A stretch of DNA of 64,000 bases from Sporosarcina sp. (lineage in GTDB: Bacteria > Bacillota > Bacilli > Bacillales_A > Planococcaceae). The stretch lies in the NCBI GenBank assembly GCA_029263895.1, contig JARIDO010000035.1:186001-250000 (forward strand), in the 5' to 3' direction. Positions 1-64,000 of this stretch are shown here, one piece after another; positions within the stretch are counted from its first letter, which is position 1, and every line of letters begins with the position of its first letter. The notes beneath the pieces were generated by a model. It was not told the origin of the DNA, did not search any database, and saw nothing but the letters and a program-made list of their open reading frames with translations. The position numbers and the translations under genes were made by a program.

Positions 1-238
1 TTGCGCCATCTCTAGTTGGTTCTTCATCGGCTTTACGATCCATTTCAATACCTTGAGCTTCAACTTGGTCAAGAAATTCTTCAAATTGTTCCGGTTCCAT
101 TTCAAATACAGCTAATTTTTCAGTTACTTCATCTAACGTTAGTTCACCTGTTTTTTTACCGGCTTCCAACAGGTTAGCTTTTGCTTCCTCAATTGTATGT
201 TCAACTTCCATATCACCAGATAATTCTTTTTTAGTCAT
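1..238 (-). CDS. rpoD: RNA polymerase primary sigma factor RpoD/SigA, N-terminal part (runs off the window)
   Basis: Not in the ORF track because it is open at the window edge. The minus strand from an ATG at 238 reads 79 codons without a stop. It carries a region 1.1-like segment (LTLDEVTEKLAVFEMEPEQF) that in SigA auto-inhibits DNA binding by free sigma. The SD GGAGG lies just upstream. It sits 34 bases after the dnaG stop, the dnaG-sigA order of the Bacillus macromolecular synthesis operon. The promoter-binding regions 2-4 are outside the window, so identity rests on region 1.1 and the neighbour. Confidence 0.9.
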   Translation of the reverse strand, partial: MTKKELSGDMEVEHTIEEAKANLLEAGKKTGELTLDEVTEKLAVFEMEPEQFEEFLDQVEAQGIEMDRKADEEPTRDGA

Positions 239-272
239 CTTACCCGTTCCTCCTTAGTACACCGGAATACGC

Positions 273-2090
273 CTATAAGGCTGTAAATGATTTCCGGAGC
301 TGAATTATTTCCCTGGCCAGCTCCAGCGCCCGGGTATGATCTTTCATTTTTTCTGCTTCTTTAGATTCATGCATCTTTGTTTCGATTAATAATTTAATCT
401 TATAACGCTCTAAATGATGGATGCAATCTTTAATCTCTTCATCTACATGTTCCGGATCTCTTTCGACCATAGCTGCCTCTAATACAATTTTTCTTAGATC
501 ACGGTTTTCTAATGATTCAGCGAATCTGTGAAAATCAGGTGTTTTATGTTGCTCATAAAATCCTGCTAAGTGCACGAAAATTGTTTTGTAATCATCCCGT
601 ACAAAAGGAGATTCATTAGAACTACACAACCTATCAAAAAGTTCACCATCATTTAGCATATGAAATAATAGCAATCGTTCCGCCCGTTCAGTGCCGGTTA
701 ACTTACGCTGTGGTACCGCTTTGAAATCTGATTTTTGGCGAGGTTCATTCCGTTGATTGTATTTTTCTTTAGTTGCTTGATGGCCAGCCAATTTTACCAA
801 TTGTTGTTGAATAGACTCAATTGTCACACCCGTTTCTTCAGAGAGTTGCCGAATATATAAGTCTTTTTCAACAGGCGAAGTTCGTAAAACCAATTCTTCG
901 AGTACTTCATGAATATATTGTAAAACATCATTCTCATACGACAAATTCTTGTTACGTTTTGCATATGACATGATGAAAGACATAAAAGAATGTGGATTTC
1001 CAATTACTTTTTCTTGAAAAGCTTCTCCACCATATTGAGAAATATAATCATCGGGATCCATTTTTCCTGGTAGTAGTGCAATTTGGACATTCATATCTTT
1101 CTTCGCAATTAGATGAGCAAAGCGCTTTGCGGCTTCCCAGCCAGCATCATCACCATCGCAACAAATAATAACCTCTTTTGATATTCGTTTTAACTTTACT
1201 AAATGCGTTTCCGACAAAGATGTCCCCATAACTGCAACTGAATTTGTTACACCAATTCGATCGGCAGAAATGGTATCCATAAAACCTTCAAACAGTATTA
1301 CTTTACCCGTTTTCCTTACGTTAAGACGTGCATTGTGAAAATTGTATAAAATTTGACTCTTTTCAAATATGGGGGTTTCTGGACTATTTAAGTATTTAGC
1401 TTCATTTTTAGTCTGTTGAAGCGTTCGTCCAGAAAAACCAACAACGTTTCCGTTGTCATCTCGTAACGGAAACATTATCCTACCCCGAAAGCGATCGAAA
1501 TAGCCTGTCCCATCTTCTTTCATAATAGCTAGACCTGCTTGTTCCATTTCTTTCATGTTAAAGTTCTTCCTCTTTAACAAAGAAGTAAGCGCCTCTCTAT
1601 CGTGTAGTGACCATCCGATACCATATTTTTCGATACTCTCTCTTGTAAATCCTCTTTTTTCAAGATATTCAAGTGCTTCTTCGCCTTCGATTGTATTTAA
1701 CAGCAAATGATTATAGAAATTCGCTGTTAAATCATGGGCTTCTAATAATTTCTTGTGCTCATGATTTTTGGGCGTTTGGGCTATCTGGCTTATAGAATCA
1801 TCAATTTCAATGCCTGTTCGATCGGCAAGTTTGATAACAGCATCTGTGAATGGAGTATTTTCAATATCCATTACGAAAGTGATAGCATTCCCACTAGCAC
1901 CACAACCAAAACAATGAAATATCTGCTTATCTTCAGAAACAGAAAATGAAGGAGAATTCTCACCATGGAATGGGCATAATCCAAACCAATTTCTACCTCT
2001 TTTGGTCAACTGGACATATTCACCAATTAAATCCACAATATCAGTGTTCGACCGAACAGATTCAATTATTTCTTCCGGTATCCTCGTCAT
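273..2090 (-). CDS. dnaG: DNA primase DnaG
   Basis: Synthesises RNA primers for lagging-strand replication at the fork with DnaB/DnaC-type helicase. The 605-residue length is usual for the family. The N-terminal CHC2 zinc-binding domain shows C39, H42, C60 and C63 (CPFH and CFGC). The central TOPRIM fold shows the EGFMD glutamate motif and the acidic DGDDAG motif. The C-terminal part, roughly residue 440 on, is the less conserved helicase-interaction domain. It is directly upstream of rpoD on the same strand and presumably cotranscribed. The UPF0178-type gene (yqxD) that lies next to dnaG in B. subtilis is not present here. Confidence 0.97.
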   Translation of the reverse strand: MTRIPEEIIESVRSNTDIVDLIGEYVQLTKRGRNWFGLCPFHGENSPSFSVSEDKQIFHCFGCGASGNAITFVMDIENTPFTDAVIKLADRTGIEIDDSISQIAQTPKNHEHKKLLEAHDLTANFYNHLLLNTIEGEEALEYLEKRGFTRESIEKYGIGWSLHDREALTSLLKRKNFNMKEMEQAGLAIMKEDGTGYFDRFRGRIMFPLRDDNGNVVGFSGRTLQQTKNEAKYLNSPETPIFEKSQILYNFHNARLNVRKTGKVILFEGFMDTISADRIGVTNSVAVMGTSLSETHLVKLKRISKEVIICCDGDDAGWEAAKRFAHLIAKKDMNVQIALLPGKMDPDDYISQYGGEAFQEKVIGNPHSFMSFIMSYAKRNKNLSYENDVLQYIHEVLEELVLRTSPVEKDLYIRQLSEETGVTIESIQQQLVKLAGHQATKEKYNQRNEPRQKSDFKAVPQRKLTGTERAERLLLFHMLNDGELFDRLCSSNESPFVRDDYKTIFVHLAGFYEQHKTPDFHRFAESLENRDLRKIVLEAAMVERDPEHVDEEIKDCIHHLERYKIKLLIETKMHESKEAEKMKDHTRALELAREIIQLRKSFTAL

Positions 2091-2258
2091 TCCATCACCA
2101 TTTCTTAGTATATCTAATTAAATTCTAGATATCTTTCAATAATCCTTCTAATTCGACAAATTTCTCACGTTTATTCTTCGAAACTATTATATTACATGAA
2201 TAACCCGTTAAATGATAGTATATAGCTTTATTTAAACATTCCTTTTTTTTGCGTAAAA

Positions 2259-2291
2259 GAAGAACCAATCTGTCATAGACAGCGGTTCTTT
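2259..2291 (-). terminator. Intrinsic terminator after the PPDK regulatory protein gene
   Basis: On the minus strand AAGAACC and CTGTC pair with GACAG and GGTTCTT around a short loop. The hairpin starts a few bases after the stop codon at 2299 and is followed by a T-rich stretch. It separates the ccpN-yqfL unit from dnaG. Confidence 0.8.
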
Positions 2292-2298
2292 TTAATCA

Positions 2299-3114
2299 TT
2301 ATTTATAGCGCGTAGAGATTTCTCCAAGAATAATATTTGCCGTTTCTTCAACAGCTCGGTTTGTTACATCAATTACAGAGCAACCTATCTTCTCAACCAC
2401 TTTTTCAAAATGAGTGATTTCATGCTTAATTCGGCTAACCTGTGCATAATTTGCATCATCTTTCAATCCTAGTGTGATGAGCCTCTCACGACGTATTGAA
2501 TTTAACTTGTCCGGTGAAATGACTAATCCGAAACATTTCCCAGCTTCCACACTGTAAAGTTCAATGGGTGGGTCTACCTCAGGTACAAGTGGTACATTCG
2601 CTACTTTATACCCTTTATGTGCTAAATACTGAGACAACGGCGTTTTGGATGTCCTTGATATTCCTACAAGTACAATATCCGCTTTCGTTATACCTCTAGG
2701 GTCTCTACCATCATCGTATTTCACTGCAAATTCAATTGCTTCAATCTTTTTAAAATAATCATCATCTAATTGTCGAACTAAACCGGGTTCTTCAAACGGA
2801 CTTTCGTTTAAAAAGCTTCCAAGCCCTTCAAATAGTGGCCCCATTAAATCAACAGAAAAAACTTGTTGAATCTCGCATTGTTCTTTCAGCTTTGCGCGCA
2901 TCGTTTTTTTAACAAGTGTATAAATAATAACTGCATCTTGCTGTTGGGCTAAATATGCAATTTCGTTTAGTTGTGACTCATCCTCAACATGAGAAAAACG
3001 TTTCATGGATATCGTTTCCAAGTCACTTCTATATTGACTTGCCGCTGCTTTAGCTACTAAATCTGCTGTCTCCCCTATTGAATCCGAGACGATGAATATT
3101 GTTAAATTTTTCAT
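2299..3114 (-). CDS. yqfL: Pyruvate, phosphate dikinase regulatory protein (kinase/phosphorylase, DUF299 family)
   Basis: Bifunctional serine/threonine kinase and Pi-dependent phosphorylase family that switches pyruvate phosphate dikinase or PEP synthase between active and inactive forms using ADP. The protein is 271 residues from the start chosen here and has the characteristic P-loop GISRTSKTP at residues 151-159. The ORF track starts nine codons earlier, but AGGGGGAA lies six bases before ATG 3114 and the resulting N-terminus MKNLTIFIVSDS fits the family. It follows ccpN, as in B. subtilis, where this protein works with CcpN in gluconeogenic control. No PPDK gene is in the window, so the exact target cannot be told. 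Confidence 0.9.
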   Translation of the reverse strand: MKNLTIFIVSDSIGETADLVAKAAASQYRSDLETISMKRFSHVEDESQLNEIAYLAQQQDAVIIYTLVKKTMRAKLKEQCEIQQVFSVDLMGPLFEGLGSFLNESPFEEPGLVRQLDDDYFKKIEAIEFAVKYDDGRDPRGITKADIVLVGISRTSKTPLSQYLAHKGYKVANVPLVPEVDPPIELYSVEAGKCFGLVISPDKLNSIRRERLITLGLKDDANYAQVSRIKHEITHFEKVVEKIGCSVIDVTNRAVEETANIILGEISTRYK

Positions 3115-3124
3115 GGTATTCCCC

Positions 3125-3754
3125 CTATAATTCGTGATCATCTGCTAGCGATAAAAAGGCTGCAGTAATATTGGTCTTTGTCACTCTTCCAACTACTTCT
3201 AGACCATCACCTTTAGTTACCACGACAGGGAGCGAATCAATTTGTTTTGCCATCATTTTTTTCGCGACCTGTAAAAGTGTATCCTGCTTACCGCAATATG
3301 TGATATTTGGCATACGCGTCATAATGACATGTACAGGGATTTTCTCTAATTCGTTTGTACCAATACTCGTTCGTAATAAATCTTTTCTAGATAATACTCC
3401 TGTTAGTAAAGAGTCCTTGTCTACAACAAAAAGGGTTCCTACATCTTCAAGGAACATATGACAAATCGCATCATAAACGGATACATTTTCCGCAACTACC
3501 ACAGGAGTGGACTGAAAGTCTTTCACCTTCATGCCAATCATACTGTCAGCAACAGATTGTATTGATTTTTTTCCGGAATAGAAATAGCCTACTCTTGGTC
3601 TCGCGTCCAAAAAACCTGCCATTGTCAAAATTGCTAAATCAGGTCTGATTGTCGCTCTTGCAAGATTTAATCGTTCTGCAATTTGCTCTCCTGTAATTGG
3701 ACCATCAGCTTTTACAATTTCGAGAATTTCAGTCTGTCGCTTATTGAGTTCCAT
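3125..3754 (-). CDS. ccpN: Transcriptional repressor CcpN (HTH plus paired CBS domains)
   Basis: In B. subtilis CcpN represses gluconeogenic genes (gapB, pckA) when glucose is present. The protein has an N-terminal winged helix (GPITGEQIAERLNLARATIR, about residues 17-36) followed by two CBS domains that probably bind adenine nucleotides. The ORF track starts at GTG 3763, but that codon lies two bases after the purine run; ATG 3754 has GGCGGTG six bases upstream and gives 209 residues. The GTG start would match the remembered length of the B. subtilis protein, so the start is uncertain by three codons. It lies ten bases upstream of yqfL, and its promoter region faces glyQS. Confidence 0.92.
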   Translation of the reverse strand: MELNKRQTEILEIVKADGPITGEQIAERLNLARATIRPDLAILTMAGFLDARPRVGYFYSGKKSIQSVADSMIGMKVKDFQSTPVVVAENVSVYDAICHMFLEDVGTLFVVDKDSLLTGVLSRKDLLRTSIGTNELEKIPVHVIMTRMPNITYCGKQDTLLQVAKKMMAKQIDSLPVVVTKGDGLEVVGRVTKTNITAAFLSLADDHEL

Positions 3755-3818
3755 TTTAGTCACCGCCCTAAGCGTTCAATTCGTTCTACTCGACTAGTAT
3801 ATACGAATTTAGTCAGTA

Positions 3819-3847
3819 TTGCTAAGAAAGTTGAACCATGCTATACT
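3819..3847 (+). promoter_or_regulatory. Sigma-A promoter of glyQS leader
   Basis: A -35 element TTGCTA and -10 element TATACT are separated by exactly 17 bases. They place the transcription start near 3854, just before the T-box leader. Confidence 0.65.
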
Positions 3848-3853
3848 AATTTA

Positions 3854-4050
3854 CAATTGAATAGGTAATGATAGGACAATAACTAGCGTCAATTAAAAGC
3901 GAACGGGCATAGTGAGAGACCGTACTGATGTGAAAAGGCACCCTTGAACCAATTATTCATTAAAGTGAGCTTGTAGCTAAGCTAAACAGGGTGGAACCGC
4001 GGGTATTTATGCACTCGTCCCTGGACAACATGTCCAGGGATGAGTGCTTA
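3854..4050 (+). promoter_or_regulatory. Glycine T-box riboswitch leader
   Basis: The T-box antiterminator sequence AGGGTGGAACCGCG is at 3988-4001. It is followed by a terminator hairpin (GCACTCGTCCCTGGACA paired with TGTCCAGGGATGAGTGC) and a T-rich run at 4048-4055. Such leaders bind uncharged tRNA and let transcription continue when the amino acid is scarce. The triplet GGC at 3937-3939, in the context GAAAAGGCACC typical of a specifier loop, is the likely specifier and decodes glycine, matching the downstream gene. The full stem I fold was not computed. Confidence 0.93.
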
Positions 4051-4070
4051 TTTTAATTGGAGGGATTATT

Positions 4071-5447
4071 ATGTCGATGGAACAAATCGTAAATTTAGCA
4101 AAACAAAGAGGTTTTGTATTTCCAGGCTCTGATATTTATGGAGGTTTGGCAAATACATGGGATTACGGTCCCCTTGGAATCGAGTTAAAAAACAATATAA
4201 AAAAAGCATGGTGGTTGAAATTCGTTCAAGAATCACCACATAACGTCGGTCTTGATGCTGCAATTTTAATGAATCCTAAAGTATGGGAAGCATCAGGTCA
4301 CATTGGTAACTTTAATGACCCTATGATTGACTGTAAAAAATGTAAAACACGTCATCGTGCTGATAAACTAATTGAAGATGCGCTCGACGAAAAAGGAATC
4401 GAAATGATTGTTGACGGTTTATCTTTCGATAAAATGGCGGAATTAATTAATGAACATAATGTAAAATGTCCATCATGTGGTGCGATGGACTACACAGACA
4501 TACGTCAATTCAACCTAATGTTTAAAACATCTCAAGGCGTAACGGATTCATCTTCTAATGATATCTTCTTACGACCAGAAACTGCACAAGGAATCTTTGT
4601 TAACTTTAAAAATGTACAGCGATCTATGCGCAAAAAAATGCCTTTTGGCATTGCACAAATCGGGAAAAGTTTTAGAAATGAAATAACACCTGGTAATTTT
4701 ACATTTAGAACACGCGAATTTGAACAAATGGAACTGGAATTCTTTTGCAAGCCCGGTGAAGATATGGAATGGTATGCATTCTGGCGAGATTTTTCAAAAG
4801 AGTGGTTGCTAAAACTCGGATTAATTGAAACAAATATGCGTTTACGTGAACACGATGAAGATGAACTATCCCACTACTCTAAAGGAACAGTAGATATCGA
4901 ATATAAATTCCCGTTTGGGTGGGGAGAACTATGGGGCATTGCAAATCGAACAGATTTTGATTTAAAACGTCACATGGAGCACTCAGGTGAAGACTTTAAT
5001 TATCAAGATCCAATTACAAATGAAAAGTTTGTACCTTATTGTATCGAACCGTCATTAGGAGCTGATCGAGTAACACTTGCGTTCCTATGCGATGCATATG
5101 CGGAAGAAGAGCTTGAAAATGATGATAAGCGAACAGTTCTACGCTTCCATCCAGCACTGGCACCTGTTAAAGCAGCTATTCTACCCTTATCAAAAAAGTT
5201 AGCTGAAGGCGCGGATGACGTCTATTCTGAATTACGCAAGCACTTCGTTGTTCAATATGACGACGCACAATCTATCGGTAGACGCTACAGAAGACAAGAT
5301 GAAATTGGTACTCCTTTCTGCATCACATATGATTTTGACTCTGAGGAAGATCGTCAAGTAACAGTTAGGCATCGCGATTCAATGGAACAAGTTAGAATGC
5401 CAATTGACGACGTAAAGGACTACATCGCAAAACATCTTCAATTCTAA
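4071..5447 (+). CDS. glyQS: Glycine--tRNA ligase, single-chain class II type
   Basis: Charges tRNA-Gly. This 458-residue homodimeric form belongs to the class IIa synthetase family, unlike the two-subunit GlyQ/GlyS enzyme of B. subtilis at the same locus. Class II motifs are visible: motif 2 around FRNEITPG and [10 protein letters not shown], and motif 3 [11 protein letters not shown]. Cysteine pairs CKKC and CPSC in the insert after residue 90 suggest a metal site. The ORF track starts at 4044, but GGAGGG precedes ATG 4071, giving MSMEQIVN. Expression is controlled by the T-box leader directly upstream. Confidence 0.96.
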
Positions 5448-5462
5448 TATGAGCCAACCAAT

Positions 5463-5504
5463 AAAACGGAGAAAAAGGATTAATCATCCTCTTTCTCCGT
5501 TTTT
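5463..5504. terminator. Bidirectional terminator between glyQS and recO
   Basis: AAAACGGAGAAA and AGGAT pair with ATCCT and TTTCTCCGTTTT, leaving a five-base loop. The flanking A and T runs make it usable from both strands. Its 3' half lies inside the last codons of recO (stop at 5480), so the recO C-terminus is partly set by terminator sequence. Confidence 0.9.
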
Positions 5505-6274
5505 CCGTTGTTTGGCAATAATGCTGGTGTGTTGTTCAATTGATCTAAAAAAGTTTTAGACTTTAAATGTATTCCAACTTGTTCATCATATACGGTACGC
5601 GTGAGTTTTTTCATGAACTCTTTTGTCTCTTTTTTTAATGATAAATTTCCAATGGCCAAAATCGGCACTTTGTAAAATGTTCGTAAAAGCTTTACTTGTG
5701 TTGGCGATAATCGAACTAAATAATGATCTAAATGAAAACATCTGTGACAAAGAAAACCAATTTCTTTAAAAGAAAATCCAAATTCCCCTTCTGTCGAGCC
5801 ACAACGAGCACATTGATGTAGCGTAGGATAAATACCAGCGACTGGAAGCATCTTCCACTCGACAAATAATGTAATTGCAGCCGGATCATATTCTTCGTTA
5901 ATTGCATGAAGAGAGCTTTCTAATAACTCAAATAGTCCGTGTCTAGCATTATTTTCATCTGTTAAACGATCGATTAACTCCATAATATAACTTGCATAGG
6001 CAGTAGCTTCCAGATCAGTTCTAATATGTCTATAAGAATCAATCTGTTCACCTTGATCTAAAGTTCCCATTCCACGACCACTTCGAATCAGAAAATGCCC
6101 ATGTGTAAAAGGTTGCGTAATTGCAGCTAAACGACTTGCGGGTTTCTTTGCACCACGAGCCATCGCTGTAACTTTTCCAGCTTCCTTCGTAAATATCGTT
6201 ACAATTTTGTGAGATTCACCATAAGGGATACTTCTGAGGATGATACCTTCCCATCGATTTAGAATAGAAACCAT
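5480..6274 (-). CDS. recO: DNA repair and recombination mediator RecO
   Basis: Loads RecA on SSB-coated DNA with RecR/RecF and anneals complementary strands. The 264-residue product has the N-terminal OB fold (WEGIILRSIPYGES) and the zinc-finger cysteines CARCG and CHRC near residues 155-180. The start is doubtful: the only ATG (6274) directly abuts the SD AAAGGAGG with no spacer. The in-frame ATT at 6265 lies nine bases after the SD, and its N-terminus aligns with MLTKCEGI of remembered B. subtilis RecO. The ORF-track coordinates are kept here; the alternative is 5480-6265. era follows upstream after 40 bases. Confidence 0.93.
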   Translation of the reverse strand: MVSILNRWEGIILRSIPYGESHKIVTIFTKEAGKVTAMARGAKKPASRLAAITQPFTHGHFLIRSGRGMGTLDQGEQIDSYRHIRTDLEATAYASYIMELIDRLTDENNARHGLFELLESSLHAINEEYDPAAITLFVEWKMLPVAGIYPTLHQCARCGSTEGEFGFSFKEIGFLCHRCFHLDHYLVRLSPTQVKLLRTFYKVPILAIGNLSLKKETKEFMKKLTRTVYDEQVGIHLKSKTFLDQLNNTPALLPNNGKTEKEDD

Positions 6275-6314
6275 CCTCCTTTATAAAAAGTAGTTACTAA
6301 TGCTGAAGTACTAA

Positions 6315-7635
<1,321 letters not shown>

Positions 7636-7652
7636 TCATATTAATTAAACAA

Positions 7653-8000
7653 TTAAAACCATTTGGGTATAAAAAGCATGAGACCTATAATTGCACTAGT
7701 TATTGCAAAAATCAATACTGCTCCTGCGGCCAAGTCTTTCGCTAATCCTGCTAATGGATGGTGCTCTGACGTCACTAGGTCGACAACTCTCTCAATTGCA
7801 GCATTGACCATTTCTAATGATAGCATTCCCGCGATTAGAATGATGACTATGAACCATTCCAGTTGAGTTAGACCTGTAAGCAGTCCCGTCGACATTACAA
7901 TTATGGTAGCAATCAAATGCACCTTGAAATTTCTGTCTTTATTTGAAGCATGAAGGATTCCATTCCAAGCATAAACAAAAGCTCGAAAAAAATTGCGCAT
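7653..8000 (-). CDS. dgkA: Undecaprenol/diacylglycerol kinase family membrane protein
   Basis: In Gram-positive bacteria this family phosphorylates undecaprenol, recycling the lipid carrier for cell-wall synthesis. The 115-residue protein has three hydrophobic helices and the family motif SLEMVNAAIERVVDL with the catalytic Glu. The ORF track begins eight codons earlier, but GAGAGGTGA lies eight bases before ATG 8000, so MRNFFRAFVYAWNGI is the N-terminus. With this start it no longer overlaps ybeY, whose stop is at 8008. Confidence 0.92.
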   Translation of the reverse strand: MRNFFRAFVYAWNGILHASNKDRNFKVHLIATIIVMSTGLLTGLTQLEWFIVIILIAGMLSLEMVNAAIERVVDLVTSEHHPLAGLAKDLAAGAVLIFAITSAIIGLMLFIPKWF

Positions 8001-8007
8001 TACTGGC

Positions 8008-8478
8008 TCACCTCTCCAGCCCAAAAGATGCTAATATTTCATTTTGTCTACCAAACATTTCCGCCTCTTCCGCCTCGTTCATGTGATCATAACCGAGTAG
8101 ATGGAGGAAACCATGTAATGCGAGGAAGCCTATTTCTCTATGATAGTCATGTCCATACTCCTTGGCTTGTCTCATGGCAGTATCAACCGAAATGAGAATA
8201 TCGCCTAATACTCTAGGCATTCCTTCAATTTCCTTAATCTCGATTTCACCTTCAGATGTCTCTTCTAATGCAAATGAAATGACATCCGTAGAAGCATTTT
8301 TACCTCGATATTCTGCATTTATTTGTTGAATTTCACTATCCGACATAAATGTGATTGAAAGCTCTAATTCACCAATTAATTTCTCTTCAGTGGCAGCATG
8401 AAGTAAAAGTTTTGTTATTAATTCCTTTGTTACATCATTCACTCTTGACACTTCATCATCAAAATAAATCTCTAGCAT
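8008..8478 (-). CDS. ybeY: Endoribonuclease YbeY
   Basis: Zinc-dependent single-strand RNase involved in 16S rRNA 3' processing and ribosome quality control, acting with Era. The 156-residue protein carries the family signature HGFLHLLGYDH, whose three histidines bind the metal, after the conserved STDVISF segment. It lies between pgpH and dgkA in the conserved phoH-pgpH-ybeY-dgkA-cdd-era order, probably one operon. Confidence 0.96.
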   Translation of the reverse strand: MLEIYFDDEVSRVNDVTKELITKLLLHAATEEKLIGELELSITFMSDSEIQQINAEYRGKNASTDVISFALEETSEGEIEIKEIEGMPRVLGDILISVDTAMRQAKEYGHDYHREIGFLALHGFLHLLGYDHMNEAEEAEMFGRQNEILASFGLER

Positions 8479-8497
8479 CTCTTCACTCCTAACACGT

Positions 8498-10621
8498 TTA
8501 CTCTGGATATTCTATTCGGTTATGGAACGTTCCGTTTAGCGTTTCACAAAATACACGTTCTGCTTTCTTTAATTCTTTCATTGATATGTCACATTCATCA
8601 AACTGACCATCTTTCAGTTTTTCTGAAATAATCGATTTAACAAGACTTGCAATTTTATCAGTAGTTGGCTCTTTCATTGATCTTACAGCGGCTTCAACAC
8701 TATCTGCAACAGAAATAATAGCTATTTCTTTCGTTTGTGGTTTCGGACCAGTATACCTGAAGTCATGTTCATCTACATCAGGGTCTGTTTCCTTCGCTTT
8801 ACTATAAAAGAATTTTAATGTACTTGTACCATGATGTTGTCTCGCTATGTCAATAATTTCAGAAGGCATCTTATGCTTCTCCAAGATCTTCGCCCCATCC
8901 TCTGCATGGGCAATAATAATATCACGACTTTTTTCTGGTGGCAATAAATCATGCGGATTTATTCCTGCATGTTGATTCTCGATGAAAAATCCAGGTCGAA
9001 CTGTTTTCCCGATGTCGTGATAGTAACTCCCAACTCTTGCAAGTAAGCCGTTGGCACCAATTTCTTCACACGCAGCATCAGCCAAGTTTGCTACCATAAT
9101 ACTATGATGGTAAGTACCCGGTGTTATAGTTAAAACTTTTTTCAGTAAAGGATGGTTAGGATTCGATAACTCAATCAACCTCATGTCTGATAATAGCCCA
9201 AATGCTGATTCAAAAAAAGGTAATAAACCTATTGTTAAAGCACCCGAAAGAATACCTGAAGTTGTAGCTGCAATTAAATAAAAGACTAATTCTGATACAT
9301 TATAGGATGATTGTGTCATTAATAAGTAAAAAGCTAAAAATAGTATATTAGAGATAGAAACACTAAGACTAGTTCTCAAAATACTCGAACGTCTACCATT
9401 ACTCCCCAACAAGTACAAACTAACAAGACCACCAAACAGAATATATAATGCAACTTCCATTTGAATAATAGACGCATAACCTTCTTGTAACATCACACCC
9501 GCGGTTGCTGCTGTTATAACCGTAACCATAAGTGCCAAACGCTCATTCGTTAAGATCTTAACTAACAATGGAGCTAATGCTGTTGGGAAAAGGAAAGCTA
9601 ATAAAACATCAAAGTCTTTTTCAATAATAGACAATAATTTCATAACGATTACTAACATGAAAAATACTGACAGAACAATAAATAAAGATTTCTTTTTAAC
9701 AGATACGGATTCATTCCATGTACTAAAATGCAAGTAAATAATTGAACCAATAAATAAGACAAATACAACTAATCCTAACAACGGTTTAATAGAGGTTTGA
9801 TTTTTCAACAGTCCCGATAATTCTAATTGTCGATAAATCTCTTTATCTATGAATTGACCTTCCCTAACAATAACTTGTCCTTGAAGTATACGAGTTGGCT
9901 CGACAGCTAATCTCGCTTCCTCTTTTCGTACTTTAGTTAAATCCTCGTTTTCAATTTCTGTTTCAACTATTAATGTTCGTGCAATCGGAAGAACGTATTG
10001 CAATTCTGGCGAAGGTATAACATTTAATTGTCGCAATTTCCTTTCCACTTCGTTTTGACTTGCGGTTATATTTTCTTTTTTTATAGGATTACTTAGTTCA
10101 TCGCCAACTATTTCTACAATATTCTTTTTAATATTCTCAAGTGTTGCAACATCTAAAGCTAATAATCTTTCAATTGTTTCGTTACTCATCCTTAAGCCAG
10201 GTTCTTTTCCCTCAAGCTCAGTTAGTCTTTTGTTAACTAGCGTAACTTGTTCTTTCAACGTGACATCTTGCGCGGTATCTTGATCTATCTCTTTATTCTC
10301 TAGCGTTTTTGACTCTAGTAAAAAATCAAAAAGTGAGGCGGCAATCGCTTGTCTGTTTTTTGATACCTCTTCTGAAAATTGGTATGCGGTCGCAACTTCA
10401 GAAGCTGCACGTTCCCTCTCCTGCTCAGTTTTAACTGAATCTTCCACAGTTTTTAAAGAGCGAATCGTATTCGTAGCAATTTGAAATTCAGACAGTTCAT
10501 AAGTTTCCTTTTTCACACTACCAAACATTAAAAAGAATAACATAAAACATGACAACACGATAAGGAATAACGATAAGTAAGAAAATTTTAGTGACTTAAT
10601 AAGTTTCCAAGCCGTACGCAT
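8498..10621 (-). CDS. pgpH: 7TM-HD family cyclic di-AMP phosphodiesterase PgpH
   Basis: Membrane HD-domain hydrolase; the Listeria and B. subtilis (YqfF) relatives cleave c-di-AMP. The product is 707 residues. One N-terminal membrane helix is followed by an extracellular 7TMR-HDED domain (about residues 45-270), then seven closely packed helices, then a cytoplasmic HD domain with HSIMVANLADAA and SYYHDIGK. The ORF-track GTG at 10639 lacks an SD; ATG 10621 follows GGGGAG by ten bases and gives MRTAWKLIKSLKF. It sits downstream of phoH across a hairpin that may reduce read-through. Confidence 0.95.
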   Translation of the reverse strand: MRTAWKLIKSLKFSYLSLFLIVLSCFMLFFLMFGSVKKETYELSEFQIATNTIRSLKTVEDSVKTEQERERAASEVATAYQFSEEVSKNRQAIAASLFDFLLESKTLENKEIDQDTAQDVTLKEQVTLVNKRLTELEGKEPGLRMSNETIERLLALDVATLENIKKNIVEIVGDELSNPIKKENITASQNEVERKLRQLNVIPSPELQYVLPIARTLIVETEIENEDLTKVRKEEARLAVEPTRILQGQVIVREGQFIDKEIYRQLELSGLLKNQTSIKPLLGLVVFVLFIGSIIYLHFSTWNESVSVKKKSLFIVLSVFFMLVIVMKLLSIIEKDFDVLLAFLFPTALAPLLVKILTNERLALMVTVITAATAGVMLQEGYASIIQMEVALYILFGGLVSLYLLGSNGRRSSILRTSLSVSISNILFLAFYLLMTQSSYNVSELVFYLIAATTSGILSGALTIGLLPFFESAFGLLSDMRLIELSNPNHPLLKKVLTITPGTYHHSIMVANLADAACEEIGANGLLARVGSYYHDIGKTVRPGFFIENQHAGINPHDLLPPEKSRDIIIAHAEDGAKILEKHKMPSEIIDIARQHHGTSTLKFFYSKAKETDPDVDEHDFRYTGPKPQTKEIAIISVADSVEAAVRSMKEPTTDKIASLVKSIISEKLKDGQFDECDISMKELKKAERVFCETLNGTFHNRIEYPE

Positions 10622-10668
10622 TTCTAACACACTCCCCACATTGTAAATTCAACTTCTATGTAATGACT

Positions 10669-10697
10669 GAAAAAGCAGTCAAGTTAAGATGACTGCT
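10669..10697 (-). terminator. Hairpin overlapping the phoH stop
   Basis: AGCAGTCA pairs with TGACTGCT around an eight-base loop, followed by TTTTC on the minus strand. The 5' arm lies in the final codons of phoH. It may act as a partial terminator between phoH and pgpH. Confidence 0.7.
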
Positions 10698-11643
10698 CTT
10701 CCTCGTAAGCTTCAATTATTTTTGCGACTAATGGGTGTCTCACAACGTCACTTTGTTCTAAGTATTGAAAATGTATATCCGCTACATTTTTTAATATCAT
10801 TTCAGATGCAATTAAACCTGATTCTACTCCCTTTGGTAAATCAATTTGGGTTTTGTCACCAGTAATCACCATTTTAGAACCGTAACCAAGACGTGTTAAA
10901 AACATCTTCATTTGAGCCTTAGTAGTGTTTTGAGCTTCATCTAATATAACAAAGGCATCATCAAGTGTGCGCCCACGCATATATGCAAGAGGAGCGATTT
11001 CAATCACACCTCTTTCCATTAATCTGTCAGTTTGTTCTGTTCCCAAAACATCATGTAACGCATCATATAAAGGACGTAAATAGGGATCCACTTTTTCTTT
11101 TAGATCTCCTGGTAAAAAACCTAAGCTTTCACCCGCCTCTACTGCAGGTCTTGTGAGAATAATTCGTTTAGTTGAACCCATTTTCATCGCTTGAACTGCT
11201 AATACAACTGCCAAATAAGTCTTACCAGTACCCGCTGGACCGATGCCGAAAACTAAGTCCTGTGAACGAATCGCTTGCACATACTCGCGTTGACCTATTG
11301 TTTTTGCGCGTATCGCCTTACCTTTTGTATTACGTGTAATCTCTTCATCATACAGTTCTGAAAAATACTCTATAGTGCCGGATTTCACCATTTCAATCGC
11401 TGAAGAAACATCACGTTGGTTAATATTAATACCTTTTCGAATTACAGATAAAAGTTGCTCAAGTAGTATCTTTGCAGACTCACGATCTTTTTCAGAACCT
11501 TTTAAAGATATTGCTTCACCTCTCGTTAAAATAGAAACGTTTAAACTAGCTTCAATAAGCTTCATATTCTGATCGGAAATACCTAAAAGCATTACTGCTT
11601 CATTTGGATTTTCGATATGTAGTTGTAATAATTGATCGTCCAA
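10684..11643 (-). CDS. phoH: PhoH family ATPase
   Basis: Cytoplasmic P-loop ATPase, often linked to RNA metabolism because of its neighbours ybeY and era; its biochemical role is not settled. The 319-residue protein shows Walker A GIGPAGTGKTYLA near residue 133, the family motif RPAVEAGESLGFLPG, and Walker B ILDEAQN, with an N-terminal KH-like segment. It is first of the phoH-pgpH-ybeY set and follows yqfD by five bases. Confidence 0.96.
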   Translation of the reverse strand: MDDQLLQLHIENPNEAVMLLGISDQNMKLIEASLNVSILTRGEAISLKGSEKDRESAKILLEQLLSVIRKGININQRDVSSAIEMVKSGTIEYFSELYDEEITRNTKGKAIRAKTIGQREYVQAIRSQDLVFGIGPAGTGKTYLAVVLAVQAMKMGSTKRIILTRPAVEAGESLGFLPGDLKEKVDPYLRPLYDALHDVLGTEQTDRLMERGVIEIAPLAYMRGRTLDDAFVILDEAQNTTKAQMKMFLTRLGYGSKMVITGDKTQIDLPKGVESGLIASEMILKNVADIHFQYLEQSDVVRHPLVAKIIEAYEEEQSS

Positions 11644-11648
11644 TAGTT

Positions 11649-12752
11649 TCAGTCTCCTTGAGGTATCGGTTTTTTTATAGCGATATTATCATTCAGTTGA
11701 AATAGTATTGTTCCCTCAACTTTATCATTATCGAATGTAACGTGCAAAATTTTCTCTTCAACGATTACTACGTTATCGTTTTTTTCTGAAAGCACTTGTT
11801 CTTTCAAGAGTGGTGCAAGTAGAGTTTCTTCCATACCTGGTTTAATCGTTAAGTTCCTTTTAACTTCATCAATACTTCTATCTAAAGAAAACAGCGACCA
11901 CTTTTTCTTTGGATTGTCTTTTACTACCGACTTGCTTTTTCTATCCAAAGGATTGTGAAATCTAAAACGAACAGTTTCATCACCTTGAGACCTATAGCTA
12001 ATTTTTCGAGGTAAACTAAATGAATACTCAACCCAATAATTCGCATATACAGATCCTTCTGCTCCAACTACTGTTGTCTTATTTCCCTGTTCCAGAATCC
12101 CACTTGCAAGTAATTCACCCTTCCTAACAGTTTGATGAATTCGTCCGACTCGTTCCCCACTTTTTAATTCAAACCGAGTAATAACACCTGCTGTTCTTGC
12201 AACAAGATGTGAAGGCTTACTTCGTTCTTTACCCGCTTCACTTGAAATTGGTGAAAGCATTGGAATAATAGTTAGTTTAGTCCCAACACGTTTAAATCTA
12301 ACCCAAGATAGAGACGGATCATCTAGCATCAATAACTGTCTAATGTCTTTTTCATCGGGAAGTTTTGTTAAAGGAGTAAACGGAACAATAGACGCCGACT
12401 TCAATTTGGAATCGATTCGATCTGTAACTTCTGGCATAGTTGACTCTATTTCAATAGTCCATAGAAATAACGAAGCGCATAATGGAATAACGCAAGCGAT
12501 TAAAAAATAATAAGATGATAGTATTTTAGTTGTACCATTTTTATACTCTACTGAACTAATTTTAACTTGCACATCATAACGTTTACGAATCTTCCTTATC
12601 TGTCTAACGCCTTCCTTATCAGTATAAAATCTAATACAATCTTCAACATTTGAAAGTTGAAAAATTTTTGCTTTTGTAGTTGATAATTTACGAAGGAATG
12701 CTGCCTTATTTCCTTTTCCAGTAATTATAATTTCATAACGTTTACCTATCAT
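11649..12752 (-). CDS. yqfD: Sporulation protein YqfD
   Basis: Mother-cell sporulation protein of the YqfD family, made under sigma-E in B. subtilis and implicated with YqfC in forespore development. The 367-residue protein has a cytoplasmic N-terminal domain (about residues 1-80), one clear membrane helix (YYFLIACVIPLCASLFLWTI, near 82-101) and a long extracytoplasmic domain with a KSGERVGRI stretch. It overlaps yqfC by 11 bases, so the two are coupled, and lies just before phoH. Confidence 0.92.
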   Translation of the reverse strand: MIGKRYEIIITGKGNKAAFLRKLSTTKAKIFQLSNVEDCIRFYTDKEGVRQIRKIRKRYDVQVKISSVEYKNGTTKILSSYYFLIACVIPLCASLFLWTIEIESTMPEVTDRIDSKLKSASIVPFTPLTKLPDEKDIRQLLMLDDPSLSWVRFKRVGTKLTIIPMLSPISSEAGKERSKPSHLVARTAGVITRFELKSGERVGRIHQTVRKGELLASGILEQGNKTTVVGAEGSVYANYWVEYSFSLPRKISYRSQGDETVRFRFHNPLDRKSKSVVKDNPKKKWSLFSLDRSIDEVKRNLTIKPGMEETLLAPLLKEQVLSEKNDNVVIVEEKILHVTFDNDKVEGTILFQLNDNIAIKKPIPQGD

Positions 12753-12999
12753 TCGCGATCTCGTCTTCGTCTGCTAGTAAGATAGATAATGACGTTATTG
12801 AAGAGAAACGTAAAACTGCTACCTCTTCAGATAAAATATCGACTAATAAGTCATTGCCTCGAACGTTAATTACATATTGCATATTTTTTATTGAAGCATA
12901 GTCTGGTCCTAATTTCACCAATGAGTACGGACCGTTAATTTGTACAGAAGAATATTCTTCGATTTGAATAGAAGCACCAGTTGCAAATAATTTTTTCAA
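12742..12999 (-). CDS. yqfC: Sporulation protein YqfC (YabP/YqfC family)
   Basis: Small mother-cell sporulation protein, 85 residues. The family core SVQINGPYSLVKL and VINVRGNDLLVDI is recognisable; the N-terminal lead-in is shorter than I recall for B. subtilis YqfC. It starts at TTG 12999, eight bases after a GGGGG SD-like run. That run is the 3' arm of the terminator hairpin of the upstream operon, and a sigma-E-like CATACGAT lies in the hairpin (see findings). It overlaps yqfD by 11 bases. Confidence 0.87.
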   Translation of the reverse strand: MKKLFATGASIQIEEYSSVQINGPYSLVKLGPDYASIKNMQYVINVRGNDLLVDILSEEVAVLRFSSITSLSILLADEDEIANDR

Positions 13000-13002
13000 T
13001 AG

Positions 13003-13042
13003 AAAAACCCCCTAATCATATCGTATGAAATGAATAGGGGGG
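13003..13042 (-). terminator. Terminator of the nfeD-floA operon; its 3' arm contains the yqfC SD
   Basis: CCCCCTA pairs with TAGGGGG, an inner TCATA/TATGA stem closes on the loop CGA, and TTTTTC follows. It lies immediately after the stop of the 160-residue ORF and ends eight bases before the yqfC start codon. Confidence 0.8.
13020..13027 (-). promoter_or_regulatory. Candidate sigma-E -10 element for yqfCD
   Basis: CATACGAT on the minus strand fits CATANNNT of mother-cell sigma-E promoters. A weak -35 (ATT in GCATT) lies 16 bases upstream. The predicted start is near 13013. Since the element lies inside a palindrome it could be coincidental. Confidence 0.4.
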
Positions 13043-13048
13043 CAATGC

Positions 13049-13531
13049 TTATTGCTTTGACTTTGGTGGACTTAAAATTTCAGAAAACACGATACCCTTA
13101 AGTAGATCGTGTCTATCTTTTGGTAGTAAATTATTCTTCTTACCATCTGATTGAGTTTCGATTCGACCACCATGTGCAGAAAGCCTCCCACGGTGCGCCT
13201 CACGAACGCGAGGAAACCTTGATTGTACAGGTGTCGAAATCTCTTCCTGTACCGATTGAGCAACAACAGGCTTTCTCGCCGCGTGTTGTACTGTGGCTTG
13301 AGGAATCGTTTGTCTACTCGGTGGTTCTGAAGGCACATCTTGAAATTCTTTCTGCAATTCGTCGTACATTTCTTTTGACAACTCTTGTAATTTCTTCACA
13401 GGATTTCCGGGTATTCGACCGTTTGCTGTAAAAGGTTTTGGTTGTCCATTAGCTTGTTCTGGTTTCTTTTTCTTAGCACTAGCTAACGCGCCAATAATAG
13501 CAAAGATGATTAATGGAATATATTGTTCCAT
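13049..13531 (-). CDS. Uncharacterised single-pass membrane protein downstream of floA
   Basis: I do not recognise this 160-residue protein. It has one N-terminal hydrophobic helix (YIPLIIFAIIGALASA, residues 4-19) and then a long, basic, proline- and glutamine-rich tail that is probably disordered and cytoplasmic. A good SD (AAAGGAGATG) precedes ATG 13531. It occupies the place of yqfB in the B. subtilis SigW operon yqeZ-yqfA-yqfB but does not resemble what I recall of YqfB. Position suggests a role with the flotillin FloA; this is inference. Confidence 0.8.
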   Translation of the reverse strand: MEQYIPLIIFAIIGALASAKKKKPEQANGQPKPFTANGRIPGNPVKKLQELSKEMYDELQKEFQDVPSEPPSRQTIPQATVQHAARKPVVAQSVQEEISTPVQSRFPRVREAHRGRLSAHGGRIETQSDGKKNNLLPKDRHDLLKGIVFSEILSPPKSKQ

Positions 13532-13567
13532 TTAACACATCTCCTTTCAAGAAATGCTGTTGAAGCA

Positions 13568-14581
13568 TCAGTCTTGTGTTTCATCTGTTGCGTGGTGATC
13601 TCCGCCGACTTTACTAATGGAATCACGCATTCCTGTATCAGCTTGTATATTTTTGTAGTTCATATAATCCATTACACCAATATTTCCACCGCGAAGCGCT
13701 TCGGCCATTGCTAGTGGAACTTCAGCTTCAGCACTCACAACTTTAGCACGCATTTCTTCAACTTTAGCTTTCATTTCTTGTTCGCTTGCGACAGCCATTG
13801 CGCGACGCTCTTCTGCTTTTGCTTGCGCAATATTTTTATCAGCCATTGCTTGCTCAGTTTGTAATTCTGCGCCGATATTTTTACCGATATCAACATCCGC
13901 GATATCAATAGATAGTATTTCAAAGGCAGTACCAGAATCTAATCCTTTTGCTAGAACTGTTTGTGAAATCATATCTGGATTTTCTAATACTTTCGCATGA
14001 TCAATAGACGAACCAATTGTCGAGATAATTCCTTCACCTACACGCGCAACAATTGTTTCTTCACCAGCACCACCAACTAAACGATCAATGTTGGCACGAA
14101 CTGTAATACGTGCTTTTGCTTTCACTTCGATACCATTCATCGCGACACCCGCAATGAATGGTGTTTCGATTACTTTTGGATTAACAGACATCTGTACTGC
14201 CTCTAATACTTCACGACCAGCAAGGTCAATCGCTGCGCCACGTTCGAATGTAAGTTCAATGTTTGCGCGATGAGCTGCAATAAGTGCATTGACAACTCTG
14301 TCTACGTTACCGCCAGCTAGATAATGACTCTCCAACTGATTAATGCCGATATCAAGTCCAGCTTTGTGTGCCTTAATTAAAGGATTCACAACCCGACTTG
14401 GGATAACACGACGAAGTCGCATTCCAATTAAAGTGAAAATACTTACGCGAACCCCTGCAGCCATTGCAGATATCCAAAGTGTAACTGGAACGAGTGTGAA
14501 AAATAAAGATAAAATGATAATCGCTAAAAATACAAGCACGATTATCCCGATTGTTCCTCCTGCGCCAATTAATGCATTCAT
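13568..14581 (-). CDS. floA: Flotillin-like protein FloA
   Basis: Membrane-microdomain scaffold of the SPFH/prohibitin type that organises functional membrane regions. The 337-residue protein has an N-terminal hydrophobic anchor (about residues 5-45), the SPFH domain, and a helical Glu/Ala-rich segment near residues 235-295 ([17 protein letters not shown]). The start ATGA overlaps the nfeD stop by four bases, so the two proteins are translationally coupled. The operon has a SigW-type promoter. Confidence 0.96.
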
Positions 14582-15918
14582 GAATGATTTTCCCCTTTCT
14601 CTACTGATTCCCTTACTACAATACGGGAACCTTCAACCTTAACTATTGTAACATCTTTTCCACGGTCAATGTATATTCCTTCAGAAACGACATCTATCCG
14701 TTCACCGTCTAACTCAATCGCACCTGCAGGTCTTAGAGGTGTTGAAGTTTTTGCAGTTCTTCCTAATAATTCTATACGATTTACATTAGACACATAGCCA
14801 CTATCCGTATCTGTTGCGTCCAATAACACCATCTTATTCAGTAAATATAATTTCTTACCGAAAAACTTCATAATGATCACCATCCCAATAATTGCTATGC
14901 CAATCGCGATAAGTACTGAAACAGCCATGTACAAAGGATTAGCACCGGCCATAATGATGCTACCTATTACTGCAAGTGAACCAATAACTCCCGCAATACC
15001 TCCTGGCAAGAAAAATTCTGCAACAATAAAACTTATTCCTAAAATGAAAAGAATAATCGTTTCGTATCCTGCTAGACCCGCTAACAAATGACCATAGAAA
15101 AAGAGCATTAACGCAGAAAGACCCATTGTTCCAGGTACACCAAAGCCAGGTGAATATAGCTCCAGTACTAAACCTAATCCCGCTACTGATAGTAAAATCG
15201 GTACAACGATCGGATTAGTAATGAAGCGTGTAACTTTTTCAGTAATAGTTTCATTCGTCACTACGATTTCAGCATTTGAAAATCCGCTCTTATCTAATAC
15301 TTCTTCAAAAGATTTCACTGTACCTTCGCTATAATTCACACTGAATGCTTCATCTGCGGTTAAGGTTAATAAGTCACCTTTGCTAGCTCTATAGTCAGGT
15401 AAATCTATGTTGGGATCAGCCATCGCTAGAGCATATTGAGGATTTCTGCCTGAAGACTTAGCTGCATTCATCATGGCAGCTTTCCATACACTATGAGCTT
15501 TAGCATCCGCAGCATTTCCGTTACTATCAATTACTTGCGATGCGCCAATAGAACCTTTTGGTGACATGTAAATTTCATCAGCATAAAGTGCAATAAAAGC
15601 GCCTGCTGATAATGCATTATCATGAATATAGGCAATAACTTTCATGTTCTTTTTAGTGTCTTCCATCAATCTTGCAATATCATCGGCAACATTTGTAAAA
15701 CCGCCTGGTGTATTCATATCAAGGACAACTGCTTTAGCACCAGCATTTTCAGCTTCTTTAAAAGAACGATTTAAAAAAGCGTACAGTCCTTTTTCCACTT
15801 CTTTAGTTAAAGGAACCTTATAAACAACATCGTTGGCAGCCTTTGTTTCTATGAATGGAGTTAGAACCAACATGAATAGAATGAGCAATAAAAAAGTTCT
15901 TCCGATTATTTTAGGCAT
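14578..15918 (-). CDS. yqeZ: NfeD-family membrane serine protease (long form)
   Basis: The 446-residue protein has a signal or anchor helix at residues 8-24, a ClpP-like serine protease domain (TPGGF oxyanion region and [12 protein letters not shown] with the likely nucleophile Ser), four to five membrane helices from about residue 235 to 350, and a C-terminal NfeD OB-fold domain ([18 protein letters not shown]). Long NfeD proteins pair with stomatin/flotillin partners, as here with floA. It is first in the operon behind a SigW-like promoter at 15961-15986. Confidence 0.93.
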
Positions 15919-15960
15919 TTATATTTCACCTCTCTTTATACAATCAATTATATCTCTTTA

Positions 15961-15986
15961 TACGTACAAATAGCTCGGAAGTTTCA
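15961..15986 (-). promoter_or_regulatory. SigW-type ECF promoter of nfeD-floA
   Basis: The minus strand reads TGAAAC, 16 bases, CGTA, which is exactly the sigma-W consensus of B. subtilis. It is 43 bases before the nfeD start. The homologous B. subtilis operon belongs to the SigW cell-envelope-stress regulon. Confidence 0.8.
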
Positions 15987-16020
15987 TTTTCCTTTAAATT
16001 ATTTTGTAGTTTTAAAACAA

Positions 16021-16058
16021 ATAGACCGAAAAACCCAATTCAGGATTTTTCGGTCTAT
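16021..16058 (-). terminator. Terminator after rpsU
   Basis: ATAGACCGAAAAA pairs with TTTTTCGGTCTAT around a 12-13 base loop, followed by TTTGTTTT on the minus strand. It separates rpsU from the SigW-driven nfeD operon. Confidence 0.8.
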
Positions 16059-16104
16059 CAAAATTTCGATTGACTGTAATTTTCGAATTCGTAGCTACTA
16101 AAAA

Positions 16105-16278
16105 TTAGAATTTACGTTTTCTTGCAGCTTCAGACTTCTTCTTACGCTTAACGCTTGGCTTATCATAAAACTCGCGCTTTCTTACCTCTTGTATTGTCCC
16201 ACTTTTGGATACAGTACGTTTGAAGCGGCGAAGAGCATCTTCAAGCGATTCGTTTTTACGAACAACAGTTTTCGACAT
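16105..16278 (-). CDS. rpsU: 30S ribosomal protein S21
   Basis: Small basic ribosomal protein of the 30S platform, 57 residues, ending in the typical [14 protein letters not shown] tail. The ORF track begins nine codons upstream; the SD GGAGGGAGGG nine bases before ATG 16278 identifies [20 protein letters not shown] as the N-terminus. yqeY, which follows rpsU in B. subtilis and many Firmicutes, is missing: the next gene is nfeD after a terminator. Confidence 0.97.
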
Positions 16279-16382
16279 ATCTCTTGTCCCTCCCTCCAAA
16301 CACACTTAGGAACACGACCAAGTGCCATGTACTCAAAAATTATACCTCATAAATTCAAAGAGGTCAATATAAAACTTTCAAA

Positions 16383-17054
16383 TTAATAATCTGAATCAGA
16401 TTCTAAACCTTGCATAATTTGCACTCCAGAACTAGCACCTATACGTGTAGCCCCAGCATCCATTAATTGTTTCATATCTTCGAAACTTCTAACGCCGCCA
16501 GAAGCTTTAACACCCTTTTCAGGTCCTACAACCGCTCGCATTAACTTGATATCTTCAACAGTTGCACCACCCGTTGAGAAACCGGTAGATGTTTTAACAA
16601 AATCGGCACCTGCTAGCACTGCTAGTTCACAAGCATGTCTTTTTTCAATATCTGTTAATAGTGATGTTTCAATAATAACTTTTACAATTGCTCTTCCAGC
16701 AGCAGCTTTTACAACTGCTACAATGTCATTTTGAACTATTTTGTCATCACCATCTCGTAACGCACCAATATTAATGACCATATCAATTTCTGTTGCACCA
16801 TTGATAATCGCATTGTCAGTTTCAAACGCTTTCACATCTGAAGTAGTTGCACCAAGAGGAAATCCAATAACCGTACAAACTTTTACCGGAGAACCTTGTA
16901 ATTGTTGTGCCGCAGTTTTAACCCATGTCGGATTTATACAAACAGAAGCAAAACTATATTTACGCGCCTCTTCACAAAGTGTAATTACTTGTTGTTTTGT
17001 CGCATCAGCTTTTAATAAAGTATGGTCAATCGCATTCGCAAATTTTGTATTCAA
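16383..17054 (-). CDS. deoC: Deoxyribose-phosphate aldolase
   Basis: Cleaves 2-deoxyribose 5-phosphate to acetaldehyde and glyceraldehyde 3-phosphate in deoxynucleoside catabolism. The 223-residue TIM barrel shows [19 protein letters not shown] and the Schiff-base lysine in FVKTSTGF. It starts at TTG 17054 with AGGGAGG eight bases upstream. It stands alone after the mtaB terminator, at a position where B. subtilis has yqeW, so it appears to have its own promoter; a CcpA-type site may lie upstream. Confidence 0.96.
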
Positions 17055-17098
17055 ATCAATTGCCTCCCTATAGATGTACGTACTTCTATCATCATATC

Positions 17099-17112
17099 AA
17101 TAAGCGCTTGCT
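17099..17112 (-). promoter_or_regulatory. Possible catabolite-responsive element (cre) upstream of deoC
   Basis: AATAAGCGCTTGCT resembles the palindromic CcpA operator TGAAAGCGCTTTCA around the AAGCGCTT core, with mismatches mainly at the ends. Its place 45 bases before a catabolic gene makes it plausible, but promoter elements were not fixed. Confidence 0.35.
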
Positions 17113-17120
17113 TTAGCACG

Positions 17121-17157
17121 AAAAACTTTTCCATCTAACAATTAGATGGAAAAGTTT
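17121..17157 (-). terminator. Terminator after mtaB
   Basis: AAACTTTTCCATCTA pairs with TAGATGGAAAAGTTT around a five-base loop, and the minus strand continues with a T run. It starts four bases after the mtaB stop. Confidence 0.92.
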
Positions 17158-17160
17158 CAT

Positions 17161-18519
17161 TTATACGCTTAATTCTTGTTCTTCTATAATGCGAACAAAC
17201 TGGGCTTCGTTGTATGGGTAACCCGCCTTCGTAATTTTAACACGCACTAATTTACCTACCATTGACTCGTCTGCTGGAAAAACAACTTTTAAATAATTGT
17301 CTGTGTAACCTTCATAGAGATCACCACTTAAATCCAATTTATATTTTTCTTCCGGAATGACTTCTAGTACTTCATTTTCGAAATTTGAAGCGTATTGTTT
17401 AGCAAGTTGATTGTTCAATTCGATTAAACGGTGTACGCGTTCGTTTTTAATGTCCTCATCAATTTGGTCTTCCATTCTAGCAGCGGGTGTTCCTGTCCGC
17501 TTGGAATAAGGGAAAACATGTAATTCAGAAAATCCATGATCTTTAATAAAGTTATATGTTTCCATAAACTCTTCTTCTGTCTCGCCAGGGAAGCCAACAA
17601 TCACATCAGATGTAATTGCAAGTTGCGGTAGCGCTTCACGTAACCGCGTTAACCGTTCTGCAAAAAATTCCATCGTGTATTTTCGTCGCATTCTCTTTAA
17701 AACAGTATTTGAACCTGATTGAATCGGAATATGTAAATGCCGAACAATTGTTGATGATTCGTTCAAAACATCAATAACCTCATCAGTGAGTTGACTAGCT
17801 TCAATGGAACTAATGCGCAAGCGTTTAAGACCTATCACTTTTGTTTCTAAATCCCTTAATAAACGAGCCAAATTATAGTCTTTTAAATCTTCTCCATAAC
17901 CGCCTGTATGAATACCCGTGAGTACAATTTCTAAGTATCCTGCGTCTACTAATTGTTGTGCTTGACGTATTACTTCTTCTGGATCACGAGAACGCATAAG
18001 GCCTCTAGCCCACGGAATGATACAAAATGTACAAAAGTTATTGCAGCCTTCTTGGATTTTTAAAGATGCACGTGTTCGGTCAGTGAAAGCAGGTACATCA
18101 AGTTCTTCATATACTCTATTTTTCATAATATTACGAACGGCATTGATTGGTTGACGTTCAGCACGAAACTCTTCTATTAGCCCAAGTAACTTTGTTCTGT
18201 CCTGTGTACCAACGACAATATCTACACCAGGAATAGCCATAATTTCCGCTGGTGAAGTTTGCGCATAACAGCCTGTGACACAGACAACCGCATCAGGATT
18301 TTTACGAATCGCACGGCGGATAACTTGCCTGCTTTTCTTATCTCCCGTATTCGTAACCGTACACGTATTGATCACATACACATCGGCGTTCTTTTCATAT
18401 TCTTCACGAACATACCCAGCGTCTTTAAACAACTGCCAAATAGCTTCTGTTTCATAATGATTTACTTTACAACCTAGCGTATGGAAAGCTACGGTTTTCG
18501 TAAGCTCGTTGTTCCCCAT
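17161..18519 (-). CDS. mtaB: tRNA (t6A37 C2)-methylthiotransferase MtaB
   Basis: Radical SAM enzyme that converts t6A37 to ms2t6A37 in tRNAs reading ANN codons. The 452-residue protein has the N-terminal UPF0004 domain with cluster cysteines (GCKVNHYE, NTCTVT, GCYAQ), the radical SAM motif CNNFCTFC near residue 154, and a C-terminal TRAM domain (LYEGYTDNYLKVVF). In B. subtilis (yqeV) it is followed upstream by yqeU/rsmE; here about 1.9 kb of extra DNA separates them. Confidence 0.95.
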   Translation of the reverse strand: MGNNELTKTVAFHTLGCKVNHYETEAIWQLFKDAGYVREEYEKNADVYVINTCTVTNTGDKKSRQVIRRAIRKNPDAVVCVTGCYAQTSPAEIMAIPGVDIVVGTQDRTKLLGLIEEFRAERQPINAVRNIMKNRVYEELDVPAFTDRTRASLKIQEGCNNFCTFCIIPWARGLMRSRDPEEVIRQAQQLVDAGYLEIVLTGIHTGGYGEDLKDYNLARLLRDLETKVIGLKRLRISSIEASQLTDEVIDVLNESSTIVRHLHIPIQSGSNTVLKRMRRKYTMEFFAERLTRLREALPQLAITSDVIVGFPGETEEEFMETYNFIKDHGFSELHVFPYSKRTGTPAARMEDQIDEDIKNERVHRLIELNNQLAKQYASNFENEVLEVIPEEKYKLDLSGDLYEGYTDNYLKVVFPADESMVGKLVRVKITKAGYPYNEAQFVRIIEEQELSV

Positions 18520-19307
18520 ATTTATTTTTCATCCTTTCATTAAACTCAATAAAAACAAGACTTATCCTATAATATCACAATCATGCTTAATGGGCATAAC
18601 TAACCTTACTAGAAAGAAAAAAAGGTCTTGAAGCTTCCATAAAGGACTGCTTGTTGGTCGCTATTATATGACAGTTAAACCTTATTAAAAAATTACAAAG
18701 AAATTAACGTAAAGATTCCATTTATAGAGGAAAAAAGATGAGTTCCAATATATTTATTATTTCACTTCATTAATGAAATTATTAAACCAATTGAAATTTT
18801 CCTTTCGCAAGCACTCTTTTTTTCTTTCACTAGCAATTTCATTATGTCAATTTGATTCTTCACATTTTATATGTACTAGTCAATCGCGAAAATCCTTAAC
18901 TGTTTTTGCTGATTCTTATAGTAAAATCAAGCACACTATCAAATAACTAATCAATATCACAATCTTAATATCCCTTAATTCAGGAGTAACTTGACTAAAA
19001 CTCAAACAGAAGTGAGAATCAGGATGCAATTAAGCAGTCTGCCCTTCTCTTTTTTCTATTTTATAGTTAAGAACACCTAAAGAAAAAGTATTAAAACGAT
19101 TATGGGTGCTTCGATAGTTTATTGGACACGTCTTAGTTAAACTATTATATTAAAAGCTGGGGTTTCTCAAGTTCTCGTCTGTTTATAATACGGTTATTCG
19201 TGACGATTATATCACAGTGGTCATTTGCTTGAACTAATAAATTAAATGTAGATTAGTAATTGTTGAATAATTTTATAAAGTCATTTATAAAAGAGGAGGT
19301 TTATTCA
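18520..19307. other. AT-rich intergenic region with no recognised gene
   Basis: No ORF above 60 codons and no convincing reading frame with an SD is visible on either strand. The part next to mtaB must hold its minus-strand promoter (AT-rich, with TGATATTAT at about 18568). I saw no tRNA, terminal inverted repeats or transposase fragment that I could name. The sequence is richer in A/T than its coding neighbours and may be decayed DNA. Confidence 0.5.
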
Positions 19308-19811
19308 ATGGAGGACGATGAGCTTATATTAAGGTATAGACGTCAAAAGAAAAATTTTAATATCCTACTTATTTTTTTCGGTTTGATAGTATTTTTAAAT
19401 TTAATAATTTTACCAGTTTCCATTTTTATTGGAGGAATGGCTACAGACTCCCCTGGTAGTGGGTTTCGAGAATTTGTAATTGGATTTTCATTTGTACAGA
19501 TATTGCCGCTAGTTATGTTCTTAGTAATAACTTCGATAATCATTGTTTTTTTAAGAAGAGTAAAAAGATTGGATTTCATGAAGAGTTTTTTTAAATTAAT
19601 GATTGTGTTGAATATAATTATTATGCCAGTTTCTATTTACATTGGAATAAATGCGATGCATTTTCATGATGGTCAACCTCTTGGATTTATATATGGCTTT
19701 TTATTTATACAGACAATACCTCTGCTTATAACCTTAATAGGAATACTAGGATTCAAAGCTTTAATTAACAGAGGAAAAGTTGAGGAACAAATCATTAAAA
19801 ATGACAAATAA
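19308..19811 (+). CDS. Orphan four-helix membrane protein with internal duplication
   Basis: I do not recognise this 167-residue protein. The ORF track starts at 19260, but AAGAGGAGG eight bases before ATG 19308 gives MEDDELILRYRRQKKNF. It has four strongly hydrophobic helices arranged as two similar halves: IILPVSIFIG with FSFVQILPLV in the first, and IIMPVSIYIG with FLFIQTIPLL in the second, each with a short polar loop. The N-terminus and the linker RRVKRLD are basic, so both probably face the cytoplasm. It stands alone on the plus strand between minus-strand housekeeping genes, with no operon partner to hint at function. Confidence 0.75.
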   Translation: MEDDELILRYRRQKKNFNILLIFFGLIVFLNLIILPVSIFIGGMATDSPGSGFREFVIGFSFVQILPLVMFLVITSIIIVFLRRVKRLDFMKSFFKLMIVLNIIIMPVSIYIGINAMHFHDGQPLGFIYGFLFIQTIPLLITLIGILGFKALINRGKVEEQIIKNDK

Positions 19812-20441
19812 CAATTATGCTACCCCGAATGAAAAAAATATAAAACAGTCGTCATAACGATTCATATATTAGGATTACTTTTAAACGGTTATTAAATGAT
19901 TTTCCACTAGATGGATGGCCATTTTATTATTAAGCGCCTCTTTGTGTGCTATTTTGGCTTTATAAAGCGCTATGTGAATTGTTTTGAATACAATTTGACA
20001 TTTTCAGCGAGATTAGCAATATGATATTTGGATGATAAGGCCACTTTCTCTTTACTGAAGAGTTCACAGGAGCACGTCATTCGTGTCAAATAGCATAAGA
20101 AAAGATTGAACAAGATCTTTTCGAACTTTTTTAGCGTCCGCCAATAGCGTTCATCTAGAGTGAAGAAAAAAGGGATACGTAAAAATTGTATATAAAAACA
20201 GGACTACCACCCATACTCAGTTAAACTGAATCTGGAAGCAGTCCCGTAACAAAAGAAATAAATATAGATGATTAATAAACTTTGCCTAAGTTAATGACGA
20301 AAACCACTTTAAATGGTTATTTAAAGTGGTTTTCGCCAAGTACCTTAACATTCGTCCTTACTTTAGGCTTCAGACGCAATTCTAACTATGTTTAATTGCC
20401 TCAAGTGTAAAGTTAAGGATAACATAGTTTACTTACCTTTT
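19812..20441. other. Gene-poor region before rsmE
   Basis: No supported ORF. Contains an imperfect hairpin around 20201-20248 (GGACT and AGTCC ends) and the strong 16-bp hairpin at 20298-20335 listed separately. Several short reading frames interrupted by stops could be remnants of a gene but match nothing I know. Confidence 0.5.
20298..20335. terminator. Perfect 16-bp hairpin, probable terminator of the rsmE-prmA transcript
   Basis: CGAAAACCACTTTAAA and its exact complement flank the six-base loop TGGTTA. It lies about 105 bases after the rsmE stop. The 3' arm ends in TTTTCG on either strand, so it could stop transcription from both directions, but no long T run follows. Confidence 0.65.
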
Positions 20442-21182
20442 TCATTCGAACTCGTACGACATGACGGACAATAAATAAAGTGGCGCTGTCTCCGTCCGTA
20501 AAATACGTTTACCTAGAGCTGTAGAAAGAAATCCTGCTTCTAAAAGAACGGCAGCTTCTTTTCTTGAAAGACCACCTTCTGGTCCGAAAACAACTAAAAT
20601 GGATTGGTCAGGATGCACATTTTTTAATCGGTCTGCAATCCGATTTGGTTCTGCAGTCTTTGCATCTTCCTCATCTGCAAACAGAAGAACATCATAATCT
20701 TTTGAAGCATCTATTAACTGAGCAAAAGATACGGGATTATTCACTTGCGGGATAATCGTACGATGACATTGTTCAGCGGCCTCTTTCGCAATTTTACTAA
20801 GTCGCTCCACTTTTTTATCCACTTTTTTGATATCCCATTTAACAATTGAACGTTCAGCATCAAACGGAATCATTGCAACCATACCAAGCTCAGTCCCTTT
20901 TTGGACGATTAAATCAAGCTTATCCCCTTTGGGAAGGCCACATGCGATCGTCACATTAACAGGCATTTCATTCGAAGGTAATGGTTCATTCTGTTTTCTA
21001 ATATGGACACCAGTTTCAGTAATTGCTGTAATTGCAGCAATAAAGGCTTGACCTTTACTTACTGCAATCACTTGATCATTTTCTTTCATCCTCATTACTT
21101 TGGTGATATGTTTCTCATCGTCACCTGTGATGATTGCTTCTGCCTCTTCATTAAATGGCGTATCCAGAAAATACCGTTGCAA
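20442..21182 (-). CDS. rsmE: 16S rRNA (uracil-1498-N3)-methyltransferase RsmE
   Basis: Methylates U1498 of 16S rRNA in the 30S subunit. The 246-residue protein has an N-terminal PUA-like domain and a C-terminal SPOUT knot with LVVFGPEGGLSRKE near residue 197 and LGKRILRTETAPLY at the end. It starts at TTG 21182 with GAAGGGCGTG upstream inside the last codons of prmA, leaving only four bases between the genes. Translation coupling with prmA is likely. Confidence 0.95.
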   Translation of the reverse strand: MQRYFLDTPFNEEAEAIITGDDEKHITKVMRMKENDQVIAVSKGQAFIAAITAITETGVHIRKQNEPLPSNEMPVNVTIACGLPKGDKLDLIVQKGTELGMVAMIPFDAERSIVKWDIKKVDKKVERLSKIAKEAAEQCHRTIIPQVNNPVSFAQLIDASKDYDVLLFADEEDAKTAEPNRIADRLKNVHPDQSILVVFGPEGGLSRKEAAVLLEAGFLSTALGKRILRTETAPLYLLSVMSYEFE

Positions 21183-21186
21183 ATGA

Positions 21187-22131
21187 TTACACGCCCTTCT
21201 TCTTCGCTACAATGGCTACCCAGTCTTCCATTAGAACAGATTCAATAATCTCGAATCCTTTATCAATTAAATCATTTTTCACCAAATCACGTTTTTGACC
21301 AATAATACCAGAAACAATAAATAACCCATTAGAAGGTAAAATTGTATATGCGTCTTGAGAGAATGACATAATCACTTCAGCTAGAATATTTGCAACAATA
21401 ATATCTGCAGGCGCTTTAACAGAAGTTAGTAGATCTCCTTGTTTTACATCAACAATATCTTCAACTTTGTTAAGATTAACATTTTCTTTTGCAGCACGAA
21501 CAGCGACTTCATCCAGATCTAGGGCATGGACTTTATCCGCTCCTAAAAGCGCTGCACCAATAGCCAATACTCCTGAACCAGTTCCGACATCAACAATCTG
21601 ATCACCATGTTTGACATACTTTTCTAGCGCTTGTAGGCATAATACAGTAGTTGGATGTGTTCCTGTTCCAAATGCCATGCCGGGGTCAAGTTCGATAATA
21701 AGTTCGTCTGATTCAACACGTTTGTATTGTTCCCATGTAGGAACAATTGTAAAGCGTCCAGAAATTTTAACGGGGTGATAATATTTTTTCCATGCCGTTG
21801 CCCAATCTTCTTCGTCAATCTCATTTGAATGCACAGCATTACTACCTGCATCTAAACCAAACGAAGATAAACCTTCAATTGATAATTTAATTTCTTGCAC
21901 CGTTTCTATTAAAAAACTATTCACTGGTAAGTACGCCTTTACAATGACGCCTTCTGTAGGGAAATCATTTTTATCAAGTTCATAGATTTCCCCATATCGG
22001 TCTTCATGTATTCGATCAGGTTCTGTCGAATCTTCTATTACAACACCACTAGCCCCTGCTTCATGAAAGATATTCGCAATCGCTTCAGTTGCCTCATGCG
22101 TTGTATGAATTGAGATTTCGGACCACTTCAA
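21187..22131 (-). CDS. prmA: Ribosomal protein L11 methyltransferase PrmA
   Basis: SAM-dependent trimethylation of ribosomal protein L11. The 314-residue protein has an N-terminal substrate-binding domain and a class I methyltransferase fold with VDVGTGSGVLAIGA and the motif NILAEVI. It starts at TTG 22131, seven bases after AAAGGGATG. It follows dnaJ by 15 bases, the common dnaK-dnaJ-prmA-rsmE order, and so may receive heat-shock read-through. Confidence 0.95.
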   Translation of the reverse strand: MKWSEISIHTTHEATEAIANIFHEAGASGVVIEDSTEPDRIHEDRYGEIYELDKNDFPTEGVIVKAYLPVNSFLIETVQEIKLSIEGLSSFGLDAGSNAVHSNEIDEEDWATAWKKYYHPVKISGRFTIVPTWEQYKRVESDELIIELDPGMAFGTGTHPTTVLCLQALEKYVKHGDQIVDVGTGSGVLAIGAALLGADKVHALDLDEVAVRAAKENVNLNKVEDIVDVKQGDLLTSVKAPADIIVANILAEVIMSFSQDAYTILPSNGLFIVSGIIGQKRDLVKNDLIDKGFEIIESVLMEDWVAIVAKKKGV

Positions 22132-22146
22132 ATGAGTTCATCCCTT

Positions 22147-23268
22147 TCAGTCACCTTTTATAGATCGTTTAATTTTATCGAACAAGGAACTAGAGTATTC
22201 TTCAGGAGCATCACCGGCAATACCTGCAAACTCTCTCATCAATTCTTTTTGTTTTTCTGACATCTTTTTTGGTGTTGCAACTTTAACCACTACATGTTGA
22301 TCACCAATTCCACGGCCGTGGACATTTTTAATCCCTTTGCCTCTTAATCTAAATTTAGTACCCGTTTGTGTTCCAGCCGGAATTTTTAACTTTACATTTC
22401 CTTGAACAGTTGGTACTTCAATTTCATCACCTAGTGCAACCTGAGGGAACGATAAATTTAACTCCAAATATATATCATCATCTTGTCGAATAAATTTCTC
22501 ATGCGGTTTAACTCTGAATACAAGATATAAGTCACCTGCTGGACCACCATTGTGTCCTGCTTCACCTTGTCCTGATACACGAAGTTGTTGCCCGTCATCC
22601 ACACCTTCTGGAATCGTCACTTTGATTTTTTTGCGTTTCGTCACACGACCATCACCATGACATGTTGTACATTTTTCTGGTATGATTTTACCCGTTCCTT
22701 GGCAATGAGGGCAAGTTCGTCTGTTAACCATTTGACCAAGAGGTGTATTTTGAGTAACGCTTATTTGACCCGTTCCATCACAATGTGAACATGTTTTCGC
22801 AGAAGTACCTTTTTTGGCACCTGAACCATCACATGTTTCACATAGTTCCTCTTTAGGAACCTCAATCTCCGTTTCCTTACCAAAAACAGCTTCCATAAAG
22901 TCAATTGTCATCGAATATTGTAAGTCATCACCTTTTCGAGGTGCATTTGGATCTCTTCTACGACCTCCACCACCGCCAAAGAAAGAACTAAAGATGTCTT
23001 CAAATCCGAAGCCGTCACCACCACCGCCGAATCCTCCAAAACCTTGGTTTGGATTCGAATGTCCATATTGATCGTAGTTTGCCTTCTTATTGTCATCACT
23101 TAACACTTCAAACGCTTCTGTTACTTCTTTAAACTTTTCTTCAGCACCGGCTTCTTTATTCAAATCCGGATGAAACTTTTTTGATAGAGAACGATATGCC
23201 TTACGTATTTCTTCTTTTGTCGCTGACTTGGACACACCAAGTACATCATAATAATCTCTTTTACTCAT
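22147..23268 (-). CDS. dnaJ: Chaperone protein DnaJ
   Basis: Co-chaperone that delivers clients to DnaK and stimulates its ATPase. The 373-residue protein has the J domain with HPD (residues near 34-36), a Gly/Phe-rich linker (GFGGFGGGG), four CxxCxGxG zinc repeats between about residues 140 and 215, and a C-terminal substrate domain: a type I DnaJ. It lies 190 bases after dnaK, across a terminator-like hairpin. Confidence 0.98.
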
Positions 23269-23404
23269 TATTTCACTCTCCCGAAATGCATTTAGATGTT
23301 GTCTATTGTACCACGTGATTGAAAAAAGGTTCTATATAAGAAGCAAATTGTATCACTCATTTATTGATGTGAACTCTTTCATCAGCTTCATAAATTCTAT
23401 TATA

Positions 23405-23447
23405 AAGAAAAAGCCAAAGCCGGAATATCGGACTTTGACTTTTCCGT
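23405..23447 (-). terminator. Hairpin between dnaK and dnaJ
   Basis: AAAAGTCAAAGTCCG pairs with CGGCTTTGGCTTTT including G-U pairs, followed by TCTTTATA. It sits ten bases after the dnaK stop and probably gives partial termination, lowering dnaJ relative to dnaK. Confidence 0.7.
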
Positions 23448-23456
23448 CAACGTGCA

Positions 23457-25283
23457 TTATTTAGTATCTTTGTCATCTACTTCTTCAAAATCAGCGTCAA
23501 CTACGCCATCATCCGTAGCACCTTCTGTAGATTCAGCATTCTGTGCATCTGCTGCCGCTTGCTCATATAATTTCATTGAAAGTTGTTGAACGAGCTCTTC
23601 AAGTTTGTCTTTCTTCGTACGAATATCATCGTTATCACCAGCTTCTAGAGCTGTCTTCAACTCTTCTTTAGCTTCTTCAACACTCTTAACTTCTTCTTCA
23701 GTCACTTTACCTTCTAGATCTTTAACTGTCTTTTCAGCCATAAATACTAATTGGTCAGCTTCATTTTTCAATTCCGCTTCTTCTTTACGTTTTGTATCTT
23801 CATCAGCATTTGCTTCAGCATCTTTTACCATGCGTTCAATTTCATCATCACTTAAACCTGAACTAGATTGAATTGTAATGTTTTGTTCTTTTTGTGTACC
23901 AAGATCTTTCGCTTTAACTGTTACAATACCATTTTTATCAATATCAAATGTTACTTCAATTTGTGGAACACCGCGTGGTGCTGGTGGAATATCCGTTAGT
24001 TGGAAACGACCTAATGTTTTATTGTCAGCTGACATTGGACGTTCACCTTGTAATACATGGATGTCAACAGCTGGTTGGTTATCTGCTGCTGTTGAGAAAA
24101 CTTGTGATTTACTAGTCGGGATTGTTGTATTACGTTCAATTAATTTTGTAAATACATTTCCCATTGTTTCAATCCCTAGTGATAATGGCGTTACATCTAG
24201 TAATACTACATCTGTAACATCTCCGCTAAGAATAGAACCTTGAACAGCCGCACCCATTGCAACTACTTCATCCGGATTTACACCTTTGTATGGCTCTTTA
24301 CCAGTTTCTTTTTTAATAGCTTCTTGTACAGCAGGAATACGAGTAGAACCACCAACAAGAATGACGCGATCGATTTCTGATGCAGATAATCCAGCATCTT
24401 TAATCGCTTGACGTGTAGGAACCATTGAACGCTCTACTAGAGAAGCTGTTAACTCATCGAATTTCGCTCGAGTAAGTGTAACTTCTAAGTGAAGTGGACC
24501 AGCATCTCCAGCAGTGATGAACGGTAAAGAAACTTGTGATGATGTAACACCAGATAAGTCTTTTTTCGCTTTTTCAGCTGCATCTTTTAAACGCTGCATT
24601 GCCATTTTATCTTTAGAAAGGTCGATACCATTATCTTTCTTGAATTCTGCTACAAGATAGTCGATGATGATGTCATCAAAGTCATCTCCACCTAATTTGT
24701 TATCACCTGCAGTAGAACGTACTTGGAATACGCCGTCTCCAAGTTCAAGGATAGAAACGTCGAATGTACCGCCACCAAGGTCATATACAAGAATTGTTTC
24801 ATCTTCATCTGTCTTATCCAAACCATAAGCAAGTGCTGCAGCTGTTGGTTCATTAATAATTCTTTCCACTTCTAATCCTGCAATCGTACCAGCATCTTTT
24901 GTCGCTTGACGTTGTGCATCATTAAAGTAAGCAGGTACCGTAATAACAGCTTTCGTTACTTTTTCTCCTAAATACTCTTCTGCGTAGCCTTTCATATACT
25001 GAAGAATCATTGCAGATACTTCTTGTGGTGTGTATTCTTTGTCTTCTGCTGATACTTTGAAATCAGTACCCATATGACGTTTAACTGACATGATTGTATG
25101 TGGGTTTGTAATTGACTGACGTTTCGCTACTTCACCAACTTGACGTTCACCATTTTTAAATGCGACAACTGATGGTGTTGTTCGGTTACCTTCTGGGTTT
25201 GGAATTACTTTCGCTTCTCCACCCTCGTATACTGCTACTACAGAGTTTGTTGTACCTAAGTCAATACCAATAATTTTGCTCAT
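23457..25283 (-). CDS. dnaK: Chaperone protein DnaK (Hsp70)
   Basis: ATP-driven Hsp70 chaperone. The 608-residue protein shows [10 protein letters not shown] at the N-terminus, the adenosine and phosphate motifs [12 protein letters not shown] and [10 protein letters not shown], the interdomain linker [13 protein letters not shown] and an acidic EEVDDKDTK tail. As usual in Gram-positives it lacks the extra nucleotide-domain insert of E. coli DnaK. Third gene of hrcA-grpE-dnaK-dnaJ under CIRCE/HrcA control. Confidence 0.98.
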
Positions 25284-25327
25284 TTTAGAATTCCTCCTAG
25301 AAATAATAGTTAATTTACTTTAGTTTT

Positions 25328-25930
25328 TTATTCGTTAACTTTGACCATGGATGGTCTAAGAACACGATCTTTTAACATGTACCCTTTTTGCATATCCTCA
25401 AGCACTACTCCAGAAGCTTGCTCTTCATCGTTACCGGTCATAATTGCTTGATGAAAGTTCGGGTCGAAATCTTTACCAATTGCTTCAATTGCTACTAAAC
25501 CTTCTGATTCAAGTGCTTCCAATAGTGAACGATATACCATTTCGATACCAGTCATCATTGATTTAGCTTCTTCTGTCGTCGCCTCTAAACTTAGCGCTCG
25601 AGAAAAGTTGTCCAATACAGGAATCAAATTAGTTAAAACGTTTTGCGCTCGATATTTTTGTTGCGATTCTTTATCAAGCGTCGTTCTTCTTTTAAAGTTT
25701 TCATAATCAGCAAGTAGACGTAAACGTTTGTTTTCTTCTTCACGTAATTCTGATTGTAAACTTTCAATTAATTTTTGTTGTTTTTGCTCTGTCGTTTCTT
25801 CCTCACCAGTTGATGAAGTATCAGTTGACGTTTCAACTTCTGACTCTTGACTTTGCAATTGCTCTACAGTCATTTCTTCGTTGTCTTTTTCTAGTTGTTC
25901 TACATCTTTCGCATTCATTTCATCAGTCAC
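25328..25930 (-). CDS. grpE: Nucleotide exchange factor GrpE
   Basis: Releases ADP from DnaK. The 200-residue protein has an acidic, Ser/Thr/Glu-rich N-terminal region, a long coiled coil (about residues 45-95, ending in YENFKRRT) and the C-terminal beta domain with GKDFDPNFHQAIM and GYMLKDRVLRPSMVKV. Its start overlaps the hrcA stop by eight bases. Confidence 0.97.
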   Translation of the reverse strand: MTDEMNAKDVEQLEKDNEEMTVEQLQSQESEVETSTDTSSTGEEETTEQKQQKLIESLQSELREEENKRLRLLADYENFKRRTTLDKESQQKYRAQNVLTNLIPVLDNFSRALSLEATTEEAKSMMTGIEMVYRSLLEALESEGLVAIEAIGKDFDPNFHQAIMTGNDEEQASGVVLEDMQKGYMLKDRVLRPSMVKVNE

Positions 25931-26981
25931 TATTCTTTCCTCCTAGCTGACCATCAACAAACGTTAACCTGGCCAGTTCTCTAGATAAATCCGCGCTTAG
26001 CACATCGAGCATCGTTATAATCCTTCCATAGTCCATGCGCTTAGGTCCAACAATCGCTATCGAGCCAGTCATATTATTTCCAGCCTCATATGTAGCTGTA
26101 ATAACACTAAAACTATCCATAGCGTCATGTCTATTCTCCGAACCAATACGAACGCGTATCCCAACATTCTCATCTTGAAAAAAGGTTGTAGCAGGTGATC
26201 CTTTCTCCATGAGTTCAAAAAAATCTTTCATTTTTTGAATGTCACTGAATTCGGGTTGTTTCATCATGTTCATTTTGCCGCCAAAAAACAAACGGTCTTC
26301 GGGTTCAATTGACATCGCCTTTTGAAAGGACGAATACAGTTCGCCTGAATGGTAAACATGCTGTTTTAACACCATTTCAGCTTCCGATACTAACGTCTTT
26401 TGTAAATCGTTCAATGGTGTACCGACAAGTCGCTCATTTAAGATATTGACCATTTTCTCAATATCCGAAGGTGTAAAACCTTCTGGAACTGTGAATAATC
26501 GATTTTCAACCCGGCCGTTATCGGTCACGATAATCGCAACAGCTTTTCGTTGATCCAGAGGAACAATTGAAAACTTTTTCACTGCATGAGACGAAGTATC
26601 TGGCCCTAAAAGAACAGAAGTATAATTTGTTAAATCTGAAAGGATTGTTGCAGACTTTCTGATTAACTCCTCTGTTTCAACCATTTTCCCACGAAATACT
26701 GAGCGTAGTTGCATACTATCTTGCGTATTCAGTTTTACAGGTGTTAATAAATGATCAACATAAAACCTATACCCTTTTTCAGATGGTATTCTACCAGACG
26801 AAGTATGCGTCTTTTCTAAGTAACCCATTTCTTCAAGGTCAGCCATTTCATTCCGAATTGTCGCCGAACTAAAAGGCGCTTCCGGTTTTTTGGATAGCTG
26901 CCTCGATCCCACAGGTTGGGCGGACTCGATGAAATCGTTAACCGTCAGTTGCAATATAAGTAATTGCCTGCTTGTCAACAT
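25923..26981 (-). CDS. hrcA: Heat-inducible transcription repressor HrcA
   Basis: Binds CIRCE and represses the dnaK and groE operons; GroEL keeps it active. The 352-residue protein has an N-terminal winged helix (SSATIRNEMADLEEMGYL) and a central GAF-like domain. The ORF track starts at 27002; the SD AGGAG is eight bases before ATG 26981, giving MLTSRQLLIL, while the earlier in-frame starts lie on or before the SD. First gene of its operon, directly downstream of its own operator. Confidence 0.96.
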   Translation of the reverse strand: MLTSRQLLILQLTVNDFIESAQPVGSRQLSKKPEAPFSSATIRNEMADLEEMGYLEKTHTSSGRIPSEKGYRFYVDHLLTPVKLNTQDSMQLRSVFRGKMVETEELIRKSATILSDLTNYTSVLLGPDTSSHAVKKFSIVPLDQRKAVAIIVTDNGRVENRLFTVPEGFTPSDIEKMVNILNERLVGTPLNDLQKTLVSEAEMVLKQHVYHSGELYSSFQKAMSIEPEDRLFFGGKMNMMKQPEFSDIQKMKDFFELMEKGSPATTFFQDENVGIRVRIGSENRHDAMDSFSVITATYEAGNNMTGSIAIVGPKRMDYGRIITMLDVLSADLSRELARLTFVDGQLGGKNSD

Positions 26982-26995
26982 CGTCATCACTCCTG

Positions 26996-27022
26996 TTAGC
27001 ACTCTGAATGAGTGAGTGCTAA
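26996..27022 (-). promoter_or_regulatory. CIRCE operator of the hrcA-grpE-dnaK-dnaJ operon
   Basis: Perfect TTAGCACTC, nine bases, GAGTGCTAA. It lies between the -10 element and the hrcA SD, so it overlaps the start of the mRNA, where HrcA blocks transcription. Confidence 0.98.
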
Positions 27023-27032
27023 TACTACTGAT

Positions 27033-27061
27033 AATTTATCAAATTCAATTCTACATGTCAA
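27033..27061 (-). promoter_or_regulatory. Sigma-A promoter of hrcA
   Basis: TTGACA and TAAATT on the minus strand are separated by 17 bases and end 10 bases before CIRCE. Confidence 0.8.
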
Positions 27062-27076
27062 CGAATTAACTTCGTT

Positions 27077-28210
27077 TTATTTAAGAAATTCTTGAAACAC
27101 ATCATTTCCTCTAAACACACCTGCTTTTGTCAACTTAAAATGTTCATTAAAAAGTTCTACTAAATCCCTATCTATTAACGTCTTTAGTGTTTCTCCATAT
27201 ATATCAGCAAGCTTTCGATCAAATTTCTTTTCAAAAGTTTTAATAGAAACACCATCCGCTTTACGTAAACCTAAAAACATTTCCTCTTCCATCGATTCAA
27301 TATTCGTTACTGTATTCGTTTGGAAAACAGGTCGTTTAAACTGATTTACTTGCTCCATATATTTACCAATCGGACCGATATTTGAGTATCTTTGTCCGTT
27401 TAGATAGCCATGGGCTCCTGCACCAACCCCTGCGTACATATCGTTCTCCCAATAAATTAAATTATGTATGGATTCAAAACCTGGTTGTGCAAAGTTACTG
27501 ATTTCATAACGCTTTTTCCCGAATTTCTCCATGTGATCCATCAGCATAGAGAACATTTCAGTTTCAACGTCTTCACCAGGCAAAGGGAGTTTTCCTCTAT
27601 TCATGAGATTATAAAAAACCGTTTTCGGTTCTACGATTAAAGAATAGCCTGAGTAATGCGGCAGATCTAATGCAGTTGCTTTAATGAGCGTATCCTGCCA
27701 TTGTTGAATCGTTTGGCCAGGCAAACCATAAATTAAATCAATGCTCATATTTTCAAAACCAACTTTACGTGCATCTTCAATTACTCTTATCGCATCATTC
27801 GCTCCGTGGGTTCTACCTATCTTTGTTAGTAAATCGTTATCAAAGGATTGGACACCGATACTTAACCGTTTTACTCCACCCTTTTTAAGTACGACTAACT
27901 TTTCATATGTTAACTCGTCAGGATTTGCTTCAGTAGAAAATTCTCTAAGTGCTTGCACATTTACATAGCTATGGACTATTTCAAGAAGTCTATCCAATTG
28001 TTGTGCAGATAAGGAAGTAGGTGTTCCCCCACCAAGAAAAACGGTTTCAACTTCATGAAAGGAAATTCCTTGTTGTTTCATAATTTCGAGTTCCATACCA
28101 ATGGCCTCGATATATTCGTCAACCGGTTGGTTTTTAAAAAACACCTTATTAAAGTCACAGTAGTGACAGATTTGATGGCAAAATGGGATATGTATGTAAA
28201 TACCTCGCAC
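27077..28210 (-). CDS. hemW: Radical SAM heme chaperone HemW
   Basis: HemN-like protein that binds and transfers heme rather than oxidising coproporphyrinogen. The 377-residue protein has the radical SAM motif CHQICHYCDF (cluster CX3CX2C) near residue 10 and the downstream GGGTPTSL and ETEMF stretches. It starts at GTG 28210 with AGGAAGGAG eight bases upstream. It lies between lepA and hrcA as in B. subtilis, with a terminator on its upstream side. Confidence 0.93.
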   Translation of the reverse strand: MRGIYIHIPFCHQICHYCDFNKVFFKNQPVDEYIEAIGMELEIMKQQGISFHEVETVFLGGGTPTSLSAQQLDRLLEIVHSYVNVQALREFSTEANPDELTYEKLVVLKKGGVKRLSIGVQSFDNDLLTKIGRTHGANDAIRVIEDARKVGFENMSIDLIYGLPGQTIQQWQDTLIKATALDLPHYSGYSLIVEPKTVFYNLMNRGKLPLPGEDVETEMFSMLMDHMEKFGKKRYEISNFAQPGFESIHNLIYWENDMYAGVGAGAHGYLNGQRYSNIGPIGKYMEQVNQFKRPVFQTNTVTNIESMEEEMFLGLRKADGVSIKTFEKKFDRKLADIYGETLKTLIDRDLVELFNEHFKLTKAGVFRGNDVFQEFLK

Positions 28211-28234
28211 AATTATTACTCCTTCCTAAATGGG

Positions 28235-28261
28235 AAAAAGAGGGCTGTAATGCCCTCTTTT
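28235..28261 (-). terminator. Terminator between lepA and hemW
   Basis: AAAAGAGGGC pairs with GCCCTCTTTTT around a short loop on the minus strand. It lies about 140 bases after the lepA stop and 25 before the hemW start. A second, weaker hairpin (AACCATCATCCA with TGGATGAGGTT) is at 28330-28366. Confidence 0.85.
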
Positions 28262-28400
28262 CATAGTTTGCGTTAAAAATTCTTAAATCTAATAATCGTA
28301 AATCTGATTATCGATTGTTTACAACTTATAACCTCATCCAAGCTATTTTTAAAGAATGGATGATGGTTTTATTAAATAACGAACAGCGTTCAAATTTCTG

Positions 28401-30224
28401 TTAATCTTCGTCCATTTTCAGTACTGCCATAAATGCTTCTTGAGGAACTTCAACAGAACCCACTTGTTTCATTTTTTTCTTACCTTCTTTTTGTTTCTCT
28501 AACAGCTTACGTTTACGGGATATATCTCCCCCATAACATTTAGCTAAAACATTTTTACCCATCGATTTGATTGTTGAACGAGCAACAATCTTTTGACCGA
28601 TAGCAGCTTGCACAGGTACTTCGAATTGTTGTCGAGGAATTAGTTTTCTTAACTTTTCAACGATTGCTTTTCCACGATCATAAGAAAAGTCACGATGCAC
28701 GATGAAGCTTAACGCATCAACTTGTTCGCCATTTAACAAAATATCCATTTTCACTAATTTGGATTCTTTATAACCAATCAATTCATAATCAAGTGAAGCA
28801 TAACCTTTTGTACTGGACTTTAATTGGTCAAAGAAGTCATAGACAATTTCCGCTAGTGGCAATTCGTAAATAATATTCACGCGTGATGAATCCATATAAT
28901 CCATTGTGACAAAGTTACCACGCTTATGCTGACATAATTCCATAACGGAACCGACGTAATCATTCGGAACCATAATGGATGCTTTTACATAAGGTTCTTC
29001 TACATGATCCACTTTTTGTGAATCTGGCATCATTGCAGGATTGTCCACCTTCAGCTCCGTACCATCGGTTAAGATGACGTTATAGATAACACTAGGTGCT
29101 GTAGTGATAAGGTCTATATTGAATTCACGTTCAATACGTTCTTGGATAATTTCCATGTGCAATAAACCTAAAAACCCACAGCGGTATCCAAATCCTAATG
29201 CTTGAGAAGTTTCAGCTTCATATTGCAAGGCAGCATCATTTAGTTCTAATTTTTCAAGCGCTTCTCGTAAATCGTTATACTTTGAAGTATCAATTGGATA
29301 TAGCCCACAATAGACCATCGGGTTCATTCGACGGTACCCTGGTAATGGCTCTAACGCTCCATTTACTGCATTTGTAATCGTATCACCGACTTGTGTATCA
29401 CCAACATTTTTTATAGCAGCTGATAAGTAGCCCACGTCTCCTACAGTAAGTTCTTCCCTCGGTGATATATGAGGTGTAAATACACCAACATCAAGTACTT
29501 CAAACTTTTTACCCGTTGCCATCATCAAGATTTTATCTCCCGGCTTAACGGTACCTTGCATTACCCGGATGTTTACAATTACACCTTTATAAGGGTCGTA
29601 ATGCGAGTCGAAAATGAGTGCTTCTAATGGAGCTTCTGGATCACCTTGAGGAGCTGGAACTTTCTCAACAATCTGTTCCAAAATTTCTTCAATACCGATA
29701 CCTGCTTTTGCAGATGCATGCACAGCTTCGGATGCGTCTAAGCCGATAACATCTTCAATTTCCTTTTTTACTTTTTCAGGATCAGCTGCCGGCAAATCGA
29801 TTTTATTCACTACGGGTAGAATTTCTAGGTTATTATCGAGTGCTAAATAAACATTCGCTAATGTTTGCGCTTCTATTCCTTGAGCCGCATCTACGACAAG
29901 AATAGCTCCCTCACAAGCCGCTAGACTTCGAGAAACTTCGTATGTAAAGTCGACGTGCCCTGGCGTGTCGATGAGATGGAATGTATATTCCTCCCCATCT
30001 TTCGCATTGTACGTCAACTGCACAGCATTTAATTTAATTGTTATTCCACGTTCGCGCTCTAAATCCATTGAATCTAGTGTTTGTGATTTCATTTCACGCG
30101 AAGTTAACGTTTGAGTTTGTTCAAGTATCCGATCAGCCAACGTCGATTTACCGTGATCGATATGCGCAATGATAGAAAAGTTCCTTATATTTTTCTGACG
30201 AGCCAATCTCTGTTCTATATTCAT
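28401..30224 (-). CDS. lepA: Elongation factor 4 (LepA)
   Basis: Ribosome-binding translational GTPase, proposed to back-translocate or aid 30S assembly. The 607-residue protein has G1 [25 protein letters not shown] and NKIDLP, and the LepA-specific C-terminal domain. The ORF track starts 20 codons earlier; AGGAGTGA seven bases before ATG 30224 gives [10 protein letters not shown]. It follows spoIIP; the yqxA gene found there in B. subtilis is absent. Confidence 0.97.
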
Positions 30225-30280
30225 CGTAAGTTCACTCCTATTTAAGCTATGTTGAATTATAGCAGTGAACTGCCAAGACT

Positions 30281-31069
30281 TCAATATTCGGTTGTAGTAG
30301 AGTTTGCTAAAATTTTTGCAGCAGCTTGAGCAATGACGGCGACTGTACGATTTAGTTCATCTTCCTTATTACCAATTCCTCCTAGTTCAATGAGAACTGA
30401 AGAAGGATGAAGATCCTGATTATACTTTCCATCTACATGTGCACCGCTCTTCATTATTAAGTTCCTTGTAATCCCTGGAACTATGTTCTCCAACTCACTT
30501 TTAAATGACAGTGCCATTTCTCTATTTTTTAAGTAGTTTGTATGCTCTGTTCCAATGACAAACGCAATTTTCGCATATCTTTCACCATTATATTCAATCG
30601 TCGTCTTATCTGAGCGAAGATTATCGCGATGTATGTCGATGATTAGGTTATAGCTTTTTTTAGTAATTTCTTTTTCCACATAAGGTCTTATATTTTTGTA
30701 AGCACCTGTATGTTGAACTTGCGCTTTAATGATGTCCGTTTCGATTCCGTATAATGATAACTGGTTCTTTAACTTTTCCCCAAACTTTGTAATGTTTTCA
30801 GTTTGATGCGATACAGATATTTTCCCTTCCACTGCTTCTGTGACTGGTTCGTACGCCTCGTGATAATGCGAAAAATACAGAAGTACATTGCTAGTAGTGG
30901 GAACTGCTAGTTTTTCTTGAGCAATATTCGCCGCGTACACTATCATTTTAGGTTCTTTGACATACTTATTAGAGTTGACAGACGTTTCACTAGCCATCTT
31001 ATTCATGATGACAGGAAAAAGAAATAAAAATAGTACGACTAATCCCCAGATTTTCACTGTTTTTTTCAT
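30281..31069 (-). CDS. spoIIP: Stage II sporulation protein P (short form)
   Basis: Peptidoglycan amidase/endopeptidase that acts with SpoIID and SpoIIM to thin septal wall during engulfment. The 262-residue protein has an N-terminal membrane anchor ([16 protein letters not shown]) and the SpoIIP catalytic domain with [19 protein letters not shown] (metal-binding His) and [12 protein letters not shown]. It is much shorter than the roughly 400-residue B. subtilis protein because the region between anchor and domain is reduced. ATG 31069 follows GGGGGG by six bases; that run is partly held in a hairpin with the end of gpr. It follows gpr by about 50 bases. Confidence 0.94.
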
Positions 31070-31078
31070 GAGCATCCC

Positions 31079-31111
31079 CCCGTCATCCAACTATATGTTT
31101 TGAATGACGGG
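31079..31111 (-). promoter_or_regulatory. Hairpin over the spoIIP SD with a sigma-E-like -10 in the loop
   Basis: CCCGTCATTC pairs with GGATGACGGG (ten pairs, one G-U). The 3' arm runs into the GGGGGG used as the spoIIP SD. No T run follows, so it is not a terminator. The loop carries CATATAGT, which fits CATANNNT of mother-cell promoters. Confidence 0.5.
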
Positions 31112-31118
31112 CGCATGC

Positions 31119-32156
31119 CTATTTTTTATTATCCGAAAGCCAAGAATCTAACGTCCCTGATAACGCATTCGCATATAACGATACCCACGAATCTATCTCT
31201 TTTGGCGATATGAACGTACGGAGCTCATGATTTGTTAAAACTTCTTCAAATAATTGTATACGCTCCTCATGTGTCCAAGAAGCCCAATCACCAAAAATAG
31301 GCAATAACGTTGAGCGATCTGCATCTTTATTTTCCTTATGAAGCCACGGTGAAACCGAAAGTCTTGATGAAGGGCTAGATTCTTCACTAATCTTTGAAGC
31401 GATAAATCCAAACATAGAATCAATTGCATCCGCAATCATCACCGGTCCATCAACAACTGTAGGAATACCGATTGCAATAACAGGCACACCAAGCGTCTCT
31501 TTTGAAACCTCTTTTCGACTATTCCCTACACCTGATCCCGGATGTATTCCCGTGTCCGTTAGTTGAATCGTTCTACATAGTCGCGAACTATCTCTCGCAG
31601 CTAATGCGTCAACGACAACTAGTAAGTCCGGTTTAATTTGATTGGCTACTGCATAAATAAAATCAGCAGTTTCTAGACCCGTCTGAATGGTTACACCAGG
31701 TGCGTAAACAAACACCTCTCCTCCAGCATCAGAATAATAATCTGGAACAACATCGCGTAACTTGTCCATTGTAAGTGGACCAATCGCATCAGGCGTAACA
31801 TCTCTATTTCCTAGACCGATAAATAAAATTTTCCCCATTTTTAATGTGTTCTGATTTTCAAGCATTTTATTTAACTGTTTAAGTAATTCTGCTGAAAGCT
31901 CATCAATTCCATCTTGATCTGCCGAATGTAGAGCGGGGACGGTCAATGTAACATACGTCCCTTCTTTTTTATTAATTCGTTTTTCACCGTCCTTGTCTAC
32001 TACTACTGATGTGATAATGACGCGCCCATTTCTGTCTTCTTTAATGTCGATGCCACCCGAATCTGTTAATATCCCACGTTCTGCTTCTGTGCGATGACGA
32101 ATCATCTCTTCACTCTCATCAAGTAAATCCGTTCTGTAGAAATTATGCTTTTCCAA
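31119..32156 (-). CDS. gpr: Germination protease GPR
   Basis: Aspartic-type endopeptidase made in the forespore as a zymogen that degrades small acid-soluble proteins at germination. The 345-residue protein shows an N-terminal propeptide region ending near TDLLDESEEM, then ERGILTDSGG, and the core LFIGLGNRDVTPDAIGP and VDALAARD. It starts at TTG 32156, with GAGGTGAT five bases upstream. It is followed by spoIIP and divergent from rpsT. Confidence 0.96.
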   Translation of the reverse strand: MEKHNFYRTDLLDESEEMIRHRTEAERGILTDSGGIDIKEDRNGRVIITSVVVDKDGEKRINKKEGTYVTLTVPALHSADQDGIDELSAELLKQLNKMLENQNTLKMGKILFIGLGNRDVTPDAIGPLTMDKLRDVVPDYYSDAGGEVFVYAPGVTIQTGLETADFIYAVANQIKPDLLVVVDALAARDSSRLCRTIQLTDTGIHPGSGVGNSRKEVSKETLGVPVIAIGIPTVVDGPVMIADAIDSMFGFIASKISEESSPSSRLSVSPWLHKENKDADRSTLLPIFGDWASWTHEERIQLFEEVLTNHELRTFISPKEIDSWVSLYANALSGTLDSWLSDNKK

Positions 32157-32219
32157 ATTTAATCACCTCACCATCAAGTTTGTGCGTTGTGTCAAGGAAA
32201 TATTCTTTCCATCTTTTTA

Positions 32220-32248
32220 TTGCAATTCAGCATCCTTTTTGATAAAAT
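32220..32248 (+). promoter_or_regulatory. Sigma-A promoter of rpsT
   Basis: TTGCAA and TAAAAT separated by 17 bases, about 75 bases before the rpsT start. Confidence 0.7.
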
Positions 32249-32322
32249 AATGACTGTTGTATAGAGACATCCGAAATTACGTGGAAACACTCTTGCCTTA
32301 CATGAAACTGGAGGTGAACGAA

Positions 32323-32574
32323 TTGCCAAACATTAAATCTGCGATCAAACGTGTTAAGCAAAGCACAGCTGCAAACGAACAAAACTCGCACACAAAAGCG
32401 ACTATGCGTTCTGCTGTACGTAAAGCTGAAGTTGCACTTGAAGCAAAAGATGAGAATGCGTCTGTACTTTTAAAAGATGCTATCAAAAAGATGGACACGG
32501 CTGCACGTAAAGGTCTTATCCATAAAAACACTGCATCACGTCAAAAAGCTCGTCTAACTAAAAAAGCACTATGA
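32323..32574 (+). CDS. rpsT: 30S ribosomal protein S20
   Basis: Small basic primary 16S rRNA-binding protein, 83 residues, with PNIKSAIKRVKQS and the C-terminal HKNTASRQKARLTKKA typical of S20. The ORF track starts at 32257 on an upstream ATG; GGAGGTG six bases before TTG 32323 defines the true start. A TTG start is also reported for S20 in other bacteria and may limit its synthesis. Monocistronic, divergent from gpr. Confidence 0.97.
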   Translation: MPNIKSAIKRVKQSTAANEQNSHTKATMRSAVRKAEVALEAKDENASVLLKDAIKKMDTAARKGLIHKNTASRQKARLTKKAL

Positions 32575-32581
32575 TACAACG

Positions 32582-32611
32582 AAAGACCGTCCTGAATAGG
32601 ACGGTCTTTTT
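32582..32611. terminator. Bidirectional terminator between rpsT and holA
   Basis: AAAGACCGTCC pairs with GGACGGTCTTT around the loop TGAATA. It is followed by a T run on the plus strand and touches the holA stop codon at 32610. Confidence 0.93.
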
Positions 32612-33626
32612 AATTTGCCATTGGCTCCATAAAAAATAATTCTAGTAATCTTTCCCTCTTACCGCTTGTCGACTTCAACTTGTAGTCAATTTCTGCTAGG
32701 TTTTTTAATAATTGCATTAAACGATCAGCAGAAGGAATATTTCTATTTTCCATCATTAGCTTTACACGATAAGGATGCACATTTAACGATTTAGCAATTT
32801 GTTGTTGCTGATACCCCTTTTTTTTCAGAGTAAAAACATGCACCATTAGGCGAATATGGCTTGCAATTAATGATGTCAACATAATCGGTTCTTCACCATT
32901 ACGAAGTAAATCACGATAGATTGAAACAGTTTGTACAACGTTTCCTGCTATATAGGCATCTGTAAGCCTAAACACATCAACTTCAGGTGTTCTGGCAACT
33001 AATAAGTTGATTATGGATTCAGTAATTTCGCCTTCTTCATTCATATACGTGGACATCTTTTGGATCTCAGATGAAAGAATATTTAAATCATCCCCTACGA
33101 CCTCTATTAAAAACAAAGCAGTTTCTGACGACATTTTCACGCCATTAGTACCTGCCATCTGTTGAATCCATGTTGAAAGATCTTTCCCTTGAAGTCGTGC
33201 TGCTTCAACAACTGTTGCTTTTTCTTTCATCACTTTTGTTATCCGTTTTCTTGCATCAAGTTTTTCATAGGGTGCAAGAAAAACAACGATGGCAGTTGGT
33301 GAAGGATTCGCAAGCCATCGTTCCAATTGCTCCAAATCATGAACTATTTTTTCTCTACTTTTCTCTGCAGCTTTTAAAAAGGAAGCATTTCTTGCAATAA
33401 TTAACTTTTTCTCTTGTAAAAAAGGAAGCGTGTCAGCTTCTTCGAGTATCATCTCTACTGGTGTCTCTTCTAAGTCAAAGCGAATAACAGAACCTTCATC
33501 TATATCAGGTAATGCTTTCTTTAAACGTAAAATTGTTGAATCCAATATATGTTGTTCAAGACCCGTTAACAGATATACTGAGTCAATATCCCCTTTTGAA
33601 ATTTTAGACCAAACTGCAGAAGCCAT
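32610..33626 (-). CDS. holA: DNA polymerase III delta subunit
   Basis: Clamp-loader subunit that opens the beta sliding clamp. The 338-residue protein has the AAA+-like N-terminal domain (VYLLTGLEQHILDS), and the conserved FLAPYEKLDARK and LHPYRVKL-type segments (here NVHPYRVKLMM). The ORF track starts six codons earlier, at a TTG; ATG 33626 gives MASAVWSKISKGDI, which aligns with the remembered B. subtilis start MVFDVWKSL. Convergent with rpsT, divergent from yqzM. Confidence 0.94.
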   Translation of the reverse strand: MASAVWSKISKGDIDSVYLLTGLEQHILDSTILRLKKALPDIDEGSVIRFDLEETPVEMILEEADTLPFLQEKKLIIARNASFLKAAEKSREKIVHDLEQLERWLANPSPTAIVVFLAPYEKLDARKRITKVMKEKATVVEAARLQGKDLSTWIQQMAGTNGVKMSSETALFLIEVVGDDLNILSSEIQKMSTYMNEEGEITESIINLLVARTPEVDVFRLTDAYIAGNVVQTVSIYRDLLRNGEEPIMLTSLIASHIRLMVHVFTLKKKGYQQQQIAKSLNVHPYRVKLMMENRNIPSADRLMQLLKNLAEIDYKLKSTSGKRERLLELFFMEPMAN

Positions 33627-33790
33627 TTTGTTCATCATCTCCAATCATCTACTATAGTTAGTATACAATACTGAACAAAAACTGTATGAACAAAATGTGT
33701 CTGTTCAAAAGAAGCCAATACAAATAATCAATTACTATGGATTTTCTACCTATAATCATCTATACTATAATGGACTTAGGAGGTGTAGCA

Positions 33791-33925
33791 ATGAACGAAT
33801 TTGAACATGACGTGCAGTCAAAACGTAATGATCTTAACGATTCTATGGTCGGTTTCATCGTCGCATTTATAGGTTTTTCAGCAATTTTTATTGTTGCTAC
33901 AATTATCGACGTCGTAGCTGGCTAA
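33791..33925 (+). CDS. yqzM: YqzM family small membrane protein
   Basis: A 44-residue protein beginning MNEFEHDVQSKRND with one membrane helix (MVGFIVAFIGFSAIFIVATIIDVV). It matches the remembered B. subtilis YqzM in sequence and in position between holA and comEC. AGGAGGTG five bases before ATG 33791 sets the start; the ORF track begins 18 codons too early. Function unknown. Confidence 0.93.
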   Translation: MNEFEHDVQSKRNDLNDSMVGFIVAFIGFSAIFIVATIIDVVAG

Positions 33926-33930
33926 TAACC

Positions 33931-33982
33931 AAAAAAAAACAGTCCGTACTTTCTTTAGCGAAAGTATATGACTGTTTTTTTA
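33931..33982. terminator. Bidirectional terminator between yqzM and comEC
   Basis: AAAAAACAGTC pairs with GACTGTTTTTT, with an inner ACTTTC/GAAAGT stem. A and T runs flank both sides, so it serves both converging genes. Confidence 0.9.
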
Positions 33983-34016
33983 TATTTTGTTTATTAATGT
34001 TGTCAATTTTACTCTT

Positions 34017-36317
34017 TCATTCTTTCATCGTTTTTATGACATAGCCATTTTGGGAAACAACTACTGTAATTGAGCCTTCCTCTTTCGTAGAAAGGGTTTT
34101 AAGGTTTAAATCATTGAAAGTTTGTAGGACATCTGGATGCGGGTGACCATAACGGTTTCTCTTCCCGGCCGAAAAAATCGTGAACTTAGGCATTAACATC
34201 GAAACGAATTCTTTGCTACTTGAAGTCTTACTGCCATGATGACCTGCTTTAAGTATTATTGTATTCCAATCAACATGCTTGAAATTGCTTACAAACTCCA
34301 TTTCTCCATTCTTCTCCAAATCCCCTGTAAATAAAAATGATAACTTATCAGCCATTAACAGAAGCACGAGAGAACTATCGTTGCCGGAATACGTATCACC
34401 GTTTGGCCAAAGATATTGCAGTTCATTGTCTCCCTCTTTCCATGCGTATCCTTTTTGCATAGGAATGATAGCAATCTTTTCTTTTTTTGCCAGTCGCAAA
34501 ACAGATGTCATGTTTTTTTCTAGCTCGCTTCCAGGAGAAATGTGAATTTCTTTTACATCAACTTCTTCCATCACTTCGTCTGCACCTTCCATATGGTCGC
34601 TATCAGCATGTGAGAGAATTAACTTGTCTATTTTTTGAATTCCACGGCCCTTTAAAAATGGTACAACTATTTTACGCCCAACTTCGAATTTCTTTTCAGG
34701 TGTTTTCCAATCCCGCTCACCAAATTGAACTGTTCCCCCTGTATCTATCACATAAGTAGCACGTTTGTATGGAAATTCAATAATGATACAATCCCCTTGC
34801 CCAACGTCGAGGTAGGTAACGCTAAGAAAACCATTAAAATGAGAAGAATAGTGAATAACGATTCCCATTATAACCACTACCGGTAAACTTCGTACAATCG
34901 AATTGTATTTCTCAAAATTGATAAATGAGTACAAAACACTACCATATGCCGCTATTAGTAAAAGAGGATTTGGTCTACCCGGGTTCCAAAGTTGAAAAGG
35001 AATTGCAGCCAACCAATTTGTGACCATTTCTAACATCCCACGTATTGGAACATAAAAGAAAAAAAGCAACTCTGCTAACGGTGTGAAGAAAAATGTAAAG
35101 AGTAGTAACAAAATGTTTAAAGGTAAAATAAGGAAAGAGTATAACGGAACATAAATACTATTCATTATAATTGACGACAATGAAACTTCAAAAAAATGAT
35201 ACAGAATTACAGGATAAACCGCTAACTGTGTAATGACAGATACTAAGAGAGTAGTTAAAAAGGCGGATTTTAGTCGTGATAAAATCCGCGTAGAATACAC
35301 CAGTGAAATAGCAGCTAGATAAGATAACTGAAATCCAACGTGAAATACGATATGCGGCTCATAACAGACGAACAAAATCGCACATAATGATAATGCATCG
35401 TCTACTCTCATTTTAGTCTTTTGATGTGCGTTTATAAGCAACAAAACAGTCACAGTAACAGCACGCCATATTGATGGAGCCCCGCCAACTAAGAAAGCAT
35501 ACAATGGCAATAGTACAATTAAGACTATATCCACTGTTTCAATTCGTAAATGTGCACGCATTAATATGTTACGGATGATAAATACTAACAAGCCAACATG
35601 AAGTCCAGATAGAGCAAATAGATGTGTAATCCCTAACGTTCTATAATTTTCAGTTTGCTCATCATTCATAGCACTCTTATCACCTAGAAGTAACGCAGTG
35701 GCTTCCGGAGCTAACGACGACGGAAATGTGGTTTTAATATGATTTTTTAGTTTCCATCTGCGTTCTGACATTCTTGATACAAAAGAATTATTATCGTCCA
35801 TTTGAATTAGTTTCTTCGACTCAAATAGACCTATAGATCCATTCATTCTTAAGTAGTTGCTCATACTAAACGAATAACTATGTGCCGGTAAATCAATCTC
35901 TTTAAATTCACCTTCCAAAGTCATTTCGATTGATGCAGGATTGGTGCCTTTAAAGTTTTCTTTTTCTTCTTCAGTTGGAAATGTATAAACAACATAGACA
36001 GTTTGACCATCATTTGTAGTTGCAAATCCTTTTATGTGATTACCGCTAATAGTTGTATCCGTTGACCACTTTATCGTCATTGTAGCAGCACTTTCAACTT
36101 TGCTAATCGGGATCGTTGTTAACATATAGTAGTAGGAAATAAACAGAGCACTAACTGCGAGGATGGGAGTAAGTAGATCTTTCTTTCGATTTAGAAAGAT
36201 GGGGATTAAGAATAGGTTAAAAAGGAGAATGAAAACCGGTCCGTATGCGGCAAATGCCGAAACGGTAACCGGAATTGCAATATAAACAAATCGAATTTGT
36301 TTTACTAATTTCCAAAT
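34017..36317 (-). CDS. comEC: DNA internalisation channel protein ComEC/Rec2, probable ATT start
   Basis: Forms the membrane channel for single-stranded DNA in natural transformation. The ORF track begins at ATG 36125 (702 residues), but the frame is open for 65 more codons and encodes two hydrophobic helices (YIAIPVTVSAFAAYG and LTPILAVSALFISYYY) expected at the ComEC N-terminus. No ATG, GTG or TTG lies there; ATT 36317 has AAAGGGTGA seven bases upstream and gives 766 residues, a normal family length. Next come the OB-like domain, the competence helices (GLHVGLLVF), and a C-terminal metallo-beta-lactamase-like nuclease domain with SHADSDH and KAGHHGS. It overlaps comEB by 13 bases. Confidence 0.93.
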   Translation of the reverse strand: MWKLVKQIRFVYIAIPVTVSAFAAYGPVFILLFNLFLIPIFLNRKKDLLTPILAVSALFISYYYMLTTIPISKVESAATMTIKWSTDTTISGNHIKGFATTNDGQTVYVVYTFPTEEEKENFKGTNPASIEMTLEGEFKEIDLPAHSYSFSMSNYLRMNGSIGLFESKKLIQMDDNNSFVSRMSERRWKLKNHIKTTFPSSLAPEATALLLGDKSAMNDEQTENYRTLGITHLFALSGLHVGLLVFIIRNILMRAHLRIETVDIVLIVLLPLYAFLVGGAPSIWRAVTVTVLLLINAHQKTKMRVDDALSLCAILFVCYEPHIVFHVGFQLSYLAAISLVYSTRILSRLKSAFLTTLLVSVITQLAVYPVILYHFFEVSLSSIIMNSIYVPLYSFLILPLNILLLLFTFFFTPLAELLFFFYVPIRGMLEMVTNWLAAIPFQLWNPGRPNPLLLIAAYGSVLYSFINFEKYNSIVRSLPVVVIMGIVIHYSSHFNGFLSVTYLDVGQGDCIIIEFPYKRATYVIDTGGTVQFGERDWKTPEKKFEVGRKIVVPFLKGRGIQKIDKLILSHADSDHMEGADEVMEEVDVKEIHISPGSELEKNMTSVLRLAKKEKIAIIPMQKGYAWKEGDNELQYLWPNGDTYSGNDSSLVLLLMADKLSFLFTGDLEKNGEMEFVSNFKHVDWNTIILKAGHHGSKTSSSKEFVSMLMPKFTIFSAGKRNRYGHPHPDVLQTFNDLNLKTLSTKEEGSITVVVSQNGYVIKTMKE

Positions 36318-36868
36318 AAATTATTCACCCTTTGCTTATAAGGGAGAAGTTCTTCTTCATCAATGCCAAGCCCTTCCATTTTCTGAAGCAACTCTTGAAT
36401 AAGTGTTTTTTTATCTTCACCGGAAAAATCTACGATTCGCTCATCAAATGGAATTTGCTGAACTTGAATACCGGAAAGCGCAAACAACTCTAAAGCATAT
36501 TCATCATTTTTATAGTTATTTGCATAAAAAACTTTTTTGACACCTGATTGAATGATAGCTTTTGAACATTGAAGACAAGGGAAATGAGTCACATACAATG
36601 TTGACCCTGCTACTGGAATACCATACTTTGAACATTGCAATAACGCATTCATTTCTGCATGTATTGTACGTACACAATGATTACCAACAACATAACATCC
36701 ATGATCTATACAATGATCACCGCCAGAAATAGAGCCATTATACCCTCCAGCTACAATTCTGTTATCCCTTACAATCGTGGCGCCTACAGCAAGCCGTGTA
36801 CAAGTGCTTCTTACTGCAAGAAGATGGCATTGAGCCATGAAGAACTGTTCCCATGTAATTCGCTCCAT
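36305..36868 (-). CDS. comEB: ComEB, dCMP deaminase family protein
   Basis: Zinc-dependent deoxycytidylate deaminase family encoded in the comE operon; in B. subtilis it is dispensable for transformation. The 187-residue protein shows HAEMNALLQ (ligand His and catalytic Glu) and PCLQCSKAI (ligand Cys pair), plus the CIDHGCYVVGNHCVRT insert. Its end overlaps the proposed comEC start. Confidence 0.95.
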   Translation of the reverse strand: MERITWEQFFMAQCHLLAVRSTCTRLAVGATIVRDNRIVAGGYNGSISGGDHCIDHGCYVVGNHCVRTIHAEMNALLQCSKYGIPVAGSTLYVTHFPCLQCSKAIIQSGVKKVFYANNYKNDEYALELFALSGIQVQQIPFDERIVDFSGEDKKTLIQELLQKMEGLGIDEEELLPYKQRVNNLFGN

Positions 36869-36911
36869 ATGGTTGCCTCCAAATAATAGTAATTAGTATA
36901 GTACGGTAATA

Positions 36912-37559
36912 TTATTTTGTTTGTATCAACGACTCTAATTTCTCGTAGGTTTTCTCACCAATTCCTGAAACATTCATTAAATCTTCAGGCGTTTTAAATA
37001 AACCTTTTTCTGTTCGATACTGGATAATGGAGGTTGCTTTTGAAGGACCTATGCCTGGAAGTGTCATAAGTTCTTGCTCGTCAGCAATGTTAATATCCAC
37101 TCTATCATTTGCTGCTGAACTTTCAGTTGGACTGGCGATCATTAAACTCGTGTTTAATGCTTCTTCACCTTCAGCTAACACATAGATTAACAATTCATCT
37201 GAAACTTTCATAGCATGGTTAATCAATTTCGTATCCGCGTTTGGTAAATAGCCCCCAGCCGCATTGATGGCATCAATAATTCGGTCGCCTTCGTTCAACG
37301 GGTAGACACCCGGCAGCTTCACTGCACCTCTGACGTCTACAATGATCGTTTGTGTTTGAGGTGTCGCATCTCCATTCATTTCTTCTATTTCAGTTTTCAC
37401 TTCATTTTTTTTAGGGGATTGGAGTTGTTCACTGACGATTGATGTATTCGTATCGTCATGTTTTCGGGGAAAAAAGAGTAAAGCAGCGATGATAACAATA
37501 ATTACAATGAAAGTGAGGAGTTTACGCCATTTTTCGAATACAAAAGAAAGAAACTGCAT
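36912..37559 (-). CDS. comEA: Competence DNA receptor ComEA
   Basis: Membrane-anchored receptor that binds double-stranded DNA for uptake. The 215-residue protein has one membrane helix (LLTFIVIIVIIAALLFF), a polar linker, an SLBB-like domain (VDVRGAVKLPGVYPL, near residues 82-140) and a C-terminal pair of helix-hairpin-helix motifs (LMTLPGIGPSKA and LMNVSGIGEKT). The ORF track starts nine codons earlier; ATG 37559 has ACAGGTGA just upstream. First gene of comEA-comEB-comEC. Confidence 0.94.
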   Translation of the reverse strand: MQFLSFVFEKWRKLLTFIVIIVIIAALLFFPRKHDDTNTSIVSEQLQSPKKNEVKTEIEEMNGDATPQTQTIIVDVRGAVKLPGVYPLNEGDRIIDAINAAGGYLPNADTKLINHAMKVSDELLIYVLAEGEEALNTSLMIASPTESSAANDRVDINIADEQELMTLPGIGPSKATSIIQYRTEKGLFKTPEDLMNVSGIGEKTYEKLESLIQTK

Positions 37560-37600
37560 AGTCACCTGTCTTTCGGTTGCATCCATATGGAGTCCCCACT

Positions 37601-37629
37601 ATTATAACTACAATTTCAACTAGTTGAAA
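37601..37629 (-). promoter_or_regulatory. comE promoter region with 16-bp palindrome
   Basis: A perfect -10 TATAAT lies at 37606-37601. Upstream, in place of the -35, is the exact palindrome TTTCAACTAGTTGAAA (37614-37629), directly after the yqeM stop codon. It looks like an operator or activator site. Confidence 0.5.
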
Positions 37630-37632
37630 GAC

Positions 37633-38373
37633 TTATTTTTTCACTTGAAAGAATATTCTTTCACACTCTTCGTCAGGAGCTTCATCTTCCCAATCCGCAA
37701 AAATCCGTTCAATCGAGAACTGTGCGTGTTCAAGCATTTCTACATATTCAGCTATCTCAAATGTTCGTTGCGTATGTACTTCGTCAAAACGGCGATAACT
37801 GCCATCTTGATTTTTAACAAAGAAAGCCAGTTCCGAGTATACCGAGTGATCATAATCCCCTTCTTCAGTTTCCCATATGTATGCAATATGATTGTTGTCA
37901 AAAGTAAAGGGGCCTTCCATAAAGATCACATCTGTTTTAAATGTAGAATGTACATCAAATAACAGTACACCCCCATTTTTTAGTGAAGCATAGACGTTGC
38001 GAAATGTTTCTAGAACATCGTCTTTGTCAGCTAAATAATTTAAAGAATCAATGGCAATGACCGCTATGTCAAAACCATCGAAACCTTCAAGTTGCTGCAT
38101 TGATTGTTGTTGAAAATGAACTGGAAGAGACAGTGAATTTGCTCGTTGCTTTGCAATTTCAAGCATCTTTTCTGATAGATCGACACCAGTTACTTGAGCA
38201 CCTTGCTTCGCTAACTTTACGGATAATAATCCAGTACCACATCCGATATCTAGTATTCGTTTATCAGAAAGATTACCTACCGCCAATTTGATTAAATCTA
38301 CATAAGAATCATAAGGGATATCCGTCATTAATTCATCATAAACTGCAGCAAATTCGGAATAAGCGTTATTCAT
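37633..38373 (-). CDS. yqeM: Class I SAM-dependent methyltransferase YqeM
   Basis: The 246-residue protein has the SAM-binding motif ILDIGCGTGLLSV near residue 40, followed by VTGVDLSEKML and VIAIDSLNYL. The substrate is unknown. Its start overlaps the end of rsfS by eight bases. In B. subtilis the divergent comER gene lies between yqeM and comEA; it is missing here. Confidence 0.9.
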   Translation of the reverse strand: MNNAYSEFAAVYDELMTDIPYDSYVDLIKLAVGNLSDKRILDIGCGTGLLSVKLAKQGAQVTGVDLSEKMLEIAKQRANSLSLPVHFQQQSMQQLEGFDGFDIAVIAIDSLNYLADKDDVLETFRNVYASLKNGGVLLFDVHSTFKTDVIFMEGPFTFDNNHIAYIWETEEGDYDHSVYSELAFFVKNQDGSYRRFDEVHTQRTFEIAEYVEMLEHAQFSIERIFADWEDEAPDEECERIFFQVKK

Positions 38374-38716
38374 TTCTCTCTGCCATATCTAAAAGAGGTG
38401 CATCTCCCCATAGTTTTTCTAAATTATAATAGTCACGCTCATCTCGATGGAAAACATGCACGACGACGTCACCAAGGTCCACAAGAACCCATCTCGCTAT
38501 ATCCATACCCTCAATGCGTTTTACAATATGACCCGCTTCAGACGCCTTGTCTGCAACTTCACGTGCAATCGCCTGAACTTGACGCTCAGAGTTTGCATGA
38601 CTAATAATGAATTGGTCAGCAATTAAAGAAACGCCCTCCATATTAAGAACAACAATGTCCTCCGCTTTTTTATCGTCAAGTGCTTTGTAAGCAATTTCTA
38701 GTAATGTAGATGTCAT
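38366..38716 (-). CDS. rsfS: Ribosomal silencing factor RsfS
   Basis: Binds L14 on the 50S subunit and blocks subunit joining in starvation. The 116-residue protein has KKAEDIVVLNMEGVS, ADQFIISHANSERQ and WVLVDLGDVVVHVF. The ORF-track ATG at 38749 lacks an SD; ATG 38716 follows AAAGGA by 11 bases and gives the expected length. It lies in the conserved nadD-yqeK-rsfS-yqeM set. Confidence 0.95.
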   Translation of the reverse strand: MTSTLLEIAYKALDDKKAEDIVVLNMEGVSLIADQFIISHANSERQVQAIAREVADKASEAGHIVKRIEGMDIARWVLVDLGDVVVHVFHRDERDYYNLEKLWGDAPLLDMAERNE

Positions 38717-38720
38717 AATT

Positions 38721-39302
38721 TCACTGTTCCTTTCTAATTTCAGAGTCATTCAAAATGTGTTCGTTATAGCAGTCTAAGGAATCTGGATACACTGTTGACT
38801 TTTTCCGCACTAAGTATTGCATCGAATGAACAATACAATCCTTCATTGCTTTGTCTATATTTGTTTTAGCTACTTCTCGTAACTGTTCAACATTGGGAAA
38901 TACACGTCCCGGTTCAACCATATCTGCGACATAGATGAGTTTTTCGAGTGATGACATGTTTGCTCTCCCTGTAGTATGGTAACAGATTGCATTTAAAATA
39001 TCTTCATCATCAATAGAAAATTGTTCTTTTGCAATAAGTGATCCTACTGGTGCATGCCATAATTCGTGATGAAATGAAAATATTTTCTTCTCATGGAGAT
39101 TTTCCATTAACCATTTTTTCAATTCATTTTTCGGCTTACATTTGGCGACATCATGCAACAAGGCTGCTAATTCGGCTTTGCTTTCAGACAAACGATGAGT
39201 TTTTGCCAATTGAATTGCAGTATCAGCAACACGTAAAGAATGTTCATATCTTTCAAGCGTTAACCGTTTAGCAAGTTCGTTTTTAATTACTTCAGGCTTC
39301 AT
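38721..39302 (-). CDS. yqeK: HD-domain hydrolase YqeK (diadenosine tetraphosphatase type)
   Basis: HD-superfamily metal hydrolase; YqeK proteins cleave diadenosine tetraphosphate symmetrically. The 193-residue protein has RYEHSLRVA, ALLHDVAK, FHHELWHAPVG and YHTTGRANMS. The ORF track begins 22 codons earlier; CAGGAGG six bases before ATG 39302 defines the start. It overlaps the nadD end by 11 bases. Confidence 0.93.
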   Translation of the reverse strand: MKPEVIKNELAKRLTLERYEHSLRVADTAIQLAKTHRLSESKAELAALLHDVAKCKPKNELKKWLMENLHEKKIFSFHHELWHAPVGSLIAKEQFSIDDEDILNAICYHTTGRANMSSLEKLIYVADMVEPGRVFPNVEQLREVAKTNIDKAMKDCIVHSMQYLVRKKSTVYPDSLDCYNEHILNDSEIRKEQ

Positions 39303-39861
39303 ATAATTCCTCCTGATGGATATATTGCTCCACCATTTTAGGTAATAACAATTGAACAGTTTCACCATTGTTAAGACGTTTCCTAATCAGTGTTGATGAA
39401 AGATTAATCTGTGGGCTATCAACCATTGTAATTGGAAAAGCGCTCTGTCCAACCGTACCTGGGCGTCCAACACCAACAAATTTAACTATCTTTAATAGTT
39501 CATCAATTTTGTACCATGTAGACAAATTGTCAATCATATCTCCACCAACTATAAAATAAAACTCGCAATCAGCTTCAAGTTTGTTTAACTGTGACATTGT
39601 ATCATACGTATAAGATACGCCACCTCTATCAACTTCGAACGAAGAAACAGTTAGTCCTTGAACTTCTCTCACAGCTATCTCAGTCATAGCAAGCCGTTGT
39701 TCAGCTGTAGCATCACTCGGTCTTCCTTTGTGTGGCGGAATCGCAGTGGGCATTAAACGAACCTCATCGAGACCTAACGCATGTCTAACTTCATTTGCAA
39801 TAATCAAATGACCGAGATGCGGCGGATTAAATGTCCCACCTAATATCCCGACTTTTTTCAT
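39292..39861 (-). CDS. nadD: Nicotinate-nucleotide adenylyltransferase
   Basis: Makes nicotinic acid adenine dinucleotide from NaMN and ATP in NAD synthesis. The 189-residue nucleotidyltransferase shows GGTFNPPHLGH at the N-terminus and the C-terminal SSTLIRKRL. It is followed within the same operon by yqeK. Confidence 0.96.
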   Translation of the reverse strand: MKKVGILGGTFNPPHLGHLIIANEVRHALGLDEVRLMPTAIPPHKGRPSDATAEQRLAMTEIAVREVQGLTVSSFEVDRGGVSYTYDTMSQLNKLEADCEFYFIVGGDMIDNLSTWYKIDELLKIVKFVGVGRPGTVGQSAFPITMVDSPQINLSSTLIRKRLNNGETVQLLLPKMVEQYIHQEELYEA

Positions 39862-39872
39862 AATGTACCCCC

Positions 39873-40163
39873 TTACGGTAATACAATCTTTTTCTTTTCA
39901 ATTGATTCCTTGTATAGCACAATTGTATTGCCGATTATTTGAACAATTTCAATTCCTTCTTGCTCATCCAATTTAGCAGCAATATCATTTTTATCTTCAT
40001 CACAATTTTGAAGTATGTTTACTTTTATTAACTCCTTAGCTTCAAGTGCTTCTTCAATTTGTACAATGACAGATTGAGTCAATCCACTTTTACCAATTTG
40101 AAATAATGGTTGTAAATGATGCGCTTCACTTCTTAAAAAACCTTTTTGTTTACCAGTTAACAT
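39873..40163 (-). CDS. yhbY: RNA-binding protein YhbY/YqeI (CRM domain)
   Basis: Small CRM-domain protein associated with pre-50S ribosomal particles. The 96-residue protein begins MLTGKQKGFLRSEAHHL, with FQIGKSGLT (the CRM GxxG-type loop) and VLYKES near the end. It lies two bases after aroE and just before nadD. Confidence 0.94.
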   Translation of the reverse strand: MLTGKQKGFLRSEAHHLQPLFQIGKSGLTQSVIVQIEEALEAKELIKVNILQNCDEDKNDIAAKLDEQEGIEIVQIIGNTIVLYKESIEKKKIVLP

Positions 40164-40165
40164 AA

Positions 40166-40996
40166 TTATCCTCCAAGTAAAGACCGTATTGTTTTTTTCA
40201 TTGTTACTGTATTAGGTGAAATTGACGTCCACTTAAAAAAAGATAAAGCTCCTTGATGAACAAACATATCTACCCCACTCATCGTTAAAGCCCCTTTACG
40301 TTTAGCTTCTTTCAGAAACTCTGTTTCCAATGGATTATAAATAATATCACACACAATTGTTCCAGCAACTAGCTGATCTAGTTCTATCGGCATTCCAGCT
40401 TGTCCATGCATCATACCGACGTCAGTTGTCTGAATAATAACTTCATACTTAGTTAAATTCGATTGCGCTTCATGTAAGGAAATTGCGGTTGCATTGTCGA
40501 CAGTTTCAACAAGACGTTGGGCTTTGTGCTTAGTACGATTAGCGACAGTAATTGATTCATTGCCTGCGTTACGCAATGCGTAAACAATACCACGAGCAGC
40601 CCCTCCAGCGCCAATAACTAATATCTTTTTTGCTTTAAATTCAATATCATTAAAAACTTCTGTTAATGCATTCACAAAGCCCTCTCCATCTGTGTTTGCA
40701 CCTATTAAAGTTCCGTCTTCCTTTACTCTTACAGTATTCACTGCATTCATAATCGTTGCAGAAGGCTCTAGAGCATCTAAGTATGGAATAATCGCTGATT
40801 TATGTGGAATGGTTACGTTCCAACCTGAACACCCTAGATTTCTAAGATTCTCAACTGTGTCACCTAAGTTACAACTCCGAACATGCAGTGGTATATAGGT
40901 CGCGTCAATCTCATTTTCAACAAACCACTTATCGTGCATGATAGGTGATTTTGATTGTTCAATTGGATCACCAATGACAGCATACCATTTTTTCAC
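40166..40996 (-). CDS. aroE: Shikimate dehydrogenase
   Basis: NADPH-dependent reduction of 3-dehydroshikimate in aromatic amino acid synthesis. The 276-residue protein has SKSPIMHDKWF and NVTIPHKSAI (shikimate site with catalytic Lys), ANTDGEGF (catalytic Asp), the Rossmann motif GAGGAARGI and VDMFVHQGALSF. Confidence 0.96.
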   Translation of the reverse strand: MKKWYAVIGDPIEQSKSPIMHDKWFVENEIDATYIPLHVRSCNLGDTVENLRNLGCSGWNVTIPHKSAIIPYLDALEPSATIMNAVNTVRVKEDGTLIGANTDGEGFVNALTEVFNDIEFKAKKILVIGAGGAARGIVYALRNAGNESITVANRTKHKAQRLVETVDNATAISLHEAQSNLTKYEVIIQTTDVGMMHGQAGMPIELDQLVAGTIVCDIIYNPLETEFLKEAKRKGALTMSGVDMFVHQGALSFFKWTSISPNTVTMKKTIRSLLGG

Positions 40997-41008
40997 TTCA
41001 TCGCCCCT

Positions 41009-42109
41009 TTAAATCAAAGATGGTCGAACGACTACATCCACGCCACGTGGCGCATGTACAGCAACTATGACGTTCGGATGTTGAATCGTTATCCAGCCTA
41101 AACCTGAAATCACTAAATCAGTTTTGCCGTTCTTCACTGAAAACTCGTGACGAACCAATGGTGGCATCTGTTCGATTGATTGTGCAGATGGTGGAGATAA
41201 AAGTCCGCCAAGATGCTTTTCATATAAAGCTTCAGCATTTGAAAGTTTTGTACGATGAATTTCTAACGCATTTGATACATGGATTGTAAACGATGATCGC
41301 TCCCCCGAGATGAAGTCGAATCTAGCAAGACCTGCAATGAACAAAGTTTGCTCTGCATTTAACTGAAATACTTTTGGTTTTAACTCTTTCTTTGGTGTTA
41401 TCGCTTTTAAATCAGTAGCGTCTAAATGATGAGCAATTTGATGATTGTTTATAATTCCTGGTGTATCATAAATAGCTTTCCCATCATCAAGTGGGATTTC
41501 AACTAAATCGAGTGTAGTTCCCGGGAAATGTGATGTTGTTATGACTTCATCAATACCTGTCACATTTTTAATAATTCGATTGATAAATGTGGATTTCCCA
41601 ACATTTGTACAACCGACAACAAAAACATCTTTGCCTTTGCGTAGACTATCAATTTTTTCGAGCGCTTCTGGAACACCTTGCCCTTTATGTGCAGAAACCA
41701 GCAATACATCAACGGGTTTCAATCCAAGTTTCACCGCTTCTGCTCGCATCCAATTAATTAACTTATTCGGGTTCAATGCTTTCGGTAAGACATCTGCTTT
41801 ATTCCCGATTAGTAAAATATCCTTTTTCCCAACAAATCGTTGAAGCCCATTAATCCAACTGCCATTAAAATCAAATATATCGATAATTTTAACGACGAGT
41901 CCGTCCCTTTCACCAATGCCATTCAAAATTTTAAGAAAATCATCACCTGATAACGAAACGGGTTGTAAAACATTATAGTTCCTTAACTTAAAACATCGCT
42001 GGCAGATTACTTCTTCCTTCTCAAGTGAAGCAATCGGTGCATACCCTTCCGCTTTTATATCTTCCGTTTGGATAGTTATCCCGCAACCTATACATTTCAA
42101 CTCTTCCAC
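41009..42109 (-). CDS. yqeH: Ribosome biogenesis GTPase YqeH
   Basis: Circularly permuted GTPase required for 30S assembly. The 366-residue protein has an N-terminal zinc finger (CIGCG and CQRCF), then G4 NKADV, G1 GCTNVGKST near residue 165 and G3 DTPG in the permuted order. The ORF-track TTG start is upstream of the SD; GGGAGG seven bases before GTG 42109 sets the start. It begins two bases after yqeG ends. Confidence 0.95.
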   Translation of the reverse strand: MEELKCIGCGITIQTEDIKAEGYAPIASLEKEEVICQRCFKLRNYNVLQPVSLSGDDFLKILNGIGERDGLVVKIIDIFDFNGSWINGLQRFVGKKDILLIGNKADVLPKALNPNKLINWMRAEAVKLGLKPVDVLLVSAHKGQGVPEALEKIDSLRKGKDVFVVGCTNVGKSTFINRIIKNVTGIDEVITTSHFPGTTLDLVEIPLDDGKAIYDTPGIINNHQIAHHLDATDLKAITPKKELKPKVFQLNAEQTLFIAGLARFDFISGERSSFTIHVSNALEIHRTKLSNAEALYEKHLGGLLSPPSAQSIEQMPPLVRHEFSVKNGKTDLVISGLGWITIQHPNVIVAVHAPRGVDVVVRPSLI

Positions 42110-42111
42110 AA

Positions 42112-42627
42112 TTAATCCTCCCAATGAATCATTCCACGACGTTTTAACGATGCCATAATACGTCTTTCGAGCATCCGATTAAACTTCGTGATAAAACCAT
42201 CTGATTTTGCAACAGGAACTACTAAGATTGTATGTAAGCCACTACGATTACCACCAAATATATCTGTCATCATCTGATCACCAATCATGACAACTTCATC
42301 TTTTTCAAACGCTAAACTTTTTAAGGCTTTATAAAATGATTTTTTTAATGGCTTGCGTGCTTGACATATATATGGGATTTCTAATGGTCCACAAAATGAT
42401 TTAACTCGAAACTCTTTATTGTTTGAAACAATCATCACTTGGATACCGGCATTTTTCATTTGTAACATCCATTCAACAATCTCTGGTGTTGCTTCAGGAC
42501 GGTCCCATTCGACAAGCGTATTATCAAGATCTGTAATCACTGCTTTAATGCCTTTATCAATTAACGTCTGTGGGGTTATGTGAAAAATGTCCTTAACAAA
42601 CTCATCCGGTAAAAAATTCTTATACAT
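42112..42627 (-). CDS. yqeG: HAD-family phosphatase YqeG
   Basis: HAD superfamily hydrolase, subfamily IIIA, 171 residues. Motif I is TDLDNTLVEW, motif II VSNNKE and motif III GDQMMTDIFGG. Substrate not established. It is first in the yqeG-yqeH-aroE-yhbY-nadD-yqeK-rsfS-yqeM run and divergent from sigK. Confidence 0.93.
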   Translation of the reverse strand: MYKNFLPDEFVKDIFHITPQTLIDKGIKAVITDLDNTLVEWDRPEATPEIVEWMLQMKNAGIQVMIVSNNKEFRVKSFCGPLEIPYICQARKPLKKSFYKALKSLAFEKDEVVMIGDQMMTDIFGGNRSGLHTILVVPVAKSDGFITKFNRMLERRIMASLKRRGMIHWED

Positions 42628-42717
42628 TTAATTCACTCCGATTATTTTCTAATGATGACCCGATTATAGCACAAGATAGCCTAAAACACGCACAGATACT
42701 TACTTTATTTAGTCTGT

Positions 42718-42745
42718 ATAGGGACAGGATATGTCCGCATATGCT
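42718..42745 (+). promoter_or_regulatory. Candidate sigma-E promoter of sigK with an inverted repeat in the spacer
   Basis: ATA at 42718-42720, a 17-base spacer and CATATGCT (fits CATANNNT). The spacer holds GGACA, five bases, TGTCC at 42722-42736. sigK is under sigma-E with SpoIIID in B. subtilis. Confidence 0.5.
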
Positions 42746-42773
42746 GACTTACAACGACACAGGAGGTGACCCG

Positions 42774-43475
42774 ATGAGCGGGTTTGTCATGGCGCTGATA
42801 CAGCTATGGCTCGAAGTTCCTGCAGTGCTCGGATACATTCGAGGGCAAGCTTTCCAACGACCTTTATCAAAGGAAGAAGAAGCGGCTTGTTTAGAACGTT
42901 TAGCAAATGGTGACGAGGATGCAAGAGATGAATTAATTGAGCGTAACATGCGTCTTGTTGCACATATCGTAAAAAAATTCCATCCAAAACACGAACTATT
43001 AGACGATTACATTTCAATAGGTACTATCGGTTTAATGAAAGCCGTCAATAGTTTCACACCTGAACGCAAAACGAAGCTAGCAACGTATGCTGCTCGATGT
43101 ATTGAAAACGAAATTCTAATGTTTCTTAGAACACAGAAAAAAGTTCAAAAAGACGTTTCTCTCTTTGACCCCATCGGTATGGATAAAGATGGGCAATCGT
43201 TACAAATTGCTGATTTGCTCCAAACAGACGACATAACACCTGTAGACGAAGTCGAACAAAAGGAAAGAAAAGAAAGGCTTTATCGTCATTTAGGAAAACT
43301 TGACTCTCGAGAACTTGAAATCATTCAAAGACGATATGGCTTGTTAGATGATCAACCAATGACACAAAAGGAAATTGCTGAACAACTGGATATTTCAAGA
43401 AGTTACGTTTCGAGGATTGAAAAAAGAGCAATCGTAAAATTATATCAGTTATTCAAACATGAATATAACGATTAA
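42774..43475 (+). CDS. sigK: RNA polymerase sporulation sigma factor SigK (pro-sigma-K), uninterrupted
   Basis: Late mother-cell sigma factor. The 233-residue protein starts with a hydrophobic pro-sequence (FVMALIQLWLEVPAVLG) that SpoIVFB removes, followed by YIRGQAF where the mature protein should begin. Region 2 shows LVAHIVKKF, LISIGTIGL-like DYISIGTIGLMK and KLATYAARCIENEI; region 4 ends ISRSYVSRIEKRA. AGGAGGTGA four bases before ATG 42774 sets the start (ORF track 11 codons early). The gene is continuous, without the skin element that splits it in B. subtilis. Confidence 0.96.
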   Translation: MSGFVMALIQLWLEVPAVLGYIRGQAFQRPLSKEEEAACLERLANGDEDARDELIERNMRLVAHIVKKFHPKHELLDDYISIGTIGLMKAVNSFTPERKTKLATYAARCIENEILMFLRTQKKVQKDVSLFDPIGMDKDGQSLQIADLLQTDDITPVDEVEQKERKERLYRHLGKLDSRELEIIQRRYGLLDDQPMTQKEIAEQLDISRSYVSRIEKRAIVKLYQLFKHEYND

Positions 43476-43526
43476 AAAGACGTTTCCAAGGGGAAGAGAT
43501 CCCTACAATGGAAACGCCTCTTTTTA
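43474..43526 (+). terminator. Terminator after sigK
   Basis: AAAGACGTTTCC pairs with GGAAACGCCTCTTT-type sequence, with an inner AGGGGA/TCCCT stem, then a T run at 43520-43525. It is also next to the stop of the small minus-strand ORF. Confidence 0.8.
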
Positions 43527-43534
43527 TCTGTTTT

Positions 43535-43621
43535 TTAATCAGCTTTAACCTCACGGGAAATGAAAACAACAATTACAGAACTAATAATGAAAACGCCACC
43601 CATTAGCAAAAACAGCTCCAT
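43535..43621 (-). CDS. 28-residue putative membrane peptide
   Basis: Too short for the ORF track. From ATG 43621 the minus strand encodes MELFLLMGGVFIISSVIVVF followed by ISREVKAD and a stop. A very good SD, GAAGGAGG, lies eight bases upstream. The peptide is a single hydrophobic helix with a charged C-terminal end. It lies between sigK (convergent) and mtnN. I do not recognise a family. Confidence 0.65.
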   Translation of the reverse strand: MELFLLMGGVFIISSVIVVFISREVKAD

Positions 43622-43683
43622 TTTGTGACCCTCCTTCACAACAAATATGTATGATTCAATCATACATCTATCTTATCACGGAT

Positions 43684-44379
43684 TCATTTAAATTTCGATA
43701 ACGCTTTTAAGACAACATCTGTTGAATGTTGAGCAGCAATAGGCAAAAACTCATCAAAACTTAATGATGACTGCTTTCCTGCAATATCAGACAATGCACG
43801 AATAACGACAAAAGGTGTTCCGAATTGATGGCATACTTGAGCAACTGCGGCTGCTTCCATTTCTGCAGCAATCATCGTTGGAAATTGCTCTCTAACTTGT
43901 TCTACATAATTTGAATCACTCATAAACGTATCGCCAGAAGCAATTAAACCAGTCGTATGAGCGTGTCTACCTACCTCATCAACTGCAGCGCGTGCAATAT
44001 CAACTAATGCAGGGTCTGCAATATAGGCAGCCGGATGACCAGGTACTTGACCAATTTCATATCCAAAAGCAGTTACATCAACATCATGATGACGCACTTC
44101 ATTAGAGATAACTACCGTACCGATTTCTAATGATTCTTTAAAGCCACCAGCAGATCCTGTATTTAAAACGACGTCTGGATTAAATTTCGTTAGTAGTATT
44201 GTAGTTGCGATCGCCGCATTTACTTTACCGATACCACTTTTTACTAAGATAACATCGCGATTAACGATTTGTCCTTCTATAAACTCACAGCCTGCGATTT
44301 CGGTTAGTGTTGGCGTTGTAATTTCTTTACGAAGTAATTCTACTTCTTCTTCCATCGCACCAATAATTGCGATTTTCAT
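43684..44379 (-). CDS. mtnN: 5'-methylthioadenosine/S-adenosylhomocysteine nucleosidase
   Basis: Hydrolyses MTA and SAH to adenine and the thio-ribose product, in methionine salvage and removal of a methyltransferase inhibitor. The 231-residue protein shows IGAMEEEVELL, NTGSAGGF, AEMEAAAVAQVC and the catalytic Asp in RALSDIA. Confidence 0.97.
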   Translation of the reverse strand: MKIAIIGAMEEEVELLRKEITTPTLTEIAGCEFIEGQIVNRDVILVKSGIGKVNAAIATTILLTKFNPDVVLNTGSAGGFKESLEIGTVVISNEVRHHDVDVTAFGYEIGQVPGHPAAYIADPALVDIARAAVDEVGRHAHTTGLIASGDTFMSDSNYVEQVREQFPTMIAAEMEAAAVAQVCHQFGTPFVVIRALSDIAGKQSSLSFDEFLPIAAQHSTDVVLKALSKFK

Positions 44380-44417
44380 CGTTATCTCTCCAATTCTTTT
44401 TATAAAATTACTACGAG

Positions 44418-45092
44418 TTAATAACTATTCTCTAATGTTGTCAAAACTTCTTTTTTTATAGGTTTCCAACCTTCGCCGTCAACCCATTCAATATATACCC
44501 TATATTTTTCTTTTTTGTCTAGTGTTGAAACGACTCCGATTGCACTTTGTGGACCGCCACCATTTTTAATTCTATGAAATATCATTGATTTGATAGGTAA
44601 CCCTGTAGCATACGCCAATGCATCTTTCTTCTCGTTATAATCAATTGCACCCTCAGCGTATACAGACACATGTTCACCTGTTTGTGCTGTACCTATCGGT
44701 TCCCATGATGTATCTACAATGGACTCCGAGACTATTTCATCTTCGGATGCGAGTGTCGTAACTTTTCCTGGATTTTCTGAAACTTGAGTGCCATTAACTT
44801 CTTCTGACGATTTATCAGAAGCATCCTCATTAGCATCTTTTTCAGTCTTTTTATTTTTCAAAGCTTTTTCTTTAGACTTTGATTGGTCACCTTCCTTACT
44901 GACACCAATCGTTGAATCTTTCTCACTTAGCTGTTCGACTTTTTTAGCATCTTTCATATTAAAAACGATTATTACTCCAACTACTATAATGAGTATCGTA
45001 ACAACAGCAATCATCGTATTTAAAATACTGTTAGATTTATTTCGTCTTCTTTTACGACCAATTCTTGAAAAATCAGGTTCGCGTTCATTCAT
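44418..45092 (-). CDS. yrrS: YrrS family protein (DUF1510), membrane anchored
   Basis: The 224-residue protein has a basic N-terminus (RIGRKRRRNKSN), one membrane helix (MIAVVTILIIVVGVIIVF), a Lys/Glu/Ser-rich linker and a C-terminal folded domain with EWVDGEGWKPIKKE. Position between greA and mtnN matches B. subtilis yrrS, where it is linked to the cell-wall gene pbpI; no pbpI is seen here. Function unknown. Confidence 0.85.
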   Translation of the reverse strand: MNEREPDFSRIGRKRRRNKSNSILNTMIAVVTILIIVVGVIIVFNMKDAKKVEQLSEKDSTIGVSKEGDQSKSKEKALKNKKTEKDANEDASDKSSEEVNGTQVSENPGKVTTLASEDEIVSESIVDTSWEPIGTAQTGEHVSVYAEGAIDYNEKKDALAYATGLPIKSMIFHRIKNGGGPQSAIGVVSTLDKKEKYRVYIEWVDGEGWKPIKKEVLTTLENSY

Positions 45093-45166
45093 GTATGATC
45101 AACTCCCCTTCGTTTAGTGATGTCTTGCGTAAGAACTTTCATGTTACGTAGTGGTTCAAAAGTGAA

Positions 45167-45194
45167 AAACCGCCTTCATATAAGAAGGCGGTCT
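45167..45194 (-). terminator. Terminator after greA
   Basis: GACCGCCTTC pairs with GAAGGCGGTTTTT around TTATAT on the minus strand, 11 bases after the greA stop. Confidence 0.93.
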
Positions 45195-45204
45195 TATCGG
45201 TTAA

Positions 45205-45681
45205 TCATTTAATGCCTAGTATAGTTACCGACATTTCTCCACCCGGGGTTACAATTCTTACTTCATCCCCTTTTGAACGACCAAGAAGCGCTTTCGCTAT
45301 TGGTGAATCATTTGAAATTAACCCTTCAACAGGATTAGCTTCTGCAGAACCGACTATTGTGTACGTTTCCTCATCGCCGTTTGGTAATTCTTTGAATGTT
45401 ACTGTTTTACCTAGACGAACTTCATCCGTATTCAGTTCATCTTCTGTTATGATAACAGCGTTCCGAATCATCCCTTCAAGTGTAGAAATCTTTCCTTCTA
45501 CAAATGCTTGGTCTTCTTTAGCTGAATCATATTCAGAGTTCTCAGATAAATCTCCGTAACTTCTTGCAATTTTAATACGTTCTACAACTTCTTTACGTTT
45601 AACCGTCTTTAATAATTCTAGTTCTTCTTCGAGCTTCACTTTACCAGAAGCCGTCATAGGAAATTTCTTTTCAGTAATCAT
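45205..45681 (-). CDS. greA: Transcription elongation factor GreA
   Basis: Stimulates transcript cleavage by backtracked RNA polymerase. The 158-residue protein has the N-terminal coiled coil with acidic tip residues ([20 protein letters not shown]) and the C-terminal FKBP-like domain ([15 protein letters not shown]). The ORF track starts ten codons earlier; GAGGAGTG eight bases before ATG 45681 sets MITEKKFPM. Confidence 0.97.
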
Positions 45682-45711
45682 TTCATATCCACTCCTCAAA
45701 TTGCTGTTCAT

Positions 45712-45751
45712 AAAAATACTATGCCGCTCCTATAGCAGGTATGCGACATAG
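45712..45751 (-). terminator. Hairpin between udk and greA
   Basis: CTATGTCGC and GCGGCATAG pair at eight of nine positions, followed by TATTTTTATG. It lies about 35 bases after the udk stop. Confidence 0.6.
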
Positions 45752-45784
45752 ATTCCTTATATATCAAATTCTGTCACCATTATA

Positions 45785-46423
45785 TTACAGTTCAGAATTA
45801 GATTCAAGAATTGTTTTTATTTTCGTAACCATGAGATCAATTGCAACCTCATTATGGCCACCCTCCGGAATAATAATGTCTGCATATTTCTTTGTAGGTT
45901 CAATAAACTGATTATGCATAGGACGAACAACTGACATATATTGATCGATGACAGATTCAATCGTTCTACCTCTTTCATTCAAATCCCGCATTATCCTTCT
46001 AATAATACGCAAGTCTGCATCGGTATCTACAAACAATTTAATATCCATTAACTCCCGAAGACGTGCGTCTTCTAACACAAGTATGCCTTCGAGTATAATT
46101 ACATCTTTTGGTGCAATGATAACCGTTTCTTCTGCTCTCGTGTGCAAAGAGTAATCATAAACTGGTTTTTCAATCTTTGTCCGATTTAATAACATTTGAA
46201 TATGTTTGATTAACAAATCCGTATCGAATGCTAAAGGCTGATCATAATTTGTTTCTAGCCTTTGAGCAAATTCTAGATGCGATTGATCTTTATAATAATA
46301 ATCTTGTTCAATGACAACGACCGAGTGCTCTTTAAACACATCATATATAGAGTTTGTCACACTGGTTTTACCTGATCCAGAACCACCAGCGATACCGATG
46401 ACAAGAGGCTTTTTTGTATGCAT
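45785..46423 (-). CDS. udk: Uridine kinase
   Basis: Phosphorylates uridine and cytidine in pyrimidine salvage. The 212-residue P-loop kinase shows [34 protein letters not shown] and [12 protein letters not shown]. Confidence 0.97.
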
Positions 46424-46444
46424 GAAACGACTCTCCTAATTGTG

Positions 46445-46475
46445 GAAAAATCCCATTAGAACGGGATACCAACTA
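46445..46475 (-). terminator. Short terminator after trmR
   Basis: ATCCC pairs with GGGAT, followed by TTTTTC on the minus strand. It lies some 15 bases after the trmR stop. Confidence 0.5.
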
Positions 46476-46483
46476 TCTCTTTT

Positions 46484-47119
46484 TTATTTTTTAACAGCAA
46501 TTAAAATACCATCACCGACAGGCAATAACGATGTCTCATATTCTGGATTAAGCAAAATCCATTTTGTAAATTCTTTTAGATTCCGAATCATTGTTCGATT
46601 ACGTTTTGGCAGCTTTGCATCTTCAATTAAAACCGCACCATGCATGAACATATTATCACAGTATATAATACCACCTGTTTTAACAAATGGAGCATATTTT
46701 TCAAAAAAACGTTTATATTGCCCTTTTGCCGCATCAATGAAAAGCGCATCAAATTCAACTTCTAGATGTTCATTAGAAGTGAGTTCGAGTGCGTCTGCTT
46801 CAATTATAAAGATTCTTTCTTGAAATTCTTTTTGTATAATATATTCAACTGCTTTTTTGTAACGTTCCGCGTCTCTTTCAATCGTGACAATCGTCGCTTC
46901 TGGTAGCCGATCTGCAATACGTATCGCAGAATAACCAATCGCACTCCCAATTTCCAGTATTCTCTTAGGTTGTTGAATTCGTAAAAGACTAATAAATGTA
47001 TCTATTCCAAGACGGTCCATAATCGGCACATGATGTTCGCTTGCGTAATTTTCCATGTCATCAATGATTGGATCTGATACTGATTGGAAACTTTCCATGT
47101 ATTGTCTATAACTCTCCAT
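46484..47119 (-). CDS. trmR: tRNA 5-hydroxyuridine O-methyltransferase TrmR (O-methyltransferase family)
   Basis: B. subtilis TrmR (YrrM) methylates ho5U34 to mo5U34 in tRNAs. This 211-residue class I methyltransferase has RILEIGSAIGYSAIRIA (SAM site), FDALFIDAAKGQY (metal Asp) and GGIIYCDNMFMHG. It lies between mltG and udk. The two U32-family genes (yrrN, yrrO) that supply the hydroxylation step in B. subtilis and sit at this locus are absent, so the substrate must come from another route. Confidence 0.9.
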   Translation of the reverse strand: MESYRQYMESFQSVSDPIIDDMENYASEHHVPIMDRLGIDTFISLLRIQQPKRILEIGSAIGYSAIRIADRLPEATIVTIERDAERYKKAVEYIIQKEFQERIFIIEADALELTSNEHLEVEFDALFIDAAKGQYKRFFEKYAPFVKTGGIIYCDNMFMHGAVLIEDAKLPKRNRTMIRNLKEFTKWILLNPEYETSLLPVGDGILIAVKK

Positions 47120-47145
47120 CTATTTTTCTCCTGTTCAATTCATCA

Positions 47146-48270
47146 CTATTCATTAGATATATAAAGTTTTTTATTTTTTAAATGTTCATCATAGGAATCA
47201 GTAAAATGATTTTTCCCATCAGATCCCGCAAGGAAGTATAAGTAGTTTGTTTCAGCGGGTTCGATTACCGCTTCAATTGATAGTTTTCCAGCACCAGCAA
47301 TAGGTCCAGGTGGTAAACCTTTGTTTTGATAAGTATTATAAGGATCTTGCACCTCTAAATCAGAGTAAAGTACACGATCTTTATTTATACCTAGCGCATA
47401 AAGAACTGTTGGATCCGTTTGCAATGGCATTTTGTCTTTTATTCGGTTATTAAATACACTCGCAATCGTTTCACGATCTGTCTTAACAGTAGCTTCTCTT
47501 TCTAAAAGTGAAGCAAACGTTAGGAGCCAATGCACTGATTGACCCATCTCTTCTAAATCAGCTAAATAAGGAGTAACATTCGTCACTGTAGCGTCAATCA
47601 TCGATTCAACAACTGCTTCTACAGATGGTGTTTTTTCAAAGTAAGGGTACGTTGCTGGAAATAAATATCCTTCAAGTGGAAATTTTATATTTTCATTTTT
47701 AATTTCTTCAGTGAAAATGTTTGGATATTTATCAATTAATGAATTAAGCGTGTTATCGTCACTAACATAATCAAGAAACTCTTTTTCTTTAATGCCTGTC
47801 TTTTTTTCAACGATTGTTGCAATTTGAGTTATCGTTAAACCTTCTGGAATGGTCATCGTAAAGACTGGTGTTCGATATACTTTTCCTGTTTTCAAACTTT
47901 TAATTAATTCATCAAAAGTCATCGCTTGTGTTAGTTCATAATTACCCGCTTGAAATTTGGATTCATTATTAAATTTAGCATAGTATTTGAACACACGCGC
48001 ATCTTTAATAACACCCTTTTTTTCTAATACTGCGGAAATTGTACTTAAACCTGATCCAATCGGAATTTCTACTTCAATTACTTTTTCTGATTGCGGATCA
48101 ATGGGTTCGAGTGCATTCGTTATGTACTTATAAACCGCTCTTCCTCCTATTAAACTTACCAATAGAATAATTAGAACAATAATAAGAACTATTTTTCTAA
48201 CCACTTTATATTCTTTCTTCTTTTCAAGCATACGCTCAAACATTACTTCTTTCTTATCATTATTATCCAT
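47146..48270 (-). CDS. mltG: Endolytic murein transglycosylase MltG
   Basis: Cuts nascent glycan strands in the membrane. The 374-residue protein has a cytoplasmic basic N-terminus, one membrane helix (IVLIIVLIILLVSLIGG), a LysM-like segment and the YceG catalytic domain with ASLLEREA (catalytic Glu), QTDPTVLYALG and YNTYQNKGLPPGPI. Confidence 0.96.
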   Translation of the reverse strand: MDNNDKKEVMFERMLEKKKEYKVVRKIVLIIVLIILLVSLIGGRAVYKYITNALEPIDPQSEKVIEVEIPIGSGLSTISAVLEKKGVIKDARVFKYYAKFNNESKFQAGNYELTQAMTFDELIKSLKTGKVYRTPVFTMTIPEGLTITQIATIVEKKTGIKEKEFLDYVSDDNTLNSLIDKYPNIFTEEIKNENIKFPLEGYLFPATYPYFEKTPSVEAVVESMIDATVTNVTPYLADLEEMGQSVHWLLTFASLLEREATVKTDRETIASVFNNRIKDKMPLQTDPTVLYALGINKDRVLYSDLEVQDPYNTYQNKGLPPGPIAGAGKLSIEAVIEPAETNYLYFLAGSDGKNHFTDSYDEHLKNKKLYISNE

Positions 48271-48341
48271 TTTGGCTCACCCCTTTCAGGTAATAAGATG
48301 ATTTATGCTTATCTATAATGAAAAATCTATTCTTCTTCATA

Positions 48342-48370
48342 AGAAAAAAAGGACGGTCTGCACCGTCCTA
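48342..48370 (-). terminator. Terminator after yrzB
   Basis: AGGACGGT pairs with ACCGTCCT around GCAG, followed by seven T residues on the minus strand. Confidence 0.95.
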
Positions 48371-48386
48371 ATCGTGCATGTATGGA

Positions 48387-48683
48387 TTACTCTTCTTCCG
48401 CTTCTTCTTCCTCAATGAAAGTATTCAACATTTCTTCAATCATTTCCCACTCTGCATCATCTTCGATTGGCATCAATTCACCGTCTTCATTGTTTTCAGA
48501 AGGTATGAATGAAGATGCGTGGATTTCCACCTCTTCGTCATCATCAGGTTGGTCTTCACCTAGAATATGATAAAGTACATATGACTTTCCAAACTCTTCT
48601 GATTCAAATGTGAATATAACTTCACACACATGCTCATTTCCGTTCTCGTCTACTATTGTCATCGTTTCTTGTCCGTGTTCCAT
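48387..48683 (-). CDS. yrzB: DUF1292 protein YrzB
   Basis: Very acidic 98-residue protein of the DUF1292 family with [18 protein letters not shown] and [10 protein letters not shown], ending in a Glu-rich tail. GAGGTGAT precedes ATG 48683; the ORF-track TTG start ten codons earlier has no SD. Last gene of alaS-yrzL-ruvX-yrzB. Function unknown. Confidence 0.9.
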
Positions 48684-48693
48684 TCCAATCACC

Positions 48694-49113
48694 TCATCGA
48701 TTATTTTTGTCAAGATACCCTTGCAGGATCATAACAGCTGCCATCTTATCAATGACAGACTTTCTTTTTTTCCGACTTACATCCGCGTCGATTAAAACAC
48801 GTTCTGCTGCCATTGTAGTCAAACGCTCGTCCCACAATTCAACAGCTAATCCAAAGTTTTTTCTAAGAAGCTCTGCAAACCTCTCAGAAGCTTCCCCCCT
48901 TGGACCAACTGTGTTATTCATGTTCTTCGGAAAACCTACAACAAAACTGCTCACTTCATACTGTGCAACGAGTTCTCCGATTCTGTCCACACCAAAGTAG
49001 CCGGCACCTTCATCAATTTTAATTGTTTCTATGCCTTGGGCTGTCCAGCCAAAGGCATCACTGATGGCGATACCGACTGTTTTAGTGCCTACATCTAATC
49101 CCATAATTCTCAA
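48694..49113 (-). CDS. ruvX: Holliday junction resolvase-like nuclease RuvX/YqgF
   Basis: RNase H-fold putative resolvase also linked to 16S rRNA processing. The 139-residue protein has [36 protein letters not shown] and [13 protein letters not shown]. It overlaps yrzL by four bases. Confidence 0.95.
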
Positions 49114-49382
49114 TCTGTAATGCCCCCGTTTTCTCGAACATAAAACTTTACAAGTTCTTCTAAAATCTCATCTCGTTCAAGTTTCCGAATGATATTTCTG
49201 GCATCTTCGTGACGAGGTATATAGGCAGGATCTCCCGATAGTAGATAGCCAACAATTTGATTAATTGGATTGTATCCTTTTTCGTCTAGCGCCTTGTATA
49301 CATGAAGCATCACTTGCTTAACTTCTTGTTCCATCGACTCTTCTGGAAAATTGAACTTCATCGTCTTATCGTGTGATTCCAA
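49110..49382 (-). CDS. yrzL: IreB family regulatory phosphoprotein (UPF0297)
   Basis: In Enterococcus, IreB is phosphorylated by the PASTA kinase IreK and affects cephalosporin resistance. The 90-residue protein has DKTMKFNF and [20 protein letters not shown]. The ORF track begins 17 codons earlier; GGGGTG six bases before TTG 49382 gives [12 protein letters not shown]. It lies in the alaS-yrzL-ruvX-yrzB operon. Confidence 0.94.
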
Positions 49383-49462
49383 GATCGACACCCCGCTTTC
49401 CGAATATCGGTTAACCATTTGTAAGAACAGCATAACTAATTATAACTGATAGAGACAATTGG

Positions 49463-52096
49463 TTAAATAGATTTGACATAATCATACACGGATTGAAGTG
49501 CATCATCAAGTTTAGATACATCTTTCGCACCCGCCATAGCCATATCAGGTCGCCCTCCGCCTTTGCCATCACAGATTGCTGCAACATGACTAACTATTTT
49601 ACCAGCATGATACTGACTAGTTTTCAAGTCTTCTGTAACACCAGAGATTAACATTACTTTTCCATCAATTGCAGCACCAAGTACTATAACACCTTTGGAA
49701 ACTTTTTGCTTAAGTTCATCCATCATTTGACGAAGCCCGTTATTATCTTTTACATCTACTTTAGATGCAATCACTGTAATATCATCTATTTGATGAGCTG
49801 TCGCTATGATGTCTGTTAATTGATTATTACCTAGCTTCGCAGAAAGGGATTCATTTTCACGATGTAAGTCTTTCAAATCAGTTAGTAACGTACTTATTTT
49901 CGAAATAATTTCTTTAGAGTTAGACTTCACTAAGTTAGACGCTTGGAGCAATAGTGTTTCTTCCTCTTTCATTGCATAATAAGCTTGTTGTCCAGTTAAT
50001 GCTTCGATACGTCTTGTTCCCGCACCTATTCCACTTTCAGACACTAGTTTAAATAAACCGATAACAGATGTAGCTTCTACATGACAACCACCACATAACT
50101 CTAATGAATAATCGCCTACAGTCACTACACGAACAACATCTCCATATTTTTCACCAAACAGAGCCATTGCGCCCATTTCTTTTGCTTCAACGATTGGTTT
50201 TTCAACGATGCTCACCGTAATATCTTGCCATATTTTTTCGTTAACGCGCTGTTCTATTTTTTGAACCTCTTCTTTTGTTACTTGACCAAAATGAGAGAAG
50301 TCAAACCTCAAACGATCTGGCCCTACATAGGACCCCGCTTGGTTCACGTGCTCCCCTAATACTTCTTTCAGTGCTTTGTGTAATAAATGTGTCGCGGTAT
50401 GATTTTTCACCGTATTCTTTCTCAATTGCTCATCTACATGAGCAACGACAACTGAACCGACAAGTAACTCACCAGAACGAACAATTGCAGTATGCAAATT
50501 TTGACCGTTTGGTGCTTTTTGTACTTCTATTACATCCGCGATGAACATTTCATTACTTATCGTACCATTATCTGCAACTTGACCTCCACTTTCAGCGTAA
50601 AAAGGAGTTGTTTCTAAAATGAACTGAAATTCTTGTCCTTCTGAAACATGTTTTACTTCTTCGCCACCAACTAAGAGTATCGATAACTTTGATTCACATT
50701 TCAGTTGCGTATAGCCTACAAATTCACTAGGAACTTGTATAGTGCCGAGCACAGCTGATTGAACATGCATCGAGTCAACATCTCGCCTTGCAGCTCTTGC
50801 GCGATTACGTTGTTTTTCCATCTCTTCGTCAAATCCTATTCGATCAACAGTGATTTCTGCCTCTTCAGCAAATTCTTCTGTTAACTCAAACGGAAAACCA
50901 TACGTATCATATAAACGAAATGCATCTACTCCAGAAACAAATTTCTGTTTTGACACTTTTGCATTTTCAATAACACCTGCAAGAATTGTTAAACCTTCAT
51001 TTAATGTTTCGTGAAAACGTGTTTCTTCGTTTTTAATTACTTTCATAATGAAGTCTTTTTTGTCATCCACTTCTGGATAAAAGTCTTTCATATTAGCAGC
51101 AACAATTGGTACAAGATTATACATAAAAGGTTCATGAATACCTAGTTTCTTCGCGAAACGGACGGCTCTTCTTAGTAATCTTCTAAGAACGTAACCTCTT
51201 CCTTCATTCGAAGGTAATGCACCATCTCCGATAGCAAAGGAAACTGTGCGTATATGATCCGCAATAATTTTAAATGCTAAATCTTTGTCATTATCTACGT
51301 CATATTTAGATCCAGATACTCTTTCTACTTCGTGAATAATTGGCATGAACAAATCGGTGTCAAAATTCGTTGGCACGTTTTGAATCACACATGCCATCCG
51401 TTCTAATCCCATGCCTGTATCAATATTCTTGTTCGGAAGTGGCGTATACGTATGGTCTGGATTATGATTGAATTCCGAAAATACCAAATTCCAAATTTCA
51501 AGATATCTATCATTTTCTCCACCAGGATACAATTCCGGATCGGAAAAGTCGTTACCGTAAGCTACTCCACGATCGTAGAAAATTTCAGAGTTCGGTCCAC
51601 TTGGACCTTCTCCTATATCCCAGAAATTACCTTCTAACCGAATGATTCTGTTCTCATCTATACCGATTTTATCACGCCAAATTGCATAAGCTTCATCGTC
51701 CTCAGGGTGAACTGTGACAGATAGTAATTCTTTATCAAAACCAATCCATTGTTCATTCGTTAGAAAATCCCATGCACGTATGATTGCTTCTTCTTTAAAA
51801 TAGTCACCTATTGAAAAGTTTCCAAGCATTTCAAAAAAAGTATGATGGCGAGCTGTCTTTCCAACATTTTCAATATCATTTGTTCGAATGGATTTTTGTG
51901 CGTTCACAATTCTAGGATTATCTGGAATAATACGTCCATCAAAATATTTTTTCAATGTCGCTACCCCACTATTAATCCAAAGCAATGATGCATCATCTAT
52001 CGGCACAAGTGGTGCAGACGGTTCGATTCCGTGACCATGTTCTTCAAAATACGACAAAAACATACTTCTAATTTCAGATGATGATAAATTTTTCAT
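49463..52096 (-). CDS. alaS: Alanine--tRNA ligase
   Basis: Charges tRNA-Ala. The 877-residue protein has the class II catalytic domain ([39 protein letters not shown]), the editing domain with [11 protein letters not shown] and CGGCHVEAT, and a C-terminal DHHA1 domain ([13 protein letters not shown]). The ORF track starts 24 codons earlier, within the leader; GGGAGG eight bases before ATG 52096 sets the start. Controlled by an alanine T-box. Confidence 0.98.
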
Positions 52097-52138
52097 TTGT
52101 AAAACCTCCCTATGATATAGAACGCGATTAGAACGCAT

Positions 52139-52381
52139 AAAAAACCCCCCATCCTTTAACAAGGACAAGGGGCGAAGAGTTTAATCCGCGGTACCACCCT
52201 ACTTACAACAATAACTACTTGTTGCATCTTTGGTTGCCTTAACGCGGCGGACGGCAGTTTTTAAGTGCACTCTGGAGTAGCTTTTCGACTAACTACCTTC
52301 AAGAAAGTCCTTTCAGCCGTGGGACTTTTTTCTGCACGAGGTAATTCGTGTACTTTCTCCTTCAACGTTTTACTTATAGTT
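52139..52381 (-). promoter_or_regulatory. Alanine T-box riboswitch leader
   Basis: The minus strand has the T-box AGGGTGGTACCGCGG (52200-52186) and a terminator (CCCCTTGTCCTT pairing with AAGGATGGGG, then T run) just before alaS. Stem I is closed by AAGTACAC with GTGCACTT. GCT at 52281-52279, near the 3' side of stem I, is the likely Ala specifier. Confidence 0.93.
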
Positions 52382-52387
52382 ATTAGG

Positions 52388-52416
52388 ATTATAGAAAAAA
52401 AAAGCACCTTTGTCAA
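52388..52416 (-). promoter_or_regulatory. Consensus sigma-A promoter of alaS
   Basis: TTGACA and TATAAT, both perfect, with a 17-base spacer containing nine T residues. The -35 overlaps the recD2 stop codon. Confidence 0.92.
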
Positions 52417-54845
52417 TTAGATTCTTCAATCAATGTATAAGGTGTGATATCCTTCATACCTATCATAGGATCTATGGAAATAATATTATCCTGTGTTAAC
52501 GCAATCTCTTTTGTTTCAACACCCTCTTCTTGCGAAACTACTTCCACAAGTCGACTTTCGTTCACAATCGAGTTCTCAATAGTATCTGAGTTTAATCTTT
52601 GTTTTAAAGTTGTTTGACGTTGTTGTTCATCTGTACGATTGATACCTGCTTTAAATTCTTCAGGTTCACCACAAAGGATTAAAAAATCTTTTGCTCTTGT
52701 AATACCTGTATATAGTAAATTTCGACGCAACATTTTTCGATGACTCCGAACAACTGGCATGATCACGATTGGAAACTCACTACCTTGAGATTTGTGAATC
52801 GAACAACAATACGCTAACGTTATCTGATTTAAATCATTACGCTCATAAGTCACTTCTATTCCATCATAAGATACAACGAGTAACTCCTTCTTATCTACAG
52901 TCTCCTGCGCTTTAATAATCGATATAACCTCACCCATATCACCATTAAACACATTACTTTCAGGCTGATTCACCAACTGCAACACTTTGTCACCAATTCG
53001 GTAAATCACCTCACCAAATACAACTTCTTTTCGCTTAGGTCCGGGCGGATTCACCATCTGTTGAATCATTTTGTTTAACCCATCGATTCCAGCTGGTCCT
53101 CTATACATCGGTGCCAATACTTGAATATCTTTAATGGAATGCCCTTTTGTAATTGCATTTTTAACGATTTGTTGAATGACTTCTAAAATTTGATCACTAG
53201 AAGCTTGTAAAAAAGAACGATCAGCAGTCTTTTTAGTTATATCTAGCGACCATTCCGACCGTTTAATCATATGTGCCATTTCGATTATCGTTGACCCCGC
53301 ACTTTGTCGATAAATTTCAGTTAATTCGACAATTGGTACTGCACCAGAATCAAGCATATCTTTCAGTACTTGACCAGGTCCAACAGGAGGCAACTGGTCT
53401 TGATCTCCAACAAAGAGAAGTTGAACGTCATTAGACAAAGCCTTTAATAATTGATGTGCTAACCATGTATCTACCATCGACATTTCATCGATGATGATTA
53501 GGCGTCCTTCTATTTCCCGCTCTGTTTCTTCATCTTTCTCTTGACCAGTAAAGCCAAGTAATCTATGGATTGTCATAGCTGGCAACCCTGTCGACTCAGA
53601 CATTCTTTTAGCAGCACGCCCTGTCGGTGCAGCTAGTACGATTGGAAACGGTTCTTGCTTTTTAGCATATTCTTTTGGATCAAGCGACAGTCCATGAAGT
53701 TCTGCGTAAACTTCAACCAAACCGCGAATAACAGTCGTTTTTCCCGTACCAGGACCTCCAGTTAAAATCATCACTGGTGAATGTAACGCCGTTTCAATTG
53801 CCGCCACTTGTGTTTCGGCATAATTCACTTGAAGACGCTCTTCTACTTCTCCGACCGCTTTTCTAATTTCTGAAATCGGAAAACGATCTGTTTCATTATT
53901 TTGCAAGAGTCTTTCAAGTTTTGACGCGATACCAACTTCCGAAAAATATAACGATGGCAAATAAAGTTTTTTAGTTTCTGCTGCTAACTTACCTTCGTTC
54001 ACTAATTCAATAATAGCTTGTGAAATATCTGAAAATGGAATTTCTGTCGATTGACTACTTTCAAGAAGTCGTTTAACTTCCGGTAACACCGCTTCCGATT
54101 CTATGTAAACATGACCACCGGATTGAACTGCTAAATTCATAGTATGTAGTATTGCTGCCTTAATTCTTGCAGGATGATTTCCTGTAAGACCAAGATTTCT
54201 TCCTAACTCATCAGCACGTTGAAAACCCACACCCTCTACTTCTTCAATTAGGCGGTATGGGTTTTCTGTTAGTTGAGAAACAGACTCTTCACGATAGGTT
54301 TGATAAATCCGCATTGCAATTTGAGGTCCAAATCCCCATTCATTTAATTGTACAATCGTTCGTTCTAAACCCATATTTTGTTCTAATACACTAACGAGTG
54401 TATCCTTTTTTTCTTTTGATAATTTAGGAATTTTATTTAGAACAGTTCTATCATTTAATATCATGTTCACTGCGTCTTTGCCTAGCTTCTTTACAATTGT
54501 TTCTGCAGTCTTCAACCCAATCCCAGGAAATAAGTCTCCTGATAAATAATGTACTAAGCCCGTTTCTGTTGCCGGCATTACTTTATTAAATGATTGCGCA
54601 TCAAATTGTGAACCGTAAGTCGGATGATTGACAAGTTTACCCGTAAACTTATAATCTTCGTCATGTGTCAGTTGAGGAAAAGTACCTTTTACAATGATTT
54701 CTTTATCTTCGTAACCACTATTCGTTTCTTTCATCTTGAGTTTAATAATGCTAAAAAGGTTATCAGGGTTATGGAAGATCGTTACGACAGGTCTGCCTGA
54801 TAAATAAACCTCTTCTGGTTTACCCATTTCGTTATTGTCGTTCAT
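52413..54845 (-). CDS. recD2: ATP-dependent DNA helicase RecD2
   Basis: 5'-3' helicase that acts without RecBC and affects mismatch repair and fork progression. The 810-residue protein has a long N-terminal extension with helix-hairpin-helix elements (LFPGIGLKTAETI, VEGVGFQRADELG), Walker A GGPGTGKTTVIRG near residue 360, Walker B IIDEMSMVD, and C-terminal motifs LAYCCSIHKSQGSEF and LLYTGITRAKDFL. Confidence 0.96.
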   Translation of the reverse strand: MNDNNEMGKPEEVYLSGRPVVTIFHNPDNLFSIIKLKMKETNSGYEDKEIIVKGTFPQLTHDEDYKFTGKLVNHPTYGSQFDAQSFNKVMPATETGLVHYLSGDLFPGIGLKTAETIVKKLGKDAVNMILNDRTVLNKIPKLSKEKKDTLVSVLEQNMGLERTIVQLNEWGFGPQIAMRIYQTYREESVSQLTENPYRLIEEVEGVGFQRADELGRNLGLTGNHPARIKAAILHTMNLAVQSGGHVYIESEAVLPEVKRLLESSQSTEIPFSDISQAIIELVNEGKLAAETKKLYLPSLYFSEVGIASKLERLLQNNETDRFPISEIRKAVGEVEERLQVNYAETQVAAIETALHSPVMILTGGPGTGKTTVIRGLVEVYAELHGLSLDPKEYAKKQEPFPIVLAAPTGRAAKRMSESTGLPAMTIHRLLGFTGQEKDEETEREIEGRLIIIDEMSMVDTWLAHQLLKALSNDVQLLFVGDQDQLPPVGPGQVLKDMLDSGAVPIVELTEIYRQSAGSTIIEMAHMIKRSEWSLDITKKTADRSFLQASSDQILEVIQQIVKNAITKGHSIKDIQVLAPMYRGPAGIDGLNKMIQQMVNPPGPKRKEVVFGEVIYRIGDKVLQLVNQPESNVFNGDMGEVISIIKAQETVDKKELLVVSYDGIEVTYERNDLNQITLAYCCSIHKSQGSEFPIVIMPVVRSHRKMLRRNLLYTGITRAKDFLILCGEPEEFKAGINRTDEQQRQTTLKQRLNSDTIENSIVNESRLVEVVSQEEGVETKEIALTQDNIISIDPMIGMKDITPYTLIEESN

Positions 54846-54858
54846 TCCATCACCCCCG

Positions 54859-55524
54859 TTATGCTTGGTTTTCCCCTAATTGGATCATATCAAAAATATA
54901 GCGTGCCTGTGTATGGTCGGGGTCAATCGTGAATGCTTTTTCTAAGTGAGAAAGTGCATCTTCTTTTCTTTTCGTTGAAACCGCATATAAAAAGCCTAAA
55001 TTATAATGCGCATCAGCATTATCTTCTTCAAGTTTCAGAACGGTTTCGAACTCTTTTCTTGCTTCCTCAAACAATTCCATATTCGCTAAAATAATTCCAA
55101 AAGACAAGTGTATTTCTATATCCTCTTGCGAAAGTTCTGCTGCTCTTTGCATATAAGGTAATGCAAGCTTGTTCTCTCCTGAACGTTCTAGACTTTTTGC
55201 TAGCATAAAGTAGACATCTGCTTCTTTAACACCTTTACTAAGCGCTTTTTCATATAATTTCGCCGCTTCTTCAAAGCGCTCTTTATTGTAATAAAGGTTA
55301 GCAAGACCATAAAACGCGGTTCCTGCTTCTTCATCTAATGTAATCGCTTTTTGAAAAAATGGTTCAGCTTTTTCAGCATCACCGAGTGAAGCAAATACAT
55401 TTCCTAAATTGATGTAACCGACAGCACTTGCTGGGTCTTGTTCAACAGCCTTCATGAATGCTTCAACAGCCTTTTCATAAGAACCTTCTTGTAGAGCTGC
55501 TATGCCTATTTCGTTGTATTCCAT
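54859..55524 (-). CDS. yrrB: Tetratricopeptide repeat protein
   Basis: The 221-residue protein is made of about six TPR units (for example GYINLGNVFASLGDAEKAEP and AHYNLGFLYAVSTKRKEDAL), so it is a protein-interaction scaffold with unknown partner. GAGGAG nine bases before ATG 55524 sets the start (ORF track eight codons early). It lies between mnmA and recD2, as does yrrB in B. subtilis. Confidence 0.9.
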   Translation of the reverse strand: MEYNEIGIAALQEGSYEKAVEAFMKAVEQDPASAVGYINLGNVFASLGDAEKAEPFFQKAITLDEEAGTAFYGLANLYYNKERFEEAAKLYEKALSKGVKEADVYFMLAKSLERSGENKLALPYMQRAAELSQEDIEIHLSFGIILANMELFEEARKEFETVLKLEEDNADAHYNLGFLYAVSTKRKEDALSHLEKAFTIDPDHTQARYIFDMIQLGENQA

Positions 55525-55537
55525 TTTATTAAACTCC

Positions 55538-56671
<1,134 letters not shown>

Positions 56672-56679
56672 TTATCTAT

Positions 56680-57822
56680 TCATTTCACTAGTCTTTTTAT
56701 AATGGCAGCTGTCTTTGATGCCGCCATCGTAATATCCTCATTAGATACGCCATAACCAAAACTAAAACGGACTGAATTCCTAATTTGAGGTGACGTTGTG
56801 CCAAACATTGCTGATAACACATGAGACGGCTCCAATGATCCTGCTGTACATGCAGAGCCACTAGAAACTGCAATCCCATCAAGATCAAGATTTACAAGTA
56901 ATTGTTCAATATCTATCCCTGAAAAACTAATATTTAATATATGAGGCAATTTATTTACTGTACCTGCATTTATGGTGAAATCAATTTTTGCATCAACTAA
57001 AACCGTTCGTATTTCGCTCTCAAAGCTAGCGTATTTTTCAATTGTTTCCGTCATCGTTTGTTGGGCGATAGTAACCGCCTTCGCAAATGCAACAACTCCG
57101 GGGACATTTTCAGTTCCCGCGCGTCTTTTGCGCTCTTGTTCTCCACCATATAAAAGCGGAAGTGTATTAATTCCTTTTCGTTGATATAAGAAACCAATGC
57201 CCTTGGGTCCATTTAATTTATGAGCTGAAACCGATAATAAATCGACTCCAAGTTCAGTTACATTTATAGGTATAAGACCATAAGCTTGAACTGCGTCTGT
57301 ATGAAAAACTGCATGATGGTCAGTTAACATTGCGCCAATTTCTTTAATTGGTTGAATTGTACCTACTTCATTATTACCTAGCATAATTGATACAAGAATC
57401 GTTGATGGACGTAAAGCTTTTTTGACTTGATCCGCAGTAATTTGTCCATTTTCATTCACTTCTAAATAGGTTACTTCAAAACCTTGGTTTTCTAATTGTT
57501 TGCATGGATTTAACACAGCATGATGTTCGATTGCTGTTGTGATAATATGATTACCCTTTTCTTTCATTGCGCTAGCTGTACCAAATACAGCCATATTATC
57601 CGCTTCAGAACCGCCTGAAGTGAATATAATCTCTGTCGGTTCTGCATGTATGGAAGAAGCAAACGTTTTACGCGCTTCATCCAATGCCATTCTCGCTTCG
57701 CGTCCTATGCTGTGTATACTCGATGGGTTTCCGTATAAGCGATTAAGTTCGGTCGCGTATAATGCGCTTACTTCTGGATGGATAGGTGTCGTAGCTGCAT
57801 GATCTAAATAAATTGTTTTCAT
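56680..57822 (-). CDS. yrvO: Cysteine desulfurase YrvO (NifS/IscS family)
   Basis: PLP enzyme that passes persulfide sulfur to MnmA. The 380-residue protein has YLDHAATTPIH, FTSGGSEADN, the PLP lysine in SVSAHKLNGPKG and the catalytic Cys loop SSGSACTAGSLEPSHV. It lies between cymR and mnmA, so sulfur use in tRNA thiolation may be tied to cysteine-responsive control. Confidence 0.95.
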   Translation of the reverse strand: MKTIYLDHAATTPIHPEVSALYATELNRLYGNPSSIHSIGREARMALDEARKTFASSIHAEPTEIIFTSGGSEADNMAVFGTASAMKEKGNHIITTAIEHHAVLNPCKQLENQGFEVTYLEVNENGQITADQVKKALRPSTILVSIMLGNNEVGTIQPIKEIGAMLTDHHAVFHTDAVQAYGLIPINVTELGVDLLSVSAHKLNGPKGIGFLYQRKGINTLPLLYGGEQERKRRAGTENVPGVVAFAKAVTIAQQTMTETIEKYASFESEIRTVLVDAKIDFTINAGTVNKLPHILNISFSGIDIEQLLVNLDLDGIAVSSGSACTAGSLEPSHVLSAMFGTTSPQIRNSVRFSFGYGVSNEDITMAASKTAAIIKRLVK

Positions 57823-57834
57823 AACATACTCCTT

Positions 57835-58254
57835 TTAAATGTAAAACATATATCCGTCTATCGTTTTTGTTTGACTAGACTTCATTAAGTCTGCGATTGT
57901 CGTCGTATCAAGAACTTCTCGTACTGCATCACCAATACGTTTCCATAGTTCTTGTTGAGGCATATCTGATTCATCTAAACCTTCAACTACTTGAATAGGG
58001 CCTTCAAGAATTCGAATTACATCACCAGCAGTTATTTCTTCTGGCGCCTTCGCAAGCTTATATCCCCCATAAGCTCCGCGAATACTTTTCACAATACCTT
58101 GGTTTCTTAATGGCGGTATTAATTGTTCTAAATATGCTTCAGATAGACCTTGATCTTCCGCAATCTTCCTAAGTGGAAGTGGTCCATCACCATAATGACA
58201 ACCGAGTTCAACAACGATTGTTAAACCGTAACGTCCCTTTGTCGATATCTTCAT
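57835..58254 (-). CDS. cymR: Cysteine metabolism repressor CymR (Rrf2 family)
   Basis: Rrf2-type winged-helix repressor which in B. subtilis forms a complex with CysK to control cysteine genes. The 139-residue protein has MKISTKGRYGLTIVVELG, LSEAYLEQLIPPLRNQGIVKS and GAYGGYKLAK. It lacks the Fe-S cysteine cluster of IscR. It is directly upstream of yrvO. Confidence 0.94.
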   Translation of the reverse strand: MKISTKGRYGLTIVVELGCHYGDGPLPLRKIAEDQGLSEAYLEQLIPPLRNQGIVKSIRGAYGGYKLAKAPEEITAGDVIRILEGPIQVVEGLDESDMPQQELWKRIGDAVREVLDTTTIADLMKSSQTKTIDGYMFYI

Positions 58255-58291
58255 TTATAATCCCGTCCTTTATCTACAATTGCTTCATGAT

Positions 58292-58313
58292 AGTATAGCA
58301 TATTTGTTGCTAT
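58292..58313 (-). promoter_or_regulatory. cymR -10 element within an inverted repeat
   Basis: -10 TATACT (58297-58292) overlaps ATAGCA, seven bases, TGCTAT (58295-58313). This may be an autoregulatory operator; the -35 was not found. Confidence 0.35.
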
Positions 58314-58384
58314 AGCCCGCTTAAAATGATTTCGTTATATCGGACGTGTATAATAGAAGAACAGTTCTACAAGGAGTGAGTGTA

Positions 58385-59674
58385 TTGAACAATGAACCAT
58401 TAGCCTATCGAATGAGACCGACAACAATAGATGAAATAGCTGGACAAAAAGAGATCATTGGAGAAAAAACCGCTCTTTATAAAATGGTCAAGAAAGGTCA
58501 TGTCCCTTCAATGCTCCTTTATGGAGAACCTGGCATTGGCAAAACGTCATTGGCATATGCAATTGCCGGTTCTAGTAATCTACCTTTCATAGCATTGAAT
58601 GCAACTGTTTCTGGTAAAAAAGACATCGAAGGTGTTGTTGCAGAGTCTAGAATTACAGGGAAAGTTCTTCTATTCCTCGATGAAATCCACCGGTTCAATA
58701 AACTCCAGCAAGACACATTGCTACCTCATGTCGAAAGTGGTGCAATTGTTTTAATAGGGGCAACGACTGAAAACCCCTATCATGATGTAAATCCTGCCAT
58801 CCGTTCTCGCTGTGGCGAAATCCGGCAATTAACGCGCTTGGAACCTAGTGATCTTGTTGAACTTTTAACAAGAGCTTTGTCTAATGAAGAGCGTGGTTTG
58901 GGTAAAATGGCAATAGAAATAACACCTGATCAAATTAATAAAATTGCTGAAGGAGTCAACGGTGATGCCCGTAAAGCATTGACTGTTCTTGAGTCGACGA
59001 TTTCTGCAAGTGACGAAATAGATGAAAAGATTGTTGTCGAAGAGTGGTTGATCGATAACCTATTAGGCAGGATAGGATTATTTGGGGATAAAAAAGGTTC
59101 ACATTTCTATAATTTATTATCCGCTCTACAAAAATCCGTTCGTGGAAGTGATGTAAATGCGGGTATTTATTATCTGGCACATCTACTCGAAATTGGCGAC
59201 TTAGTAGCAGTTTCACGACGGTTACTTGTCATGGCGTATGAGGATATCGGACTCGCCTCTCCAGAAGTTGGTCCACATGTGTTAGCTGCAACAGAAGCAG
59301 CCGTCAGACTAGGTATGCCTGAAGCACGAATACCGTTAGCAAATGCAGTCATCGAAATGTGTCTAGCTTCTAAATCAAATTCTGCTTACAAAGCGTTTGA
59401 TTCCGCGGTCGCAGCGATTAATGCTGGAAAAACTGGAGATATACCTCTCCATTTACGAGATACACATTATAAAGGTGCAGCAGACTTGGGTCATGTCGGC
59501 TACATATACCCCCATTCAACGCCTGTCGGTTCATTTGGTGGTTGGGCAAACCAACACTACTTACCCGACAAAATTCGAAATATCGAGTTTTACGAACCCG
59601 TCCATGCGGGTGAAGAGAAGAAAATGGCTGCAATCTATGAGAAGTTAAAAGGATTTAAAAAGAAAAGACAGTGA
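58385..59674 (+). CDS. rarA: Replication-associated recombination protein RarA (MgsA)
   Basis: AAA+ ATPase that acts at stalled replication forks. The 429-residue protein has MRPTTIDEIAGQKE, Walker A GEPGIGKTSLA, Walker B LFLDEIHRF, TTENPYHDVN and the C-terminal tetramerisation domain (YIYPHSTPVGSFGGW). It starts at TTG 58385 with AAGGAGTG six bases upstream (ORF track 13 codons early). Divergent from cymR. Confidence 0.95.
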   Translation: MNNEPLAYRMRPTTIDEIAGQKEIIGEKTALYKMVKKGHVPSMLLYGEPGIGKTSLAYAIAGSSNLPFIALNATVSGKKDIEGVVAESRITGKVLLFLDEIHRFNKLQQDTLLPHVESGAIVLIGATTENPYHDVNPAIRSRCGEIRQLTRLEPSDLVELLTRALSNEERGLGKMAIEITPDQINKIAEGVNGDARKALTVLESTISASDEIDEKIVVEEWLIDNLLGRIGLFGDKKGSHFYNLLSALQKSVRGSDVNAGIYYLAHLLEIGDLVAVSRRLLVMAYEDIGLASPEVGPHVLAATEAAVRLGMPEARIPLANAVIEMCLASKSNSAYKAFDSAVAAINAGKTGDIPLHLRDTHYKGAADLGHVGYIYPHSTPVGSFGGWANQHYLPDKIRNIEFYEPVHAGEEKKMAAIYEKLKGFKKKRQ

Positions 59675-59704
59675 AAAGTGCTTACTTTTTCACTGTCTTT
59701 TCTT
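59661..59704 (+). terminator. Terminator overlapping the rarA stop
   Basis: AAAAGACAGTGAAAA pairs with TTTTTCACTGTCTTTT. The 5' arm encodes the last Lys/Arg residues of RarA. Confidence 0.92.
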
Positions 59705-59773
59705 TAATAACGGTATTTAACAACAATATAGTTTACATAATTATATTACGAGAAAATATTATTCTGAACCATA

Positions 59774-59816
59774 AAAAAAAACGATCACTTTTAAAATAAA
59801 AGTAATCGTTTTTTTA
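59774..59816. terminator. Terminator after cheV, bidirectional
   Basis: AAAAACGAT and ACTTTT pair with AAAGT and ATCGTTTTT around AAAATA, flanked by A and T runs. It lies 12 bases beyond the cheV stop. Confidence 0.9.
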
Positions 59817-59828
59817 TATTTCTAATGC

Positions 59829-60734
59829 TCACAATATCAATTCATCAATTTTCAATACCAATTCTGCAATTTCGGGCTTACTAATTTGAGCATTCGCTCC
59901 AACAGAAAGTCCTTTATGCAACAATTCGTCTGTGATCAATGAAGAGAAAATAATAATCGGTAACTGCGCAAGTTCATGATTATCACGAATTCTTCTTGTG
60001 AAATGGTGACCATCCATTTGTGGCATTTCGATATCTGTAATGACCAAGTTTACTTCTTCAGATACATTTTCACCTTCCGCAACAATGCTTTCTAAATAGC
60101 CCAGTGCGTCTTTTCCATTTTCAAAAAATTCTACATTAACATAACCAGCTTCATTCAGCGTGTCATGAAGTAACTCTCTAAGTAATGGCGAATCTTCTGC
60201 AGCGATGATGCGTTTTTCTGAACGGTCACGTTTCCCTAGTTTTTTCACTTGATCTACACTAATCCCAGTATCAGGATTAATGTCTACTATGATTTTTTCA
60301 AAATCAAGAAGCAATAACATCTCGCCTTCTTGTTTAATGACGCCAATAACTTGTGAATCGTTAGATGTGTAAATATCATTTGGTTTTTCGATTCTATCCC
60401 ATGAAATACGATGAATTTGAGTAACGTTATGAACATGGAAAACTACTTGTTGTCTGTTAAATGCAGCAACAATATATTTCTCCTCACTTTTATTTGTTGA
60501 AGGTGGCATTCCTAATACTTTTTCCATATTGATGACTGGAAGTACTTCACCGCGTAATTGAATAATCCCTTCAATCGCTGGATGAGCATGCGGTATCGGA
60601 GTAACTGGCATTGGTAAAATAATTTCTTTGACTTTGATAACATTTATACCGTACCGATTATTCCCCATTTGGAATTCTATGATTTCTAGTTCATTTGTAC
60701 CACTTTCCAACAATATGCCTTGTTGATTTGTCAT
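59829..60734 (-). CDS. cheV: Chemotaxis adaptor CheV (CheW plus receiver)
   Basis: Couples chemoreceptors to CheA and mediates adaptation. The 301-residue protein has an N-terminal CheW-like domain (NRYGINVIKVKEII, IEGIIQLRGEVLPVINM) and a C-terminal receiver domain with the phospho-acceptor Asp in VITDIEMPQMDG. ATG 60734 follows AGAGGG by nine bases; the ORF-track ATG abuts the SD. It is the only chemotaxis gene in the window. Its promoter has two palindromes. Confidence 0.96.
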   Translation of the reverse strand: MTNQQGILLESGTNELEIIEFQMGNNRYGINVIKVKEIILPMPVTPIPHAHPAIEGIIQLRGEVLPVINMEKVLGMPPSTNKSEEKYIVAAFNRQQVVFHVHNVTQIHRISWDRIEKPNDIYTSNDSQVIGVIKQEGEMLLLLDFEKIIVDINPDTGISVDQVKKLGKRDRSEKRIIAAEDSPLLRELLHDTLNEAGYVNVEFFENGKDALGYLESIVAEGENVSEEVNLVITDIEMPQMDGHHFTRRIRDNHELAQLPIIIFSSLITDELLHKGLSVGANAQISKPEIAELVLKIDELIL

Positions 60735-60765
60735 CGTAGTCATCCCTCTCTTTCGCCCAAAACAG

Positions 60766-60817
60766 GACTATATATATAGTCACAATAACCCTTTATAGCT
60801 AGTTAGTCAATGACTAA
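60766..60817 (-). promoter_or_regulatory. cheV promoter with two palindromes
   Basis: -35 TTGACT (60810-60805) and -10 TATTGT (60787-60782) are 17 bases apart. TTAGTCA-A-TGACTAA (60803-60817) covers the -35. The perfect palindrome GACTATATATATAGTC (60766-60781) covers the expected transcription start. Confidence 0.55.
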
Positions 60818-60930
60818 TTGATTGTTAAACGACATTTCCAGCTTATACGTTTAACAACCCATTAAAAAAATGTTTTGTTACTTGTGGATCATTTTTTAGC
60901 CCCGTATTCGTTTATACATTACTTTATATG

Positions 60931-61698
60931 TCAATCTGCATCTTTTACTCTTTTAATTGGCATATCAGAAACAATATCATTCATGACCCAACTTGCACAC
61001 ACAAGGCCAGCTACTGAGGGTACAAAAGCATTTGATGCTGGTGGCATTTGCGCTTTGCGGATCGTGGCATCTGGCTTACCTACTGTTCCTACAACATCCT
61101 CCTTTACAACAATTGGACTTTCGTCAGAAAAAACAACTGGAACCCCTTTATGTATACCTTCCTTGCGCAATCTTACTCGAATGACTTTAGCCACAGGATC
61201 CGTATGCGTTCTTGAAATGTCAGCAATTTTAAATCGTGTCGGATCTACTTTGTTTGCAGCACCCATACTCGATATGATTTTCACGTCTCGAATTAGACAT
61301 TCTTTAATGAGATGTATTTTATAACTAATTGTATCTGAAGCATCTATTACGTAATCGGGTTTGTAACTAAAGAATTTGTCTGCTGTTTCTTCTGTATAGA
61401 ACATGTGTAAAGAAATTACTTCGCAGTCTTCATTTATATCTCGAATTCGTTCTTCCATCACTTCTGTCTTAGGACGACCAATTGTAGATAAATAAGCGAC
61501 CAGTTGACGGTTTACATTTGTAATATCTATATCATCTTTATCGACAAGTATAATTCTTCCGATGCCACTTCTAGCACATGCCTCTGCAGCAAACGAACCG
61601 ACACCACCTATCCCCAGAATTGCTACCGTCGTATTTCGATTGCGTTTGACACCTTCAGCACCAATTGCTAATTCGTTTCTAGAAAATTGATGTAACAA
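60931..61698 (-). CDS. tcdA: tRNA threonylcarbamoyladenosine dehydratase TcdA
   Basis: E1-like enzyme that cyclises t6A37 to ct6A37 with ATP. The 255-residue protein has MLHQFSRNELAIG, the nucleotide motif ILGIGGVGSFAAEA, DITNVNRQL, VIDASDTISYK and PPASNAFVPSVAG. It is B. subtilis YrvM in sequence and position and lies just downstream of the 6S RNA gene. It acts on the same base as MtaB, also in this window. Confidence 0.95.
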   Translation of the reverse strand: MLHQFSRNELAIGAEGVKRNRNTTVAILGIGGVGSFAAEACARSGIGRIILVDKDDIDITNVNRQLVAYLSTIGRPKTEVMEERIRDINEDCEVISLHMFYTEETADKFFSYKPDYVIDASDTISYKIHLIKECLIRDVKIISSMGAANKVDPTRFKIADISRTHTDPVAKVIRVRLRKEGIHKGVPVVFSDESPIVVKEDVVGTVGKPDATIRKAQMPPASNAFVPSVAGLVCASWVMNDIVSDMPIKRVKDAD

Positions 61699-61745
61699 AA
61701 AAATACCGCCTTTCTATGTTCGTACGTTTACTATTCATTGCTCAT

Positions 61746-61977
61746 AAAAGCCCCCTCCGTATTACAGAGGGGGCGTTTCAATTAAATCAGAACGAATCCC
61801 GATTGTGCCGTCTTTTGTAGTATCGTTTTGATCCCGCTTTAAGCAGGTGGGTGTCCTATACGGTTCATTTGAAGTCCCGATGAAAGGCATGACATCCGAA
61901 TCGAAATGCAGACTCCCGACGATTTAGTGTTCGGTCAAAACTGATTGGCAACTAACGAACACTCCAGGATTCGTATT
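61746..61977 (-). ncRNA. ssrS: 6S RNA
   Basis: Gene-free 230-base segment between aspS and tcdA, the site of 6S-1 RNA (bsrA) in B. subtilis. Closing stem ACGAATCC with GGATTCGT (61974-61967 and 61799-61792), an inner AGTGTTCG/CGAACACT hairpin in the 5' part, and a strong terminator (GCCCCCTCTGT with ACGGAGGGGGC, then TTTT) at its end. 6S RNA mimics an open promoter and binds sigma-A RNA polymerase in stationary phase. Exact ends are estimated and the full fold was not computed. Confidence 0.85.
61750..61774 (-). terminator. 6S RNA terminator
   Basis: GCCCCCTCTGT pairs with ACGGAGGGGGC around AAT (one G-T pair possible), followed by TTTTATG. Confidence 0.93.
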
Positions 61978-61983
61978 AGCTTT

Positions 61984-62012
61984 ATATTAGCACATTTTCA
62001 ATGCTTCTTCAA
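61984..62012 (-). promoter_or_regulatory. Sigma-A promoter of 6S RNA
   Basis: TTGAAG and TAATAT are separated by 17 bases and place the start near 61977, three bases before the closing stem. Confidence 0.7.
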
Positions 62013-62062
62013 CTTGAGAACTCAATTGATCGAATATTACCACAACATTGCTATAGGACTTT

Positions 62063-63823
62063 TTATTTGTTGGTTGCGATTTGTATGCCTAACTCAGATA
62101 GTTGTGCAGTATCGACTTTATCAGGTGCAGATGTCAACAAACAGCTTGCACTTGCCGTTTTTGGAAATGCAATTGTATCGCGTAAGTTTGTTGATCCTGA
62201 TAATAACATGACAATACGATCCAAACCAAATGCAATCCCGCCATGTGGTGGAGTCCCATATTCAAATGCATCTAACAGAAAACCAAACTGTTCGTAAGCT
62301 TTTTCTTCAGTGAAACCTAATGCTTTAAACATTTGTTCTTGAACATCACGTTGGTAAATTCGTAATGAACCTCCGCCTAATTCATAGCCGTTTAATACTA
62401 AGTCGTAAGCTTGTGCTTTCACTGTTTGGGGACTTGCTATAAGTTCCTCAACATTCGCGGGCATCGTAAACGGGTGATGTGCAGCATAGTAACGACCATC
62501 TTCTTCATCATACTCAAATAATGGCCAATCAGTTACCCACAAGAAGTTGAATTGAGTCTCATCAATTAAATTCAATTCTTTACCCATTTTCATACGGAGT
62601 GCACCAAGTGCGTCTGCAACTACTGATTTTTTATCAGCTACGAATAGAAGTAAGTCGCCCGCTTCCGCATTTGCAGCTTCTATGAGTGAATTCGCTTCTT
62701 GTTCTTCAAAAAATTTAGCAATTGGACCTTTAAGTCCTTCACCATCTACTTTTAACCAAGCAAGCCCTTTTGCGCCATGCCGCCCAGCAAACTCTCCAAG
62801 TGCATCAATGTCTTTTCTAGAGTAATTATCTGCCGCGTCTTTCACATTAATTAGCTTTACTTGGCCACCAGCTTCAATAGCTCCAGAAAAGACTTTAAAT
62901 GATGAGTTTTGAACAAGATCTGAAACATCCGTTAACTCCATTTCGAAACGCGTATCCGGTTTGTCAGAGCCAAAGCGTGCCATCGCTTCATCATATGGCA
63001 AACGATTGAATGGAATCGAAATATCTATCCCTTTTACATCTTTCATAATCTTTTTCATTAATTTTTCATTTATCGCAATGATTTCTTCCATTGACATGAA
63101 ACTCATTTCCATATCAATTTGCGTAAATTCAGGTTGACGGTCAGCACGTAAGTCTTCATCACGGAAACAACGAGCAATTTGATAATACCTGTCAAACCCT
63201 GACACCATAAGCATTTGTTTAAATAACTGGGGTGATTGTGGAAGTGCATAAAACTCACCTTCATGAACACGACTTGGAACAAGATAATCGCGGGCGCCTT
63301 CAGGTGTAGATTTCGTTAAAATAGGTGTTTCTACTTCAAGGAAACCTTCGCCATCCAAAAAGTTCCGAACCGTTTTAGAAATGTCTGAACGCATTTTAAA
63401 TGTTTTCGCAAGTTGAGGGCGGCGTAAATCTAAATATCTATATTTAAGTTTAATCTCCTCACTAACATCTGTATCGTCTTCAATTATGAAAGGTGGGTTT
63501 TTCGCACTATTTATAATCACAATATCTTCTACTTGTATTTCAATTGAACCTGTTTTCATATTTTTGTTTTTCTGTTTATCTTCACGCTCAATGACTTTAC
63601 CTGTTAGTTCCACAACGAATTCATTGCGAAGTTTATCGGCAATTTCTAGCGCTTCTTTTGAAATTGCAGGATTAAACACAGTTTGCACTATTCCGGCTCT
63701 GTCCCGTAAATCGACGAAGATAAGTCCTCCAAGGTCCCTTCTCTTTTGAACCCATCCTTTGAGTGTAATGGTTTCTCCTATTTGCTGCTCCGTCAATTCA
63801 CCACAATAATGTGTTCGTTGCAT
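62063..63823 (-). CDS. aspS: Aspartate--tRNA ligase
   Basis: Charges tRNA-Asp (and perhaps tRNA-Asn). The 586-residue protein has the anticodon-binding OB fold ([20 protein letters not shown]), class II motif 2 ([18 protein letters not shown]), the bacterial insertion domain and motif 3 ([13 protein letters not shown]). ATG 63823 follows GAGGCGG by nine bases; the ORF-track ATG abuts it. It follows hisS in the usual hisS-aspS operon. Confidence 0.97.
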
Positions 63824-63868
63824 TGTATTCATCCGCCTCTCAGTTTATATAAAGCTTTCTTAATACGC

Positions 63869-64000
63869 TTATGCTAAATTGTTCTTTAATAATTGAAGTA
63901 AATCAGTCATCGCGATTTTTTCTTGTTCACCATTGGACAATGTTTTCAGTTGTACTACATCTTCTGCTACCTCATCTTCTCCAATTATAATAACGAATTT
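63869..64000 (-). CDS. hisS: Histidine--tRNA ligase, C-terminal end (runs off the window)
   Basis: Open at the window edge and absent from the ORF track. The last 43 codons read KFVIIIGEDEV and end TDLLQLLKNNLA, matching the C-terminal anticodon-binding domain of HisRS. It lies 45 bases upstream of aspS on the same strand. Confidence 0.9.
   Translation of the reverse strand, partial: KFVIIIGEDEVAEDVVQLKTLSNGEQEKIAMTDLLQLLKNNLA

Follow-up and report, generated by a model that had tools for sequence, protein, structure and literature searches.

The comEC gene in a stretch of DNA from a Sporosarcina-like bacterium very probably initiates at an AUU codon (ATT in the DNA, position 36317 on the minus strand), which would be coupled to the upstream comEB gene and held in place by the overlap of the two genes. 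The window, the whole stretch of 64,000 nucleotides that was analysed, comes from an incomplete draft genome (2.3 Mb, 79% complete). An earlier sequence-only reading had proposed this start, and the proposal is now borne out by conservation of the codon in most of this soil-bacterial family, a coding signature in the extended part, domain positions like those of B. subtilis ComEC and the lack of any canonical alternative. The features concerned are as follows.

34017..36317, minus strand: comEC (DNA channel), 766 aa from the ATT, stop codon 34019-34017; profile matches
36315..36317, minus strand: probable comEC start codon, ATT; found without exception in 121 distinct junctions of the family, codon-column test
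36126..36317, minus strand: 64-codon N-terminal part that would be lost with ATG-only annotation; third-position excess, structure model
36325..36333, minus strand: Shine-Dalgarno-like AAAGGGTGA, ending 7 nt before the ATT
36321..36323, minus strand: TAA that ends the open comEC frame on its upstream side, one codon before the ATT; read from the sequence
36305..36868, minus strand: comEB (dCMP deaminase-like), 187 aa; TIGR02571, 264 bits
36307-36305, minus strand: comEB stop TAG, 13 nt inside comEC
36314..36319, minus strand: ComEB codons Leu184 (TTA) and Phe185 (TTT), containing the comEC ATT; residue and codon conservation
36912..37586, minus strand: comEA-like gene, a 224-aa ORF preceding comEB in the comE operon; judged from its position and a helix-hairpin-helix-like C-terminus

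The comEC frame upstream of its first ATG

The comEC frame stays open from ATG 36125 back to the TAA at 36323-36321, as had been claimed, and continues after this stop with TTT at 36320, ATT at 36317 and then TGG AAA. There is no ATG, GTG or TTG in this frame between ATT 36317 and ATG 36125, and the latter, 64 codons on at residue 65, is indeed the first canonical codon. The Shine-Dalgarno-like sequence was found where it had been described, at 36333-36325 and 7 nt before the ATT, and so was the 13-nt overlap of the ATT with the comEB stop region (TAG at 36307-36305). The two genes thus overlap, with comEC in the −1 frame relative to comEB. In the arrangement that we infer from this geometry, ribosomes ending comEB at a stop 13 nt inside comEC would be positioned by the Shine-Dalgarno-like GGGTGA and would start, or restart, at AUU 36317, resulting in a 766-residue ComEC that possesses N-terminal membrane helices. 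Weak initiation at AUU would keep the output of ComEC low and tie it to comEB translation. Downstream of comEC and on the opposite strand, a small ORF (window positions 33737-33925, plus strand) encodes a membrane-like peptide, MNEFEHDVQSKRNDLNDSMVGFIVAFIGFSAIFIVATIIDVVAG, and ends resembling this ORF are visible at the equivalent place in relatives. Two ComK homologues were also present in the same genome (L312 and L313; bit scores 155 and 95), which suggests that this incomplete genome has a duplicated competence regulator.

The predicted 766 residues had been said to fit the family, and the ATT-started protein scored 318.6 bits against TIGR00361 (ComEC/Rec2), above the curated cut-off of 190.05. 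In a Pfam profile search of this 766-aa protein, PF03772 (competence) matched residues 209-466 (189.9 bits) and PF00753 (metallo-beta-lactamase) residues 504-713 (61.9 bits), while the DUF4131 model found no match. The corresponding domains of B. subtilis ComEC lie at 208-470 and 507-719, in a model reaching residue 776 (PMC5031224). Domain order is the same and residue numbers are almost the same in the two proteins, indicating that the ATT start gives the layout known from B. subtilis with hardly any shift in numbering, whereas a start at ATG 36125 leaves ComEC 64 residues short of it.

The protein sequence of the extension is conserved, and its codons 11-62 show the third-position excess typical of coding sequence in Sporosarcina genes. 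The sequence-only reading had placed two N-terminal helices in it; helices were predicted there, but as three stretches rather than two. The AlphaFold2 model placed them at residues 9-25, 28-43 and 49-68 with good confidence (pLDDT about 81-92 over residues 11-70), followed by a predicted OB-like strand region at 78-175. Beyond about residue 400 the model was poor because most alignment rows were partial. A fold search returned no significant match, and OB-fold proteins were among its weak matches, none with E below 0.001.

Conservation of the ATT and the overlap with comEB

Sampling of the family covered 19 genera; about 11 of these contributed the 121 distinct junctions with comEC in the ATT frame, which was assigned from the downstream protein and not from the ATT itself. 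The ATT was invariant in these junctions (121/121), and in none of them (0/121) did the open frame ahead of the ATT contain ATG, GTG or TTG. In 51 of the 121, a canonical codon was also absent from the 30 codons downstream of the ATT. Among species in general, the first such codon lies anywhere from codon 3 to beyond codon 100. A stop one codon before the ATT, at the same distance as the TAA in the window, was found in 37 of the 121. Named genomes with this frame belong to Sporosarcina, Bhargavaea, Edaphobacillus, Psychrobacillus, Planococcus/Planomicrobium, Paenisporosarcina, Viridibacillus, Kurthia, Savagea and most Lysinibacillus. The suggestion that homologues might have ATG at this codon was not upheld, because the junctions of relatives carry ATT instead; nor do homologues begin at the equivalent of ATG 36125, a result that would have spoken against the ATT. 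The codon immediately before the ATT was rejected as a start because it varies (TTT, CTT, CCT, ACT, GTT etc.).

Within the genus, comEC or pieces of it were found in 48/48 genomes (in one of them the gene is broken, and in another there was hardly a match), and the ATT was identical in 30/30 of the loci first retrieved. Among 51 distinct genes of the genus Sporosarcina, codon 1 was ATT without exception, whereas Ile codons 5, 13 and 15 in this set were a mixture of ATT, ATC and ATA. Outside the family, a canonical start was present at the comEB-comEC junction in 20 of 21 cases. At one locus outside the family (L133; G323:C1, family f9), the first canonical codon of the comEC frame comes only 131 nt past the end of comEB. 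The two genes overlap there in ATAG, in place of the ATGA or the nearby ATG or TTG of relatives, which suggests another non-canonical (ATA) comEC start. In Sporosarcina thermotolerans (L220 / G023:C1:2729459-2731740), comEC contains several stops and frame changes with the ATT junction intact, reflecting either a decayed gene or sequencing errors. As for the ribosome-binding sequence, each base of GGTG at −12 to −9 was kept in 110-119 of the 121 junctions, and these bases also encode ComEB Val181. Part of Sporosarcina (L048-L051, L219) retained the ATT and lost the Shine-Dalgarno-like GGGTGA (cggaacgtgcacaagaactATT), suggesting stronger reliance on coupling to comEB in these genomes.

The sequence-only reading overlooked that the ATT sits within comEB codons that are themselves conserved, so that its persistence may have a cause other than regulation. 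The ATT spans the ComEB Leu184 and Phe185 codons, with its first base A being the wobble base of Leu. Both residues were invariant in 15/15 ComEBs of the family, and Leu-Phe was also found in several ComEBs outside it. Given that the TT of the ATT is dictated by Phe185, only the A represents independent evidence at the codon level, and the wobble base was therefore tested separately. Among 95 ATT-frame taxa, 81 comEB columns combined a conserved residue with synonymous codons, and the Leu184 wobble was the sole invariant third base in these degenerate columns (TTA 63, CTA 31). The other Leu columns were mixed, and about 34% of the other comEB Leu codons end in A. The ATT is thus conserved beyond what the overlapping comEB requires. 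By contrast, in 21 taxa whose comEC uses a TTG frame, the third base of Leu184 varies and Phe185 is always TTT, as needed by a TTG start in TTATTTG. However, low GC also favours TTT (106 of the 136 comEB Phe codons in the TTG-frame taxa), making this half of the contrast the weaker one.

Frame swapping and alternative explanations

A shifted comEC frame was found in Ureibacillus, Solibacillus, Metasolibacillus, Caryophanon, Chryseomicrobium and a few Lysinibacillus. In this frame a TTG lies 2 nt after the A of the ATT, within the same TTATTTGG; it was present in 48/48 TTG-frame junctions, half of which also have an ATG or GTG three codons upstream. Trees, in which ATT was spread over the family, gave 3 frame changes (77 rows) or 4 (174 rows), all of them from ATT to TTG if ATT is ancestral, and are consistent with an ancestral ATT that was lost repeatedly. 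The constancy of the start's place despite the change of frame speaks for initiation here in both groups. At a few loci (L096, L179) the motif was abandoned altogether.

We reasoned from the codon overlap that any NTG in the comEC frame would convert Phe185 from TTY to TGY (Cys). With NTG costing Phe185, the start would be confined to NTT, and selection would keep the best of these, ATT, by fixing the Leu wobble A. The exits that were observed are indels moving comEC to the TTG frame, in some cases with an additional ATG or GTG three codons ahead of the TTG, or new starts outside the motif. Such a constraint would account for both the invariance of the ATT and the form of the exits, and it is compatible with selection for weak initiation. 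A further-reaching version, which we consider rather unlikely, is that a DNA channel gene has been trapped at a sub-optimal AUU through the whole history of the family by a conserved ComEB Phe, with the only way out being a frame-shifting indel towards the TTG found two bases on within the eight-base motif, and that the weak start became, or always was, a point of competence control by IF3.

The main rival to this constraint, or an addition to it, is that the AUU is kept because weak, IF3-sensitive initiation is useful: it would limit the amount of channel in the membrane and tie DNA uptake to the level of translation factors, in the manner of infC or sigR. We regard this as possible though doubtful. 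It gains from the conservation of the ATT over about 11 genera, from the in-frame ATT after a strong Shine-Dalgarno sequence in infC of the same genome and of most relatives checked, and from two published precedents, namely non-canonical starts in S. aureus giving ~10% of AUG output in poor medium (PMC13009471) and the GTC start of sigR being repressed by IF3 (PMC5472188). However, repeated exits to a TTG or ATG frame suggest that the weak start is dispensable, and the overlap with ComEB Phe185 accounts for the conservation without regulation. Control of comEC by IF3 is plausible.

The remaining explanations do without an AUU start, and each has far less in its favour. Use of a downstream canonical start (ATG 36125 in the window), with the upstream frame open by chance or unused, is very unlikely. 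Annotation programs normally accept only ATG, GTG and TTG, and the truncated ComEC scored as well as the long form against the Pfam and NCBIfam profiles; these profiles are blind to the difference since their models do not match the N-terminus. Against this stand the protein conservation and third-position excess of the extension and the variation between species in the position of the first canonical codon, which leaves no common downstream start. The truncated protein would also lack the N-terminal helices present in B. subtilis ComEC (PMC5031224). A ComEB-ComEC fusion made via programmed −1 frameshifting near the end of comEB would agree with the −1 frame of comEC and the overlap of the genes, but it is extremely unlikely, because an X XXY YYZ slippery heptamer is absent at TTA TTY / CTA TTY, any earlier shift is blocked by the in-frame stop one codon before the ATT in 37/121 junctions, and the TTG-frame taxa would need the opposite shift. 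That an assembly error masks a normal start is scarcely conceivable: the genome is an incomplete draft, but the same ATT recurs in numerous independent genomes of isolates, including several assembled as a single contig, and a sequencing error, which had been named as a possible objection, is excluded by dozens of independent genomes. Initiation at the AUU, coupled to comEB, is the most probable reading.

Comparison with known non-canonical starts

The initiation factor gene infC (IF3) uses a near-cognate AUU, AUA or AUC start that is conserved across species and follows a purine-rich Shine-Dalgarno sequence, and it is autoregulated by its own product. comEC resembles infC in having a near-cognate AUU after a Shine-Dalgarno-like sequence with conservation across species, and differs from it in encoding a membrane DNA channel rather than an IF3-autoregulated factor and in having its ATT inside an upstream coding sequence. 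The infC of the source genome (L305, G000:C39, about 15053) has an in-frame ATT after GGAGGTGG (ggaggtggatt ACT ATT AGC AAA GAC ATG), and the same arrangement is conserved in the Sporosarcina-group genomes that were read (L295-L299, L303, L304, L306-L308, L310). Because an in-frame ATG lies four codons after this ATT, infC of the source genome is at most compatible with an ATT start. It may represent a natural positive control, with autoregulation by IF3 a possibility.

A literature search covering few subscription journals found no named non-canonical comEC start. In the available part of a study of variable-start genes, Listeria comEC is listed and ATT is not among its starts (PMC13068326). 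Mis-annotation of ComEC is likely in the ATT-frame genera, as expected from the start codon alone. The sister lineages provide a natural experiment, in that the same TTATTTGG supplies ATT or TTG depending on the frame of comEC, and they could be used for a direct test of what weak initiation costs or is good for, as well as of the constraint imposed on start codons by overlapping genes.

Streptomyces sigR, with its experimentally shown, IF3-repressed GTC start, resembles comEC in that a non-canonical start is conserved, across a genus in the case of sigR, where annotation usually misses it (PMC5472188). It differs in using another codon, in being proven by experiment and in having no reported lock by overlapping codons (PMC5472188), while the comEC case spans about 11 genera and is sequence-based. 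In S. aureus, retapamulin profiling identified the AUU start of cvfC1, among those giving the reduced output cited above, and the AUA start of ccpN, both with strong extended Shine-Dalgarno motifs (PMC13009471). These are likewise conserved near-cognate starts of Bacillota with Shine-Dalgarno support (PMC13009471); by contrast, the Shine-Dalgarno sequence of comEC is moderate and depends on overlapping comEB codons. Taken together, conserved non-canonical starts are already known as a kind, and comEC appears unusual among them in its breadth and in an overlap that apparently holds the start in place. With it, a membrane transport gene would join the very short list of bacterial starts other than ATG, GTG and TTG that are conserved, in this case over about 11 genera.
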